Assembly (NCBI GenBank): GCA_004297065.1
Contig: SCUU01000077.1
Span: 1 to 64,000 of the forward strand
Reading direction: 5' to 3'
Length of the DNA stretch: 64,000 nt
DNA from: Gallionellaceae bacterium
Lineage (GTDB): Bacteria > Pseudomonadota > Gammaproteobacteria > Burkholderiales > Gallionellaceae
Part shown: piece by piece, positions 1-64,000 of the stretch
How positions within the stretch are numbered: the first letter of the stretch is position 1
Layout of the letters: each line of letters opens with the position of its first letter
Notes under the pieces: generated by a model
Database searches by the model: none
What the model was told of the DNA's origin: nothing
Seen by the model: only the letters and a program-made list of their open reading frames with translations
Made by a program: the position numbers and the translations under genes

Positions 1-73
1 TGAACCCCATTGATAGTTGCGTCTGGATCATCGTTCTCTCTTCGACACTCAACTGCTTGTATATTTTTCCCAT
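1..73 (-). mobile_element. IS30-family-like transposase, N-terminal fragment running off the window edge
   Basis: Minus strand from ATG at 73 reads MGKIYKQLSVEERTMIQTQLSMGF, like the N-terminus of IS30 transposases. An inverted repeat tgcaacattttctccgaaaaatgttgca lies just upstream (74-101). Confidence 0.55.
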
Positions 74-148
74 GCAACATTTTCTCCGAAAAATGTTGCA
101 CTTGGTTTTTGAGCGCGCCCCTTATGACACGCGCTTGAAGAGCGGCTC

Positions 149-520
149 TTAGACTTCTATGAATTCCAGCGCATTATTGTCCGGGTCGCGGCAGAACACC
201 GCACGGCGACCCGATTGGCTTTGCGTGTAGGCAATTCCCGCCTCATCCAGCCGCACGATCAAGCGCGGCAAGTCTGAAACTCCCAACGCCACATGACGGT
301 CACGCCCACCATGAGCTGGGCGTTTTAGACCCGCTTCTGGATCGGGCAACGACATCAGATGTATCTGCTGATTCGGCGCGATGTCGTACCACACTCCGCC
401 GAAACCCATCTGCGGTCGGCTTGAACTCGGACGCAAATCCAGCACACCCTCGTAAAAAGCGCGCGATCTGGCAAGGTCGCCGGTGAGAAAGGTGGCGTGA
501 TAGATGGCGGTGATCATCAC
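149..520 (-). CDS. VOC/glyoxalase-fold family protein
   Basis: [27 protein letters not shown]...[15 protein letters not shown] is typical of VOC proteins. Confidence 0.8.
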
Positions 521-1722
521 GCTTTGACCGGGACCACTCTGCTTGCCGCGAGTCTTGCCCTGGCTCTCGCCTCGTCTGTATCGCGGCCCGTCGCCAGCGC
601 CACGCCCATGCGGCGCTTCGCAAACGATTCCGGCTTGCCGAACAGGCGCACATCCGCTTCCGGCACGCGCAGCGCTTCATCCACTCCCCGGAACGCGATG
701 CCCTGTTCTTCCAACTGCCCGTAGATCACGGCACTCGCGCCCGCCGCACGCAACGCCGTATCCACCGGCAAACCGAGAATGGCGCGGGCATGCAGTTCGA
801 ATTCGTTGCAGCGCTGGCTGCACATCGTCACCATGCCGGTGTCGTGCGGGCGCGGGCTGACTTCGGAGAACCAGACCTGGTCGCCCTTCACGAACAGCTC
901 CACGCCGAAGATGCCCAAGCCGCCCAATTCGTCGGTAATTTTTTTGGCGATGTCGCGCGAACGTTGCAAGGCCGGCACCGGCATCGTCATCGGCTGCCAG
1001 CTTTCCACGTAATCGCCGTGTACCTGCACATGGCCGATGGGTTCGCAGAAATGCGTTTCGATCTCGCCGTTGACACCAACGGCACGCACGGTGAGCTGGG
1101 TGATCTCGTAGTCGAACCGGATAAAGCCCTCGACGATCACCCTGCCCCGATTCACGCGCGAACCGCTCGCGGCGTAATCCCAGGCCGCTTGCGCTTCATC
1201 CGCGTTATCCACTTTCGATTGGCCTTTCCCGGACGAAGACATTACCGGCTTAACGATGCACGGGTAGCCAATCACGGCGATGGCGGCACGCAACTCGTCC
1301 AGGCTGTCGGCGAATTTATATGGCGAGGTCGGCAGGCTTAGTGTCTCGGCGGCAAGGCGGCGTATGCCTTCGCGGTTCATGGTGAGTTGCGCGGCACGGG
1401 CGGTGGGAATCACGCGCGCCGCGCCTTCTTGCTCGATCTGCACCAGCATGTCGGTGGCGATGGCCTCGATCTCGGGCACGATCAGGTCGGGCTTCTCCCT
1501 CTCTATCAAGGCGCGCAAGGCCGCGCCGTCCGCCATGTTGATGACATGCGCGCGGTGCGCCACCTGATGCCCCGGCGCATTTGGGTAGCGATCCACCGCA
1601 ATGGTTTCCACACCGAGACGTTGCAACGCAATGATGACCTCCTTGCCGAGTTCGCCACTGCCGAGCAGCATGACTTTAGTGGCGGAAGGCGAAAGCGGGG
1701 TGCCGATAACAAGCGGTTTCAT
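517..1722 (-). CDS. purT: Formate-dependent phosphoribosylglycinamide formyltransferase (ATP-grasp)
   Basis: [30 protein letters not shown]...[11 protein letters not shown]...[14 protein letters not shown]. Confidence 0.95.
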
Positions 1723-1811
1723 AGGATGCCGATCAAAAATATGGGATGCGCAAAATTATACACAGCAGAGTAAGATGGCCTTCCCTTTCTGACCATTTGG
1801 GGAGCGAGATC

Positions 1812-1952
1812 ATGGCGAACATCGCGCAATTGTTGGGAGAAGAAGCAGAACATCTGTTGGCGCATCGTTGCGCCGGCATACCGAAAGAATCGCTGCACCT
1901 GCCGGATGCGGTGCAGGATGTTTATTTGTCGAAAGATGTGACGGTGGCTTGA
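1812..1952 (+). pseudogene. fbaB: Internally deleted remnant of class I fructose-bisphosphate aldolase (N- and C-termini fused)
   Basis: MANIAQLLGEEAEHLLAHRCAGIPKESLHLP matches the FbaB N-terminus as I recall it, fused to DAVQDVYLSKDVTVA, which matches the FbaB C-terminus (E. coli ...INAVQDVYLDSKITIA). Confidence 0.75.
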
Positions 1953-1984
1953 TTGCCTCGCCGACAACACCCCCCAAAGCATCA

Positions 1985-2046
1985 TCCGCGGATTAGTGCA
2001 AATTTTTTGGCCGTTTAATCTGTAGAAATCTGCGTAATCTGCGGAC
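1985..2046. repeat. Palindromic dispersed repeat, TCCGCAGATTACGCAGATT family, copy 1
   Basis: aatctgtagaaatctgcgtaatctgcgga (right arm) with degenerate left arm tccgcggattagtgcaaatt; matches the copy at 6939-7015. Confidence 0.65.
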
Positions 2047-2944
2047 AATTGTTTTTCGGTTTTTCTTCTTCCGCCATATGCAGCTTCCCCGACAGCAAGC
2101 TGGCCGAAGCGATCAGCGCCGCCCCCAGCCATTCGCGCAGCCCCAAAGCTTCATCGACCAGCGCATAGGAAGAAACGGCGGCCACCACCAACTCGAACAG
2201 GAATAGCACCACCGCGCGATTGGCGGAAAGGTGCGTCACGCCGTATTGCACAGCGAAGCTGGTGGCGCACAGAGTCATGCCCACCAGCATCAATATCAGC
2301 CAGCTTTGCGCATCTATCGCAACCAGCCGCCCGCCAATGCCGCCCTGCCACAACAGGAACGGCAAGGTCAGCGCGGTCGTGCCCAGCCACAGACTGAACG
2401 ATTTTGCTTCCACGCTGAGATGTGCCGCACGGCGCGAGACGACGTTGGAAAACGCGAAACCCATGCCCGCCGACAGGCCTATCCATTCGGACAGATTTTG
2501 CGGCAACGGCCAGCCGAGTTGCGGCTCCCACAGCATGATGAGCGCGCCGCCCAGCGACAAGGCGATGATGAGATAACCGTAACGGTTAAGCCGTTCGCCG
2601 AGCAGCCAGTACGAGAACAATATCGTCCACAGCGGTGCCAGATAGAACAGCAGCAGCACGCGCATCACTTCGCCGTGCAGCATTGCCAACACATAGCCGA
2701 AGTTGGCCCAGCCCGCGCCCAGAATCAGCGACAGCCCCCACCAGCCCAATTTGGGCGTCTCGCGCCACACGCGCGGGAACATGATTGCGCCGCACAACAT
2801 CGCCAACAGATAAGTAATCATCGTGGACATGGCACCGGAAACACCGATGTTTTGTAAAACGCGATAGGGATACCAGATCAGCCCCCACACCAATGCACCG
2901 CTCAACACGCCGGCGACCGGCATCACATTTTGTTTTGTTGGCAC
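2015..2944 (-). CDS. EamA/DMT-family transporter
   Basis: About ten hydrophobic helices in the DMT pattern; last codons (CPQITQISTD) come from a dispersed repeat. Confidence 0.8.
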   Translation of the reverse strand: MPTKQNVMPVAGVLSGALVWGLIWYPYRVLQNIGVSGAMSTMITYLLAMLCGAIMFPRVWRETPKLGWWGLSLILGAGWANFGYVLAMLHGEVMRVLLLFYLAPLWTILFSYWLLGERLNRYGYLIIALSLGGALIMLWEPQLGWPLPQNLSEWIGLSAGMGFAFSNVVSRRAAHLSVEAKSFSLWLGTTALTLPFLLWQGGIGGRLVAIDAQSWLILMLVGMTLCATSFAVQYGVTHLSANRAVVLFLFELVVAAVSSYALVDEALGLREWLGAALIASASLLSGKLHMAEEEKPKNNCPQITQISTD

Positions 2945-3004
2945 TCGTTACGCCTTTATAATCCGCAAAGTTTAAAAGCCATCCGTGGCTAAAAAATAAA
3001 AGCC

Positions 3005-4318
3005 ATGAATCCCGACCTGAATAAGCTGCAACCCTACCCGTTTCAAAAGCTCGCCAAACTGTTCGGTGCAGTCACGCCAAATGCGGCCTACAAACCCATC
3101 AGCCTACACATCGGAGAGCCCAAGCACGCCACGCCACAATTCATCAAGGATGCACTGGTCGCGGGTCTCGATGGGCTGGCGAATTATCCCACAACCCTCG
3201 GCGGCGACGCGCTGCGTAGCGCCATCGCCGACTGGCTGGTGCGCCGTTACAGCATTCCGCTGCCCGATGCGAAAACGCAAATCCTGCCGGTGAACGGCAG
3301 CCGCGAAGCGCTATTCGCCTTCGCACAGGCCGTAATTGACCGCAACCGCCCTCTCCCCAACCCTCTGGTGAAACAACTAGCCAATCGACTAAGCTCGCAC
3401 ACCCCGCCCGCCGCTGGCGGGCAGAGTACAAGAGCGAGCAAGTCGCTGGTTATCCCGGGGGGAGAGGGAGCCTCTCCGGCGGTGGTCTGCCCCAACCCGT
3501 TTTACCAAATCTACGAAGGCGCGGCCTTCCTCGCGGGTGCCACGCCCCACTTCCTCAACACCTTGCCGGAAGACAACTACGCGCTGAACTTCGCACAACT
3601 GCCGGAAGCGGTGTGGCAGCGCACGCAACTCATCTACGTCTGCTCGCCGGGCAACCCCAATGGCCGGGTCATGCCGCTGGCGGAATGGCAGACGCTGTTC
3701 GAGATGAGCGACCGTTACGGCTTCGTGATCGCTGCGGACGAGTGCTACTCCGAAATTTATTTCGGCGAGGACAAACCGCTCGGCGCGCTGCAAGCCGCGC
3801 AGCAACTGGGGCGCGGCGATTACAAAAATCTGGTGGTGTTCTCCAGCCTGTCCAAACGCTCCAACGTGCCCGGATTGCGCTCCGGCTTCGTCGCGGGCGA
3901 TGCCCTGATATTGGAGAAATTCGCGCTGTACCGCACCTACCACGGTTGCGCCATGAATCCCGCAGTGCAAACCGCGACCATCGCCGCATGGAACGATGAA
4001 GCGCATGTCGCGGAAAACCGCCACCTGTACGCGGAAAAATTCGCCAAGGTCATCACCCTGCTGGCTCCGCTGCTGCCGGTCAGCAAACCGGATGCGAGCT
4101 TTTATCTATGGTTCAAAACCCCCATCGCCGATACCGCCTTCGCGCAGCAGCTCTACCGCGACTATAATGTCACTGTGTTGCCCGGCAGCTTCCTGGCCCG
4201 CGAAGTGCACGGGATCAACCCCGGCGCGAATTTTGTCCGGCTGGCATTGGTCGCCAATCTGGATGAAACGCTGGAAGCCGCTCATCGCATCGCCGAATTT
4301 ACTTTAAAACTCAAATAG
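3005..4318 (+). CDS. dapC: Succinyldiaminopimelate transaminase, with in-frame palindromic insert
   Basis: PLP aminotransferase: [18 protein letters not shown]...[13 protein letters not shown]...[19 protein letters not shown]; adjacent to dapD. Confidence 0.9.
3349..3468 (+). repeat. Family A palindromic element, in-frame within dapC
   Basis: ccctctccccaaccctctggtgaaacaactagccaatcgactaag-[gctcgc...gcgagc]-caagtcgctggttatcccggggggagaggg; 120 bp = 40 codons. Confidence 0.85.
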
Positions 4319-4326
4319 GAAAAACC

Positions 4327-5148
4327 ATGCCGCAATTGCAAGCCATCATCGAAGAAGCCTTTGAACGCCGCGCCGAGATCACGCCGCGCAATGTGGATGC
4401 GCAACTGAAGGAATCCATCAATACCGTCATCGAGTATCTCGATCAGGGCAAACTGCGCGTGGCCGAGAAAATCGACGGCGTATGGGTCACCCATCAATGG
4501 ATCAAGAAGGCCGTGTTGCTGTCGTTCCGCATCGAAGACAATGCTTTCATCAAGGGCGGCTTCACCAACTATTTCGACAAAGTGCCGTCGAAATTCGCCG
4601 ACTACAACTCCAAAGAATTCCGCGAAGGCGGCTTTCGCGTGGTGCCTCCCGCCGCCGCGCGCCGTGGCGTTTACATCGCCAAGAACGTGGTGCTGATGCC
4701 CTCTTACTGCAACATCGGCTCTTATGTAGATGAAGGCACCATGGTGGACACTTGGGCCACCGTCGGCTCCTGCGCGCAGATCGGCAAGAACGTACACTTG
4801 AGCGGCGGTGTCGGCATCGGCGGCGTGCTGGAACCGGTGCAGGCCAACCCCACCATCATCGAAGACAACTGCTTCATCGGCGCACGCTCGGAAGTGGTCG
4901 AGGGTGTCATCGTGGAAGAAGGTTCGGTCATCTCCATGGGCGTGTTCATCGGCCAGAGCACCAAGATTCTGGATCGCGAAACCGGCGAAATTCACTTTGG
5001 TCGCGTGCCCGCAGGCTCTGTCGTGGTCAGCGGTAGCATGCCTTCCAAGGACGGTTCATACAGCCTGTACTGCGCGGTGATCGTGAAGAAGGTGGATGCC
5101 AAAACGCTGGGCAAGACGGGGATCAACGAACTGCTGAGAGGAATCTGA
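4327..5148 (+). CDS. dapD: 2,3,4,5-tetrahydropyridine-2,6-dicarboxylate N-succinyltransferase
   Basis: [19 protein letters not shown]...hexapeptide-repeat region...GINELLRGI. Confidence 0.95.
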
Positions 5149-5151
5149 AAA

Positions 5152-5248
5152 ACAGTTGTTAGCCGCTAGTCGCTAGACGTTAGTCGTTAGTTAAAAACCG
5201 CGAAGCGACAACCCCAACTAACGACTAACGACTAAAAACTAACGACTG
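5152..5248. repeat. Inverted/tandem repeat of (T)TAGTCGTTAGT units, copy 1
   Basis: gctagtcgctagacgttagtcgttagtt ... aactaacgactaacgactaaaaactaacgact; related copy near 63354-63428. Confidence 0.75.
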
Positions 5249-5264
5249 CTTTCAAGGGCAAACC

Positions 5265-6431
5265 ATGATCATCACACCGCTGCTACAACTCGCCGCCGAC
5301 AAGCAAGCTTCCGACCTGTTCTTCTCGGTCGGCGCGCCGATCAACGTCAAGATCGACGGCGTGGCTATGCCGGTCAATGCGCAGAATCTGGATGCGGACA
5401 CCATCAAACGTATCGCCTACGAGATGATGACGGAGCAGCAGATCGCCGAGTTCGAGTTGAACATGGAGATGAATTTCTCTTTCCGCGTGCCCGGCATCGG
5501 CAACTTCCGCGTCAACGTCTTCCGCCAGCGCGGTGATGTGGCGATGGTCATCCGCTATGTGCGCGGACAGATACTCAATGTGGAAGACCTGCACCTGCCA
5601 CTGGTTTTGAAAGAGCTCATCATGGAAAAGCGCGGGCTGGTGCTGGTGGTCGGCGCGACCGGTTCCGGCAAGTCGTCCACTCTAGCCGCGATGCTCGAGT
5701 ACCGCAACACCACCAAGAGCGGCCACATCCTCACCATCGAAGACCCGATCGAATACATCTTCAAGCACAACAAATCCATCGTGAACCAGCGCGAAGTCGG
5801 AACCGACACAGTGGATTACGGCAGCGCATTGGTGAGCGCCATGCGCGAAGCGCCGGATGTGCTGATGATCGGCGAAATCCGCGACCGCGACACGCTGAAA
5901 CACGCGCTGATCTTCGCGCAGACCGGCCACCTGTGCCTCTCCACGCTGCACGCCAACAACAGTTACCACGCGCTGAACCGCATCGTAAACTTCTTCCCCT
6001 ACGATGCGCGCCAGAGCGTGCTGTCGGACTTGTCCATGTGCTTGCGCGCGGTCATTTCGCAACGCCTGATACGCAACAGCCAAGGCAAGCTGGTACCGGC
6101 AGTCGAAGTGCTGTTGAACTCCGCGCTCATCGCCGACCTCATCAAGAACGACGAGATCGACAAGATACGCGAGGCCATGGAGCAAAGCGTCTCCGCGGGT
6201 TCGCAAACTTTCGAACAGGCGCTGTATAAACTCTTCAAGGCCGGATTCATCACCAAGGAAGAGGCCTTGCGCAACGCCGACTCGGCCAGCAACCTCTCCT
6301 CGCTGATCGACTATTCGCAGACGACCAAGATGAAAGCCTTCGGCCCGGATGAGCTTGCAGCAGCAGCGCAACCATCATCCCCTTCGCAACCTGCCGCCAA
6401 GTTCGATGGCATCAAGCTGAATCTTGAATAG
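5265..6431 (+). CDS. pilU: PilT/PilU-type twitching motility ATPase
   Basis: Walker A VVGATGSGKSSTLAAM; FQTGHLCLSTLHANN; VLMIGEIRDRDT. Confidence 0.88.
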   Translation: MIITPLLQLAADKQASDLFFSVGAPINVKIDGVAMPVNAQNLDADTIKRIAYEMMTEQQIAEFELNMEMNFSFRVPGIGNFRVNVFRQRGDVAMVIRYVRGQILNVEDLHLPLVLKELIMEKRGLVLVVGATGSGKSSTLAAMLEYRNTTKSGHILTIEDPIEYIFKHNKSIVNQREVGTDTVDYGSALVSAMREAPDVLMIGEIRDRDTLKHALIFAQTGHLCLSTLHANNSYHALNRIVNFFPYDARQSVLSDLSMCLRAVISQRLIRNSQGKLVPAVEVLLNSALIADLIKNDEIDKIREAMEQSVSAGSQTFEQALYKLFKAGFITKEEALRNADSASNLSSLIDYSQTTKMKAFGPDELAAAAQPSSPSQPAAKFDGIKLNLE

Positions 6432-6435
6432 CACG

Positions 6436-6888
6436 ATGAAGTTATATGGCATCCCCAATTGCGACACCGTAAAGAAAGCGCGCAACTGGCTCACCGCACA
6501 TGACACCGCCTACGAGTTCCACGACTTCAAGAAACATGGCGTGACCGAGGCCATGCTTTCCAACTGGCTCAAACAAGTCGGCTGGCAAAAGCTGCTCAAG
6601 AAGACTGGGCCGACCTGGGGCAAACTCTCGGATACAGTCAAGACCTCGATCAAAGACGATGCCTCGGCCTTGGCGCTGATGCTGGAACAACCCAACGTGA
6701 TAAAACGTCCGGTACTTGAACACAATGGCAAAGTGCTAGCGACTGGTTTCAGCGGGCAATATGACGAAAATTTGTTTGCCCGCGCCCCTCACCCCAACCC
6801 TCTGGTGGAACAACTAGCCAATCGACTAAGCCCGCAGGCGGGCAAGTCGCTGGTTATCCCGCAAGCGGGCGAGGGGACAAACGAATAA
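6436..6888 (+). CDS. ArsC/Spx/YffB-like reductase family protein with repeat-derived C-terminal tail
   Basis: MKLYGIPNCDTVKKARNWL...VIKRPVLEHNGKVLATGFSGQYDENLF then RAPHPNPLVEQLANRLSPQAGKSLVIPQAGEGTNE. Confidence 0.85.
   Translation: MKLYGIPNCDTVKKARNWLTAHDTAYEFHDFKKHGVTEAMLSNWLKQVGWQKLLKKTGPTWGKLSDTVKTSIKDDASALALMLEQPNVIKRPVLEHNGKVLATGFSGQYDENLFARAPHPNPLVEQLANRLSPQAGKSLVIPQAGEGTNE
6785..6876 (+). repeat. Family A palindromic element at the 3' end of the ArsC-like gene
   Basis: cccctcaccccaaccctctggtggaacaactagccaatcgactaag-cccgcaggcggg-caagtcgctggttatcccgcaagcgggcgagggg. Confidence 0.85.
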
Positions 6889-6938
6889 AATCGATCATCG
6901 CCCCTTGAAACCGACTACGAAAAAATCAAAACCTGATC

Positions 6939-7015
6939 TATCCGCAGATTACGCAGATTTCACAGATTAAAACCAGCAAATCTAAATCTGTGTGAATCTG
7001 CGTAATCTGCGGATA
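6939..7015. repeat. Palindromic dispersed repeat, TCCGCAGATTACGCAGATT family, copy 2 (both arms)
   Basis: tatccgcagattacgcagatttcacagatt ... aaatctgtgtgaatctgcgtaatctgcggata. Confidence 0.85.
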
Positions 7016-7030
7016 AAAAGAAAGTAATGA

Positions 7031-9072
<2,042 letters not shown>

Positions 9073-9075
9073 GCG

Positions 9076-10527
9076 ATGACTCTCGTTATTGACCAAGTCA
9101 GACGCGAGGCCAGCAGCCTGCTGGACTCTCAGCGCCGCGCTGAACTTGGTCAATACATGACCCCGTCGTCCATTGCGGCCTTTATGGCCTCGCTCTTTTC
9201 CTTCAACGGTCAAGCCAAATTGCTCGATGCGGGTGCCGGAGTGGGATCGCTAACCTCAGCGTTTTTGGACAAGGCATTGCAAGAAGGGGCGATAGTCGAA
9301 GCGGAAGCATGGGAGATTGACGAGATACTCGGCGGCTACCTGAAAAATACGCTAACCGATTTCGAGCATCACGGCCAAGGCAAAATCAAAGCTCACATTC
9401 ACGCCTCGGACTTTATCGAGGATGCAACCTTAGCTATCCAGTTTGATGGAGGCCAGCGTTATACCCACGCGATTCTCAATCCCCCTTACAAAAAAATATC
9501 CGCCAACTCAAAACATAGAAAACTGTTGCGAATGGTGGGGATTGAAACGGTCAACCTGTACACCGCATTCGTTGCGCTGACCGTGCTGCTGATGAAACAA
9601 GGCGGTGAAATCGTCGCCATTATTCCCCGGTCATTTTGCAACGGCAGTTACTACCGCCCGTTTAGGGATTTGGTTTTACGGAACTGCTCGATCCGCCAAC
9701 TGCATTTATTCGAGAGCCGCGATCAAGCTTTTCAGGATGATGATGTCTTGCAAGAGAACGTCATCATTCACTTGGTCAAAGGCGAACCGCAAGGCGCGGT
9801 CATTGTTTCAACCTCATGCGGCGGCAGGTTCCTAGACTGCCGTCAGGCAATCTTTAATGCCGACGCAATCGTGAAGCCAAGCGACGCGGAACAGTTCATC
9901 CACATTCCGACCGCGACAGAACAAACCAGCTCGCCAACCCACTGCACGCACACCTTGCAAGATATTGGGCTGGAAGTTTGCACTGGAGCCGTCGTGGATT
10001 TTCGGCTGAAGGATTATTGGCGCGATGAGCCCGGCGCTGACACCGCCCCCCTGCTCTATCCCCATCACTTCAACGATGGCTCTCTGTGCTGGCCGAAGCC
10101 GCACAAGAAACCTAATGCTTTGCTACTGAGTAACGATGTCCGCAAATGGCTGATGCCGCGCGGCCACTACGTGCTCGTCAAACGCTTTACCGCAAAGGAA
10201 GAACGGCGGCGTCTCGTCGCTTACTATTTGCCTTTTGATGCGCTTGATGCGGAATATATCGGCTTCGAGAATCACTGGAACGTGTTCCACATCGGCAAGC
10301 ACGGCATGGACGAAAACACCGCCAGAGGCATGGCCACTTTCCTGAACTCGACCAGCCTCGACGAGCATTTCCGTGTGTTTTCGGGACATACGCAGGTCAA
10401 TGCCACCGACCTGCGCAATATGCGCTATCCGAGCCGTGAGCAGTTGCAATTACTTGGTCAGCGCGCCAAGAATCAGCCCAATGACCAAGCCAGCATAGAC
10501 AGGTTGCTTGAAGGGCATGGATTCTAA
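9076..10527 (+). CDS. Eco57I-like N6-adenine DNA methyltransferase
   Basis: RRAELGQYMTPSSIAAFMASLF; LLDAGAGVGSLTSAF; catalytic NPPY motif (ILNPPYKKISANSKHRKLL). Confidence 0.85.
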   Translation: MTLVIDQVRREASSLLDSQRRAELGQYMTPSSIAAFMASLFSFNGQAKLLDAGAGVGSLTSAFLDKALQEGAIVEAEAWEIDEILGGYLKNTLTDFEHHGQGKIKAHIHASDFIEDATLAIQFDGGQRYTHAILNPPYKKISANSKHRKLLRMVGIETVNLYTAFVALTVLLMKQGGEIVAIIPRSFCNGSYYRPFRDLVLRNCSIRQLHLFESRDQAFQDDDVLQENVIIHLVKGEPQGAVIVSTSCGGRFLDCRQAIFNADAIVKPSDAEQFIHIPTATEQTSSPTHCTHTLQDIGLEVCTGAVVDFRLKDYWRDEPGADTAPLLYPHHFNDGSLCWPKPHKKPNALLLSNDVRKWLMPRGHYVLVKRFTAKEERRRLVAYYLPFDALDAEYIGFENHWNVFHIGKHGMDENTARGMATFLNSTSLDEHFRVFSGHTQVNATDLRNMRYPSREQLQLLGQRAKNQPNDQASIDRLLEGHGF

Positions 10528-10790
10528 TGGTATTTCTTGGCTTTGATCCCGGTGGCATCAATAACTTTGGCTGGGCGACACTTCACGTTAATGAAGATGC
10601 CGGGTTTAATCTAGCAACCGGCGTCGTCTCCAACGCGCCCGATGCAGTCCGCCTCGCCTCACAAATGGCGACATCGGAACCTTTAGGCATCGGTATTGAT
10701 GCTCCCTTGTTCTGGGTGCAACAGGGTGAGTTGATCCATTTTGCCCCGCTGGTCGAAAAATATCCTATTGGTTCCCACAATGACCGTTAA
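10527..10790 (+). pseudogene. 5' fragment of a predicted RNase H-fold (DUF429-like) nuclease
   Basis: MVFLGFDPGGINNFGWATLHV...GIGIDAPLFWVQQGE resembles the start of DUF429-like proteins but stops at 87 aa, running into hpnC. Confidence 0.55.
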
Positions 10791-11595
10791 ACACTACGAA
10801 AACTTCCCCGTCGCCTCTATCCTGCTGCCCAAGCGCTTGCGCCGGGCGGTGGAAATCATTTATCACTTCGCGCGGCAGGCGGACGACTTCGCGGATGAGG
10901 GCGACATGCCCGATGCGGAACGGCTAGCGAAGCTGGATGAGTTCCGCGCCGAACTGAATCGCATCGCCGCACACGAAACGCCGCGCACGCCGTTGTTCCG
11001 AGAACTTGCCGCTATCGTTCAAGAGCACCGGCTACCGCTGCAACTCTTCCACGATTTGCTCGATGCTTTCTCGCAAGACGTGGTGAAAAAGCGCTACGCG
11101 AATTTTGACGAGCTGCTGGATTATTGCCGCCGCTCGGCCAACCCGGTGGGGCGGTTGCTGCTGCATCTGTACGGAGAAGCCACCCCGACCAACCTCGCCT
11201 ATTCCGATGCCATCTGCACTTCGCTGCAACTCATCAACTTCTGGCAGGACGTCAAAAAAGATTACGCCATCGACCGCATCTATCTGCCGCAGGACGAGAT
11301 GGTGCGCTTCGGCGTGACGGAAGCGCATATCGCGGAAGGCCGGGCGGATGCGGCTTGGCAAGCATTGATGCGGTTCCAAATCCAGCGTGCGCGCGACATG
11401 ATGCACAGCGGCAAGCCGCTCGGCACCATCCTGACCGGACGCATCGGTCTGGAAATGCGCCTCATCATCGCGGGCGGATTGCGCATCCTCGCCAAACTGG
11501 ACGGCGTGCGCTACGACATGTTCGACAAACGCCCGGTATTGCGCCCGCTCGACTGGGTTATCATGTTGTTCAAGAGTGCTCCATTCAATTTCTAA
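10780..11595 (+). CDS. hpnC: Squalene synthase HpnC
   Basis: MTVKHYENFPVASILLPKRLRRAVEIIYHFARQADDFADEGD...INFWQDVKKDYAIDRIYLP. Confidence 0.92.
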   Translation: MTVKHYENFPVASILLPKRLRRAVEIIYHFARQADDFADEGDMPDAERLAKLDEFRAELNRIAAHETPRTPLFRELAAIVQEHRLPLQLFHDLLDAFSQDVVKKRYANFDELLDYCRRSANPVGRLLLHLYGEATPTNLAYSDAICTSLQLINFWQDVKKDYAIDRIYLPQDEMVRFGVTEAHIAEGRADAAWQALMRFQIQRARDMMHSGKPLGTILTGRIGLEMRLIIAGGLRILAKLDGVRYDMFDKRPVLRPLDWVIMLFKSAPFNF

Positions 11596-12429
11596 ATGAC
11601 TCCAGACCAATACTGCCAAGACAAAGCCGCCGCCAGCGGCTCCAGCTTCTACAACAGCTTCCGTTTTTTGGACAAAGACAAGCGCCGCGCCATCACCGCG
11701 CTGTATGCCTTTTGCCGCGAGGTGGACGACGTGGTGGACGAATGCTCGGACACCAACGTGGCGCGCACCACGCTCAACTGGTGGCGCGATGAAGTTGCCG
11801 CGATATACAGCGGCAAACCGCAACATCCCGTGGCTATCGCGCTCGTCCCCATCGTCAAACAATACAACATGGCGCAGGAGCATCTGCTGGAGATCATCGA
11901 CGGCATGGAGATGGATATCGACCAGCCGCGCTATGCCGATTTCAAGGCGCTGCAACTGTATTGCTACCGCGTCGCCTCGGTGGTCGGCCTGCTCACGGTG
12001 GAAATTTTTGGTTACACCGACCGCCAGACGCTGAAGTACGCGCACGACCTCGGCATCGCCTTCCAGCTCACCAACATCATCCGCGACGTGGGCGAAGATG
12101 CGCGGCGCAACCGCATCTATTTGCCGATGGACGAGCTGCAACAGTTCGGCGTACCGGCTGCGGATATTCTCAATTCGCGCGAAACCGAAAACTTTCAGAA
12201 GCTGATGGCCTTTCAGGTCGAGCGCGCCCGCCAGTATTACCGCCAAGCGCTCGAACATCTGCCTGCCGTAGACCGCAAAGCGCAGCGCACGGGGCTCATC
12301 ATGGCGGCTATCTATCAGGCCACGCTGGACGAGGTCGTGTCCAGCGGTTGCCATGTGCTGAAAGAGCGCGTCTCGCTCACGCCGACATACAAACTGTGGC
12401 TGGCGGTCAAGGCATGGTGGAAAAGCTAA
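11596..12429 (+). CDS. hpnD: Presqualene diphosphate synthase HpnD
   Basis: TPDQYCQDKAAASGSSFYNSFRFLDKDKRRAITALYAFCREVDDVVDE...LTNIIRDVGEDARRNRIYLP. Confidence 0.93.
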   Translation: MTPDQYCQDKAAASGSSFYNSFRFLDKDKRRAITALYAFCREVDDVVDECSDTNVARTTLNWWRDEVAAIYSGKPQHPVAIALVPIVKQYNMAQEHLLEIIDGMEMDIDQPRYADFKALQLYCYRVASVVGLLTVEIFGYTDRQTLKYAHDLGIAFQLTNIIRDVGEDARRNRIYLPMDELQQFGVPAADILNSRETENFQKLMAFQVERARQYYRQALEHLPAVDRKAQRTGLIMAAIYQATLDEVVSSGCHVLKERVSLTPTYKLWLAVKAWWKS

Positions 12430-13997
12430 CCCCTCCCAACCTCCCCTTTTCAGGGGAGGAGCCCGCTCCCTCCCTGAGAAGGGAGGGCTGGGGTGGGTTA
12501 AGGGTTGGAGTTATCGGCGGCGGTTATGCTGGCATGGCCGCCGCCGTCACGCTTGCCGAACAAGGCATCCCCGTCACCGTCTTCGAAAGCGCCAAACAGC
12601 TCGGCGGTCGCGCACGCGGGGTGCGCATTCCAAATCCGATTCGGCAGAAAGAACAACACGCCCCTCCCTCTATCCAATTTTCTGATGGAACGACTGATGG
12701 AACAACTAGCCATCTCACTAAGCCGCACAAAACGCGGCAAGTGATTGGTTATAGCCATTCGACTAAGCCCGCAAGTGGACAAGTCGCTGGTTACCCCGGA
12801 GGGGGAAAGGGCGACCGCCCCCTGTCGGGGGATTATTTGACTCTGGACAATGGCCAGCACATCCTGCTCGGCTGCTACCGCAACACGCTCAAGCTCATCG
12901 CCCAAGTCGGCGGCAATATCGAACAGGATTTTTTGCGCTTGCCGCTGCAACTCACGCTGCACGACCGCTTTGAACTCAAAGCCCCGCACCTGCCCGCGCC
13001 GCTGCATCTGCTCGTCGCCCTGCTCGCCGCTCAAGGATTGTCCTTCGCCGAACGTCTGCAAGCGGCGCGTTTCATGCTGGCGATGCGCAAACTGAAATTC
13101 AAACTGGCGCGCGATGTCAGCGCGCTGGCGTTGCTGCGCGCCCACGGACAAAGCGAAGACCTGATCCGCCTGATGTGGGAACCTATCTGCATTTCTGCGC
13201 TGAATACGCCGACGCACAAGGCTTCCGCGCAAGTATTGCTCAACGTGCTGCGCGACAGTTTGAATGGCCGTTTTGCGGATAGCGAAATGCTGTTGCCGCG
13301 TCTGGATTTTTCCGCACTGTTCCCGGATCGGGCGGCGCAATACGTGACGCGGCACGGCGGCACGGTACTGGCTTCCTGCGGCGTGGACGCCATCATTCCG
13401 CACGACGATGGTGTCGAGTTAATCACAGCACAGGGCACACAGCATTTCAGCCACATCGTCTGCGCGGCAGCTCCCGCCAATACCGCGCGCCTGTTCCGCG
13501 CCATCCCGGCACTCGTCCCCGTCGCCGCACAAATTGATGCCATCCCCTACCAACCCATCTACACCGTGTATCTGCAATATCCCGCCCATGTCACCCTGCC
13601 GCAGCCCATGCTGGGATTCGAGCGCTGTATTGCACAGTGGTTGTTCGACAAAGGTCGGATTGCGAAACAGCGCGGCCTTATCGCCGCAGTCATCAGTGCA
13701 GAAGGACTACATCAGGAGTGGGATCACGAACAACTGGGCGAAAAAGTCGCACAAGAATTGCGCGAACAACTCGGCATCGCAGATACGCCGTTGTGGCACA
13801 AGGTCATTGCCGAAAAACGAGCCACCTTTTCGTGCAGCGTGAACCTGTCCCGCCCTATCCACACCACACCGCTTGCCAACGTAATGCTGGCAGGCGATTT
13901 CAGCGCAGGCGATTATCCGGCGACGTTAGAGGGGGCGATTTTGAGCGGGATACGTGCAGCGAATGAAGTTATTCATGCACACGTGTGTAAACGCTAG
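12414..13997 (+). CDS. hpnE: Hydroxysqualene dehydroxylase HpnE, with two repeat-derived segments
   Basis: RVGVIGGGYAGMAAAVTLAEQGIPVTVFESAKQLGGRARGV...LTLDNGQHILLGCYRNTLKLI; repeat-derived N-terminal extension and internal insert. Confidence 0.88.
   Translation: MVEKLTPPNLPFSGEEPAPSLRREGWGGLRVGVIGGGYAGMAAAVTLAEQGIPVTVFESAKQLGGRARGVRIPNPIRQKEQHAPPSIQFSDGTTDGTTSHLTKPHKTRQVIGYSHSTKPASGQVAGYPGGGKGDRPLSGDYLTLDNGQHILLGCYRNTLKLIAQVGGNIEQDFLRLPLQLTLHDRFELKAPHLPAPLHLLVALLAAQGLSFAERLQAARFMLAMRKLKFKLARDVSALALLRAHGQSEDLIRLMWEPICISALNTPTHKASAQVLLNVLRDSLNGRFADSEMLLPRLDFSALFPDRAAQYVTRHGGTVLASCGVDAIIPHDDGVELITAQGTQHFSHIVCAAAPANTARLFRAIPALVPVAAQIDAIPYQPIYTVYLQYPAHVTLPQPMLGFERCIAQWLFDKGRIAKQRGLIAAVISAEGLHQEWDHEQLGEKVAQELREQLGIADTPLWHKVIAEKRATFSCSVNLSRPIHTTPLANVMLAGDFSAGDYPATLEGAILSGIRAANEVIHAHVCKR
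12428..12500. repeat. C-rich/G-rich palindrome encoding the HpnE N-terminal extension
   Basis: acccctcccaacctccccttttcaggggaggagc / gctccctccctgagaagggagggctggggtgggtt; same type as 46291-46370. Confidence 0.8.
12659..12811 (+). repeat. Family A element (about 1.5 units), in-frame within hpnE
   Basis: tgatggaacaactagccatctcactaag-ccgcacaaaacgcgg-caagtgattggttat then agccattcgactaagcccgcaagtggacaagtcgctggttacccc. Confidence 0.85.
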
Positions 13998-14155
13998 TGT
14001 CGCAAACCAGAAATAACGGGACAAATGAAACGGGTGGATTTTTTTGTCAGGCAAGGCGCAGACCCACAGCCGTATGGGGTATACGGCAAGGGGGTGCAAC
14101 GCGGCATGGCGAAAAAAGACGCCGTTTCATGTTTCGTTATTTCTGGTTTGCGACA
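13998..14155. mobile_element. 158-bp MITE-like element with long terminal inverted repeats and 4-bp duplication (CTAG)
   Basis: TGTCGCAAACCAGAAATAACGggACAaATGAAACGG ... inverse complement CCGTTTCATGTttCGTTATTTCTGGTTTGCGACA; CTAG at 13994-13997 and 14156-14159. Confidence 0.85.
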
Positions 14156-14163
14156 CTAGGCTC

Positions 14164-15366
14164 TTACCAGCCCGACTCACGCTCCGGCGTCGCAGTAATT
14201 TTGTGGATGCTGAGGTCGGCACCGTTAAACTCCTCTTCGGCGTCGAGGCGAATACCCACGGTCTTTTTCAATACGCCATAAACGGCAAAGCCTCCAGCCA
14301 GGGCAATGCCGATACCGAACAATGTGCCGACAAGTTGCGACATGAAGCTGACGCCGCCGACGCCGCCCAAAGCCTTGGTGCCGAATATGCCCGCAGCAAT
14401 ACCACCCCAGGCACCGCATAAGCCGTGCAACGGCCATACGCCGAGCACGTCGTCGATCTTCCAGCGGTTCTGCGTCAGGGTAAACATCCACACGAACAAG
14501 CCGCCCGCGACGACGCCCACAATCAGCGCCCCCAGCGGGTGCATCAAATCGGAGCCCGCGCACACTGCAACCAGCCCGGCCAGGGGGCCGTTATGGGCAA
14601 AGCCGGGATCGTTTTTCCCCAACCACAAGGCAGCCAGCGTGCCACCGACCATTGCCATCAGGGAATTGACCGCGACCAAGCCGCTGATCTTGCCGATCTC
14701 TTGTGCGGACATGACGTTAAAGCCGAACCAGCCTACGCTCAGTATCCATGCTCCGAGCGCAAGGAATGGGATACTGGAAGGCGGGTGGGCGGAGATGCGC
14801 CCTTCCTTGTTGTAGCGCCCGCGCCGCGCACCCAGCAGCAGTACTGCGGCCAAACCGATCCAGCCGCCCACCGCATGCACCACGACCGATCCTGCAAAAT
14901 CATGGAACTCGGCACCGAACGCTGCATTCAGCCAGTCTTGTATGCCGAAGCGGTGGTTCCATGCGATGCCCTCAAAGAAGGGATACACGAAGCCGACCAG
15001 CATGAAAGTCGCGGCTTGCTGCGGATTGAATTTGGCGCGTTCGGCAATACCGCCCGAAACGATGGCGGGAATCGCCGCCGCAAAGGTGAGCAGGAAAAAA
15101 AACTTCACCAGCTCATAACCGTTCTTCTGCGCCAGCACGTCCGCCCCGCTGAAAAAATTCACACCGTAAGCGATGCTGTAGCCGATAAAAAAATACGCCA
15201 AGGTCGAGATGGCAAAGTCGGTGAGTATTTTGACCAGCGCATTGACCTGGTTCTTTTTGCGTACCGTGCCCAATTCCAGAAACGCGAAGCCCGCATGCAT
15301 CGCGAGCACCATAATGGCGCCAAGAAGAATAAACAGTGCATCGCTGCCAACTTTCAGGTTTTCCAT
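14164..15366 (-). CDS. amt: Ammonium transporter (Amt family)
   Basis: DFAGSVVVHAVGGWIGLAAVLLLGARRGRY; FGFNVMSAQ; DDVLGVWPLHGLCGAWGGIAAGIFG. Confidence 0.93.
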   Translation of the reverse strand: MENLKVGSDALFILLGAIMVLAMHAGFAFLELGTVRKKNQVNALVKILTDFAISTLAYFFIGYSIAYGVNFFSGADVLAQKNGYELVKFFFLLTFAAAIPAIVSGGIAERAKFNPQQAATFMLVGFVYPFFEGIAWNHRFGIQDWLNAAFGAEFHDFAGSVVVHAVGGWIGLAAVLLLGARRGRYNKEGRISAHPPSSIPFLALGAWILSVGWFGFNVMSAQEIGKISGLVAVNSLMAMVGGTLAALWLGKNDPGFAHNGPLAGLVAVCAGSDLMHPLGALIVGVVAGGLFVWMFTLTQNRWKIDDVLGVWPLHGLCGAWGGIAAGIFGTKALGGVGGVSFMSQLVGTLFGIGIALAGGFAVYGVLKKTVGIRLDAEEEFNGADLSIHKITATPERESGW

Positions 15367-15539
15367 AGTTTTCTATAGTCGCAAACAGCGGAACGGAATG
15401 CAAGTTCCGCCCCAGTAACACGTAAGACCGGTTTAAAAAGATTTTATTAAGCCAGATTGGGTGACATGCATCCCTAAATTCACTATGGGTGTCTTGTAAA
15501 TTTATGCGCACCACGATGGCACCTTTACTCAGTGCGGCG

Positions 15540-16082
15540 CTACGCCCGATTACAGAGCACCTTCTCCAGCCAAAACAAACCGACGATCGTTTTGCTGTCG
15601 GTAATTTTTCCCGACAGTACCCACTCGATTGCCTCAATCGGGGACAACTCGAACACTTCCAGAAACTCACCCTCGTCGAGCTGGCGTCCTTGGTGCGTCA
15701 GCCCGCGCGCCAAGAAATATTCCATTTTCTCATCGGAGAATCCGATACAAGGCCATGCGCTTGAAAGATGCGCCCACTCGCGCGCCACATAGCCGGTCTC
15801 TTCCAGCAATTCGCGCTGTGCCGTCAGCAGCATGTCTTCGCCGTGATCTATTTTGCCGGCGGGCAACTCGATGAATTCCCGCTGCGCTGCATAGCGGAAC
15901 TGGCGCTCCATCACCAGATTGCCGTTATCCAGCAAAGCGAGGATAGCCACGGCACCGGGATGTTTGATGTACTCGCGCGTGCCGATACTGCCGTCGGGCA
16001 ACTGTGCATGGTCTTTATGCACTTGAATGAAATTGCCCGCATACACCAGCGCGGTATCCAGCTGCGTCTCTTTTAAATCCAT
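15540..16082 (-). CDS. NUDIX hydrolase (ADP-ribose pyrophosphatase-like)
   Basis: FIELPAGKIDHGEDMLLTAQRELLEETGY Nudix box. Confidence 0.9.
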   Translation of the reverse strand: MDLKETQLDTALVYAGNFIQVHKDHAQLPDGSIGTREYIKHPGAVAILALLDNGNLVMERQFRYAAQREFIELPAGKIDHGEDMLLTAQRELLEETGYVAREWAHLSSAWPCIGFSDEKMEYFLARGLTHQGRQLDEGEFLEVFELSPIEAIEWVLSGKITDSKTIVGLFWLEKVLCNRA

Positions 16083-16152
16083 TCGAATATCCCAGCAAAC
16101 AAACACTCCCGCCGTGGCGGGAGTGTTTCATCAATCAGTCTTGCGCGCAGGG

Positions 16153-17604
16153 TTAGTGCAGCAACAACGACTGCTGGACCGCAACCGCGCACACCGACAT
16201 CAAGGTGCCCGGCAAGATACCCAACGCCAGCACCGCAAAACCGTTGATGGAAATCAACAGGCTGCTGTCCGGCTGCATATAGATACGTCCGTGGCTTTCC
16301 GGCGCATCGAAATACATCAGCTTCACAATGCGCAGGTAGTAGAACGCGCCGATCAGCGAGAACAGCACCGCCATGATAACCAGCGGGATGTGCCCCGCCG
16401 CCACGGCCGCATTCAACACCGAGAACTTGGCGTAGAAACCCACTGTCGGCGGCACGCCGGCCATAGAGAACATCAACAGCAGCATCATGAATGCGAGCCA
16501 CGGGCTGCGTTGGTTGAGTCCCTTGAAGTCGTTGATGCTGTCCGCTTCGAAACCTTCGCGCGACAGCAGCATGATCATGCCGAATCCGCCCAAACTCATC
16601 AGCACATAAACCACGGCATAAAACATGGCCGAGCCGTAACCTTCGACGCTGCCGCTCAGCACGCCGACCAGCAGGAAGCCCATGTGGGCGATGGTCGAAT
16701 ACGCGAACATGCGCTTGATGTTGATCTGCGCAATCGCGCTGATGTTGCCCACCGCCATCGACAGTACGGCCAGTATCGCCAGCATGCCCGACCAGTGGAT
16801 CATCAGCGGCTGCATACCTTCAACCAGAATGCGCATCACGAAAGCGAATGCGGCCAGCTTGGGCGCGGTACCGATGAGCATGGTCATCGCGGTCGGCGCA
16901 CCGTGGTATACGTCGGGCACCCACATATGGAAAGGCACGGCACCCAGCTTGAAGGCCAGACCGGAAACGATGAACACCAGGCCGAACACCAGCAGCGCCT
17001 TGTTGGGAACGCCATGCCGGATCGCCGCAGAAACGGCGTTCACATCCAGCGTACCCGTAGCGCCGTACAGCATGGACATGCCGTACAGCAGCAGGCCGGA
17101 GGCCAGCGCGCCAAGAATGAAGTATTTCATCGCCGCCTCTGTTGCCGTCGCGGAATCGCGTTGCAAGGCCACCATTGCATACAAACTGAGCGACAGCAGT
17201 TCCAGACCGAGATACAGCGTGAGGAAGTGGCTGGCGGAGATCATCACCATCATGCCCAACAGCGCGAACAGCACCAAAGCAAGGAACTCGCCGGAGAACA
17301 GGCCGCGCGCCAACAGGTAGGTGCGCGAATACACCAGCATCATGGACACCGCCAGATAGCTCAACAGCTTCAACACGTCGGACATCAGGTCATCCACAAA
17401 CATGTTGTGGAACAGATGCGCCACGCCATTGTGGTGCGTCGCCACGGTAATCAGCGAGCAGCCCAGCAAGGTGATCTGCACCAGCAAATAGGTCACGGTT
17501 TTGGTGCGGCCGGAAGTGAACAGATCCGCGATCAGGATCACACTCACCATCGCCAACAGAAAGATTTCTGCGTAGGCGGGAAACAGGGTGGACAAGAAAC
17601 TCAT
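16153..17604 (-). CDS. nuoN: NADH-quinone oxidoreductase subunit N
   Basis: Proton-pumping family membrane protein, last gene of the nuo operon. Confidence 0.93.
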
Positions 17605-17642
17605 ATTTTCCTCAAGTGCGAATGGCTCGGTTTAGCGGCAAT

Positions 17643-19127
17643 TTAAATTTTTGAACGGGCAAGGTGAACCAGCAGATCGTTCACCGACGCATGCAATATC
17701 TCGCTGACCGGCAAAGGGTACAGCCCCATACCCAGCACCGTGATCGCCAGCACGGCAAAGATAATTTTCTCGCGCATGCTGATGTCGTGCAGATGGGCGA
17801 CATGATCGTTGGCGACCGCACCGAAAATTACGCGCTTGTACATCCACAACGTGTAGGCCGCGCCGAAAATCAGCGTGCTGGCGGCCAGGAATGCGTACCA
17901 GAAATTGGCCTTGACCGCCCCCATGATGACCATGAATTCGCCCACGAAACCGCTGGTGCCGGGCAAGCCGCTGTTGGCCATGGCGAACAGCATGAAGAAG
18001 GCCGCGAACACCGGCATCTTGTTGGCCACACCGCCGTAATCGACGATCTGGCGCGAATGCACGCGGTCATACAGCACACCGATACACAGGAACAAGGCGC
18101 CCGCCACAAAACCGTGCGAGATCATCTGGATCAGCGCGCCTTCCATACCGTAGGCGTTAAATATGAAGAAACCCAGCGTCACGAAGCCCATGTGCGAAAT
18201 GGAGGAATAAGCCACCAGTTTTTTCATGTCGGCCTGGGTCAGCGCCACCAGACCGATGTACACCACCGCGATCAGCGACAGCGCGATCATCACCCCCGCC
18301 AAACTATGGCTGGCATCCGGCGCAATCGGCATGGAGAAACGCAGGAAGCCATACGCACCCACTTTCAGCATGATCGCTGCCAGCACCACGGAACCGCCGG
18401 TAGGCGCTTCCACGTGCGCGTCAGGCAACCAGGTATGCACCGGGAACATCGGCACTTTGACCGAGAACGCCATGAAGAACGCGATGAACACCAGTATCTG
18501 CGCCGTCATCGGAATCGCCATCTGGTGGTAGTCGAGTATCTCGAAGCTGCCGCCCGAATGGTTGTACAGGTACAGCAAGGCAACCAGCATCAATAGCGAG
18601 CCGAGCAGGGTGTACAGGAAGAACTTGACCGCCGCATACACGCGGTTCGGGCCGCCCCACACGCCGATAATGATGAACATCGGGATCAGCATCGCTTCCC
18701 AGAAAACGTAAAACAGTATCGCATCCAGCGAAGCAAACACGCCGTTGACCAAGCCGGACATGATGAGGAAAGCGGCCAGATATTGCGCCACGCGCTTCTC
18801 GATCACTTTCCAGCCGGCCAGAACAACCAGCGGGGTAAAGAAACTGTTCAGCAGGATGAACAGCATCGAGATGCCGTCCACGCCGAGGTGGTAATGGATA
18901 TTGAAGCGGACGATCCAGTCCTTCATTTCCACAAACTGCATGGCGCTGGTCATCTTGTCGAAGCCGGTATACAGCGGCAGCGTCACCAGGAAACCCAATA
19001 TCGCGCCCACCAGGGCAATGTATCGGGCAACAGGCGCATTGCGGTCATTTCCGGTCGCCAATACCAGCACACCGAAAATAATGGGAAGCCAGATGGCAAC
19101 GCTTAACAAGGGGAATCCAAAAATCAT
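17643..19127 (-). CDS. nuoM: NADH-quinone oxidoreductase subunit M
   Basis: HTWLPDAHVEAPTGGSVVLAAIMLKVGAYG. Confidence 0.95.
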   Translation of the reverse strand: MIFGFPLLSVAIWLPIIFGVLVLATGNDRNAPVARYIALVGAILGFLVTLPLYTGFDKMTSAMQFVEMKDWIVRFNIHYHLGVDGISMLFILLNSFFTPLVVLAGWKVIEKRVAQYLAAFLIMSGLVNGVFASLDAILFYVFWEAMLIPMFIIIGVWGGPNRVYAAVKFFLYTLLGSLLMLVALLYLYNHSGGSFEILDYHQMAIPMTAQILVFIAFFMAFSVKVPMFPVHTWLPDAHVEAPTGGSVVLAAIMLKVGAYGFLRFSMPIAPDASHSLAGVMIALSLIAVVYIGLVALTQADMKKLVAYSSISHMGFVTLGFFIFNAYGMEGALIQMISHGFVAGALFLCIGVLYDRVHSRQIVDYGGVANKMPVFAAFFMLFAMANSGLPGTSGFVGEFMVIMGAVKANFWYAFLAASTLIFGAAYTLWMYKRVIFGAVANDHVAHLHDISMREKIIFAVLAITVLGMGLYPLPVSEILHASVNDLLVHLARSKI

Positions 19128-19158
19128 GCTTAATATCCTTCAGTATTCTGCAGCGACT

Positions 19159-21294
19159 TTATTCAAACCAGGTGCGGATGGTCAACAACACGAACACGCC
19201 GATGATCATCGAGAACGCGTAGTGGTAAATATAGCCGGACTGCAGGTTGCGCAGCACTCCGGAAATACGCCCCACAAAGCGCGCGGTACCGTTCACCATC
19301 ACCCCATCAATCAACTGCACATCGCCGAACTTCCACAGGAAGCGGCTCGCGCCGCGCGCACCGCCGGCAAAGAACCAGTCGTTGAAACGGTCGAAGTAAT
19401 ATTTGTTGTCGAGCAAGGTATAGATGCCTTCGAAACGTTGCTTGATTGCGGCGGGAATATCGGGGCGCTTCATATAAAAATACCAAGCGCCGAACACACC
19501 GGCCACCGCCAACCAAAAAGGCAGTTCCAGCATATCGTGGAACGCCATGGCAAATGCGCCGTGGAACTCCTCGCGCATTTCAGCCAGTGCATGATGCTCG
19601 TGGCTGATATAGATCGCATCGAGGAAATAATCGCCATACAACATCGGCCCGATCGCGATATAACCGATCACCACGGATGGGATCGCCAGCAATACCAGCG
19701 GCAGCCACACTACCCAGGGTGTCTCATGCGGTTTTTGCCCCGGCGCCAAACCGTGATGGTGGTCATGCGCAACCTCCTCGTCGTCGTGATCGCCTTGATG
19801 AGCTTCGTGAACTTCATCGTTGGCGTCATGCAGAACGTCGTGATGATCCTTATGCTGCGCTCCGGCATGATGCGCTTGTGTCAATTCCGCATTCGCTTTA
19901 GCGGATAGCGGATTGCCTGACTTTGTTATGCCGAAACGCTCTTCACCGTGGAACACGAGGAAGTACATGCGGAAAGAATAAAACGCGGTGACGAACACCC
20001 CGGCAACTACCGCGCAATACGCGATTCCCGATCCGGGCAGATGAGACAATCTCACCGCTTCGATGATGTTTTCTTTGGAATAGAAACCGGAGAAAAACGG
20101 CGTGCCGATCAAGGCCAGCGAACCGATCAAGGAAGTGATCCAGGTAATCGGCATGTACTTGCGCAGGCCGCCCATGTTGCGGATGTCCTGATCGTGGTGC
20201 ATGGCGATGATGACAGAACCGGCAGCCAGGAACAGCAGCGCTTTGAAGAACGCGTGCGTCATCAGGTGGAACACGGCTACCGAGTAAGCCGATGCGCCCA
20301 ATGCCACGGTCATGTAACCGAGTTGCGACAGCGTGGAATACGCCACCACGCGCTTGATGTCGTTCTGGATGATGCCGAGGAAGCCCATGAACAGCGCGGT
20401 GATCGCGCCGATGACCATCACGAAAGACAGTGCGGTCTCGGACAGCTCGAACAGCGGCGACATGCGCGCCACCATGAAAATACCGGCGGTCACCATGGTC
20501 GCCGCGTGGATCAGTGCGGAGATCGGGGTCGGGCCTTCCATCGAATCCGGTAGCCACACATGCAGCGGGAATTGCGCGCTCTTGCCCATCGCGCCGATGA
20601 ACAGCAGGATGCATATCGCGGTAAGCAGATTCCAGCTCACGCCGGGAATCGGCGCAATGTCGTTCACATAACGATGCGCATTGGCGAACACGGAAGCGTA
20701 ATCCAGCGTACCGAACACCATCAGCACCAGGCCGATACCGAGCAGGAAGCCGAAATCGCCCACGCGGTTGACTAGGAAGGCTTTCAGGTTGGCATAAATT
20801 GCCGTGGGGCGCGTGTACCAGAAGCCGATCAGCAGATAGGACACCAGCCCCACCGCTTCCCAGCCGAAGAACAGTTGCATGAAATTGTTGGCCATCACCA
20901 GCATCAGCATGGAGAAGGTGAACAGCGAGATGTAGCTGAAGAAGCGCTGGTAGCCGGGATCTTCCTGCATGTAGCCTATGGTGTAAATATGTACCATGAG
21001 CGACACGAAGGTCACCACCAGCATCATCATCACCGTCAGGCGGTCGATCAGGAAGCCGACTTCAAAGCTGGTATCGCCGGAAGTCACCCACTTGTATACC
21101 GTGCCGTTAAATTGATGTCCGGCCAGCACATCCTGGAAGATTGCCAATGATGCGATAAAGGAGACGGCCACCAAGGCGATCGTAACGCGATGCGACCACA
21201 CACGCCCCAGCACCTTGCCGAACAGACCGGCTGCAATCGCGCCGACCAACGGTGCCAAAGGAACCAGCAGATAGAGATTTTGCATATTGCTCAT
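19159..21294 (-). CDS. nuoL: NADH-quinone oxidoreductase subunit L, with family B palindrome and His/Asp-rich insert
   Basis: FFGWEAVGLVSYLLIGFWYTRPTA; HVWLPDSMEGPTPISALIHAATMVTAGIF. Confidence 0.95.
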   Translation of the reverse strand: MSNMQNLYLLVPLAPLVGAIAAGLFGKVLGRVWSHRVTIALVAVSFIASLAIFQDVLAGHQFNGTVYKWVTSGDTSFEVGFLIDRLTVMMMLVVTFVSLMVHIYTIGYMQEDPGYQRFFSYISLFTFSMLMLVMANNFMQLFFGWEAVGLVSYLLIGFWYTRPTAIYANLKAFLVNRVGDFGFLLGIGLVLMVFGTLDYASVFANAHRYVNDIAPIPGVSWNLLTAICILLFIGAMGKSAQFPLHVWLPDSMEGPTPISALIHAATMVTAGIFMVARMSPLFELSETALSFVMVIGAITALFMGFLGIIQNDIKRVVAYSTLSQLGYMTVALGASAYSVAVFHLMTHAFFKALLFLAAGSVIIAMHHDQDIRNMGGLRKYMPITWITSLIGSLALIGTPFFSGFYSKENIIEAVRLSHLPGSGIAYCAVVAGVFVTAFYSFRMYFLVFHGEERFGITKSGNPLSAKANAELTQAHHAGAQHKDHHDVLHDANDEVHEAHQGDHDDEEVAHDHHHGLAPGQKPHETPWVVWLPLVLLAIPSVVIGYIAIGPMLYGDYFLDAIYISHEHHALAEMREEFHGAFAMAFHDMLELPFWLAVAGVFGAWYFYMKRPDIPAAIKQRFEGIYTLLDNKYYFDRFNDWFFAGGARGASRFLWKFGDVQLIDGVMVNGTARFVGRISGVLRNLQSGYIYHYAFSMIIGVFVLLTIRTWFE
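19879..19925 (-). repeat. Family B palindromic element, in-frame within nuoL
   Basis: Coding strand CAATCCGCTATCCGCTAAAGCGAATGCGGAATTG encodes GNPLSAKANAELT; 40/47 identical by eye to the thrC copy. Confidence 0.85.
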
Positions 21295-21302
21295 GTGTGC
21301 GC

Positions 21303-21614
21303 TTAACCTTTCAGGCTGCCGAGATCGTCAACATTAATGGTGCGCAAATTGCGGAACAGCACCACCAGGATAGCCAGGCCAATCGCCGCTTCAGCAGCGG
21401 CAACGGTGAGAATGAAGAACACGAAAATTTGACCGGATACATCGTTCAGGTAATGCGAGAACGCGACGAAATTGGTGTTCACCGCCAACAGCATCAATTC
21501 AATCGCCATTAGCAGCACGATGATGTTTTTGCGGTTCAGGAAAATGCCCACCACGCTAATGGCGAATAGCACCGCTCCCAACACCAGGTAATGAGACAAA
21601 CTTAAGCTCAACAT
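21303..21614 (-). CDS. nuoK: NADH-quinone oxidoreductase subunit K
   Basis: [41 protein letters not shown]. Confidence 0.95.
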
Positions 21615-21630
21615 ACTTCCCCCCGAATTT

Positions 21631-22269
21631 CTAGCTCTTCACTTGATCGGCTTGTACTACGTCCGCCGCTTTTTTAGATGCCGGCATCGAGATCAGGCGC
21701 ACGCGATCTTTGCGTTGCACCTGCACCTGCTCGCTCGGATCCTGCTTCTTGCTGGTACGGCGATGACGCAAGGTCAGCGCGATAGCCGCTACGATAGCCA
21801 CCAGCAAAATCACTGCCGCCAACTCGAACGGGTACACGTAATCGGTATAGATCAAACGGCCCAATTCCTTGGTGTTGCTGTAATCCGCCGCGTGCTTGGC
21901 CAGATGCGCACCGGTCTCCGCAGTCTGCCGGCTACCCAGCACCCAGACCATCTCGAACACCATGAACGCGGCCAATACCGCCCCAATCGGAAACCAGCGC
22001 CAGAAGCCTTCTTTCAGCTCTTCCAAATTGATGTCCAGCATCATCACCACGAACAGGAACAGCACCATCACCGCACCGACATAGACCAGCACCAGCGTGA
22101 TCGCGAGGAACTCGGCCTCAAGCAGCATCCATATTCCGGCCATGCTGAAAAAGGCAAGCACCAGAAACAGCGCGGCATGCACCGGGTTGCGCGCGGTAAT
22201 GACGCGCAGACTGGCGAATACCGACAGCGCGGCAAAAAAATAAAAAGCGAATGTATCGATACCTATCAT
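21631..22269 (-). CDS. nuoJ: NADH-quinone oxidoreductase subunit J
   Basis: [36 protein letters not shown]. Confidence 0.93.
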
Positions 22270-22279
22270 GTCCTGATCC

Positions 22280-22768
22280 TTAACGGTATTTGGCGTCTGC
22301 CGCACGATCCTTGGCGATCTGCGCTTCGTGCTTTTCACCCACCGCCAGCAGCATCGGTTTGGTGTAGTACAAATCCCCGCGTTTTTCGCCGTGGTACTCC
22401 AGCACGCGCGTTTCCACGATGGCGTCAACCGGACAAGATTCTTCGCAGAAGCCGCAGAAAATGCACTTGGTCAAATCGATGTCGTACTGGGTAGTGCGGC
22501 GCGAACCGTCGCTGCGCTCGGCCACTTCGATCTTGATCGCCAGCGCCGGACAAACCGCTTCACAGAGTTTGCAGCCTATGCAGCGCTCCTCGCCATTGGC
22601 ATAACGCCGTTGCGCATGCAGGCCGCGGAAACGGAAACTTTGCGGCGTTTTCTCTTCCGGGTAATGCACCGTAATTTTGTGCGAGAACAGATGCTTTCCG
22701 GTCAGAGCCAAGCCCTTGAGCAGTTCGACCAGCATGAAGCTTTTAAAGAAATGCGTAATCTTGTCCAT
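22280..22768 (-). CDS. nuoI: NADH-quinone oxidoreductase subunit I
   Basis: Two 4Fe-4S motifs [12 protein letters not shown] and [12 protein letters not shown]. Confidence 0.95.
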
Positions 22769-22776
22769 TTTCGTTC

Positions 22777-23829
22777 TCACCACAACCAATAGCGTGTTTG
22801 CATCCAAGCGGCAATGACCGCTACCCATACCAAAGTCAGCGGGATGAATACTTTCCAGCCCAGACGCATCAGTTGGTCATAGCGGTAACGCGGGAAGCTC
22901 GCGCGCAACCACAGGAACATGAACAGGAAGATCGACATTTTGGCCAGCAGCCAGAACAGACCCGGAATCTGGTTGAACGGCGCGGCATCAATCGGTGGCA
23001 ACCAGCCGCCGAGGAACAGCACCGTGGTCAATGCCGCGATCAAAATCATGTTGGCGTATTCGGCCAGGAAGAAGATCGCGAAGCCCATGCCGGAATATTC
23101 GGTATGGAAACCAGCCACAATGACCGACTCGTCTTCCGCCAGGTCGAACGGCGCGCGGTTGGTTTCGGCCACGCCGGCGATGAAGTACACCACGAACATC
23201 GGGAACAACGGGATGAAGTACCAACCCAGCAGGCCATAACCGTTTTGCTGGCCGCGCACGATGTCGCCGATGTTCATGCTTTGTGCCATCAGCAGCACGC
23301 ACACCAGCGCAAAACCCATCGCCAGTTCATACGAGACGATCTGCGCGGCGGAACGCAGCGAGCCGAGAAAAGCGTATTTGGAGTTGGATGCCCAACCGGC
23401 GATGATGACGCCGTACACACCGAGCGAGGTCATTGCCAGGATGTAGAGCAGACCGGCGTTCGCATTGGAAAGAACCAACCCGTCGCCAAACGGGATGACT
23501 GCCCAAGCGGCCAATGCGGGAGCAATCGACAATACCGGCGCGATGACAAACAGGAATTTGCTCGAGCCGGAAGGAATGATAATTTCCTTCATCAATAGCT
23601 TGATGCCGTCGGCGATGGGTTGCAGCAGACCATAGGGGCCGACCCGGTTCGGGCCGATACGATCCTGTATCAACCCCAACACTCTGCGTTCGGTATAAGT
23701 CAGATAGGCCACACCGAGCATCAGCGGTACCACGATCGCCACGATCTTGACCAAGACCCACACCAGCGGCCAAACCGGCCCGAGCAGACCCTGCCCCATC
23801 TGTTCTAGGGTTTGCAGTAACTCCATCAT
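22777..23829 (-). CDS. nuoH: NADH-quinone oxidoreductase subunit H
   Basis: [38 protein letters not shown]. Confidence 0.95.
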
Positions 23830-26108
23830 GCGCGCTCCACTGTAATTGTTCCGAACATCGCCCCCAAGGCGGCGGTAACGCTATGGCCTGCGGCTACGCG
23901 CACCACACCCTTGGGCAGTTTGTCGTCGGCTGCCGCAATCAGGCTCACGCTCCCCTGGCCTTGGCTCACTTTGACCAGCGCACCGGATTGCACGCCCAGT
24001 TTTTTCAATTCGTCGCTGTGCAACCACGCCTGCGGCGCAGCGGCATCAGCCGTGGCCTGCAACGGTGCGGAACGGCGCACGACGGCATCCGTCGCATAAA
24101 TAGGCACATCGCTCACGCGCTGCAAACCAGTCGCCGCCGCAACCGCGTTGACTTCCACACCGTTGATGGCGTTACTCAATTTGGCGGCGACATCGATGCC
24201 TGTCAGCGCTTCGTCGCGCACGGCTTCGGAAGTGTCCTGCTCGAAACCGGAAACCTTGAGCAGGTTGCCCAGCACGCGCAGCACTTTCCAAGCCGGACGC
24301 GCTTCGCCCAAGGGCTTGACTGCGCCCTTGAAACTTTGCACGCGGCCTTCAGTGCTGATAAAAGTGCCGGAGGTTTCGGTAAACGGTGCGATAGGCAACA
24401 ACACATCGGCATAGCTTGTCGCATGGTGCTTGTAGGCGGACATGGCAATCACCAGATCGGCGGACTGCATCGCGGCCATCGCCTGTTGCGCATCGGCGGT
24501 ATCCAGTTCGGCTTCCACGTTCAGCAGCACATAGGCTTTGCGCGGTGCTGCCAGCATGGCGGCAGCATTCAAGCCCTGCGCTCCCGGCATGGCTTGTGCC
24601 AGATAAGCGCCGACACTGTTGGCCGCTTCGCCGATAAAACCGAATTTACCGTTGGTCGCAGCAGCGATCTGTTGCGCCAGCGCTTGCAGTTGTGCGGCTT
24701 GCGGGTGTTGCTGCGCAAAATTGCCCAACAACACAACCACGCGCTCGCCCGCAAGCAGATTGCCCGCGATACCGTCAGGCTGTTTCGCTTGCACGCCCCT
24801 GGCAACTTGAGCCATAACATCGACCAGCGCATCGGGTGCCACGATGGCCTTGTTCGCCATTTTCATCAGCAGGTCGTCGTCAGCGGAATGAATGATGTTA
24901 ACTTGCGCCCCCTTCTTGACTGCCTGGCGGATGCGCGCAGCCAGCAAGGGATGATCCTTGCGCAGGAAACTGCCCACGACCAGCAGGCGGTCGGCGCGGC
25001 TGATGTCGGCAATCGGCATACCCAGCCAAGGCGCTCCGGCTCGCTTGCCGTCGGCGCTGAAATCGGATTGGCGCAGGCGGAAATCGACGTTGTGGCTGCC
25101 GATGCCGCGCATGAGTTTTTGCAGCAGGTAGAGTTCTTCCAGCGTTGAATTTGCCGTCGCCAGCGCACCGACCTGCTCGGCACCGGCGCCGTTGGCGATG
25201 TGGCGCAAGCCGTTCGCGGCGTATTCCAGCGCAACTTGCCATTCCACCTCCACCCACTTGCCGTCCTGCTTAATCATCGGCTTGGTCAGGCGCTCGGCGG
25301 AATTCAAACCCTCATAAGCGAAGCGATCTTTGTCGGACAGCCAGCATTCGTTGATGTCTTCGTTTTCGATAGGCAGCACGCGCAACACGCGATTGTCCTT
25401 GGTCTGCACGGCGAGATTGCTGCCCAGGCTGTCATGCGCACTCACCGAGCGGCGGCGCGACAATTCCCAAGAACGGGCCTTGTAACGGAACGGTTTGCTG
25501 GTCAATGCGCCGACCGGGCACAGGTCGATCATGTTGCCGGAGAGTTCTGAATTCACCGTGCCAGACACGAAAGTCATGATCTCGGCATGTTCGCCGCGGA
25601 AGGCTTGACCCAGTTCCATCTGACCGGCGATCTCCTGGCCGAAACGCACACAGCGCGTGCAGTTGATGCAGCGGCTCATTTCTTCGGCAGACACCAGCGG
25701 ACCGATGTCTTTGCCCAACACAGTGCGCTTCTCTTCGTGGTAACGCGAAGCACCGCCGCCGTAGCCGACCGACATATCCTGCAACATGCATTCGCCGCCC
25801 TGATCGCAGATCGGGCAATCCAGCGGGTGGTTCACCAGCAGGAATTCCATCACGCCTTTTTGCGCTTTCACGGCCTGCGCGGAGGCGGTCAGTACTTTCA
25901 TGCCCTCGGCCACCGGCGTGGCGCACGCAGGCAACGGCTTGGGCGCTTTCTCAACCTGCACCAGACACATGCGGCAGTTCGCCGCGATAGATAGTTTTTT
26001 ATGGTAGCAAAAGTGCGGAATGCTGATACCTGCCTGATGCGCGGCCTCAATCACGGTCGTCCCGTTTTCCGTTTCGATGCGTTTGCCGTCGATTTCGATG
26101 TTGATCAT
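23826..26108 (-). CDS. nuoG: NADH-quinone oxidoreductase subunit G
   Basis: [50 protein letters not shown]. Confidence 0.95.
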
Positions 26109-26122
26109 TGCGTATCCGTCCG

Positions 26123-27388
26123 TTACACCAAGCAGCGCTTGTGTTCGATGTGATATTCGAATTCCTTGCGGAAATGCTTGAGCATGCCCTGCACCGGCCA
26201 AGCGGCCGCATCACCCAATGCACAGATGGTGCGACCCGCGATGTTTTCACACAGATCCAGCAGCATATCCAGATCCTCCGGTTTGCCCTCACCGTGCTCG
26301 ATGCGATGCACGATGCGGTACAGCCAGCCGGTGCCTTCGCGGCAGGGTGTGCATTGGCCGCAGGATTCTTCGTAGTAGAAATAGGACAGACGCTCCAGCG
26401 CCTTGACCATGCAAGTGGTCTCGTCCATCACAATGACCGCGCCCGTGCCCAGATAGGAACCCGCCTTCTGGATGGAGTCGAAGTCCATGTTCAGGTCCAT
26501 CATGATTTCACCCGGCAACACCGGCATGGATGAACCGCCCGGAATCACCGCCTTCAGCCTGTTGCCGCCGCGCACGCCGCCCGCCATTTCCAGCAGCTTC
26601 TTGAATGGCGTTCCCAGCGGCACTTCAAAGTTACCCGGATTGTTCACATGGCCCGACACCGAGAACAGCTTGATGCCGCCGCTATTCGGTACGCCCAGGT
26701 CGGCAAACTTTTGTCCGCCGTTATTGATGATGTAGGGGATGCTGGCGAAAGTTTCGGTGTTGTTGATCGTGGTCGGTTTGCCGTACAGGCCGAAACTGGC
26801 GGGAAAAGGCGGCTTGAAGCGCGGCTGGCCTTTCTTGCCTTCGATAGACTCCAGCAACGCAGTCTCTTCGCCGCACACATAGGCGCCATAGCCCAGATGG
26901 TTGTGCAGATCGAATTCAAAACCCGAACCGAGAATATTTTTACCGAGGTAGCCGGCCTTGCGCGCCTCTTCGCAAGCCGCTTCCATGCGTTCGTAAGCTT
27001 CGAATATCTCACCATGCACGTAGTTGTAACCGGTCTTGACATTCATGGCGTAGGCCGCAATGGCCATACCTTCGATCAGCAGGTGCGGGTTGAAACGCAG
27101 GATATCACGGTCCTTGCAGGTTCCCGGCTCGCCCTCATCCGAGTTGCACACCAGATATTTATCGCCCTGATAGTTGCGCGGCATGAAGCTCCACTTCAGC
27201 CCCGTGGGGAATCCCGCACCACCGCGACCGCGCAACCCCGAAGCCTTGACTTCGGCAATGATCGCTTCCGGCAACATCTTTTCGGTAATGACCTTGCGCA
27301 AAGCCTGATAGCCGCCGACCTTCAGATAGTTCTCCAGCGTCCACGGCTGATCGAAATGCAGGGTGTTCAAAATGATAGGGGCGCTCAT
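26123..27388 (-). CDS. nuoF: NADH-quinone oxidoreductase subunit F
   Basis: [36 protein letters not shown]. Confidence 0.95.
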
Positions 27389-27882
27389 TGCCTGCCTCCT
27401 TTGCTACCGGCTTCAAGCTCCGCCAGAATCTGGTCGATTTTTTCTCCAGTCAAACGGCCACACAGTTTTTTGTTGTTGATCGTAAACATCGGGGCATCCA
27501 CACAAGCGCCCATACATTCGCCTTCGCGCAAACCGAATTTGCCGTCGGCGGTAATCTCGCCCAAGCCAATACCCAATTTATTCTTGAGGTGCATCAGCGT
27601 TTCATGCACACCGCCGAGCTGGCAGGACAGGTTGGTGCATACCGTCAGCGTGTATTCCCCCATCGGCTTGAGCTTATACATGTGGTAGAACGTGGCCACT
27701 TCATACACGGCCATCTGCGGCATACCCAGATAAGCGGCAATATCGGCCATGTCTTCCGGGGCGATCCAGCCTTTCTCATCCTGTACGAAGCGCAAAGCGG
27801 CCATCACTGCCGACTGCTTTTGCTCCGCCGGATATTTCTGGAGTTCGCGGTCTATTTTTTCTTGAATTTGATCGGATAACAT
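27385..27882 (-). CDS. nuoE: NADH-quinone oxidoreductase subunit E
   Basis: 2Fe-2S thioredoxin-like subunit; [12 protein letters not shown]...[12 protein letters not shown]. Confidence 0.93.
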
Positions 27883-29135
27883 CAGCGGTCTATCTCTCCA
27901 AAAACGATGTCCTGTGTGCCGATGATTGCCACCACGTCCGCAAGCATGTGGCCGCGGGACATCTCATCCAAACCCGCCAAGTGCGGGTAACCCGGCGCAC
28001 GGATCTTCATACGATATGGCTTGTTCGCACCATCTGAAACCATGTAAATACCGAACTCGCCCTTGGGATGCTCCACCGCCGCATAAACCTCGCCAACCGG
28101 TACATGCATACCCTCGGTGAACAGCTTGAAGTGATGGATCAGCTCTTCCATATTCTGCTTCATCGCTTCGCGCTGGGGCGGTGCGAATTTGTGATTTTCG
28201 GTAATCACCGGTCCCGGATTTTTGCGCAGCCATTCGACACACTGTTTGATGATGCGGTTCGCCTGGCGCATCTCTTCGACGCGCACCAGATAACGGTCGT
28301 AACAATCGCCTTCTACACCGACCGGAATATCAAAATCCATACGGTCATACACCTCATAAGGCTGCTTCTTGCGCAGATCCCAAGCCACGCCTGAGCCGCG
28401 CAACATAGGGCCGGTAAAGCCCATCGCCAAAGCGCGCTCGGGGGAGACGACGCCGATACCGACTGTGCGCTGTTTCCAGATGCGATTGTCGGTCAGCAGT
28501 GTCTCATATTCATCCACGCATCCCGGAAAACGCTGGGTAAAGTCATCCAGGAAGTCGAGCATCGAACCCTGGCGATTTTCGTTCATGCGTCTGATTGCCG
28601 ACTCATTGTGAATCTTCGATGCCTGGTACTGCGGCATGGTGTCCGGCAAATCGCGGTATACCCCGCCAGGACGGTAATAGGCCGCATGCATACGCGCGCC
28701 GGATACGGCCTCGTACACATCCATCAAATCTTCGCGTTCGCGGAAGGTGTAGAACATGGGCGACATCGCGCCGAGGTCGAGGGCGTGCGCGCCCAGCCAG
28801 AGCAGGTGGTTCAGAATGCGCGTGATTTCGTCGAACATCACGCGGATATACTGGGCGCGTAGCGGCACTTCGATGCCGGCCAGCTTTTCGATTGCCATCA
28901 CGTACGCGTGTTCGTTGCACATCATGGAAACATAATCCAGGCGATCCATATAGGGCACGGACTGCAAGAAGGTTTTATGCTCCGCCAATTTTTCCGTGGC
29001 ACGATGCAGCAGGCCGATGTGCGGATCGGCGCGCTCGACCACTTCGCCATCCAGCTCCAATACCAAGCGCAAAACACCGTGCGCAGCCGGATGCTGCGGG
29101 CCAAAGTTCATTGTGTAATTTTTAATTTCAGGCAT
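27882..29135 (-). CDS. nuoD: NADH-quinone oxidoreductase subunit D
   Basis: [25 protein letters not shown]...DIVFGEIDR. Confidence 0.95.
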
Positions 29136-29157
29136 TACGATTCCCTTGCACTTAATC

Positions 29158-29799
29158 TCAGTGACGACTGTAATTTTCTTCGCGGATGGAGCGCGGAGTC
29201 ACTTCGCGGGGCTCCACAGTGACAGGTGAATAGACCACACGCCGCTGCTCGGCGTCGTAATGCATTTCAACATGCCCGGACAACGGGAAGTCTTTGCGGA
29301 ACGGATTGCCGACAAAACCATAGTCGGTAAGAATACGGCGCAAATCGGTGTGCCCCAGGAACACGATCCCGTACAAGTCGAAAGCTTCGCGCTCAAACCA
29401 GTTGGCCGAGGACCACACTTCCACGACAGAATCCAGCACTGGCATGGCATCATCACCGGCAAACACTTTCACGCGCAAGCGCGCATTATTAGCCACCGAC
29501 AGCAAATGATAAACCACGGCAAAGCGCTGCTTGAATGGATTGCTGCCGGCATCATCCGCACTCAGATAAACGCCGCCATCAGACACCTCGCTGCCGTAAG
29601 TGGAGTAATCGATACCGCATAGATCAATCAATTGCTCGAAGCCGAATTTTGCATCATCGCGCAGCCGCGCGAACACGCTCCGCATATCGGCGGCACCAAC
29701 CACCATGGTCAATTCGCCCAGCCTGTTTTCCAGGCTCACCATCTGATCGGCGAATACCTCTTTCAAACGCTCACTCAGCATATTCAAATCGTCGGCCAT
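29158..29799 (-). CDS. nuoC: NADH-quinone oxidoreductase subunit C
   Basis: [46 protein letters not shown]. Confidence 0.95.
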
Positions 29800-29806
29800 G
29801 TTTATC

Positions 29807-30286
29807 CTAACGCGCAATGGTGTTGGTTCGGTTGATCTTGTTTTGCAACTGGATCAAGCCATACAGCAATGCTTCGGCGGTAGGGGGACAACCGGGAACA
29901 TAAATATCCACCGGCACAATACGGTCGCAGCCGCGCACCACCGAGTAGGAGTAATGATAGTAACCGCCGCCGTTGGCACACGAACCCATGGAAATCACGT
30001 AGCGCGGCTCGGCCATTTGGTCATAAACCTTACGCAACGCCGGTGCCATTTTGTTGCACAGCGTACCCGCCACTATCATCAAGTCAGACTGCCGCGGACT
30101 GGGACGAAAAACTTCGGCACCGAAGCGGGAAAGGTCATAACGGGAAGCCACCACATGCATCATTTCCACCGCACAACAGGCCAGGCCGAAGGTCATCGGC
30201 CACAGCGAGCCAGTACGGGTGTAGTTGATGACCGTATCCAGCGAAGTGGTGACAAACCCCTTCTCAAGAACGCCTTCTATTCCCAT
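29807..30286 (-). CDS. nuoB: NADH-quinone oxidoreductase subunit B
   Basis: [38 protein letters not shown]. Confidence 0.95.
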
Positions 30287-30633
30287 TCCAACGCCCCTTT
30301 CATCCATTCATAGACAAAGCCCACAACCAGAATCCCCAGGAAAATCATCATGGACAAAAAGCCGAACATACCGATCTCCTTAAGCACCACAGCCCAAGGA
30401 AACAGGAAAGCGATTTCAAGGTCGAACAAAATAAACAGGATCGCCACCAAGTAGTAGCGCACATCGAATTTCATACGAGCATCTTCGAAAGCTTCGAAGC
30501 CACACTCATATGGAGAAAGCTTGGCACTATCAGGACGATGTGGCGCAGCGAATCTCCCCAAAATCAAAGGGATAACCCCAATAGCCAAGCCCACACAGAT
30601 AAACAACAGGACTGGAAAATAGTTTTCCAACAT
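30277..30633 (-). CDS. nuoA: NADH-quinone oxidoreductase subunit A
   Basis: [42 protein letters not shown]. Confidence 0.95.
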
Positions 30634-30731
30634 ACTGAGCCTCCCCCTCTGCACGCAGTGCCGCAAAAGACACTACATGGCTCTCTAGTTTATTTTAACC
30701 AACCAAAATCTAGGTGCTTTGGTTCAACTTC

Positions 30732-30818
30732 TGGTGCGGGGCAAGGGACTCGAACCCTCACGTCCTTTCGGACACAGCCACCTCAAGGCTGCGCGTCTAC
30801 CAATTCCGCCAACTCCGC
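30732..30818 (-). tRNA. tRNA-Leu (anticodon GAG), CCA encoded
   Basis: GCGGAGTTGGCGGAATTGGTAGACGCGCAGCC-TTGAGGT-GGCTG...GTTCGAGTCCCTTGCCCCGCACCA. Confidence 0.95.
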
Positions 30819-30841
30819 ATGTTTCTTTAAATTATTATGTT

Positions 30842-31189
30842 TTATCTAGGCACTTCTTTTGACTTTGAGCCCACAGGATCAACAGCCGCAGGCACGGGCG
30901 AAGCCTGTTGCACCGATTTGCTTTGCCCAATCTTATCCATCACACCCTGGCTTTGCGGAGGGTGCGCATAGATATAAGTCAACGAAAGACTGGTAACAAA
31001 AAAGATGGTAGCCGCCACAGCCGTGCTCCGGCTCAGAAAATTTGCAGAACCACTGGAGCCAAACAAACTTCCTGCCGAACCGGTACCAAACGCCGCACCC
31101 ATATCGGCACCTTTACCATGCTGAATAAGAACAAGACCAATCAACACAACTGCAGTCACTACATGAACAATCCAGACTAATGTTTCCAC
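30842..31189 (-). CDS. secG: Preprotein translocase subunit SecG
   Basis: LIGLVLIQHGKGADMGAAFGTGSAGSLFGSSGSANFLSRSTA; adjacent to tpiA. Confidence 0.95.
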   Translation of the reverse strand: METLVWIVHVVTAVVLIGLVLIQHGKGADMGAAFGTGSAGSLFGSSGSANFLSRSTAVAATIFFVTSLSLTYIYAHPPQSQGVMDKIGQSKSVQQASPVPAAVDPVGSKSKEVPR

Positions 31190-31252
31190 TCACCACTCCA
31201 AAAAATCAATTTTTCAGCAATTCAAGCACCGTTACACGACACTCAAGCAGAA

Positions 31253-32008
31253 TTATTTTTGCGCCGCGCGACAAATCGCAACAAAATCGTCTGCCAGCAA
31301 AGATGCGCCACCGATCAATCCGCCGTCGATATCCGGCATGGCAAACAACTCCGCCGCATTAGCGGTCTTTACGCTACCGCCGTAGAGTATACACAAACAC
31401 TGCGCAACCTGACTATCCTGTTTCGCGACTCTTTGCCGGATAAAAGCATGAACAGCCTGCGCCTGTTCCGGCGAAGCAGTCTTGCCCGTACCGATTGCCC
31501 ACACCGGCTCATAAGCCACAACTGCCTTGACTACCCCCTGAGCACCCGATCGATCCAGCACCGCATCCAACTGAGTTGCGATCACCTGCTCCGTCACTCC
31601 GGCTTCGCGTTCAGCCAACGTTTCTCCGACACAAAAAATGGGCGTCAAACCAGCCCTTACGGCAGCATCAAATTTTGCCGCCACCATTTCATTAGTCTCA
31701 TGATACAAAGCACGGCGCTCAGAATGCCCAACAATCACGTAGCGGCAACCAAAATCGGCCAACATTCCCGCTGCCACCTCGCCGGTAAATGCGCCTTCGG
31801 CATGCTGACTGAGATTCTGGGCTCCCCATGCAACATTACTGCCTTGCAATGTGGACTGCAGCTGAGACAGGTAAGGATAAGGGGAGCACACCGCAAAATC
31901 CGCCCCCTTAAATGCGCTCACACCGGCCACAACTCCTTGCAACAACGCTTTATTGGAAGCCAAACGGCCATACATTTTCCAATTTCCGACGACTAATTTG
32001 CGGCGCAT
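31253..32008 (-). CDS. tpiA: Triosephosphate isomerase
   Basis: [13 protein letters not shown]...[10 protein letters not shown]...[21 protein letters not shown]. Confidence 0.97.
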
Positions 32009-32355
32009 CCGATTATTTCCCCACTGCCTAGAAAGGTGCGAATCGTACCCGCGAAAACCAGAACGGTCAATCTCGCCAATAGGCCTATAATAAAGCACCC
32101 CGCACCAAGCCACGGGGTATTAACTTCGCTCTTCAAGTCGCTGGCTTTCAGCCGGACTTCGCCGCAAGCGGCGGGGAATTCGACCCAGAAAGACTAAAAC
32201 AATGGCATTGCGCGCCCCCCGCGCTTGACAGAGGACAGAATGCCTCGCCCATCCGTGTGTAATAATTATGCAACACGCCTTATATATGATTCGGATCGCT
32301 GATAAACGGCATGTAACAGAGCAATGCAACCTAAAACACTACTTCAGGAGAAACC

Positions 32356-33402
32356 ATGAATAAATTGAATCGTCTTCTCAGCGGGATCGGCCTGGCTACC
32401 GCACTGCTGACCGCCGGCACAGCTTTTGCCGCCGACATCACAGGTGCGGGCGCCACGTTCCCTTACCCAGTCTATGCAAAATGGGCCGAAGCATACAAAG
32501 CTCAAACCGGTATCGGCTTGAACTACCAATCCATCGGCTCCGGTGGCGGCATCAAGCAAATCAAGGCCAAGACCGTAAGTTTTGGTGCCACCGACGCCCC
32601 GCTTAATCAAAACGACTTGGGAATGGCCGGACTGGCCCAATTCCCAACCGTCATGGGCGGCGTGGTTCCTGTTATCAATGTAGAAGGCATCGCTCCCGGT
32701 CAATTGAAACTCACGAGCGAAACACTGGCTGGCATTTATCTCGGCAAGATCAAAAAATGGAACGATCCCAAGATCGCCGCAGAAAACAAAGATGCCGCCC
32801 TGCCAGATGCCGGTATCAATGTAGTTTACCGCTCCGATGGCTCCGGCACCTCCTTTATCTTCACGACTTACCTGTCTCAAGTCAGCACTGAATGGCTCCG
32901 CGGCGTTGGCGCATCCACTTCGGTATCTTGGCCTGTAGGCATGGGCGGCAAGGGGAATGAAGGCGTTGCATCAAACGTCAAGAGCATCAAGAACTCGATC
33001 GGTTACGTCGAGTATGCTTATGCGCTGCAAAATAAGATGACGCACGTGCAATTGAAGAACCGTGACGGTCAATACGTCAGCCCGGAGGCGGCCAACTTCA
33101 AAGCGGCGGCAGCAAACGCAAAATGGAAAGCCGACGAAGGTTTCTACCTGATCCTCACCAACCAACCGGGCAAGGAAAGCTGGCCCATCACTGGCGCGAC
33201 CTTCATCCTGATGCACACCAGCCAGGACAAGGCCGAAGCGGCCAAGGAAGTCCTGAAATTTTTTGACTGGGCATACAGCAATGGCGACAAACTGGCATCC
33301 GATCTGGACTACGTGCCGTTGCCGGAAAATGTCGTAAAGATGATCCGCGCTTCCTGGACATCGCAAATCAAAGATGCTCACGGCAAAGCTGTCTGGCACT
33401 AA
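32356..33402 (+). CDS. pstS: Phosphate ABC transporter substrate-binding protein
   Basis: ADITGAGATFPYPVYAKWAEAYK...YRSDGSGTSFIFTTYL. Confidence 0.97.
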   Translation: MNKLNRLLSGIGLATALLTAGTAFAADITGAGATFPYPVYAKWAEAYKAQTGIGLNYQSIGSGGGIKQIKAKTVSFGATDAPLNQNDLGMAGLAQFPTVMGGVVPVINVEGIAPGQLKLTSETLAGIYLGKIKKWNDPKIAAENKDAALPDAGINVVYRSDGSGTSFIFTTYLSQVSTEWLRGVGASTSVSWPVGMGGKGNEGVASNVKSIKNSIGYVEYAYALQNKMTHVQLKNRDGQYVSPEAANFKAAAANAKWKADEGFYLILTNQPGKESWPITGATFILMHTSQDKAEAAKEVLKFFDWAYSNGDKLASDLDYVPLPENVVKMIRASWTSQIKDAHGKAVWH

Positions 33403-33451
33403 TCCGACCTGGGAATCGCCAAGCTAAACCGGCGTATTCCCTTGTATAATT

Positions 33452-33517
33452 CGAGGGGGTTTTGGCCCCCTCGCATTTTGGAAATTGGTTTTCGGCAAGC
33501 CGAGAACAATTTCCAAA
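33452..33517 (+). promoter_or_regulatory. Two adjacent stem-loops in the pstS-pstC intergenic region
   Basis: cgagggggttttggccccctcg (8-bp stem) and ggaaattggttttcggcaagccgagaacaatttcc. Confidence 0.6.
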
Positions 33518-33543
33518 ACTTGAATGAATAACTCAAAAAAACC

Positions 33544-34506
33544 ATGCCTAAGCCTTTGCTCGATAGCCGCTTGAAGCGACAAAATTTGCTGGACATCTTG
33601 TTCCGTAGCATTACCCGTCTTTCTGCGATCGCCGTGCTTGTCTTGCTGATCGCCATCATCCTCTCGCTGATCATCGGCAGCATGCCGGCAATCAGCGCGT
33701 TCGGCTTGGGGTTTTTGACCAGTTCCGAGTGGAACCCGGTTACCGAGCGGTTCGGCGCGCTGGTTCCGATAGTGGGTACGCTGGCCACTGCCACTATTGC
33801 ATTGCTGATCGCCATCCCAGTCAGCTTTGGCATCGCCCTGTTCCTGACCGAGCTTTCACCCCAATGGTTGCGTCGCCCATTAGGCATCGCCATCGAATTG
33901 CTCGCCGGCATCCCCAGCATCATTTACGGCATGTGGGGGCTGTTCATTTTCGTGCCATTGTTTGCCGAACATATCGAACCCTGGATCAACGGACATCTGG
34001 GACAAGTGCCTCTCATCTCACCCCTTTTCACCGGGCCGAACATGGGCATCAGCGTGCTGGCTGCGGGCATCATCTTGGCCATCATGGTTATCCCGTTCAT
34101 CGCCTCGGTGATGCGCGATGTGTTCGATGTCGTACCTTCGTTGCTCAAAGAATCGGCCTATGGGCTGGGTGCCACCACCTGGGAAGTGGTGTACCAAGTC
34201 GTACTACCCTACACCAAGATCGGCGTGGTCGGCGGCATCATGCTCGGCCTGGGGCGCGCCCTCGGCGAAACCATGGCCGTCACCTTTGTCATCGGCAATG
34301 CGCACAGACTCAACGCATCGCTACTTGAGCCGGGCAACAGTATCTCTTCCGCACTGGCAAATGAATTTACCGAAGCAGTCGGCGACTTGTACACCTCGGC
34401 GCTGATCGAGCTCGGCCTGATCCTGTTCTTCATCACCTTCGTCGTACTTTCGCTCGCCCGCCTCATGCTCTACAAGCTGGGGCAGAGTGAAGGTCGGAGC
34501 GCATAA
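33544..34506 (+). CDS. pstC: Phosphate ABC transporter permease PstC
   Basis: Membrane permease with [18 protein letters not shown] motif. Confidence 0.95.
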
Positions 34507-34509
34507 ATT

Positions 34510-35355
34510 ATGTTCACACTCTACGGACGGCGGCGTTTCATCAACGGGCTCAGCCTGACTATTTCCGTGCTCGCCATGGCATTCGGCCTGTTCTGGCTGG
34601 GCTGGATATTGTTGACCCTGTTGAATCATGGCATTCAAGGAATGAATAGCACGCTATTCACGCAGACCACCCCGCCACCCGGCAGTCAGGGCGGATTGGC
34701 CAACGCCATCTGGGGAAGCCTGCTGATGACTTCGCTCGCCACGCTGATCGGCACACCGATCGGTATCCTGGCGGGCACCTATCTGGCCGAATTCGGACAG
34801 CGCGGCTGGCTCGCGCCGGTCACGCGCTTCATCAACGACATCCTGCTATCGGCCCCGTCCATCGTGATCGGCCTGTTCGTTTACGAGGTCTACGTTGTCA
34901 AAGTCGGGCACTTCGCCGGTTGGGGAGGAACGTTTGCGCTCGCCATCATCGTCATCCCCGTCGTCATTCGCACCACGGAGAACATGCTCTGCCTCATTCC
35001 CAATAGCCTGCGCGAAGCCGCGGTCGCACTGGGTGCCCCGCAATGGAAAGTGATCAGCTCGGTGACATTGCGCGCCGCGCGCGCCGGTATCCTCACCGGC
35101 ATATTGCTCGCCGTCGCGCGCATCAGCGGAGAGACAGCACCGCTGTTGTTCACCGCGCTGAACAACCAGTTTTTCAGCAACAATATGAACCAGCCGATGG
35201 CCAACTTGCCGGTGGTGATATTCCAATTCGCCATGAGCCCGTACGACGACTGGCGCAGCCTCGCCTGGGCCGGGGCACTCCTCATTACGTTCAGCGTGCT
35301 CACGCTCAACATCGTGGCACGTGTGCTGTTCCGCCAAAAAGCCAATACTCATTAA
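34510..35355 (+). CDS. pstA: Phosphate ABC transporter permease PstA
   Basis: [53 protein letters not shown]. Confidence 0.95.
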
Positions 35356-35367
35356 GGATGCAAGCAG

Positions 35368-36141
35368 ATGAATGCTGAACCAATCGTTACGCCGAAACTG
35401 ATCGTCAAAAACCTGAATTTCTATTATGGTGCGGATCGTGCACTTAAAGACATCCATCTGACTATTCCCGAGAAGATGGTCACGGCTTTCATCGGACCGT
35501 CCGGTTGCGGAAAATCGACGTTACTGCGCACCTTCAACCGCATGTACCAGCTCTATCCCAAGCAGCGCGCCGAAGGCGAAATCCTGCTCGACGGACACAA
35601 CCTGCTGGACAGGAAACAAGACCTCAACACCCTGCGCGCCAAAATCGGCATGGTGTTCCAGAAACCCACGCCCTTCCCGATGTCTATCTACGACAACATC
35701 GCCTTCGGCGTGAAACTGTATGAAAACCTGAACAGCCACGACATGGCCGAACGCGTGGAATGGGCATTGAAAAAAGCCGCGCTGTGGAATGAAGTGAAGG
35801 ACAAGCTGAAACAGAGCGGCACCGGACTTTCCGGCGGACAACAGCAACGTCTGTGCATCGCCCGCGCCATCGCCGTCAAACCGCAAGTGCTATTGCTGGA
35901 CGAGCCCACCTCCGCGCTGGACCCGATCTCCACCGCGCACATCGAAAAACTGGTCGATGAACTGAAGAAAGATTTTACTATCGTCATCGTTACGCACAAC
36001 ATGCAGCAAGCCGCGCGCGTCTCCGACTTCACGGCCTATATGTATCTGGGCGACCTGATCGAATTCGGCGACACCAGCACCGTCTTCACCAACCCCAAAC
36101 GCAAAGAAACCGAAGATTACATCACTGGTCGTTTTGGTTAA
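35368..36141 (+). CDS. pstB: Phosphate ABC transporter ATP-binding protein
   Basis: Walker [42 protein letters not shown]-terminus. Confidence 0.97.
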
Positions 36142-36157
36142 ACGACCAGTGATGTAA
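36117..36157. terminator. Perfect 18-bp inverted repeat between convergent pstB and glpD; left arm is pstB coding sequence
   Basis: TTACATCACTGGTCGTTT-tggtt-AAACGACCAGTGATGTAA. Confidence 0.7.
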
Positions 36158-36178
36158 CGGTGGAGACTTACCTTTAGG

Positions 36179-37789
36179 TTAGTCGGAACCACTATATAAC
36201 TGGATAACTGGCAGGTTCGGGTAATTTTTTTGCGGGGCAACGGCAAGGACTTCCTGCTCCAGTCTGGTTTCGTCCCACCCCATGATCCCCGACACTGATC
36301 GGGCGATATTGCGTATCTGCTCTTCTGTCAGCTTTGCCAAGATCAATAACGGCATGCGGCGACGTAGCAGATCCTCCAGATGCACGACCATTTCCTCGCG
36401 CGCGCAAAACAACAGGTCGGCGTAAATAAACGGCAGTGAAGGCAGGATGCGTTTGGCCAGCGCGGGATTATTCCCGACCTCAATTAAAATTTCACCCGCA
36501 CGTTTTCCATGCCGGCGCATGAGCCACTTGCCGCACTCGGCATCTATGCCAAGCTGATGCGCCTGCCCGGCAACTGCGGCAGACCAGGAGGCGAAATCAT
36601 CCGGTGCCCAAGGGAATACTCGCCCTTTGGTGCGGCACGGCACCGTCACGCCGAGTTGCGCGCACACCGCATCCACGATCACTGCCGCATCTTCCCGCGC
36701 CGAGGTAATTTTGCCGCCGACCGAATAAAACACATTGTTGCCGTTCGTTTTCAATTCCCAATCGCGGCTGGCGGCGGAAGGCGACGCGGCATCGCTTTGC
36801 CGCAGCACGCGCACCCCGGCATAACTGCCGATCACATCGCGTTCAGTCCACCGCGTGTTGAGATAGTGATTCACCTCGCGCAGCAGATATTCCACATCGG
36901 CTTTTTCCACTACGACATGCTCAATATCACCGGAATAATCGGTATCGGTGGTGCCAAGCAGCGTGAGCCCGTACCACGGGATCATGAAAAACACGCGCCC
37001 GTCGGACTTTGCCGTCAGCAGCAGCGCCTCCTCCCCCGCCATACCCGGCAAGAGGAGGTGAACACCCTTGCTCAGGCGGCACCACCCGCGGCTTATTTCT
37101 GCCGCAGCCAGCCACTGTCCCGTGGCATTGACGACCACCCGCGCGCGAACCTCGCAAATTTCCCCGCCGAGCCCGTCCTGCACTTTCGCGCCACTGGCTC
37201 TGCCGTTTGCTTCATTCAGTCCGACAAGCTTGCACCGGTTGATGCACACCGCGCCGGCGGCCATCGCCCCCGCCACCAGTTCCAGCACCAAACGGCCATC
37301 GTCGGTCTGCGCATCGGCATAGGTGAAGCCGCCGCGCAGACCGTTTTGCTCCAGTGCAGGAAAGCGCCGCGCGAATCGGGTGCGGTCAAAATAGCGGTGC
37401 TGCAAATTGGCATCGGGACTCTGTGCCAGCAGATCGTACAAAACGAGCCCGGCCTTCAGTTGCGGCCTGCTGATGCGGCTGTCCGCATACACCGGCACGC
37501 CGAAGCGCAGCGGCCACACGCGATGCGGCGCCGTCTCCAGCAGCATGCCGCGCTCGGTCAACGCCTTTTTCACCAGTTTGAAATCATACGACTCAAGATA
37601 GCGCAAGCCGCCGTGGATCAATTTGCTGGACGCGGAAGAAGTCGCGCTCGCCCAATCATCCCGCTCGACCAGCGCGACCTTCAGCCCGCGCAAGGCCGCA
37701 TCGTAAGCCGTCCATGCGCCGTAGATGCCGCCGCCGCAGACCAGCAGATCGAAATGGGGGGCGCGCAAAGCCGCAAAATCGCGCTTCAT
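36179..37789 (-). CDS. glpD: Aerobic glycerol-3-phosphate dehydrogenase
   Basis: LLVCGGGIYGAWTAYDAALRGLKVALVERDDWASATSSASSKLIHGGLRYLE. Confidence 0.93.
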   Translation of the reverse strand: MKRDFAALRAPHFDLLVCGGGIYGAWTAYDAALRGLKVALVERDDWASATSSASSKLIHGGLRYLESYDFKLVKKALTERGMLLETAPHRVWPLRFGVPVYADSRISRPQLKAGLVLYDLLAQSPDANLQHRYFDRTRFARRFPALEQNGLRGGFTYADAQTDDGRLVLELVAGAMAAGAVCINRCKLVGLNEANGRASGAKVQDGLGGEICEVRARVVVNATGQWLAAAEISRGWCRLSKGVHLLLPGMAGEEALLLTAKSDGRVFFMIPWYGLTLLGTTDTDYSGDIEHVVVEKADVEYLLREVNHYLNTRWTERDVIGSYAGVRVLRQSDAASPSAASRDWELKTNGNNVFYSVGGKITSAREDAAVIVDAVCAQLGVTVPCRTKGRVFPWAPDDFASWSAAVAGQAHQLGIDAECGKWLMRRHGKRAGEILIEVGNNPALAKRILPSLPFIYADLLFCAREEMVVHLEDLLRRRMPLLILAKLTEEQIRNIARSVSGIMGWDETRLEQEVLAVAPQKNYPNLPVIQLYSGSD

Positions 37790-38556
37790 GCGCCCCTCAT
37801 GCGCAATGCTTTTTGCGGCAGGTCGCTAATGAGGATATCCGCGCCCAGGCGCAATGCCTTGTTGATCTCCTCATCGCTGTTGCAGGTGTAAACCGCGATG
37901 CTCTTGCGCTGACTGCGCAAGAGTTCGGCGAAAGCCTCATTCAGCGTAGCGATAGGCAAACACAATCCGTGCAGAAAAGGCTGTTCCGCCAAGACACGCC
38001 CGGCATCCGCCAAGGTCTGATCCGTCTCGAAGTTGTAAACCAGCGGAAAACCGGGGCGATATTGCTGCGCATAAATCAGGCTGTCCAGATCAAATGAGGA
38101 AACGATGATGGCTGTGCCATGCGAAATACCGATCATATCCAGCGTCTGCCGCACTTTGATCTCGTGTCGCGCGCGCGCCTCCCAGTCCCTATTCTTGATC
38201 TCGATCAACAGACGGCAACGCTTGCGATAGGTATCGAGAAATTCTTGCAAGCGCATGATGCCCTCTGCCCGCGCGCCTTGCCCGAAATGAGCCGCAAAAT
38301 CCATGGCGCTTAATTGTGCATAGTTGAAATCGTCGATGTGTTTGGTGGCCAGTCCGGGCAGCTTGCTCAAAAAACGGTCATGCCACAGCACGGCCACTTC
38401 GTCGCGGCTCAATTGCACATCGGTCTCTATACCGTCGATGCCATAGTTCAACGCGCGCTCAAAAGCACTGCGCGTATTTTCCGCCGCCTCCCTGTTCGCG
38501 CCGCGATGCGCAAAAATAAGGCTATGCTCGGACAAATAGGAATTGCGTACGCCCAT
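37786..38556 (-). CDS. ugpQ: Glycerophosphodiester phosphodiesterase
   Basis: LIFAHRGANREAAENTRSAFERALNYGIDGIETDVQLSRDEVAVLWHD. Confidence 0.9.
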   Translation of the reverse strand: MGVRNSYLSEHSLIFAHRGANREAAENTRSAFERALNYGIDGIETDVQLSRDEVAVLWHDRFLSKLPGLATKHIDDFNYAQLSAMDFAAHFGQGARAEGIMRLQEFLDTYRKRCRLLIEIKNRDWEARARHEIKVRQTLDMIGISHGTAIIVSSFDLDSLIYAQQYRPGFPLVYNFETDQTLADAGRVLAEQPFLHGLCLPIATLNEAFAELLRSQRKSIAVYTCNSDEEINKALRLGADILISDLPQKALRMRGA

Positions 38557-38695
38557 GTCAATGTACCCTCAAATAACAATTGCAGTGTAATCTGAAACCC
38601 CGCATCTAAGGTTGAAGCCAAAAAAATATTAACGTACTATGCCCCAGCAGAGAAACATTGGCCACCAGTCGAACCCATACGCATGAGAAAGTCAG

Positions 38696-39580
38696 ATGAG
38701 TCACCCGCATACAGAACCCGCCGCGCAAAACCAATCTCCGGAAGATAAACCGGTCATCAACTTCGACCTCAGCGCGTCCATGGCCGACATCGAACGGCGT
38801 CTGGAAGAAGCCAGACGCAGCACGGCACACGAACGCATCGAACCGCAACACCCGCCTCTTCAGGAAGCAACGGGGCCCATGCTGGTGCCGCCCGCGGCAC
38901 CGGCAGCGCAACCCGGTTCGTTCGAATCCGGCTTCCTCGCAGAACTGGCGCGGGAGGCCGCGAAAAAGCAAGGTGCCAGCCTGTCGGCAACGCAAGCACT
39001 GCAAGCCCGTTCACAAAGCCTGCATGACGCGCTGGGCCGCATCGCCGGTTTTTTCACTCCCTTGATCCAGTTCGCCAACAACATGGAACCGGACATCTCC
39101 AGGAGCTACCGTCTCGATGCCCGCACCGCTTATAGCAATTTAAAATGGCGCAATGCGCATCTGGAGACCCGCAAGCAGGATCTTTCCGCTACGGCCTTGT
39201 TGGCGCACATCACCTTCAGCGTAAATTATTGCGCACCCGAACCCGTGCTGGTCACGCGCCCGTGGAATCAACTCGACGCGCTGAAAGCGGAATTGAACAA
39301 TCTCAAGTTGCGCCCCATTGACGAATCGGAATTGGACGGCAAGCGACCGAAGCAAGAATGGCTGCAAGTGCGGCTGGCCCCGGATTTCCCCGTGCATCTG
39401 CGTTTCCTCGCCAACTACGACAAAGGCCACATCGACGTACTGAGCCGCAACCTGCTCGCTTTCGGCATCAGCTCGTTCAGGCTGCAAGCGGAAGATGTTA
39501 CTTCCGCGCTGCTCGACGATCTGGGCAGGGTTTTGCTCAGCCGCGCCGACAAGCTCCCCGCCGCGCTCCTCCCTCTCTGA
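38696..39580 (+). CDS. Conserved hypothetical protein
   Basis: Long ORF directly upstream of the tonB-like gene (stop/start adjacent). Confidence 0.7.
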   Translation: MSHPHTEPAAQNQSPEDKPVINFDLSASMADIERRLEEARRSTAHERIEPQHPPLQEATGPMLVPPAAPAAQPGSFESGFLAELAREAAKKQGASLSATQALQARSQSLHDALGRIAGFFTPLIQFANNMEPDISRSYRLDARTAYSNLKWRNAHLETRKQDLSATALLAHITFSVNYCAPEPVLVTRPWNQLDALKAELNNLKLRPIDESELDGKRPKQEWLQVRLAPDFPVHLRFLANYDKGHIDVLSRNLLAFGISSFRLQAEDVTSALLDDLGRVLLSRADKLPAALLPL

Positions 39581-40249
39581 GTGGGGTTGCGCTTGCAGAT
39601 CGGTTCCCGCATTCCGGCTTATTCGTCGCTTGATAGCCCGGTCGCCCGGCACATCGCAATATCGGTTTTTCTGGCACTGCTGCTGCACGCCATAGTTCTG
39701 CTGGCTTTCTATATGCGGCCATCAAATACTGCGCCAGCCACGAGAACCACACTCGACATTTCCTTTGAGGTATCCCAACCCGACAGTCCCGCCCAAGCGG
39801 AAAAACGCCCAACGCCGCCACAAACGCCGCCTCCGCCCGAAGAGTCACCCGCAGTGACGCCCCCGGTCCCGCAAGTAGCCGAAGCTCAACCACAAGCAAC
39901 GCCGCCCCAACCTGCGCCGCCCTCCGTTGCCGCACCCAACAATCCGCCTCCCGACGAGGAGGCACAACCCCTGTTTCGCCTAACGCGCATCCCCAGTTTC
40001 AAGAAAAGGCTGGAGGCGGCCTATCCCGCTTCGGAGCGGCGTGCGGGCATCCAGGCTTATGTGTTAACGGAAGTGACCATCGATGTCCAAGGGAATGTCG
40101 TGGATGTACGCATTTTGACCAGTGCGGGCAGCGCTTTCGATACCGCGGTAATGGATGCGCTGAAGAAAAGCGTCTTTTCCCCTGGCTACATCGGCGACAA
40201 AGCCGTCCGCGTGCGTGTCCAGATACCTTATCGTTTTAGTTTGAACTAA
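39581..40249 (+). CDS. TonB-like energy transducer
   Basis: Pro-rich linker; C-terminal VLTEVTIDVQGNVVDVRILTSAGSAFDTAVMDALKKSVFSPGYIGDKAVRVRVQIPYRF. Confidence 0.8.
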   Translation: MGLRLQIGSRIPAYSSLDSPVARHIAISVFLALLLHAIVLLAFYMRPSNTAPATRTTLDISFEVSQPDSPAQAEKRPTPPQTPPPPEESPAVTPPVPQVAEAQPQATPPQPAPPSVAAPNNPPPDEEAQPLFRLTRIPSFKKRLEAAYPASERRAGIQAYVLTEVTIDVQGNVVDVRILTSAGSAFDTAVMDALKKSVFSPGYIGDKAVRVRVQIPYRFSLN

Positions 40250-40288
40250 GAAACTGCTGCGCGCATGGAACCGGGCATGGATACCCCG

Positions 40289-43200
40289 TCATGGCAAGAA
40301 CAAAGCGAATTCGTCTGCCGGCACAGGCCGGCTAAACAAAAAACCCTGAATCACGTCGCATCCATGTTCGAGCAGGAATTTTTTCTGGCTTGCCGTTTCG
40401 ACGCCTTCGGCTACCACGGTCAAATTAAACTCCGATGCCAATTGGATGATCGCGCGCGGGATCGCCGTCTTGGCCAAATTATCCAACCGCGCGTCCTCCG
40501 GTATTTCGATCACGAAGGAACGGTCAATTTTCAACTCGCTAATGGGCATATCCTTAAGGTATTTGAGGCTGGAATATCCGGTCCCGAAATCATCGATAGA
40601 AAGTTTAAAGCCCAACTCTTTCAACGCTCCCAATACCTGTAGCGTCCTCGCCGAGGAATCCATCACCACGCCTTCAGTGACTTCAATAGGCAACTGATCC
40701 GGACTGATACCCCACTTCTGCAAACCGCCCTGCAAAGACCCCACCAGATCGCCACGCCAGAAATGCAGCGGCGATATGTTGATGGATACGGGCATCTGTC
40801 TCAGCCCTTTGCGCCGCCAATCGGCCAGTTGGCGGCACACTGTTCCGATAATCCATTCGCTCATTTCGATCACGGCACCGTTACTTTCGGCAAGCGGAAT
40901 AAATTCTGCGGGGGAAACGAGTCCGAATGTTGGATGCTGCCAGCGCACCAGCGCCTCCGCCCCCACAACCCGCTGCTGACTGAGCGAATATTTAGGCTGA
41001 TACAGCATATAGAACTCGTCTTTTTGCAGTCCGGATTTGATATGTTGCCGCAAAGTCAGCAAGCGCCCTTCGCGCTGACCGATCGTTTTATCGAAAAACC
41101 GGTAAGCATCGCCGCCAGCGTGCTGCGCCTGATTCATGGCGCTGCATGCGCTTTTAACCAGGTCTTCATAGGTCTCCCCGTCTGCCGGGTACATAGCAAT
41201 GCCTACGCTGATCTGTATTTGCACTTCCTGCTCCTGCACAAGGATAGGCCGGCTGACCGCACGGGACAATTCGACAACATATTTTTCTATCGATGCGCGC
41301 CCCCCATCCCCACGCATCAAAACGGCAAACTCATCCCCACCCAGACGGCACACTGCGCCTTCGGTGACCACCTTGGCTCCCAGCAGTCTCTGCGCCACCT
41401 CCAAAAGAATCTCATCTCCGGCACGCACACCAAGCGCATTATTGATCTCGATAAAGCGGTCTATATTGATATAAAGCAGCGCCAAATCCCCGATCATTTG
41501 CCGATTCAGAACCAATAGTCCGTTGACTGTTTCCGCAAACATCGCACGGTTAGGCAAACCGGTCAGGTAATCGCGCAGAGATTGTTGGCGCACTTTCTCT
41601 TCATTCATCTGGCGTTCCGAAATATCCGCAAAGATGAAATGGTATCCCGTCAACACGCCGTCCCCACCCTTCACCGCATTTACGGTCAACCATTCGGATA
41701 CCGTTTCTCCATTCTTGTGTCGGCATAGCAGCTCGCCCGACCAATCGCCCGATTCATCCAGTGCATCCCAAATGGCCCGGTAATGGCTGGCATCGTGTTC
41801 GTCCGCACTGAATAGCGCGGGACTATGGCCGATCACCTCATCCAGCGTGTAGCCGGTCATGCGGCAGAATGCCGGATTGACGGCGATAATGCGTTTATCC
41901 CGACCGGTTGTAATCACCGCCAGCGATGAAGTTTGAAATGCCGAGGAGGAAAGGCGCAGGCGATTTTTCATATTCGCCTGGCGTATGCAAGCTTGAACGG
42001 TGTCGATCAGTTTATTGGGGGCGAAGGGCTTCATCTGGAAGCGCGAGACTCCAATCTCGAACATTTTCTCGGCATCCACGGCATTGTCCGAGCCGCCTAT
42101 CAGGATGATCGGGACATCCTTATCCAGCTTGCGAATTTCTTCCGCCATCGCCAAGCCATTCATTTTGGGCATCTTGATGTCGGACAACACGATCTGTGGC
42201 CGATGCTCAACGAATAACGACAAACCTTCCTCGCCATCCTTTGCGGTATGTACCATGCCCAAGCGGCGATTCAGATAGAGCGTCAGATAATCGCGGGTCA
42301 CTTCGTCGTCCTCGACATACAGCATGGTCATCTGATTCAATGCCACAGGAATCTCATCCGCGCTCGGCGATGCATATTCGGGAACCCGCTCGACAGCTCT
42401 CTCCTGTGAGGCATCGCGATCAACATGTATTTCCAGCAAGGTCACATCGTCCACTTTACAACTCCGGGCCGCGTCCCCGACTTGTAGGGCCACTTCGTCG
42501 AACCCGTCGGCAGAGCCGATGCCCCCGAACAAGCCCTGCAACTTGCCGATATCAAAACCCGCTACGTTTGCCTGCAGCGTATCAACCAAACCATCGGTAA
42601 ACAGGTAAACGCGCATATCCTGTTCCACATTAAAGCGCTCCACTTCCACAGAAAAGGTCTCTGCCCCAAGCACACCCAATGCGGTCGATTTGGAATGGCA
42701 GGAGTGCAACAACGCGCCATGGTCGTCAAATATCAACACCGGGGGATTGCCGCAATTCAGCACCTCGATGAAATGCTCCCTGACATTAAGGAGTATTAGC
42801 GTAACCGCCACAAAATGCCCGACGAAATGTTGTTCGTACAATGTGCGATTTAATTCTGCGGCGATAGTCAACAGGGAAAATCCCCGCTCGGCCTGTTGCT
42901 GAAAAATCCTGGGGATTTGCAATGCTGGCAGCGCGGCAGAGAGTCCGTGGCCTGCGCCATCCGCCAGCAATACATACAAGTCATCGTTATGCTTGGCCAC
43001 GCTGTAAAAATCCCCGCTTACGTCCAGCTTGGGAATGCTCAGGTGCCTGACATTAGAAAGTTCGTCATGATGATCCGCCTCCAGATAGCGCGACACATAG
43101 CTCCTGACGGATTCGCTTTCATACTCCGCCTCGTTCTGGAGAGCACTCATTTGCCGCAACTTGTTTTCCTGATCCCGTTGCCGCTCCAGCGTTTGTGCCA

Positions 43201-43588
43201 CGGCGGCAATCGTATCCATCAGTACACGCGCCCGCACCGGCTTGACGATGAATTTTGTAACCCCCAGATCGATTGACGAAAGCAGCACATCTCTTTCGTC
43301 GTGCGCGGAGATAAAAATCATCGGGAGCGCCGGCTCCGTTTCGCGTATCGCGCGACACATGGCGATCCCATCCATTCCCTCCATACCGACATCCGCAATC
43401 ACGAGATCGGGGTGCAACGATCTGCACGAACTGAGCCCGGTCGCGCCATTATGCGCGGTGTACACCTTGCCTACCCGCTGCGCCAGATAACGTGACATGC
43501 TTTCGCGCACCTCGGCATCGTCATCCACGAAAAGAATGGAAAGCTTGCTCAATATGTCCGCACGCTTGCTCGCATCAATGGATAACAT
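40289..43588 (-). CDS. REC-SpoIIE/PP2C-REC-PAS-GGDEF-EAL multidomain signalling protein
   Basis: Two REC domains; SGDFYSVAKHNDDLYVLLADGAGHGLSAAL (SpoIIE); CRLGGDEFAVL (GGDEF); GAEALVRWQHP (EAL). Confidence 0.88.
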   Translation of the reverse strand: MLSIDASKRADILSKLSILFVDDDAEVRESMSRYLAQRVGKVYTAHNGATGLSSCRSLHPDLVIADVGMEGMDGIAMCRAIRETEPALPMIFISAHDERDVLLSSIDLGVTKFIVKPVRARVLMDTIAAVAQTLERQRDQENKLRQMSALQNEAEYESESVRSYVSRYLEADHHDELSNVRHLSIPKLDVSGDFYSVAKHNDDLYVLLADGAGHGLSAALPALQIPRIFQQQAERGFSLLTIAAELNRTLYEQHFVGHFVAVTLILLNVREHFIEVLNCGNPPVLIFDDHGALLHSCHSKSTALGVLGAETFSVEVERFNVEQDMRVYLFTDGLVDTLQANVAGFDIGKLQGLFGGIGSADGFDEVALQVGDAARSCKVDDVTLLEIHVDRDASQERAVERVPEYASPSADEIPVALNQMTMLYVEDDEVTRDYLTLYLNRRLGMVHTAKDGEEGLSLFVEHRPQIVLSDIKMPKMNGLAMAEEIRKLDKDVPIILIGGSDNAVDAEKMFEIGVSRFQMKPFAPNKLIDTVQACIRQANMKNRLRLSSSAFQTSSLAVITTGRDKRIIAVNPAFCRMTGYTLDEVIGHSPALFSADEHDASHYRAIWDALDESGDWSGELLCRHKNGETVSEWLTVNAVKGGDGVLTGYHFIFADISERQMNEEKVRQQSLRDYLTGLPNRAMFAETVNGLLVLNRQMIGDLALLYINIDRFIEINNALGVRAGDEILLEVAQRLLGAKVVTEGAVCRLGGDEFAVLMRGDGGRASIEKYVVELSRAVSRPILVQEQEVQIQISVGIAMYPADGETYEDLVKSACSAMNQAQHAGGDAYRFFDKTIGQREGRLLTLRQHIKSGLQKDEFYMLYQPKYSLSQQRVVGAEALVRWQHPTFGLVSPAEFIPLAESNGAVIEMSEWIIGTVCRQLADWRRKGLRQMPVSINISPLHFWRGDLVGSLQGGLQKWGISPDQLPIEVTEGVVMDSSARTLQVLGALKELGFKLSIDDFGTGYSSLKYLKDMPISELKIDRSFVIEIPEDARLDNLAKTAIPRAIIQLASEFNLTVVAEGVETASQKKFLLEHGCDVIQGFLFSRPVPADEFALFLP

Positions 43589-43894
43589 GCTCGTCTCCCA
43601 TACCGGATTTTGGCAGATACACCGAGAGCCTCGTTCCCCTCTCCGCGTTTTCCACCACAATTCGCCCGTTCATATCTTTCCCGATCGGGACCGCAGCCAT
43701 ATACAGACCGATCCCGACGCCATGTTCCTTGGGGCCCGAATATCCTGGGCAGGATTTCCGGAGCTATTCCCCCACCGTTATCTGCTCGTTTCCAACTCTA
43801 CATCGCGGCTAAATACAGTACTGGGCCGGCACTCCAAATTGCTCGTGTGCCTCCTCAAAAGAAAACCTGTTGCTCCCGGATTGCATCACAAAAC
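43575..43894 (-). pseudogene. Decayed histidine kinase catalytic region (HATPase remnants in different frames)
   Basis: DNGGGIAPEILPRIF (43738-43782) in one frame, GPKEHGVGIGLYMAAVPIGKDMNGRIVVENAERGTRLSVYLPKSG in another. Confidence 0.7.
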
Positions 43895-45085
43895 TCAAGC
43901 GATCCCGCTTGCGCTTCCCAATGCTTCATAAGCCTGAACCCGGAGCAATGCATCGAGATACATCTGGCGCATCTTGTCGTAATTTTCACTCAGGCTCAAA
44001 TTGCATGATTCCAATACGGCGACCCGGCAATCCAGTCGTTCCGTTCTCTGCCGCACCATTTTGTCCAGCATGTAACGGTATTGGGCAAGCTCGACCTCCA
44101 ATGCCTTGAGGCCGCTAATGTCAGTCATCACGCCTTGCAGAAGCGACGGACGCCCGTATTTGTCCATGATGACTTTTGCCTTGTCGTGAAACCAGTGCGG
44201 GGTGTTCCCAAAAATATTGACCCGGTATTCGCACTGAAACGTCGCGCCTGTCCTGTAGCTATGATCAAGCGCCTTTTTGACAACATCCCGGTCTTCTTCA
44301 TGGCACATCCGGTGATGCAATTCAGCGTCACCCCCCCACATATCTACCGAAAGCCCCAACTCGGAAAATTGCGGGCTGATGCAGACATCGTGGTGCCCGC
44401 CTTGCAGAGACAACCGATAAATCACGGAAGGAATGCTGTCGGTTATGGTTTGATGCACATTGGCTGTTTGGCGTAATGCGTTGATCGCCTGCCGTTCCGT
44501 ATAAATGCGCGAAACCAGAATAGGCAGCAACTCGAAATGATGACCATTAAAATCCTTGAGCAGATAATCATGCGCCCCCATCTTCATGGCCTGGACACCT
44601 GCACTTGTTGCGCCCGAGCCCAATATCTCGATCACCGGAATTTTGCTCTTTCCTGTTTTCCGGTTCAGGCGTTCAAGAAACTCGAGGCCATTCATATCCA
44701 AAATGTCATCAGCGAAAATAATCATGTCAACCGTCTCGCTGCCTACAGTCCGAAGTGCAATATCACCACGCCCGGTCTCCATAAATTCAATTGGAATGTT
44801 CAGATGCAGGGAAAGCGTGTTGCGTATGATTTTTCTTTCATACTGATCATGCCCAATCAGCAATAGGCGAAAATCCGCCGCCTCATCAAGCAGCGTCGTT
44901 TTCCCGATCCATGCAGTATTCGCCGGCATATTTTTTGTTCTGTATTTGTTTCCGAGATAAGACCGCCCCGCACCCGCGAAACGATATAGCGGCCTTGAAA
45001 AAGTAACTTCACTGGGGCCTGAATAAATATTCTTTTCGGCATCCTCCATAAGCGAATGCGGTGTAATGCCTGCCATCATTTCCAT
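43895..45085 (-). CDS. REC-PAS protein, probably the truncated N-terminal part of a hybrid histidine kinase
   Basis: FRLLLIGHDQYERKIIRN...MIIFADDILDMNGLEFLERL (REC) then PAS/PAC; RBS aaggagg before ATG at 45085; ends ALLRVQAYEALGSASGIA*. Confidence 0.75.
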   Translation of the reverse strand: MEMMAGITPHSLMEDAEKNIYSGPSEVTFSRPLYRFAGAGRSYLGNKYRTKNMPANTAWIGKTTLLDEAADFRLLLIGHDQYERKIIRNTLSLHLNIPIEFMETGRGDIALRTVGSETVDMIIFADDILDMNGLEFLERLNRKTGKSKIPVIEILGSGATSAGVQAMKMGAHDYLLKDFNGHHFELLPILVSRIYTERQAINALRQTANVHQTITDSIPSVIYRLSLQGGHHDVCISPQFSELGLSVDMWGGDAELHHRMCHEEDRDVVKKALDHSYRTGATFQCEYRVNIFGNTPHWFHDKAKVIMDKYGRPSLLQGVMTDISGLKALEVELAQYRYMLDKMVRQRTERLDCRVAVLESCNLSLSENYDKMRQMYLDALLRVQAYEALGSASGIA

Positions 45086-45547
45086 TTGAATTCCTCCTTG
45101 GGTTGAATTAAAAACGCCGCCTCTCACATACCAAGCACCGCATTAGAAGAAAGAAGGATTGAAACATTTCAGTCAGAAAGCGCAACGCATAATGCGCTAA
45201 TGCGCATCGCGTAGAAATCGGAAATAGCCGATTTTCAAGTCAGGAATTGCACTCTTTTTGACAGCCCTATCCCAGACGGTCTAGGACTTTTCCCACACAA
45301 GACTTTCGTTTTTTAAAACAAACCACTAATATCCACCGCCAACCCTTTTTATCTAGCCATTCCAGGCTAAATATATAGGCCAAAAATAGTAAATTTTTGA
45401 ATTGGTCTTTGAATTGGTCTAGATAGACATAGACCTGCATACCCCTCGTCCGACCAAGGGAAATAATTAATTATTCCGTCATAAATTGTTTAGTTCGGTT
45501 AGAGTATTCAAATCCAGTGCAGTTGCAGATACGACAGGGAGATATCA

Positions 45548-46201
45548 ATGGCTCGTGTTTTAATTGCCGAAAAGCAAACTCTGCTTAGAAAAATGTTACG
45601 GCTTATGCTGGACGCCGCCCCCGGTTTCGACGTGCTCGCCGAGGCTGCAGACGGCGGCGAAGTTATTGAAAAACTGCAACGCTTCGATATTGACTTGCTG
45701 ATCCTGGACATGCCGCTACCCGGCATATCCGGTGTAGACCTGATTGCCAGGGCCAAGGCGGTCAATCCCGAACTGACTATCCTGATTCTGAGTACGCGCG
45801 CCGACACCTGGTTCGTTACCCAAGCGCTAAAGAACGGGGCGCTAGGGTACATATCAACCATGCGCGACCCGGAGGAGTTTGTGAACGCCTTGCGTAAAGT
45901 ATCTTGCGGAGGGCGCTATATCGATCCCTCCATTGCAGAGGAAATACTGCTGCACAGCATTGCTGGCGACGACGAGCCTATACATAGGCGCTTGTCGCAA
46001 CGCGAACTGGAAATTTTCCGCATGCTGGTTTCCGGGAAAAACATAAACCAGATTGCCGACCAACTCATCATCAGCAACAAAACAGTCAGCTCGCACAAAA
46101 AAAAGCTCATGGAAAAAATGCACTTTTCCGGCATGGCCGATTTAATGCGCTATGCCGTCCAGCGCAGGCTTTTCGACGAGCACGCATTTCCATTCGACTG
46201 A
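45548..46201 (+). CDS. NarL/FixJ-family response regulator with atypical receiver domain
   Basis: REC domain plus LuxR HTH LSQRELEIFRMLVSGKNINQIADQLIISNKTVSSHKKKLMEKM. Confidence 0.9.
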   Translation: MARVLIAEKQTLLRKMLRLMLDAAPGFDVLAEAADGGEVIEKLQRFDIDLLILDMPLPGISGVDLIARAKAVNPELTILILSTRADTWFVTQALKNGALGYISTMRDPEEFVNALRKVSCGGRYIDPSIAEEILLHSIAGDDEPIHRRLSQRELEIFRMLVSGKNINQIADQLIISNKTVSSHKKKLMEKMHFSGMADLMRYAVQRRLFDEHAFPFD

Positions 46202-46270
46202 GCGTCTCGTCCAGACACCGCCGCTTCCGGTGCTCTATAGTCGGGCAACGCAATTCGGATGTATCCATTT

Positions 46271-46544
46271 AACCCGGATTGTCCATTAGAACCTAACCCC
46301 TCCCAACCTCCCCTTGTCAGGGGAGGAGCCGAACCTGCTCTCCCCCTGACAAGGGGGAGTTGGAGGGGGTTTTGAGCCCAATGGATTATCTGGGTTTAAC
46401 CAGGATAATCCATTAGGCGCTGCGGCATCCCCTCCCCCTTGCATAACCAGCGACTTGGCTGGCGTTGTTTGCCAGCTTAGTCGAATGGCTAGTTGTTTCA
46501 TCAAGGGGAAGGAACTGGCTCGGCTCTAATGAACTATCTGGGTT
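46271..46544. repeat. Two tandem nested composite palindromes
   Basis: Units 46271-46396 and 46398-46544, each with outer arms AACCNGGATNRTCCATTAG / CWAATGRAYTATCTGGGTT and C-rich/G-rich inner arms. Confidence 0.75.
46431..46512 (-). repeat. Family A palindromic element, intergenic copy inside composite unit 2
   Basis: Minus strand ccttccccttgatgaaacaactagccattcgactaag-ctggcaaacaacgccag-ccaagtcgctggttatgcaagggggagg. Confidence 0.85.
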
Positions 46545-46551
46545 GAAACAA

Positions 46552-46887
46552 TCAGTTCAACCGGGCGTTGCAATACGGGCACACCTCCGGTTTATAGGCG
46601 ATACCGAAGCTGATCTCGCTCGGCGTGCCGTCGTCTTTGGTGGGCACTACCACTTTCTCGCACACCGGACAGCGGTAATATTTTTTCGCGGTAATCACGA
46701 ACACCATACCGCTGATAAAAATCAGCAGATTGGCCAGCGCAATATAACGATTGCTATGCGCGGGCAGCGCCCACGACATCAATACGCAACCGGCCAGAAT
46801 GATGATGGACATCGGCAACAAGCCGCGCAATGCGAACGTCCTTTTGCGCCGCCGGAATTCCGCTACGGATGATGAACCGGGTTCCAT
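46552..46887 (-). CDS. Small membrane protein with C-terminal zinc ribbon
   Basis: YRCPVCEKVVVPTKDDG...PEVCPYCNARLN; RBS aaggag before ATG. Confidence 0.7.
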   Translation of the reverse strand: MEPGSSSVAEFRRRKRTFALRGLLPMSIIILAGCVLMSWALPAHSNRYIALANLLIFISGMVFVITAKKYYRCPVCEKVVVPTKDDGTPSEISFGIAYKPEVCPYCNARLN

Positions 46888-46957
46888 GTTTGATCTCCTT
46901 AAATGTTCGCCATAGATTAGCATTTTCAGGGGATGCCCAGCCATAAATTGAGCTTAA

Positions 46958-47098
46958 GGGTATCTCTAAAAATTCAGATTTCGCCCAAATGCAAGGCGCG
47001 GAAAAAATTTCGCCGCGCCGCATATGGATGATATGTAAGCAAGAAATTTTTTCCGCAACGCAGCAGTTGGGGTGAAATATGGATTTTTAGAGGTGCCC
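46958..47098. mobile_element. 141-bp MITE-like element, copy 1, TSD TTAA
   Basis: GGGTATCTCTAAAAATTCAGATTTC ... GAAATATGGATTTTTAGAGGTGCCC; TTAA at 46954-46957 and 47099-47102. Confidence 0.85.
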
Positions 47099-47134
47099 TT
47101 AACACTTTGCGGGTTCGGCGCTACTCTACACCCC

Positions 47135-49540
47135 ATGATTTCCTTCGCCCTCCTCTTCGTGTCCGGCGTGTGGCTGTTGCAACAGCAGGCGGCGCTGCCG
47201 GATATGCATCTGGCGGGGTGGCTCGCCACCGCCCTGCCCGCGCTATGGATGCCGCGACGCGAACGCTGGCAGCGCATCACGCGCACCGTACTGTTTCTCG
47301 TTGCCGCATTGGCCGGCGGATTTTTCTATGCGGCGGGAATGGCGCAGCAGCGCCTGGCCGACGAGTTGCCCGCCGCGTGGCAAGGCCGCGACATCGCACT
47401 GAGCGGCGTCGTGGCGGAAATGCCGCGCCTGCACGGGCGCGGGCTGAGTTTTATGCTTGATGTCGAAAGCGTTGTCACGCCGGGAGCCCATGTACCCCGG
47501 CACATCCTGCTATCCACATACCGCGATGAAAAATCCGCACCGCTGGAATTGCACGCGGGCGAACGCTGGCAATTGACGGTGCGCCTGAAACAACCCCACG
47601 GCACCAGCAATCCGTACAACTTCGATTTCGAGGCATGGGCATTGGAGCGCAACCTGCGGGCGGTGGGGTATGTATACAACAAGGGCGACAATCGCCGCAT
47701 CGATGCACGGGTATCGACACCCGGCTACCTTATCGAACGGCTGCGCGAAGCGGTGCGCACGCAATTTAACAACACGTTGGCCGATGCCCCGTATGCGGGC
47801 GTGTTGAGCGCGCTCGCCATCGGCGACCAGGGCAGCATCTCTCCGGCGCACTGGCAAATTTTCACCCGCACCGGGGTGAACCACCTCATGAGCATTTCGG
47901 GTTTGCATATCACCATGCTGGCCGGCTTCGCTTTCGTGTTGGTTTATGGGTTGTGGCGGCGCAGCACGCGCCTGACGCTGCATCTCCCGGCACGCAAAGC
48001 GGCGGCATTGACCGGGTTTGCAGTCGCTCTAGGCTACGCCCTGCTGGCCGGATACGGCGTGCCCGCCCAACGCACGGTCTATATGCTGGCGACTGTTGCA
48101 ATCGCACTGTGGTCGTCACGCAACATCGCGCCTGCGCAGTTGCTGGCGGTCGCGCTCACCGTGGTATTGCTGCTCGACCCTTGGGCGGTGTTGGCACCCG
48201 GCTTCTGGCTGTCGTTCGGCGCAGTGGCACTGATCTTCTTCATCACAGCCAACCGTCTTGGCACCGGCCATTGGGTACAAAAGGGTGACGGCGTAGTCGC
48301 CGGAGCTCAAGTAGCATCCCCCTTGCGGGCACTGATCGAATATGGCCGCGTGCAATGGGCCATGAGCATCGGCCTGATTCCGCTGCTGCTCGCGATGTTC
48401 CAGCAAGTCTCGCTGGTATCGCCTCTCGCCAACGCCTTCGCCATTCCCTTGGTGAGCTTTATTGTCGTGCCGCTCACCTTGCTCGGCGCGCTATTGCCTT
48501 TCGACTGGCTGTTGCAGCTTGCGCATCGGGCCATGAGCCTGTGCATGATCGCGCTGGAATGGCTGAACGCTTTGCCCGCTGCCGTATGGGCGCAGCACGC
48601 GCCGCCGGCATGGAGCATAGGTGTCGGCATGTGTGGCGTGTTCTGGCTGCTGCTACCCCGGGGATTCCCCGCGCGCTGGCTGGGCGGGCTAATGCTGTTG
48701 CCGATGTTCGCCATCGCCCCGGAAGCCCCGCCCAACGGCACACTGCGCCTGTATATATTCGATGTGGGGCAAGGCTTGGCAGTCGCCGCACAAACACAGG
48801 ATCACGTCCTGCTCTACGACACCGGACCGGATTACAACGGCGAAGCCGACAGCGGCAACCGCATTCTCGTCCCCGCACTGCGCGGCCTCGGTATCGCGCA
48901 ACTGGACGGCCTCGTCATCACCCACGACGACATCGACCACACGGGCGGAGCCGCCTCGGTACTGCAAGCGATACCGACCGCTTGGGTATCTTCCCCGCTG
49001 CCCGCCGACCACGAACTATTGCGGCCCGTGCGCGATAGCCGGCGTTGTGCCGCAGGACAATCGTGGGAATGGGACGGGGTGCGCTTCGAGATGCTCCACC
49101 CCTCGCTATCGAGTTACGCGCAAGCGGATATCCGCGATAACGAACGCGGTTGCGTTTTGCGCATCAGCACCGGCGCGCACAGCGTGCTGCTCGCCACCGA
49201 TATCGAGCGAGGAACGGAACAGCATCTGCTGGAAAAGTATGCCGACAAACTGTCTGCCACGCTGCTCATCGTGCCACACCACGGCAGCAAAACCTCATCT
49301 ACCATGCCCTTCATTAAAGCGGTTAATCCGCGCTACGCCGTATTCACCGTGGGCTACCGCAACCGCTTCCATCACCCCCACCCGGAAGTGGTCGCGCGTT
49401 ACCGCGATGCGGGAATCGAGCTGCTGCGCTCGGACGAAGACGGGGCGATCCTGATCGAAATGGATGCAAAAGAATTTTCCGTCGAACCCTACCGCAAGAG
49501 CCATGCACGCTATTGGCAGCAGTCCGGGAAAGCCAATTGA
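47135..49540 (+). CDS. comEC: DNA internalization competence protein ComEC/Rec2
   Basis: GDQGSISPAHWQIFTRTGVNHLMSISGLHITMLAGF; metallo-beta-lactamase part VITHDDIDHTGGA, VPHHGSKTS. Confidence 0.93.
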   Translation: MISFALLFVSGVWLLQQQAALPDMHLAGWLATALPALWMPRRERWQRITRTVLFLVAALAGGFFYAAGMAQQRLADELPAAWQGRDIALSGVVAEMPRLHGRGLSFMLDVESVVTPGAHVPRHILLSTYRDEKSAPLELHAGERWQLTVRLKQPHGTSNPYNFDFEAWALERNLRAVGYVYNKGDNRRIDARVSTPGYLIERLREAVRTQFNNTLADAPYAGVLSALAIGDQGSISPAHWQIFTRTGVNHLMSISGLHITMLAGFAFVLVYGLWRRSTRLTLHLPARKAAALTGFAVALGYALLAGYGVPAQRTVYMLATVAIALWSSRNIAPAQLLAVALTVVLLLDPWAVLAPGFWLSFGAVALIFFITANRLGTGHWVQKGDGVVAGAQVASPLRALIEYGRVQWAMSIGLIPLLLAMFQQVSLVSPLANAFAIPLVSFIVVPLTLLGALLPFDWLLQLAHRAMSLCMIALEWLNALPAAVWAQHAPPAWSIGVGMCGVFWLLLPRGFPARWLGGLMLLPMFAIAPEAPPNGTLRLYIFDVGQGLAVAAQTQDHVLLYDTGPDYNGEADSGNRILVPALRGLGIAQLDGLVITHDDIDHTGGAASVLQAIPTAWVSSPLPADHELLRPVRDSRRCAAGQSWEWDGVRFEMLHPSLSSYAQADIRDNERGCVLRISTGAHSVLLATDIERGTEQHLLEKYADKLSATLLIVPHHGSKTSSTMPFIKAVNPRYAVFTVGYRNRFHHPHPEVVARYRDAGIELLRSDEDGAILIEMDAKEFSVEPYRKSHARYWQQSGKAN

Positions 49541-49596
49541 ACCTATTGAGCTTTTCATAAATCATGACAGAGTTTTCGCATCACGTTATTTCCCTC

Positions 49597-49672
49597 ACCC
49601 TCAGTCCCTCTCCCGGAGGGAGAGGGATGCAAGACCCTTCTCCCGCCGGGAGAAGGGTTGGGATGAGGGAGT
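49597..49672. repeat. REP-like palindrome pair (C-rich/G-rich)
   Basis: ctcaccctcagtccctctcccggagggagaggg ... cccttctcccgccgggagaagggttgggatgaggg. Confidence 0.7.
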
Positions 49673-49704
49673 GCTCGTGTCATGAATTGTGAAAACATCA
49701 ATGC

Positions 49705-49770
49705 GAGAACCTCTTCGAGGCAACCACGGCCTACCCCTTGCGGGTGCGAATTTGCCTCGAAGAGGTTCTT
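49705..49770. repeat. 18-bp perfect inverted repeat, possible bidirectional terminator
   Basis: AGAACCTCTTCGAGGCAA ... TTGCCTCGAAGAGGTTCT between convergent comEC and RND genes. Confidence 0.65.
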
Positions 49771-49820
49771 GTGCCCTTGGGTACACTGATAGAACAGTGC
49801 GTCACACTAAATCCGGGAGA

Positions 49821-49846
49821 TGAAATATGGATTTTTAGAAGTGCCC
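49821..49846. mobile_element. Half copy (one end) of the 141-bp MITE-like element
   Basis: tgaaatatggatttttagaagtgccc matches the right end of the two complete copies. Confidence 0.75.
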
Positions 49847-49847
49847 T

Positions 49848-52800
49848 TCAGGCATGGGCGGCCCTGTATTTTCTGACCTTGGCAGCAAACCACTCAATCG
49901 CGTCGTCCACATAGGTGAACACCACCGGGATCACCAGCAGGCTCAGGAAGGTGGAGGTAATCAGGCCGCCGATCACCACAATCGCCATCGGCGCGCGGAA
50001 GCTGGGATCGACGCCGATGCCCAGCGCGACCGGCAGCATCCCCGCGCCCATCGCCAGCGTCGTCATCACGATCGGGCGCGCGCGTTTCTTGCACGCGTCC
50101 AGCAGCGCTTCGGCGCGGTTCATGCCGCGCTCGCGGCGCGACACGATGGCGTATTCCACCAGCAGGATGGAGTTCTTGGTGGCGATCCCCATCAGCATGA
50201 TCAGGCCGATCATCGAAGGCATCGACAGCGCGGTGCGGCTGACGAACAAGGCGAGAAACGCGCCCGGCACGGACAGCACCAGAGCGGCCAGGATGGTGGT
50301 CGGCTGGACGAAATCCTTGAACAGCAGCACCAGCACGATATAGATGCATAACACCCCGGTCAGCATCGCCAGGCCGAAGCTGTCGAACAGTTCCGCCATC
50401 GCCTCGGCATCGCCCACCGTCGTGCGTATGATGCCCGGCGGCAATTCCTTGAGGCTGGGCAAGGCGATGGCCTGAGCCTCCACTTTGCCGAGCGGCTGCT
50501 GGTTCAATTCGATCTCGAAGTTGATGTTGCGCATGCGGTCGTAACGGTCGATCTCGGCGGGGCCGCTCTCGATGCTCAAGTCGGCCACGCTGCCCAGCAT
50601 CACCGGGCCGCGCGCGCCCTGCACCACCAGGCGCGCAAGCAGGCCGATATCTTGGCGCGCGTCGGTGCGCAGTTTCACCACCACCGGGATCTGTCGGTCC
50701 GACAGGTTCAGTTTCGCCAGCGCCTGGTCGTAATCGCCCGCCGTGGCGACACGCAGCGTGTCGGCGATGGCAGCCGAGGTTACGCCCAGATCGGCGGCGC
50801 GCGCAAAGTCGGGACGCACCACCAGCTCGGGGCGCACTAGGCTGGATGTCGAGGTGACGTTGCCGATGCCGGGGATGGTGCGCAGCTCGCGCGCCACGAT
50901 CTGCGCGTGTTGCGCCAGCGCCTGCCCGTCTTCACCGGCCAGCACCAGCACGTATTTCTCGTTCGACGAACCCAGCCCGACCTTGACCCGCACGCCGGGA
51001 ATGACGGCCAAGGCTGCGCGCAATTGCGCTTCGATGTCCTGCTTGCTGATATCCCTGTCCTGACGGCGCGTGAAGTTCAGCGTGAGCGTCGCCTTGCGCA
51101 CGTCGCTGGCCGCACCCGGCGCAAACGGGTCGCCCCCCGCGCTGCCGCCGCCGATGGCGGTGTAGATCAGCTTCACATGCGGGTTCTGCGCCACGATCGC
51201 GCGCGCCTGTTCGGCCGCCCGATAGCTTTGCCCGAACGTGCTGCCCGGCGGCAAAGTCAGCGTCACCTGGGATTGCGACAGGTCGTCCGGCGGGATGAAG
51301 CCGGTGGGCAACAGCGGCACCAGCGCGAACGAGCCGAAGAAAAACACGGCTGCGCCGATCAGCGTCTTGATGCGATGGCGCAGGCACCAGGCCGCCCATT
51401 TCAGGTACCACTCTACCCACGCCGGCAGCTTGTGCGATGCGCGCGGCTTGAGGATGTAGGCCGACATCATCGGCGTCAACATGCGCGCGACCACCAGCGA
51501 GAAGAAAACCGCGATGGCCGCCGTCCAGCCGAACTGCACGAAGAACTTGCCGGGCACGCCGCTCATGAAGGCGGTCGGCAGGAACACCGCGATCAGCGTG
51601 AAAGTCGTGGCGATCACCGCCAGACCGATCTCGTCCGCCGCCTCCATCGCCGCCTGATACGGCGTCTTTCCCATCTCCAGGTGGCGCATGATGTTCTCGA
51701 TCTCGACGATGGCGTCGTCCACCAGCACGCCCACCACCAGCGACAGCGACAGCAGCGTCACCACGTTGATGGAAAAGCCGAACAGATACATCACGGCGAA
51801 GGTCGGGATCACCGCCAGCGGCAAAGCGGTCGCCGCCACCACCGTCGCCCGGACGTTGCGCAGGAACGCCAGCACGACCAGCACCGCGAGCGCCGCCCCC
51901 TCATAAAGCAGCAGCATCGAACCCGTGTAATTTTCTTCCACCGGATCGACAAAGTTGAAGGCCTCGGTGATGACGATATCGGGATGCTCGGCCTTCAGCT
52001 TGTCCAGCACGCTGGCGACGCCCGCGGCCACGTCGATCTCGCCGTAACCGCGCGAACGGCTGATCTCGAAGCCGACCACTTCGCGTCCGTCCAGCAGCGC
52101 GGCCGAGCGCCGTTCCGCCACGGTATCGCTGACCGTGGCGAGCTGGTCGAGCCGCACGTGGCGACCGCCCGGCAGGCCGATCTCGATCTTCGCCATATCT
52201 TCTGCGGTAAGCACCGTCGCGATGGTGCGCACCGATTGCTCCATGCCGCCGATGTCGGTGCGCCCTCCGGAAGCCTCCTGCTGGATCAGGCGCAGTTGCT
52301 GCGACACTTCGGACGCGGTCGCATTCAGCGCCAGCAGTTTCTCCGGATCGAGCTCGACGCTGATCTGGCGCGTCACGCCGCCCACCCGCGCCACCGCGCC
52401 CACGCCCCGCACCGACAGCAACGCTTTGGTCACCGTGTTGTCCACGAACCACGATACGGCCTCATCGTCCATCTTGGGGGACGCGATGGTGTAGGTCAGG
52501 ATGGGCATGCCGCTCAGTTCCATCTTGGCGATCACGGGATCGCGCAGATCGCGCGGCAGGTCGGCGCGCACCCGCGCGACCGCCGAACGCACGTCGTCCA
52601 CCGCCTCCTGCGTGTTCTTTTCCAGGCGGAATTCGGCGGTGATGATCACCGTGCCGTCCTGCACCTTGGTGTACAGGTGCTTCAACCCCCGCGTATTGGC
52701 GAGCGAATTTTCCAGCTTGCGCGCAACTTCGGTTTCCATCTGCACCGGAGACGCGCCGGGCAATGAAGCCGTCACCGTCACCGTCGGCAGATCGATGTCG

Positions 52801-52913
52801 GGGAACTGCTGTATCTTCATCGCGCGGAAGCCCATGAGCCCCATCAGGGTGAGCATCACGAAGGTGAGAACCGCCGGAATCGGGTTGCGTATGGACCAGG
52901 CTGAAACGTTCAT
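49848..52913 (-). CDS. RND-family efflux transporter permease
   Basis: MNVSAWSIRNPIPAVLTFVMLTLMGLMGFRAMKIQQFPDIDLPTVTV; about 1021 aa AcrB-like. Confidence 0.93.
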   Translation of the reverse strand: MNVSAWSIRNPIPAVLTFVMLTLMGLMGFRAMKIQQFPDIDLPTVTVTASLPGASPVQMETEVARKLENSLANTRGLKHLYTKVQDGTVIITAEFRLEKNTQEAVDDVRSAVARVRADLPRDLRDPVIAKMELSGMPILTYTIASPKMDDEAVSWFVDNTVTKALLSVRGVGAVARVGGVTRQISVELDPEKLLALNATASEVSQQLRLIQQEASGGRTDIGGMEQSVRTIATVLTAEDMAKIEIGLPGGRHVRLDQLATVSDTVAERRSAALLDGREVVGFEISRSRGYGEIDVAAGVASVLDKLKAEHPDIVITEAFNFVDPVEENYTGSMLLLYEGAALAVLVVLAFLRNVRATVVAATALPLAVIPTFAVMYLFGFSINVVTLLSLSLVVGVLVDDAIVEIENIMRHLEMGKTPYQAAMEAADEIGLAVIATTFTLIAVFLPTAFMSGVPGKFFVQFGWTAAIAVFFSLVVARMLTPMMSAYILKPRASHKLPAWVEWYLKWAAWCLRHRIKTLIGAAVFFFGSFALVPLLPTGFIPPDDLSQSQVTLTLPPGSTFGQSYRAAEQARAIVAQNPHVKLIYTAIGGGSAGGDPFAPGAASDVRKATLTLNFTRRQDRDISKQDIEAQLRAALAVIPGVRVKVGLGSSNEKYVLVLAGEDGQALAQHAQIVARELRTIPGIGNVTSTSSLVRPELVVRPDFARAADLGVTSAAIADTLRVATAGDYDQALAKLNLSDRQIPVVVKLRTDARQDIGLLARLVVQGARGPVMLGSVADLSIESGPAEIDRYDRMRNINFEIELNQQPLGKVEAQAIALPSLKELPPGIIRTTVGDAEAMAELFDSFGLAMLTGVLCIYIVLVLLFKDFVQPTTILAALVLSVPGAFLALFVSRTALSMPSMIGLIMLMGIATKNSILLVEYAIVSRRERGMNRAEALLDACKKRARPIVMTTLAMGAGMLPVALGIGVDPSFRAPMAIVVIGGLITSTFLSLLVIPVVFTYVDDAIEWFAAKVRKYRAAHA

Positions 52914-52917
52914 GCCC

Positions 52918-53850
52918 TTACCCTTTCACGACCTGGACGACATCGCCTTCGGTCAGGAACGGTCCGCCGCTTTCGACGACCGGTTCGTCCGCCTGCAATC
53001 CCCGCCCGATCTCGATGCGGTCGCCGTTGCGCTGCCCGGTCACCACCGCGCGCTCATGCACGCGGTTGTCCGGCCCCACGATCAGCACGTAAGCCTTGCT
53101 GCCGCGTTGCATGACGGCGGACTGGGGCAACGATTGCAAGCCGCGCTTGCCGCCGCTCACATCGAAGCTGCCGTGCGCAAAAGCGCCCGCCACGATCCCG
53201 GCGCTATCCGGCAAGGAAACCAGGGCATAGCCGTAACGCGTCTGCATATTCACCGACGGCGAAATTGCGCGCACCCTGCCTTTGATGACCCTGCCTTCAC
53301 CCACAATAATATCGGCGGCCATGCCCTTGCGGATCAGCATCAATTCTTCGGCGGTCAGGTCGGCACGCCATTCCAGACGGCCTTTGCGGATCAGGCGGAA
53401 CAGTTCCACACCGGGTTGCGCAGTGGAGCCCACCGTGGCATTCGCCCCCGAGATCACGCCGGAATCGGGGGCCACGACATAAGCTTGCGCGGAACGCGAG
53501 CCCGCAGCATCGTCGCTCACGCGCGCCAGGTTATCCAGCACGACCAGCACATCGCCTTGCCGCACATGGTCGCCGATACCGACTTTCACCTCGGCGATGC
53601 GCAGCCCCTGCACTTGCGCGCTGATGATCGCTTCCTGCCAGGGCAGGATGCTGCCGTTCGCCGACAAGGTGCGCGCCCATCTCCCCTCTTGCAGCCGGGT
53701 GGTGCGTACCGTCAGCGCGGGCTTGCTGACCGGCCTGGCTTCCGCCGCAGGACTACCCGCGCCCGACGCCCCCCATGCAACGGCAACCGGCAACGCCAGT
53801 AGCAGCGCAGCGGCTTTCCACTTCTCAGATTTCGTTAGATTCGGAAACAT
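52918..53850 (-). CDS. RND efflux periplasmic adaptor (membrane fusion protein)
   Basis: Signal peptide; GDHVRQGDVLVVLDN lipoyl/barrel-sandwich; directly upstream of the RND permease. Confidence 0.9.
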   Translation of the reverse strand: MFPNLTKSEKWKAAALLLALPVAVAWGASGAGSPAAEARPVSKPALTVRTTRLQEGRWARTLSANGSILPWQEAIISAQVQGLRIAEVKVGIGDHVRQGDVLVVLDNLARVSDDAAGSRSAQAYVVAPDSGVISGANATVGSTAQPGVELFRLIRKGRLEWRADLTAEELMLIRKGMAADIIVGEGRVIKGRVRAISPSVNMQTRYGYALVSLPDSAGIVAGAFAHGSFDVSGGKRGLQSLPQSAVMQRGSKAYVLIVGPDNRVHERAVVTGQRNGDRIEIGRGLQADEPVVESGGPFLTEGDVVQVVKG

Positions 53851-53872
53851 ATTTATTCCCCGCCCCTTTCAT

Positions 53873-54682
53873 TCATTGAAGCGCAGGCGCATTCTGGCGC
53901 TGGGATGCGTTCACCAACTCGGCGCGGCGCGCGTAGAGGTTGGCGTCTTCGAGTTGTCCGAGCAGTTTCGCCGCCCGCGCCATACCGCTCAAATCTTCGC
54001 CGATACGCGCGCTCAGCCCCAGCGCTTTGTCCGTCTCCAGCGCGGATTGGTAATACTGCAAGGCATTGGCATAGTGTTGCAGTTTCTCTTCGGCGGCGGC
54101 GGCCACACGCACCGCATTGGCTTGCTCCTCTTTGCCCGCCCCTTTTTTTTCCTTGGCGATGGACTGCGCCAATGCCAGCGCCCCCGCCGCATCGCCTTTC
54201 AGCAACAGCAAACGCGCATGCAATACGTCCATGCCGAAATGCAAAGCACATTTTTTCTCGCACTGCTTTTCGGCCAGCAACAAGGCCGCTTCCGCTTCGT
54301 TCGGGCGCTCCATGTTGGTCAGGATCACGGCTTTGCGGAAAGCTGCGGTCATCCGCGCTTCCGCAGGGTATAGCGGCGCTTTCTCCAGCAATATCCTGTC
54401 CAGCCAGACCAGCGCTGCGGCATCGTCGTGCATCTGATGCGTCACCGTAGCCAGGTTAATCAGCGTCGTGGCGGCGCCCGCCGTATCGTCCAGCGACTGC
54501 TGCAAGGCCAGCACCTTGGTGAAGTTATATTGCGCGCGCAGCAGCTCGCCGTTTCTTAACGCGCGCCGCGCATCCTTGTCCACCGTTTGCGCCTGTTCCA
54601 ATGCCTGCGGCAAACGCGGCGCGGGCGTACTGCCGCAGGCAACCAGCATCCCGGCCAGCATCAGCAAAACAATTCTAGTCAT
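53873..54682 (-). CDS. TPR-like lipoprotein, last gene of the MCE operon
   Basis: MTRIVLLMLAGMLVACGS lipobox; overlaps the mlaD-like stop; helical repeats. Confidence 0.75.
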   Translation of the reverse strand: MTRIVLLMLAGMLVACGSTPAPRLPQALEQAQTVDKDARRALRNGELLRAQYNFTKVLALQQSLDDTAGAATTLINLATVTHQMHDDAAALVWLDRILLEKAPLYPAEARMTAAFRKAVILTNMERPNEAEAALLLAEKQCEKKCALHFGMDVLHARLLLLKGDAAGALALAQSIAKEKKGAGKEEQANAVRVAAAAEEKLQHYANALQYYQSALETDKALGLSARIGEDLSGMARAAKLLGQLEDANLYARRAELVNASQRQNAPALQ

Positions 54683-55655
54683 GGCTATCCATCCTGATCG
54701 GTCCGGTTTCCGGCGGGGGCACGACATTCTTCAGCGGCCAGCTCGCACTCAACGAATCCACCACATCCTGCGTGCTGCCCACCATCTCGCGCGTCTTTCC
54801 CAGCGTGTCGCGCGCCTCGCCCAGCACGCCCGGCACCTGCGGTGCGGCCTGCTGCACCGCGTCCTTGATCGCCTCGCTGGTCATGCGCAAACTCTCCATG
54901 CTGCTGTCGGCTTTCTTCAGCAACGAGGGAAGTTCGCGGTCGAATTTTCCCGACAGCGATTCGGCATTCGCCGCCGATTGGCGCAGGGAGCGCAGCAACG
55001 GCCCCACTTCTTTGTCGAGGTTGCTATCGACGCTGCCCAACACGCTGTCGACGCCGCCCAGCACCCGATCCACGCGCTCCCGCGTAGCGCGCATCTCGGC
55101 GGAAAACTCGCGCAGGTTTTTTAATGTCTGGCGCACATCGCCATGCGGGTCGGACAGGGTCTGATGCACATCGTCCAGGATAGGCACGATGCGGTTTTTC
55201 ACATCCACGACGGCCTGCTCCAAGCCATTCGCACGCTCGAAACGCACTTTCCCGCCGACCGCCAATACCGGTTTATTTTCCGATCCGCGGCTGATCTCCA
55301 GCACCCCGTCGCCGATCACGCCTTCTTTTTTCAGGCTCATCACGGCATCCTGCCTGAGCAATGCGAGGTACTTGGTTTCGATGATGACCTCCACCTGCAC
55401 GTGCCCCTGTTCGTCCAGCCCCAGGGTATTCAGCTTGCCGATCTTGAATCCGCTGAATTTGACCGGCATGCCTTCGCTCAGATCCTGTCCGCTATCGGCG
55501 ACAAAATAAACCGGGGACTTGGCCGTGAACGCGCCTTTCTTGATCCCCGTCCACAGGAATACCAGCCCGATCCCGATCACCGCGAGCAAAATAAATATGG
55601 CGGCTTTGCCGAACAGATTTTTGAAGCGCTCGTCCTTGTCAGCTAACAATGTCAC
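54675..55655 (-). CDS. MCE/MlaD domain protein
   Basis: FTAKSPVYFVADSGQDLSEGMPVKFSGFKIGKLNTLGLDEQGHVQVEVII. Confidence 0.9.
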   Translation of the reverse strand: MTLLADKDERFKNLFGKAAIFILLAVIGIGLVFLWTGIKKGAFTAKSPVYFVADSGQDLSEGMPVKFSGFKIGKLNTLGLDEQGHVQVEVIIETKYLALLRQDAVMSLKKEGVIGDGVLEISRGSENKPVLAVGGKVRFERANGLEQAVVDVKNRIVPILDDVHQTLSDPHGDVRQTLKNLREFSAEMRATRERVDRVLGGVDSVLGSVDSNLDKEVGPLLRSLRQSAANAESLSGKFDRELPSLLKKADSSMESLRMTSEAIKDAVQQAAPQVPGVLGEARDTLGKTREMVGSTQDVVDSLSASWPLKNVVPPPETGPIRMDSHD

Positions 55656-55662
55656 ATTGACC

Positions 55663-56358
55663 TCACTCGATTTTCTCCCAAGGCAACGTCGTCGCCTTGT
55701 CTGCTATCACCAATACCGTGCGGCCTCGCGCGGCATATTCTTCCAGCGCCTTCATCCAGTTGCGCGCCACACGTGCTTTGACATCCTCGAACAGCGCCGC
55801 ATCCACCACCAGCACCCGGGGCATTTGCACCAGGGCGCGCAACAGGCCGGCCAGCTTGCGCTGCCACGGCTCGACGCTATACGGCGGTGCGGCCATAAAT
55901 TCCGCGCATGCATCCTGCTCCATGCCCAGCATGTCCAGCCAATATGCAACGTTTTGTTCCGTTGCGGTCGCCTCGCGCTGGGCGTGATACCACAACGGCA
56001 AAGTGACATTCTCCCAAATTTTGAGGTTGCTGATGAGCCCGCCATGCCCCGCCACCCAGCCCACGCGCCCGGGCCGGCTCGCGCGCAACGGTTGCCATAT
56101 GATGGGTGCGGGCCCGCTGTTGCGCCTCCTGTCTTCCTGGCCACCGGCTGCGGCGTTGCCGCGCCGCCGGTCGCCCTGCACGATCTCGATGCCGCCTTCC
56201 TCGCAAAGCGTTTCCCCGAGCGCGCAATCGATCATGGCATCTTTTTCGGCTTTGGAAGCGAGTTGCAACAGCCGCATCTCGCCCGCGTGCAGGGTGAACG
56301 AATAGGGGCGCCCCGCACCTGCGCAACGCACATCGTTGAAACGGAACAGTGCATTCAT
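55663..56358 (-). CDS. Degenerate ABC ATPase-like subunit of an MCE transporter
   Basis: MNALFRFNDVRC...LISNLKIWENVTLPLWYH...PRVLVVDAALF; position between MlaE-like and MlaD-like genes; canonical motifs lost. Confidence 0.7.
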   Translation of the reverse strand: MNALFRFNDVRCAGAGRPYSFTLHAGEMRLLQLASKAEKDAMIDCALGETLCEEGGIEIVQGDRRRGNAAAGGQEDRRRNSGPAPIIWQPLRASRPGRVGWVAGHGGLISNLKIWENVTLPLWYHAQREATATEQNVAYWLDMLGMEQDACAEFMAAPPYSVEPWQRKLAGLLRALVQMPRVLVVDAALFEDVKARVARNWMKALEEYAARGRTVLVIADKATTLPWEKIE

Positions 56359-56360
56359 GT

Positions 56361-57158
56361 TCAAAAAACCAGTACCGTAATCAGGCCATCGCAGGCAAAC
56401 ACCGCCAGCAAACTGCGCATCACCGCGCGCGATGCCGCGACGGGAATCTCGGTCATGGCGCGCTTCACCGTCAAGCCGTAGTAGCAGGACACCACCGACA
56501 CCAGCATGCCGAAACAGATACTTTTCAAAAGCGCCGCAAACAGCTCCAGATAGCTGAGCATCTCGAAAAAATGGCCGACCTCGCCGAGCAGCGAGACATC
56601 GATGTTCCATGCGGTAACCGCCATGCCGGTTCCGATCGCGACGACCTGAAAGTAGAAAGTCAGCACCGCGCCGGTAACGGTCATCGCCACCATGCGCGGC
56701 ACGACCAGATAAGAGACCGGGGAGATACCCATACGCTGCAAATTTTTTATTTCGCCGTTCACCCGCATCGCGGCGAGTTCGCTGGCAATCGCCGAACTGC
56801 TGCGCCCGACAATCACGATGGCCGTCAGCAACGGCCCCAGTTCGCGCACCACAGTCCAGATCAACACTTGCAGGGTCAGCAGCTCGTTGCGCCCGACCAG
56901 ATTGCTGACCTGCATCACCATAATCAGTCCCGCCAGAAAGCCCATGACGCCGATCGGCCCCACCGACTGTATGCCGGTAAAATAGAGCTGCTTGAGCAGC
57001 GCCTTGCGCACCGGCCATTTGACGATCACCGGCAGCGCAAAGAACACCCGCCCCACCAGCGCCACGCTGTCGCGCACGAACAGCCCCTGCGTGCCGATGT
57101 AATTTTGTAATCGCAATACCGGATTTTTCATTTTTGTCAGTAGCCGGACGTTCGTCAT
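56361..57158 (-). CDS. MlaE-family lipid ABC transporter permease
   Basis: FTGIQSVGPIGVMGFLAGLIMVMQVSNLVGR...VRELGPLLTAIVIVGRSSSAIASELAAMRVNGEI. Confidence 0.9.
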   Translation of the reverse strand: MTNVRLLTKMKNPVLRLQNYIGTQGLFVRDSVALVGRVFFALPVIVKWPVRKALLKQLYFTGIQSVGPIGVMGFLAGLIMVMQVSNLVGRNELLTLQVLIWTVVRELGPLLTAIVIVGRSSSAIASELAAMRVNGEIKNLQRMGISPVSYLVVPRMVAMTVTGAVLTFYFQVVAIGTGMAVTAWNIDVSLLGEVGHFFEMLSYLELFAALLKSICFGMLVSVVSCYYGLTVKRAMTEIPVAASRAVMRSLLAVFACDGLITVLVF

Positions 57159-57160
57159 TA

Positions 57161-57301
57161 GGGCGCTTCTAAAAATTCAAATTTCTAAGCAAGACAAGGC
57201 GCGAACAAAAAATTACGACGCAGCATATATTTGATATGTAAGGAGTAATTTTTTGTGGGCAACGCAGTATTGCGACGAAATTTGGATTTTTAGAAGTGCC
57301 C
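57161..57301. mobile_element. 141-bp MITE-like element, copy 2, TSD ATTA
   Basis: GGGCGCTTCTAAAAATTCAAATTTC ... GAAATTTGGATTTTTAGAAGTGCCC; ATTA at 57157-57160 and 57302-57305. Confidence 0.88.
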
Positions 57302-57341
57302 ATTAGCCTATGTGCGCATTTTACTAGCGCCTGCCTGCAAC

Positions 57342-58247
57342 TCACACCCCGCGCAACACCCACCACCAGGCAGGCAGCGTGACGAACGAAACCATCAATC
57401 CCACCGCCGCCATCAAAGTGGACAGCTCAGGGTCCAGATCGTGCTCCGCCGCGATGATGGAGGCTGTAATCATCGGCGGCATGGCCGCTTCAAACAGCGT
57501 CACCTGAACACCCTGCCCGTGCGCACCGAAAATTTGCACATAAAGCAAATAGATCGCCAGCGGCGCAAGCAACAATTTAAACCCCAACCCGATCGCCAGA
57601 TTGCGCGTATTCCCCGCCAGATGACCGAGGCGCAATTGCAAACCGACCGAAACCAGCGCGAGGGGGGCAAGCGTATCACCCAAACGTTTAAGCAAAACGA
57701 CAAACCATGGCGCGAACTCCACCGGGATCAACATCAAAGCAAGCACCAAAGCGATAAACGGCGGAAACAGGGCGATGCGGCGCGCGATTTCGGAAGCCCC
57801 CGGACGACCGGAGGAATACAGCCCGGCCACTGTGATGCCTAAAGTAGAGAGCACCAGAAACGAGCCCAGTTGATCGACGACAATGCCGCTGGCGATACCT
57901 GCGTGCCCGTAATACGCCTCGATCATCGGCAGCCCGAAAAACGAGGTATTGCCCAGCCCGCCGGTAAGCATGAGGGCTCCGACAGTGCCGCGCGGCAATT
58001 TCGACCAGCGTCCGACCAGCCAGAAAAAACCTGCCGCCAGCCCGAAACAAATCCAGGCCATCGCCGCCATCAGGCCGACATCGCCAGTGATTTTCAAATC
58101 ATGGATATACAGCAACGTCAGCGCGGGCAGCGAAACGTGGATAATAAAACTGTTGAGCGTGGCCGGCGCATGCTGCGGCATTTTCCCCGTCCGATGCAGG
58201 AGAATGCCGACGATAAAACAAACCGCAAGAAGTATTAAGTTTGACAT
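57342..58247 (-). CDS. AEC-family (auxin efflux carrier-like) transporter
   Basis: MSNLILLAVCFIVGILLHRTGKMPQHAPATLNSFIIHVSLPALTLLYIH. Confidence 0.88.
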   Translation of the reverse strand: MSNLILLAVCFIVGILLHRTGKMPQHAPATLNSFIIHVSLPALTLLYIHDLKITGDVGLMAAMAWICFGLAAGFFWLVGRWSKLPRGTVGALMLTGGLGNTSFFGLPMIEAYYGHAGIASGIVVDQLGSFLVLSTLGITVAGLYSSGRPGASEIARRIALFPPFIALVLALMLIPVEFAPWFVVLLKRLGDTLAPLALVSVGLQLRLGHLAGNTRNLAIGLGFKLLLAPLAIYLLYVQIFGAHGQGVQVTLFEAAMPPMITASIIAAEHDLDPELSTLMAAVGLMVSFVTLPAWWWVLRGV

Positions 58248-58283
58248 TTGGCCAGCTTATACTCGCGCGAACTATACGGGCAC

Positions 58284-58763
58284 ATGACCATGCAACGCCA
58301 AGCCATGACCACCACGGATACCCAAAATAACGGCATCCCCGATTTGGATATATCGGCCGCTATAGCCGAACCAACACCGGTCGGGAACACGCCCGCACTA
58401 TCGGCTCCCGAACTGCGTAGCGAGCCGCGCTTTCGGGTCAAATGGCACGCCACCGTCTTACTTCGGGGGAATGCCGCATGCCACGGCATCGTCAAGGACA
58501 TATCGATCAAAGGTGCGGCAATTCTGCTGGAACGTAATTTGCAGGCGGTCAAACTGGTTACCCTCCATCTCCATGTGCCCCCCTTCGACGCCATCGGGGT
58601 CGCGCGTATTGTGAAAATGGAAGGCAAGCTCATCTATTCAGTACACGATCACGACGAATTGTTTTTCCGGGCCGGATTCCACTTCATTAAATTCAAGTCC
58701 GAATCCGACCTGAACCACCTGCGCTCGCGTTTAGCCAACCTCCATGTGGAAATCAAGTACTAA
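58284..58763 (+). CDS. PilZ domain protein
   Basis: RSEPRFRVKWHATVLLRGNAACHGIVKDISIKGAAILLERNLQ. Confidence 0.8.
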   Translation: MTMQRQAMTTTDTQNNGIPDLDISAAIAEPTPVGNTPALSAPELRSEPRFRVKWHATVLLRGNAACHGIVKDISIKGAAILLERNLQAVKLVTLHLHVPPFDAIGVARIVKMEGKLIYSVHDHDELFFRAGFHFIKFKSESDLNHLRSRLANLHVEIKY

Positions 58764-58798
58764 ACTCCCACCCCGGCTGCATAAATTCCAAGCAATAC

Positions 58799-60283
58799 TT
58801 ACTGCGGCACATTTGCCGCGATAAACGCCTTCAGCTTTACTACATCCGCATCCATCACTTCGCAGCGTTGCGGCAAATACTCGATGCCTTCCAGCGCGGC
58901 GGGACGTTCGGGTTTGCGTCCCAAGGCTTCCTGTATCGTCTCGGCGAACTTGGTCGGCAAGGCGGTTTCTAGGCAGATCAGCGGCAGGCTCGGGCGGCGT
59001 TGCTCCAAGCCAACTTTCAAGCCGTCGGCGGTGTGCGTGTCTATCATCACGCCGTACTCTTCCCACACTTCGCGGATGGTGCTGAGGCGGTTCTGATGCG
59101 AACTCTTGCCGGAAGAAAAATGGAACTGCGACAGCGCATGCCAATACCCGGTGTCCCTGATGTCGAACGAACCGCCCGGTGTCAATTCCGCATCCGGCTT
59201 GCCGGATAGCGGATTGCCTACCTTTGGTGCATCGACCTTGCCCCAGAACTCGCGCACTTTCGCACCGTCGCGCCCGACCAGATCGAACACGAAGCGCTCG
59301 AAGTTGCTGGCCTTGGAAATATCCATCGACGGGCTGCTGGTTTCGTAGGTGTGGTCGGTACCGCGCGGACGATAGACACCGGTACGGAAAAATTCGTCCA
59401 GCACATCATTCTCGTTGGTGGCAAGAATGAGCTGGCCGATAGGCAAGCCCATCATGCGCGCGATGTGTCCGGCGCAGATGTTGCCGAAGTTGCCGGAAGG
59501 CACGGAGAACGCGACTTGCTCGTCGTTCGATTTCGTCGCGGCGAAATAGCCCTTGAAGTAGTAAACGATCTGCGCCGACACGCGCGCCCAGTTGATTGAG
59601 TTCACCGTGCCGATTTTGTATTTGGCCTTGAACGCGTGGTCGTTGGACACCGCCTTCACCATATCCTGCGCATCGTCGAACATGCCGGTGATCGCGATGT
59701 TGAAAATGTTCGGGTCCTGCAGCGAATACATCTGCGCGCGCTGGAACGCGGACATCTTGCCGTCCGGCGACAGCATGAACACGCGGATGCCGCGCTTGCC
59801 GCGCATCGCGTATTCGGCAGCGGAACCAGTGTCGCCGGAAGTCGCGCCCAGAATATTCAGCTCGGCATGCTGCTTGCCCAGCGCATACTCGAACAGGTTG
59901 CCCAGCAACTGCATCGCCATGTCCTTGAACGCCAGCGTCGGGCCGTTGGAAAGCTCCAGAATGAACACACCGTCCGCCAGTTTACGCAGCGGCGTGATGT
60001 CGGCAGCATCGCTATCCGCGCGACCGTTGCTGTACACCTCGGCGGTGTAGGTCTTGCTGATGATGGCCTTGAGATCATCCGCCGGAATATCGGTAGCGAA
60101 TTTCGACAGTACCGCGAAAGCAAGGTCGGCATATGACAGCTTGCGCCAAACATCCAGCTCGGCGCGCGTCACTTGCGGATATTGCTCGGGCAGGTACAGG
60201 CCGCCGTCCGGCGCGAGACCGCCTAGCAGGATTTCGGTGAAAGTTTTCGCGGGGCTATTGCCGCGGGTGGAGATGTATTTCAT
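58799..60283 (-). CDS. thrC: Threonine synthase, with family B palindrome
   Basis: MKYISTRGNSPAKTFTEILLGGLAPDGGLYLPEQYP...FKDMAMQLLGNLFEYAL. Confidence 0.95.
   Translation of the reverse strand: MKYISTRGNSPAKTFTEILLGGLAPDGGLYLPEQYPQVTRAELDVWRKLSYADLAFAVLSKFATDIPADDLKAIISKTYTAEVYSNGRADSDAADITPLRKLADGVFILELSNGPTLAFKDMAMQLLGNLFEYALGKQHAELNILGATSGDTGSAAEYAMRGKRGIRVFMLSPDGKMSAFQRAQMYSLQDPNIFNIAITGMFDDAQDMVKAVSNDHAFKAKYKIGTVNSINWARVSAQIVYYFKGYFAATKSNDEQVAFSVPSGNFGNICAGHIARMMGLPIGQLILATNENDVLDEFFRTGVYRPRGTDHTYETSSPSMDISKASNFERFVFDLVGRDGAKVREFWGKVDAPKVGNPLSGKPDAELTPGGSFDIRDTGYWHALSQFHFSSGKSSHQNRLSTIREVWEEYGVMIDTHTADGLKVGLEQRRPSLPLICLETALPTKFAETIQEALGRKPERPAALEGIEYLPQRCEVMDADVVKLKAFIAANVPQ
59180..59226 (-). 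repeat. Family B palindromic element, in-frame within thrC
   Basis: Coding strand CAATCCGCTATCCGGCAAGCCGGATGCGGAATTG encodes GNPLSGKPDAELT; matches the nuoL copy. Confidence 0.85.
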
Positions 60284-60289
60284 GATGTT

Positions 60290-62011
60290 TTAATCAGTTA
60301 TCGAAAGTGTCTTCTTTAACTTCGTCGACAAAATTTCTTTACGCCTTTGGATATATTCATCGAAGTTTTCCAAAGACCAATCAACCGCAGGTATCAGATG
60401 ACTATCAAGGAATGATTTCATGTTGGCTTCCGTCGTTTTTTGCTCAATCCACAACTTAAGTGCAATATCCTGCTTTGACTCATTTTCGTTAGCGTCCAGC
60501 ATTTGTAGATTCAGGATTGAGTTATATGTTCTCCAGCCATACTTACTTTTATCGGCTTCAGTCAGTTCATTGTATTTGTTAGCGGGGTGTAAGTGATCTT
60601 TATGAAAATTATTATTCTTGTAGTCCATATCTGGATAAAGCAGCGCCAAAATTGAGAACGCGTGTTTTTCGTCTTTTTGAGTGAGTAAGATTTCATCAAT
60701 AAACTCATCCGTCACCCCCACATCCCTCTTAATTTCGTTATTGATTTTGTTCGATGGAAAATCCGACATTTGAAATTCCATTTTCTGCTTTGAAATGTCG
60801 GTGGTAAATGCTCGGCGAATTTGACTCAATACATTATCAGATGAGCCACTTAATACTCCCTTAACCAAGATTGCGTGAAGCCATTTTTTAATTTTTCCCC
60901 GATCGTCAGCGTAAATAATTTTGGTATGAAACCCATCGTATTTTTCACCATGATATAGGTAGTAGATTATCGGAATCAGCGCATTCTTTGAGGTAAGAGT
61001 TGCATCAATAAAGCCGAATGTCTTCACAAGATCGAAAATAGACAGAATTGTATTTCTGATTTTGTCCCACTCACGCTCGAATTCTTTTGCATTTTCTTTC
61101 GAGAAGTTTGTGACCTTAAACTTGATATCTTTACTATGCAAGTACAAGAAGGTCTTTAAGACGAAGTCGTTTGAAATAGAGAAACCTTTATCTCTAATGT
61201 TATCTACCAGCGCATTCATCTCCTTGCGCGCATCTTTCTTTTCCCAGTTTGCGACAGCAACAGACATTAGCAGGGTAGAAAAAGATAAAGGTTGCCCTCC
61301 GCTGTTTATCCGAATAAAAACATTAAGTGCTTTATCGATGTTCTGCTCAATTTCCAAAAAGAAATTAATTAGAGGGCGAGAGTGAATAACATTTTTTAAA
61401 GTAGACAAACTCCTATAGGAAAATTCCCGCGCTTTTAAGCCATGGCCATCTAGGTACTTATTAAATTCAAAATCATCCGATAGAGAGAAAATTTCGGATA
61501 CCTTAAACCAAGAATTTCCTTTATCCCTAACATCTTCGTTTGATAGAAATTTGAACTCATAAATACGTCCATCTTCCTCATTCGACAGTGGATGTTCAAT
61601 ATTCAGATACAGGTGCCTAGTTGGATAAACACGCTCAGAGTTTTCCTCATGCAATCTTGGCATCCTGTAAGCGTAACTACCTCTTAAACCGATATAGAGT
61701 GATGTAAGACGTTGTTGTCCGTCCAATACTGCCGTGAAATCTTGCTGGCTGTGAAATTCATGATTATGGGTATTGTATTTTTCCCGATACTCTTTCAGAA
61801 ACTGATAGAACCTGAAATTATTTTTCGTTTCACCTTCAACTCGCCAAAAAAGAAAAGAGCTAATCGGATAATTACGCATGATCGAATCAAACAGCCACTC
61901 AATCTTTGTATGACTCCACTCAAATTCACGTTGAATCGCTGGAAGCAAGTAACGGTTGCTTTCAATATTACGAATCGCGTCAGCAATTGTTATTGGAGTT
62001 TGAAATGACAT
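60290..62011 (-). CDS. DUF262 (GmrSD-like) protein with C-terminal HNH-like motif
   Basis: LLPAIQREFEWSHTKIEWLFDSIMRNYPISSFLFWRV...AVLDGQQRLTSLYIG; FHKDHLHPANKYN...NSILNLQMLDANENESKQ. Confidence 0.85.
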   Translation of the reverse strand: MSFQTPITIADAIRNIESNRYLLPAIQREFEWSHTKIEWLFDSIMRNYPISSFLFWRVEGETKNNFRFYQFLKEYREKYNTHNHEFHSQQDFTAVLDGQQRLTSLYIGLRGSYAYRMPRLHEENSERVYPTRHLYLNIEHPLSNEEDGRIYEFKFLSNEDVRDKGNSWFKVSEIFSLSDDFEFNKYLDGHGLKAREFSYRSLSTLKNVIHSRPLINFFLEIEQNIDKALNVFIRINSGGQPLSFSTLLMSVAVANWEKKDARKEMNALVDNIRDKGFSISNDFVLKTFLYLHSKDIKFKVTNFSKENAKEFEREWDKIRNTILSIFDLVKTFGFIDATLTSKNALIPIIYYLYHGEKYDGFHTKIIYADDRGKIKKWLHAILVKGVLSGSSDNVLSQIRRAFTTDISKQKMEFQMSDFPSNKINNEIKRDVGVTDEFIDEILLTQKDEKHAFSILALLYPDMDYKNNNFHKDHLHPANKYNELTEADKSKYGWRTYNSILNLQMLDANENESKQDIALKLWIEQKTTEANMKSFLDSHLIPAVDWSLENFDEYIQRRKEILSTKLKKTLSITD

Positions 62012-62031
62012 ATCTGTTTCGCCTTAATGTG

Positions 62032-63345
62032 CTACTTGCCCAGTTCCTCTAACCGTAATTTCGTCACTTTCCCCGCCACCACGCCCAGCGCTTCAATCTT
62101 CACAATCGCAGCATTGATGCGCTTCTCGCGTGTCAGGTGCGTGAGCATGATGAGGTCGGCCTGCTCCTCACCTTCGGCAGGCTCCTTCTGGATCACGGCG
62201 CCGATGGAGATATGCTCGTCGGCGAGGATGCGCGTGATGTCGGCCAGAACACCCGGTTTATCGACGACGCGCAGGTGCAGGTAATAGCTGGTCTGCACCT
62301 CATCCATGGGTAAAATTTTCAAGTCCGACAACTGATTCGGCTGGAAAGCCAGGTGCGGTACACGATTTTCCGGATCGGCGGTGTGCATGCGCGTCACATC
62401 CACCAGATCGGCGATCACCGCGCTGGCGGTGGGTTCCGCGCCCGCGCCTTTGCCGTAATACAGCGTCGCACCGACCGCATCGCCCTGCACCACTACGGCA
62501 TTCATCGCGCCTTCGACGTTGGCGATCAGACGCCTGGATGGAATCAAGGTCGGGTGTACGCGCAGCTCCACGCCTTCGGCGGCGCGCTTGGTGATGCCCA
62601 GCAGTTTGATGCGATAGCCGAGTTGTTCGGCGTATTTGATGTCGGCTGCGTCCAGTTTGGAAATGCCTTCGATGTAGGCTTTGTCGAACTGCATCGGGAT
62701 GCCGAATGCCAGTGCAGACAATATTGTGATCTTGTGTGCGGCATCCACGCCTTCGATGTCGAAGGTGGGATCGGCCTCGGCGTAGCCCAGACGCTGCGCT
62801 TCTTTCAGCGCGGCGTCGAAGCTCAGGCCCTTGTCGCGCATCTCGGACAGGATGAAGTTGGTGGTGCCGTTGATGATGCCCGCGATCCATTCGATGCGGT
62901 TCGCCGTGAGGCCTTCACGCACCGCCTTGATGATGGGGATGCCGCCCGCAACTGCCGCCTCGAAAGCCACCATGACGCGCATTTTTTGCGCGGCAGTAAA
63001 TATCTCGTTGCCGTATGTGGCCAACAGCGCTTTGTTGGCGGTAACCACATGCTTGCCGTTGGCGATGGCTTTCAGCACCAACTCTTTCGCCACGCCGTAG
63101 CCGCCGATCAGCTCGACAACAATATCCACTTCGGGATCGTTCACCACGGAAAAGGCGTCGTCGGTCACACGGCAGGTGCCGCCCGTAATTTTTTTCGCCA
63201 GTTCCACATTCTTGTCCGCCACCACAGTGATGCGGATAGAGCGCCCGGCGCGGCGCGCGATTTCTTCCGCATTGCGTTGCAGCACGGTGAACGTACCGCC
63301 ACCGACCGTGCCGATACCGAGGAGTCCTACGTTGATTGGTTTCAT
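62032..63345 (-). CDS. hom: Homoserine dehydrogenase
   Basis: KPINVGLLGIGTVGGGTFTVLQRNAEEI...GIINGTTNFILSEM; C-terminal ACT domain. Confidence 0.97.
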   Translation of the reverse strand: MKPINVGLLGIGTVGGGTFTVLQRNAEEIARRAGRSIRITVVADKNVELAKKITGGTCRVTDDAFSVVNDPEVDIVVELIGGYGVAKELVLKAIANGKHVVTANKALLATYGNEIFTAAQKMRVMVAFEAAVAGGIPIIKAVREGLTANRIEWIAGIINGTTNFILSEMRDKGLSFDAALKEAQRLGYAEADPTFDIEGVDAAHKITILSALAFGIPMQFDKAYIEGISKLDAADIKYAEQLGYRIKLLGITKRAAEGVELRVHPTLIPSRRLIANVEGAMNAVVVQGDAVGATLYYGKGAGAEPTASAVIADLVDVTRMHTADPENRVPHLAFQPNQLSDLKILPMDEVQTSYYLHLRVVDKPGVLADITRILADEHISIGAVIQKEPAEGEEQADLIMLTHLTREKRINAAIVKIEALGVVAGKVTKLRLEELGK

Positions 63346-63353
63346 AAATCAGT

Positions 63354-63428
63354 TCCTAGTCGTTAGTTATTAGTCGCTAGTTGTAGACGCGCCGTTTAAC
63401 TAACGACTAACGACTACAAACTAGTAAC
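63354..63428. repeat. Inverted/tandem repeat of (T)TAGTCGTTAGT units, copy 2
   Basis: cctagtcgttagttattagtcgctagttgtag ... tttaactaacgactaacgactacaaactag. Confidence 0.75.
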
Positions 63429-64000
63429 TTAGTTTGTTCCGTGCCGCTTGCGATAGCTTTCCAAAAAGCGCGCGATGCGTCCGATCGCTTCCGTCAGGTC
63501 ATCCGTATTGGGCAGGAACACCACGCGGAAGTGGTCGGGATGTATCCAGTTAAAACCGGTGCCTTGCACGAGCAGCACCTTCTCGGTTTCCAGCAGCTCC
63601 AAAATGAATTTCTGGTCGTCCTTGATCGGATACATCACCGGGTCGAGACGCGGGAACAAGTACAGCGCGGCTTTGGGTTTGACGCAGCTTACGCCGGGAA
63701 TATCGGTCAGCAGTTTGTGCGCGAGATCACGCTGCTTGGCCAGGCGCCCGCCGGGCGCAACCAGATCGTTGATGCTCTGATAGCCGCCCAATGCGGTCTG
63801 GATCGCAAACTGCCCCGGCACATTGGAGCACAAGCGCATCGAAGCAAGGATATTCAGCCCGTCGATATAATCCCGCGCATTTTTCTTGTTTCCGGAAATA
63901 ATCATCCAGCCCGCGCGATAACCGCAAGCGCGATAGTTCTTCGACAGTCCGTTCATGGTCACAAACAACACATCGTCCGCCAACGCAGCGATGGACGTGT
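63429..64000 (-). CDS. alaA: Aminotransferase AlaA-like, 5' end beyond the window
   Basis: VTMNGLSKNYRACGYRAGWMIISGNKK...GFNWIHPDHFRVVFLPN; upstream of hom. Confidence 0.85.
   Translation of the reverse strand, partial: TSIAALADDVLFVTMNGLSKNYRACGYRAGWMIISGNKKNARDYIDGLNILASMRLCSNVPGQFAIQTALGGYQSINDLVAPGGRLAKQRDLAHKLLTDIPGVSCVKPKAALYLFPRLDPVMYPIKDDQKFILELLETEKVLLVQGTGFNWIHPDHFRVVFLPNTDDLTEAIGRIARFLESYRKRHGTN

What the first reader, a model, noticed from the sequence alone, without database searches (positions are those of the whole stretch)
6785..6876. Family A element forms a new C-terminal tail on an ArsC-like protein
The ArsC/YffB-like protein should end near ...ATGFSGQYDENLF, but continues with RAPHPNPLVEQLANRLSPQAGKSLVIPQAGEGTNE, entirely repeat-encoded. 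It uses the same frame as dapC (NPLV[K/E]QLANRLS...KSLVIP). Stop-codon replacement by a palindrome is a second mode of coding capture.
Basis: partly seen in the sequence, partly recalled or inferred. Interest (0 to 1): 0.65.

Follow-up and report, generated by a model that had tools for sequence, protein, structure and literature searches.

The report
Nested hairpin repeats coding a protein tail
In an uncultured iron-bacterium relative, a small enzyme-like protein carries an extra tail written by two repeat DNAs, one inserted inside the other without breaking the reading frame, and the same 54-letter hairpin repeat sits in frame inside many other genes of this genome, including one needed for protein synthesis.

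Summary
The tail is real. ORF 6436-6888 encodes a 150-aa YffB/ArsC-family protein, whereas most family orthologs end at 115-116 aa. The tail is layered. A G+C palindrome (6786-6803 + 6858-6876) replaced the native stop; tails built on it occur in five Gallionellaceae genomes (one with a stop part-way), and a sixth ortholog has a different extension at the same place. In the window lineage a second element, "E" (6804-6857, 54 nt = 18 codons), then inserted into that palindrome 3' of a CT, with no duplication and no frame break; three tailed relatives carry the palindrome without E. The old gene end (ETDYEKIKT*) survives at 6904-6936. E has about 150 copies in this genome and is largely confined to the Gallionellaceae. 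It has a covarying hairpin, a CT on its 5' side in 83/90 copies, and a length divisible by three in 80/90. It inserts into itself, and lies in frame inside the single leuS, purL, hrpA, moeA, lysA, lgt and dapC. Sister species have E in the same dapC palindrome 2 nt apart, in different frames. Stop replacement by a repeat is known (Delihas 2007; Rickettsia palindromic elements). The new part is the CT-targeting, hairpin-in-hairpin, codon-length element. Its transposase was not found; expression is untested.

The parts
6436..6888 (+). YffB/ArsC-family (Spx/MgsR-like) protein gene with repeat-encoded C-terminal tail, 150 aa
   Evidence: PF03960 E 4e-16; NF008107 above cut-off; orthologs 115-116 aa
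6751..6774 (+). SGQYDENL: native-like gene end kept upstream of the repeat
   Evidence: Resembles NETDYENL of untailed orthologs; shuffle p 0.005 here, 0-0.07 in the other five loci
6786..6803 (+). Left part of the G+C palindrome (PHPNPL)
   Evidence: Same sequence without E in G023 and G001; many palindrome copies in the genome
6804..6857 (+). Element E, 54 nt, 18 codons (VEQLANRLSPQAGKSLVI), inserted 3' of CT in the palindrome
   Evidence: Boundary set by comparison with empty palindromes in L090 and L091 and the copy alignment; hairpin covariation
6858..6876 (+). Right part of the G+C palindrome (PQAGEG)
6877..6888 (+). 3' extension of the palindrome element (GCAAACGAAT-CG elsewhere), here ACAAACGAATAA, giving the new stop
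   Evidence: Other copies read GCAAACGAATCG
6904..6936 (+). Second copy of the native gene end: LETDYEKIKT*
   Evidence: Score 41 against a maximum of 36 in 500 shuffles; found in all six loci with tails or extensions
6940..7014 (.). Unrelated second hairpin repeat (ATCCGCAGATTACGCAGATT / AATCTGCGTAATCTGCGGAT) between the second gene end and dapE
   Evidence: Direct reading; other copy at 2017-2048
3349..3472 (+). dapC copy: palindrome + E with a further small hairpin insert in E's loop, in frame inside the gene
   Evidence: 40-aa insert absent from dapC of G023 and G001; G049 has an independent E at this place
12682..12811 (+). E nested in E (two 5' tails, two hairpins)
46429..46512 (-). Further E copy (60 nt) in a palindrome

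Best explanation
The tail was built in two insertion steps. First, a REP-like G+C palindrome inserted at the 3' end of the yffB-like gene, apparently duplicating about 30 nt of the gene end. The upstream copy runs on into the palindrome, and the downstream copy survives as a fossil next to dapE. The palindrome is open in this frame and its 3' extension supplies a new stop (GAA TCG to GAA TAA), so the protein gained an extension. Second, in the window lineage the 54-nt hairpin element E inserted inside this palindrome immediately 3' of a CT without target duplication, adding exactly 18 codons. E is a non-autonomous mobile element. Its length is a multiple of three, two of its three forward frames and one reverse frame are open, and both CT sites of the palindrome put E into an open frame, so insertion into palindromes already read in frame does not break genes. 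E most likely moves as single-stranded DNA cut after CT by an unidentified HUH/Y1-type or related enzyme. The tail itself is probably a tolerated, disordered addition without a selected function. Shown: anatomy, empty and filled sites, nesting, in-frame copies, distribution. Inferred: the duplication at the gene end, the transposition chemistry, translation and neutrality of the tail.
For: Tail orthologs without E (PHPNPLPQAGEGANE*) against the window with E. Second gene end beyond shuffles in six loci. 83/90 tailed E copies follow CT and 80/90 have lengths divisible by three; 14/14 in-gene copies do. Nested E-in-E. G000 and G049 carry E in the same dapC palindrome at two adjacent CTs. Among E copies with coding signal on both sides of one strand, 15 are in frame and open, 4 in different frames, 2 with a stop. 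The single leuS has two in-frame inserts absent in G049, G001 and G044. Pfam domains run across inserts in MoeA, HsdR and HrpA. Hairpin covariation: 27 double-change cells against 7.6 shuffled. AlphaFold2: core pLDDT above 90, tail about 60.
Against: No transposase is linked to E. Y1 transposases are undetected in some E-rich genomes (G070, G087, G027, and single-contig G044 with 26 matches) and present in E-poor ones (G057, G054); no long E with separated ends was found. Tail carriers are scattered on the gene trees, which a single ancestral insertion explains only with several precise losses or with exchange. Intergenic copies also mostly have lengths divisible by three (66/76), so that regularity is not itself proof of coding selection.
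Confidence: 0.72

Rival explanations
1. Simple stop loss: the palindrome first sat in the yffB-dapE spacer, and a later point mutation removed the stop so that translation ran into it; the downstream gene-end look-alike is only the dapE leader.
For: Palindromes often lie just downstream of genes; the upstream gene end resembles the native end.
Against: The downstream sequence matches the native C-terminus including its stop in all six loci, and most orthologs have little or no yffB-dapE spacer to host a palindrome.
Confidence: 0.2
2. The repeat acts as RNA (terminator, mRNA stabiliser or uncoupler between yffB and dapE) and the peptide tail is only a side effect. Not exclusive of the best explanation.
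For: Strong hairpins at the gene end; dapE starts at or overlaps the yffB stop in many orthologs, and the insert separates them; published REPs lie mostly 3' of genes (PMC3733652).
Against: The same elements lie in the middle of leuS, purL, moeA and others, where a terminator would be harmful; no expression data.
Confidence: 0.3
3. The insert is removed from the mRNA or skipped by ribosomes, so the protein still ends in the native ETDYE..KL* peptide downstream.
For: The downstream gene end still reads as the native peptide plus stop in all six loci.
Against: Lengths divisible by three and open frames would not be needed; no intron-like features; Rfam found no known RNA in window 1-15000; the window copy has drifted (IKT for LKL).
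Confidence: 0.04
4. Assembly or binning artefact of a metagenome-assembled genome.
For: 343 contigs, 5.7% contamination.
Against: The palindrome-built tail or remnant, with the second gene end, is found in five genomes; insert lengths differ between them.
Confidence: 0.01

Closest known systems
Rickettsia palindromic elements (RPE; Ogata 2000, 2002, as reviewed in PMC10969869)
   Same: Small palindromic DNA inserted in frame in many unrelated genes, translated as a peptide insert, open reading frame kept.
   Different: RPEs are described as about 150 bp with a conserved peptide per element; E is 54-60 nt, used in at least three frames, targets CT inside another palindrome, and occurs in free-living Betaproteobacteria.
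RU-1/ERIC fusions of enterobacteria (Delihas 2007, PMC2759123)
   Same: RU-1 at the 3' end of amidase gene ECA3499 eliminated the normal stop and added a repeat-coded C-terminus beyond the conserved domain; a stop inside the RU ends the protein.
   Different: A single 127-bp element there; here two nested unrelated elements and a retained second copy of the native gene end.
GTAG and CGTC REPs with intragenic copies (PMC3733652)
   Same: Small hairpins, partly intragenic, slightly more than 10% of those at the coding end; RAYT enzymes studied in PMC8266576 cut at C|T.
   Different: E has no GTAG or CGTC tag at its hairpin foot and is not next to a RAYT gene in G000.
IS110-family elements such as IS621 inserting into REPs with a CT core (PMC11208160)
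   Same: Target a CT inside palindromic repeats.
   Different: Full-size elements with a recombinase; a core-based reaction would leave CT at both junctions, whereas filled and empty yffB sites differ only by E.

Membership tests
Rickettsia palindromic element | Palindromic element found in frame inside unrelated protein genes | tested here: met
Rickettsia palindromic element | One conserved encoded peptide | tested here: not met
   E is read in two forward frames and one reverse frame
Rickettsia palindromic element | Sequence homology to RPE families | not tested
   No RPE sequences were compared
GTAG/CGTC REP | GTAG or CGTC tetranucleotide at the hairpin foot | tested here: not met
   Alignment A2: the bases before the hairpin are mostly CNAC
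GTAG/CGTC REP | Cognate RAYT gene flanked by the repeat | tested here: not met
   G000 Y1 genes carry no E at their ends; the C40 one has GTGGGAG repeats; no in-genome correlation across the family
MITE (IS-derived) | Terminal inverted repeats and target-site duplication | tested here: not met
   Filled and empty sites differ only by E, no duplication; one hairpin with a 5' tail, no terminal inverted repeats
IS200/IS605-like single-strand element | Insertion 3' of a short fixed motif, no duplication, hairpin near the ends | tested here: met
   CT in 83/90 copies; for the hairpin
IS200/IS605-like single-strand element | Y1 transposase acting on the ends | tested here: inconclusive
   Y1_Tnp undetected in several E-rich genomes; G000 IS200-like ends unlike E

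The most novel reading that the evidence does not exclude
E is a new kind of miniature mobile element adapted to life inside coding sequence: codon-multiple length, three open frames, and a CT target inside resident palindromes whose CT phases place it in an open frame. In the Gallionellaceae it repeatedly inserts into housekeeping proteins, including into itself, without inactivating them.
Probability: 0.45. Interest if true: 0.75.

Novelty: new variant of a known kind. Interest (0 to 1): 0.58.

Why it matters
It extends in-frame palindromic insertion, best known from Rickettsia, to a family of free-living iron-oxidizing bacteria, with dozens of species and sister-species empty sites, so gain, nesting and tolerance of coding insertions can be followed step by step. 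The dapC pair shows two apparently independent insertions of one element into the same codon region in different frames, a natural experiment on how proteins absorb selfish DNA. Automatic annotation in this family will also contain many repeat-coded peptides.

Tried and rejected
RAYT or IS200 as E's transposase: no E at the ends of the Y1 genes of G000 and no co-occurrence across 158 genomes. An autonomous long E: of 113 left halves only five lack a right half within 150 nt, and these look truncated or diverged or lie at a contig edge. Rfam on window 1-15000: no match. Reading the whole tail as one element: rejected, because palindromes without E exist at the same locus. IS110-style core insertion: rejected for E at yffB because no second CT is created. 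First impression that most E copies are intragenic: corrected by a wider sample of 109 copies, where the largest class (32) lies without coding signal on either side.

Full report
OBSERVATION. The ORF 6436-6888 encodes a 150-aa protein of the ArsC/YffB family (PF03960; NF008107 above cut-off). In the same family of genomes (Gallionellaceae judging by named relatives) most orthologs end at 115-116 aa with ...GFNETDYENLKL* or similar. The window protein reads ...GFSGQYDENLFARAPHPNPLVEQLANRLSPQAGKSLVIPQAGEGTNE*.

THE REPEAT IS TWO NESTED ELEMENTS. Orthologs in G023 and G001 carry a shorter tail..FARLPHPNPLPQAGEGANE* and ..FARSPHPNPRPHAGEGANE*. Their DNA holds a G+C palindrome, CCCTCACCCCAACCCTCTCCCGCAAGCGGGCGAGGG. 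The window has the same palindrome interrupted after CCCTCT by exactly 54 nt (6804-6857), which add VEQLANRLSPQAGKSLVI. Aligned copies from the genome show a constant 54-60 nt unit, GATGGAACNACTAGCCATTCGACTAAGC-(variable hairpin)-AAGTCGCTGGTTAT, sitting in palindromes of different sequence. I call this unit E.

PROPERTIES OF E. In 90 copies with a recognisable 5' tail, 83 are preceded by CT, and 80 have a length divisible by three (54, 57, 60, 63, 84, 87, 96, 99, 129); this holds for 14/14 copies inside genes and 66/76 others. Filled and empty yffB palindromes differ only by E, so there is no target duplication. E folds into a bulged hairpin with strong covariation (27 cells changed on both sides against 7.6 in shuffles; covariation score 0.214 against 0.074). 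Some copies have two 5' tails followed by two hairpins, exactly what E inserted at ACT^AGCC of another E gives (window 12682-12811, L139, L158, L203). The loop of the dapC copy holds a third small hairpin insert. G000 has 156 motif matches against 4 for the reversed control. 144 of 158 family genomes have matches, up to 213, but in low-count genomes these are at the level of the control. Outside the family the motif is almost absent except for one genome with 8 matches.

E IN GENES. Many copies lie in frame in the middle of long conserved ORFs: leuS (two copies), purL, hrpA (two), moeA, hsdR, lysA (nested E), lgt, dapC and others; Pfam domains run across the inserts. In a sample of 109 copies, 15 lie between stretches with coding signal in the same frame with no stop, 4 between same-strand stretches in different frames, 2 have a stop, and 32 have no coding signal on either side. 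The sample came from searches with E itself, so it is not a census. The only leuS of G000 has two in-frame inserts missing from G049, G001 and G044. The dapC insert of 40 aa is missing from G023 and G001; G049 has a 29-aa insert at the same place, in which E follows CCCT rather than CCCTCT and is therefore read as DGTTIHSTKPASGQVAGY instead of [15 protein letters not shown]. Two independent E insertions into one resident palindrome is the simplest reading; gene conversion is not excluded. It also shows that the frame shared by yffB and dapC in the window is not a rule.

HOW THE TAIL AROSE. In all six loci with a tail or extension at this place, the native gene end reappears downstream: LETDYEKIKT* at 6904-6936 in the window, ATDYEKLKL*, ETDYEELKL*, ETEYEKLDI*, ETDYKNLKL*, ETEYNNLKL* elsewhere; each scores above 500 shuffles. 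The sequence just upstream of the repeat (SGQYDENL, SGQGDEYKNL) also resembles the native end (shuffle p 0 to 0.07). I infer that the palindrome inserted with a duplication of about 30 nt of the gene end; simple stop loss is the rival. The palindrome's 3' extension, elsewhere GCAAACGAATCGC, gives the new stop AACGAATAA. Tail carriers are scattered on the yffB and dapE trees; an old insertion with several precise losses between the duplicated ends, or exchange between lineages, would explain this, and neither was proved. That the downstream gene end still reads as the native peptide in all six loci is only partly explained (short divergence, or its role as dapE leader).

STRUCTURE AND EFFECT. 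AlphaFold2 gives the core at pLDDT above 90 and the tail from about residue 111 at about 60, with a short helix in the E-coded part. The tail lies beyond the fold, so tolerance is plausible. Translation is untested.

MECHANISM OF MOVEMENT. No duplication, a fixed motif on the 5' side only and a hairpin are what single-strand HUH (Y1) elements show, and REP enzymes cut at C|T (PMC8266576). But no Y1 gene is linked to E: some E-rich genomes have no detectable Y1_Tnp (single-contig G044; G070; G087; G027), while others with up to 14 have no E above control level (G057, G054). No autonomous version was seen. The mover is unknown.

KNOWN OR NEW. C-terminal stop replacement by a small repeat was described for RU-1 in enterobacteria (PMC2759123), and in-frame palindromic insertion for Rickettsia RPE and intragenic REPs (PMC10969869; PMC3733652). 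The six literature searches in the open library turned up no description of E or of such insertions in Gallionellaceae; subscription papers are not held. I rate it a new variant of a known kind.

Noticed in passing
L135 / G000:C316:19229-22312: The only leuS of the genome carries two in-frame E-bearing inserts (about 57 and 44 aa) and looks otherwise intact.
   Followed up: partly
L158 (G000:C99:6800-10900): purL-like ORF with two internal E-bearing inserts, one of them nested E-in-E, and another nested copy at its cut-off start, all in one open frame.
   Followed up: partly
window 3367-3453; also L137, L158: A third small hairpin (ACACCCCGCCCGCCGCTGGCGGGCAGAGTA-like) inserted in the loop of E; similar sequence also sits inside palindromes right of E in L147, L151 and L157.
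   Followed up: no
window 6940-7014 and 2017-2048: Another hairpin repeat (ATCCGCAGATTACGCAGATT..) inserted between the duplicated yffB end and dapE in the window, separating genes that are adjacent or overlapping in many relatives.
   Followed up: no
L220 (G023:C35:1-2500): A palindrome without E appears to lie in frame inside a tsaD-like gene (FSGLKTAVLLAVQQNASPPHPNPLPQAGEG); read by eye only.
   Followed up: no
L204 (G000:C40:28500-32000): A RAYT-like gene flanked by GTGGGAGCGACCTCCCGGTCGCGA repeats, a different REP family in the same genome.
   Followed up: no
window 5161-5247 and 63388-63424: Inverted repeat built of GTTAGTCGTTAGT-type units (CTAACGACTAACGACTA), another dispersed repeat.
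   Followed up: no
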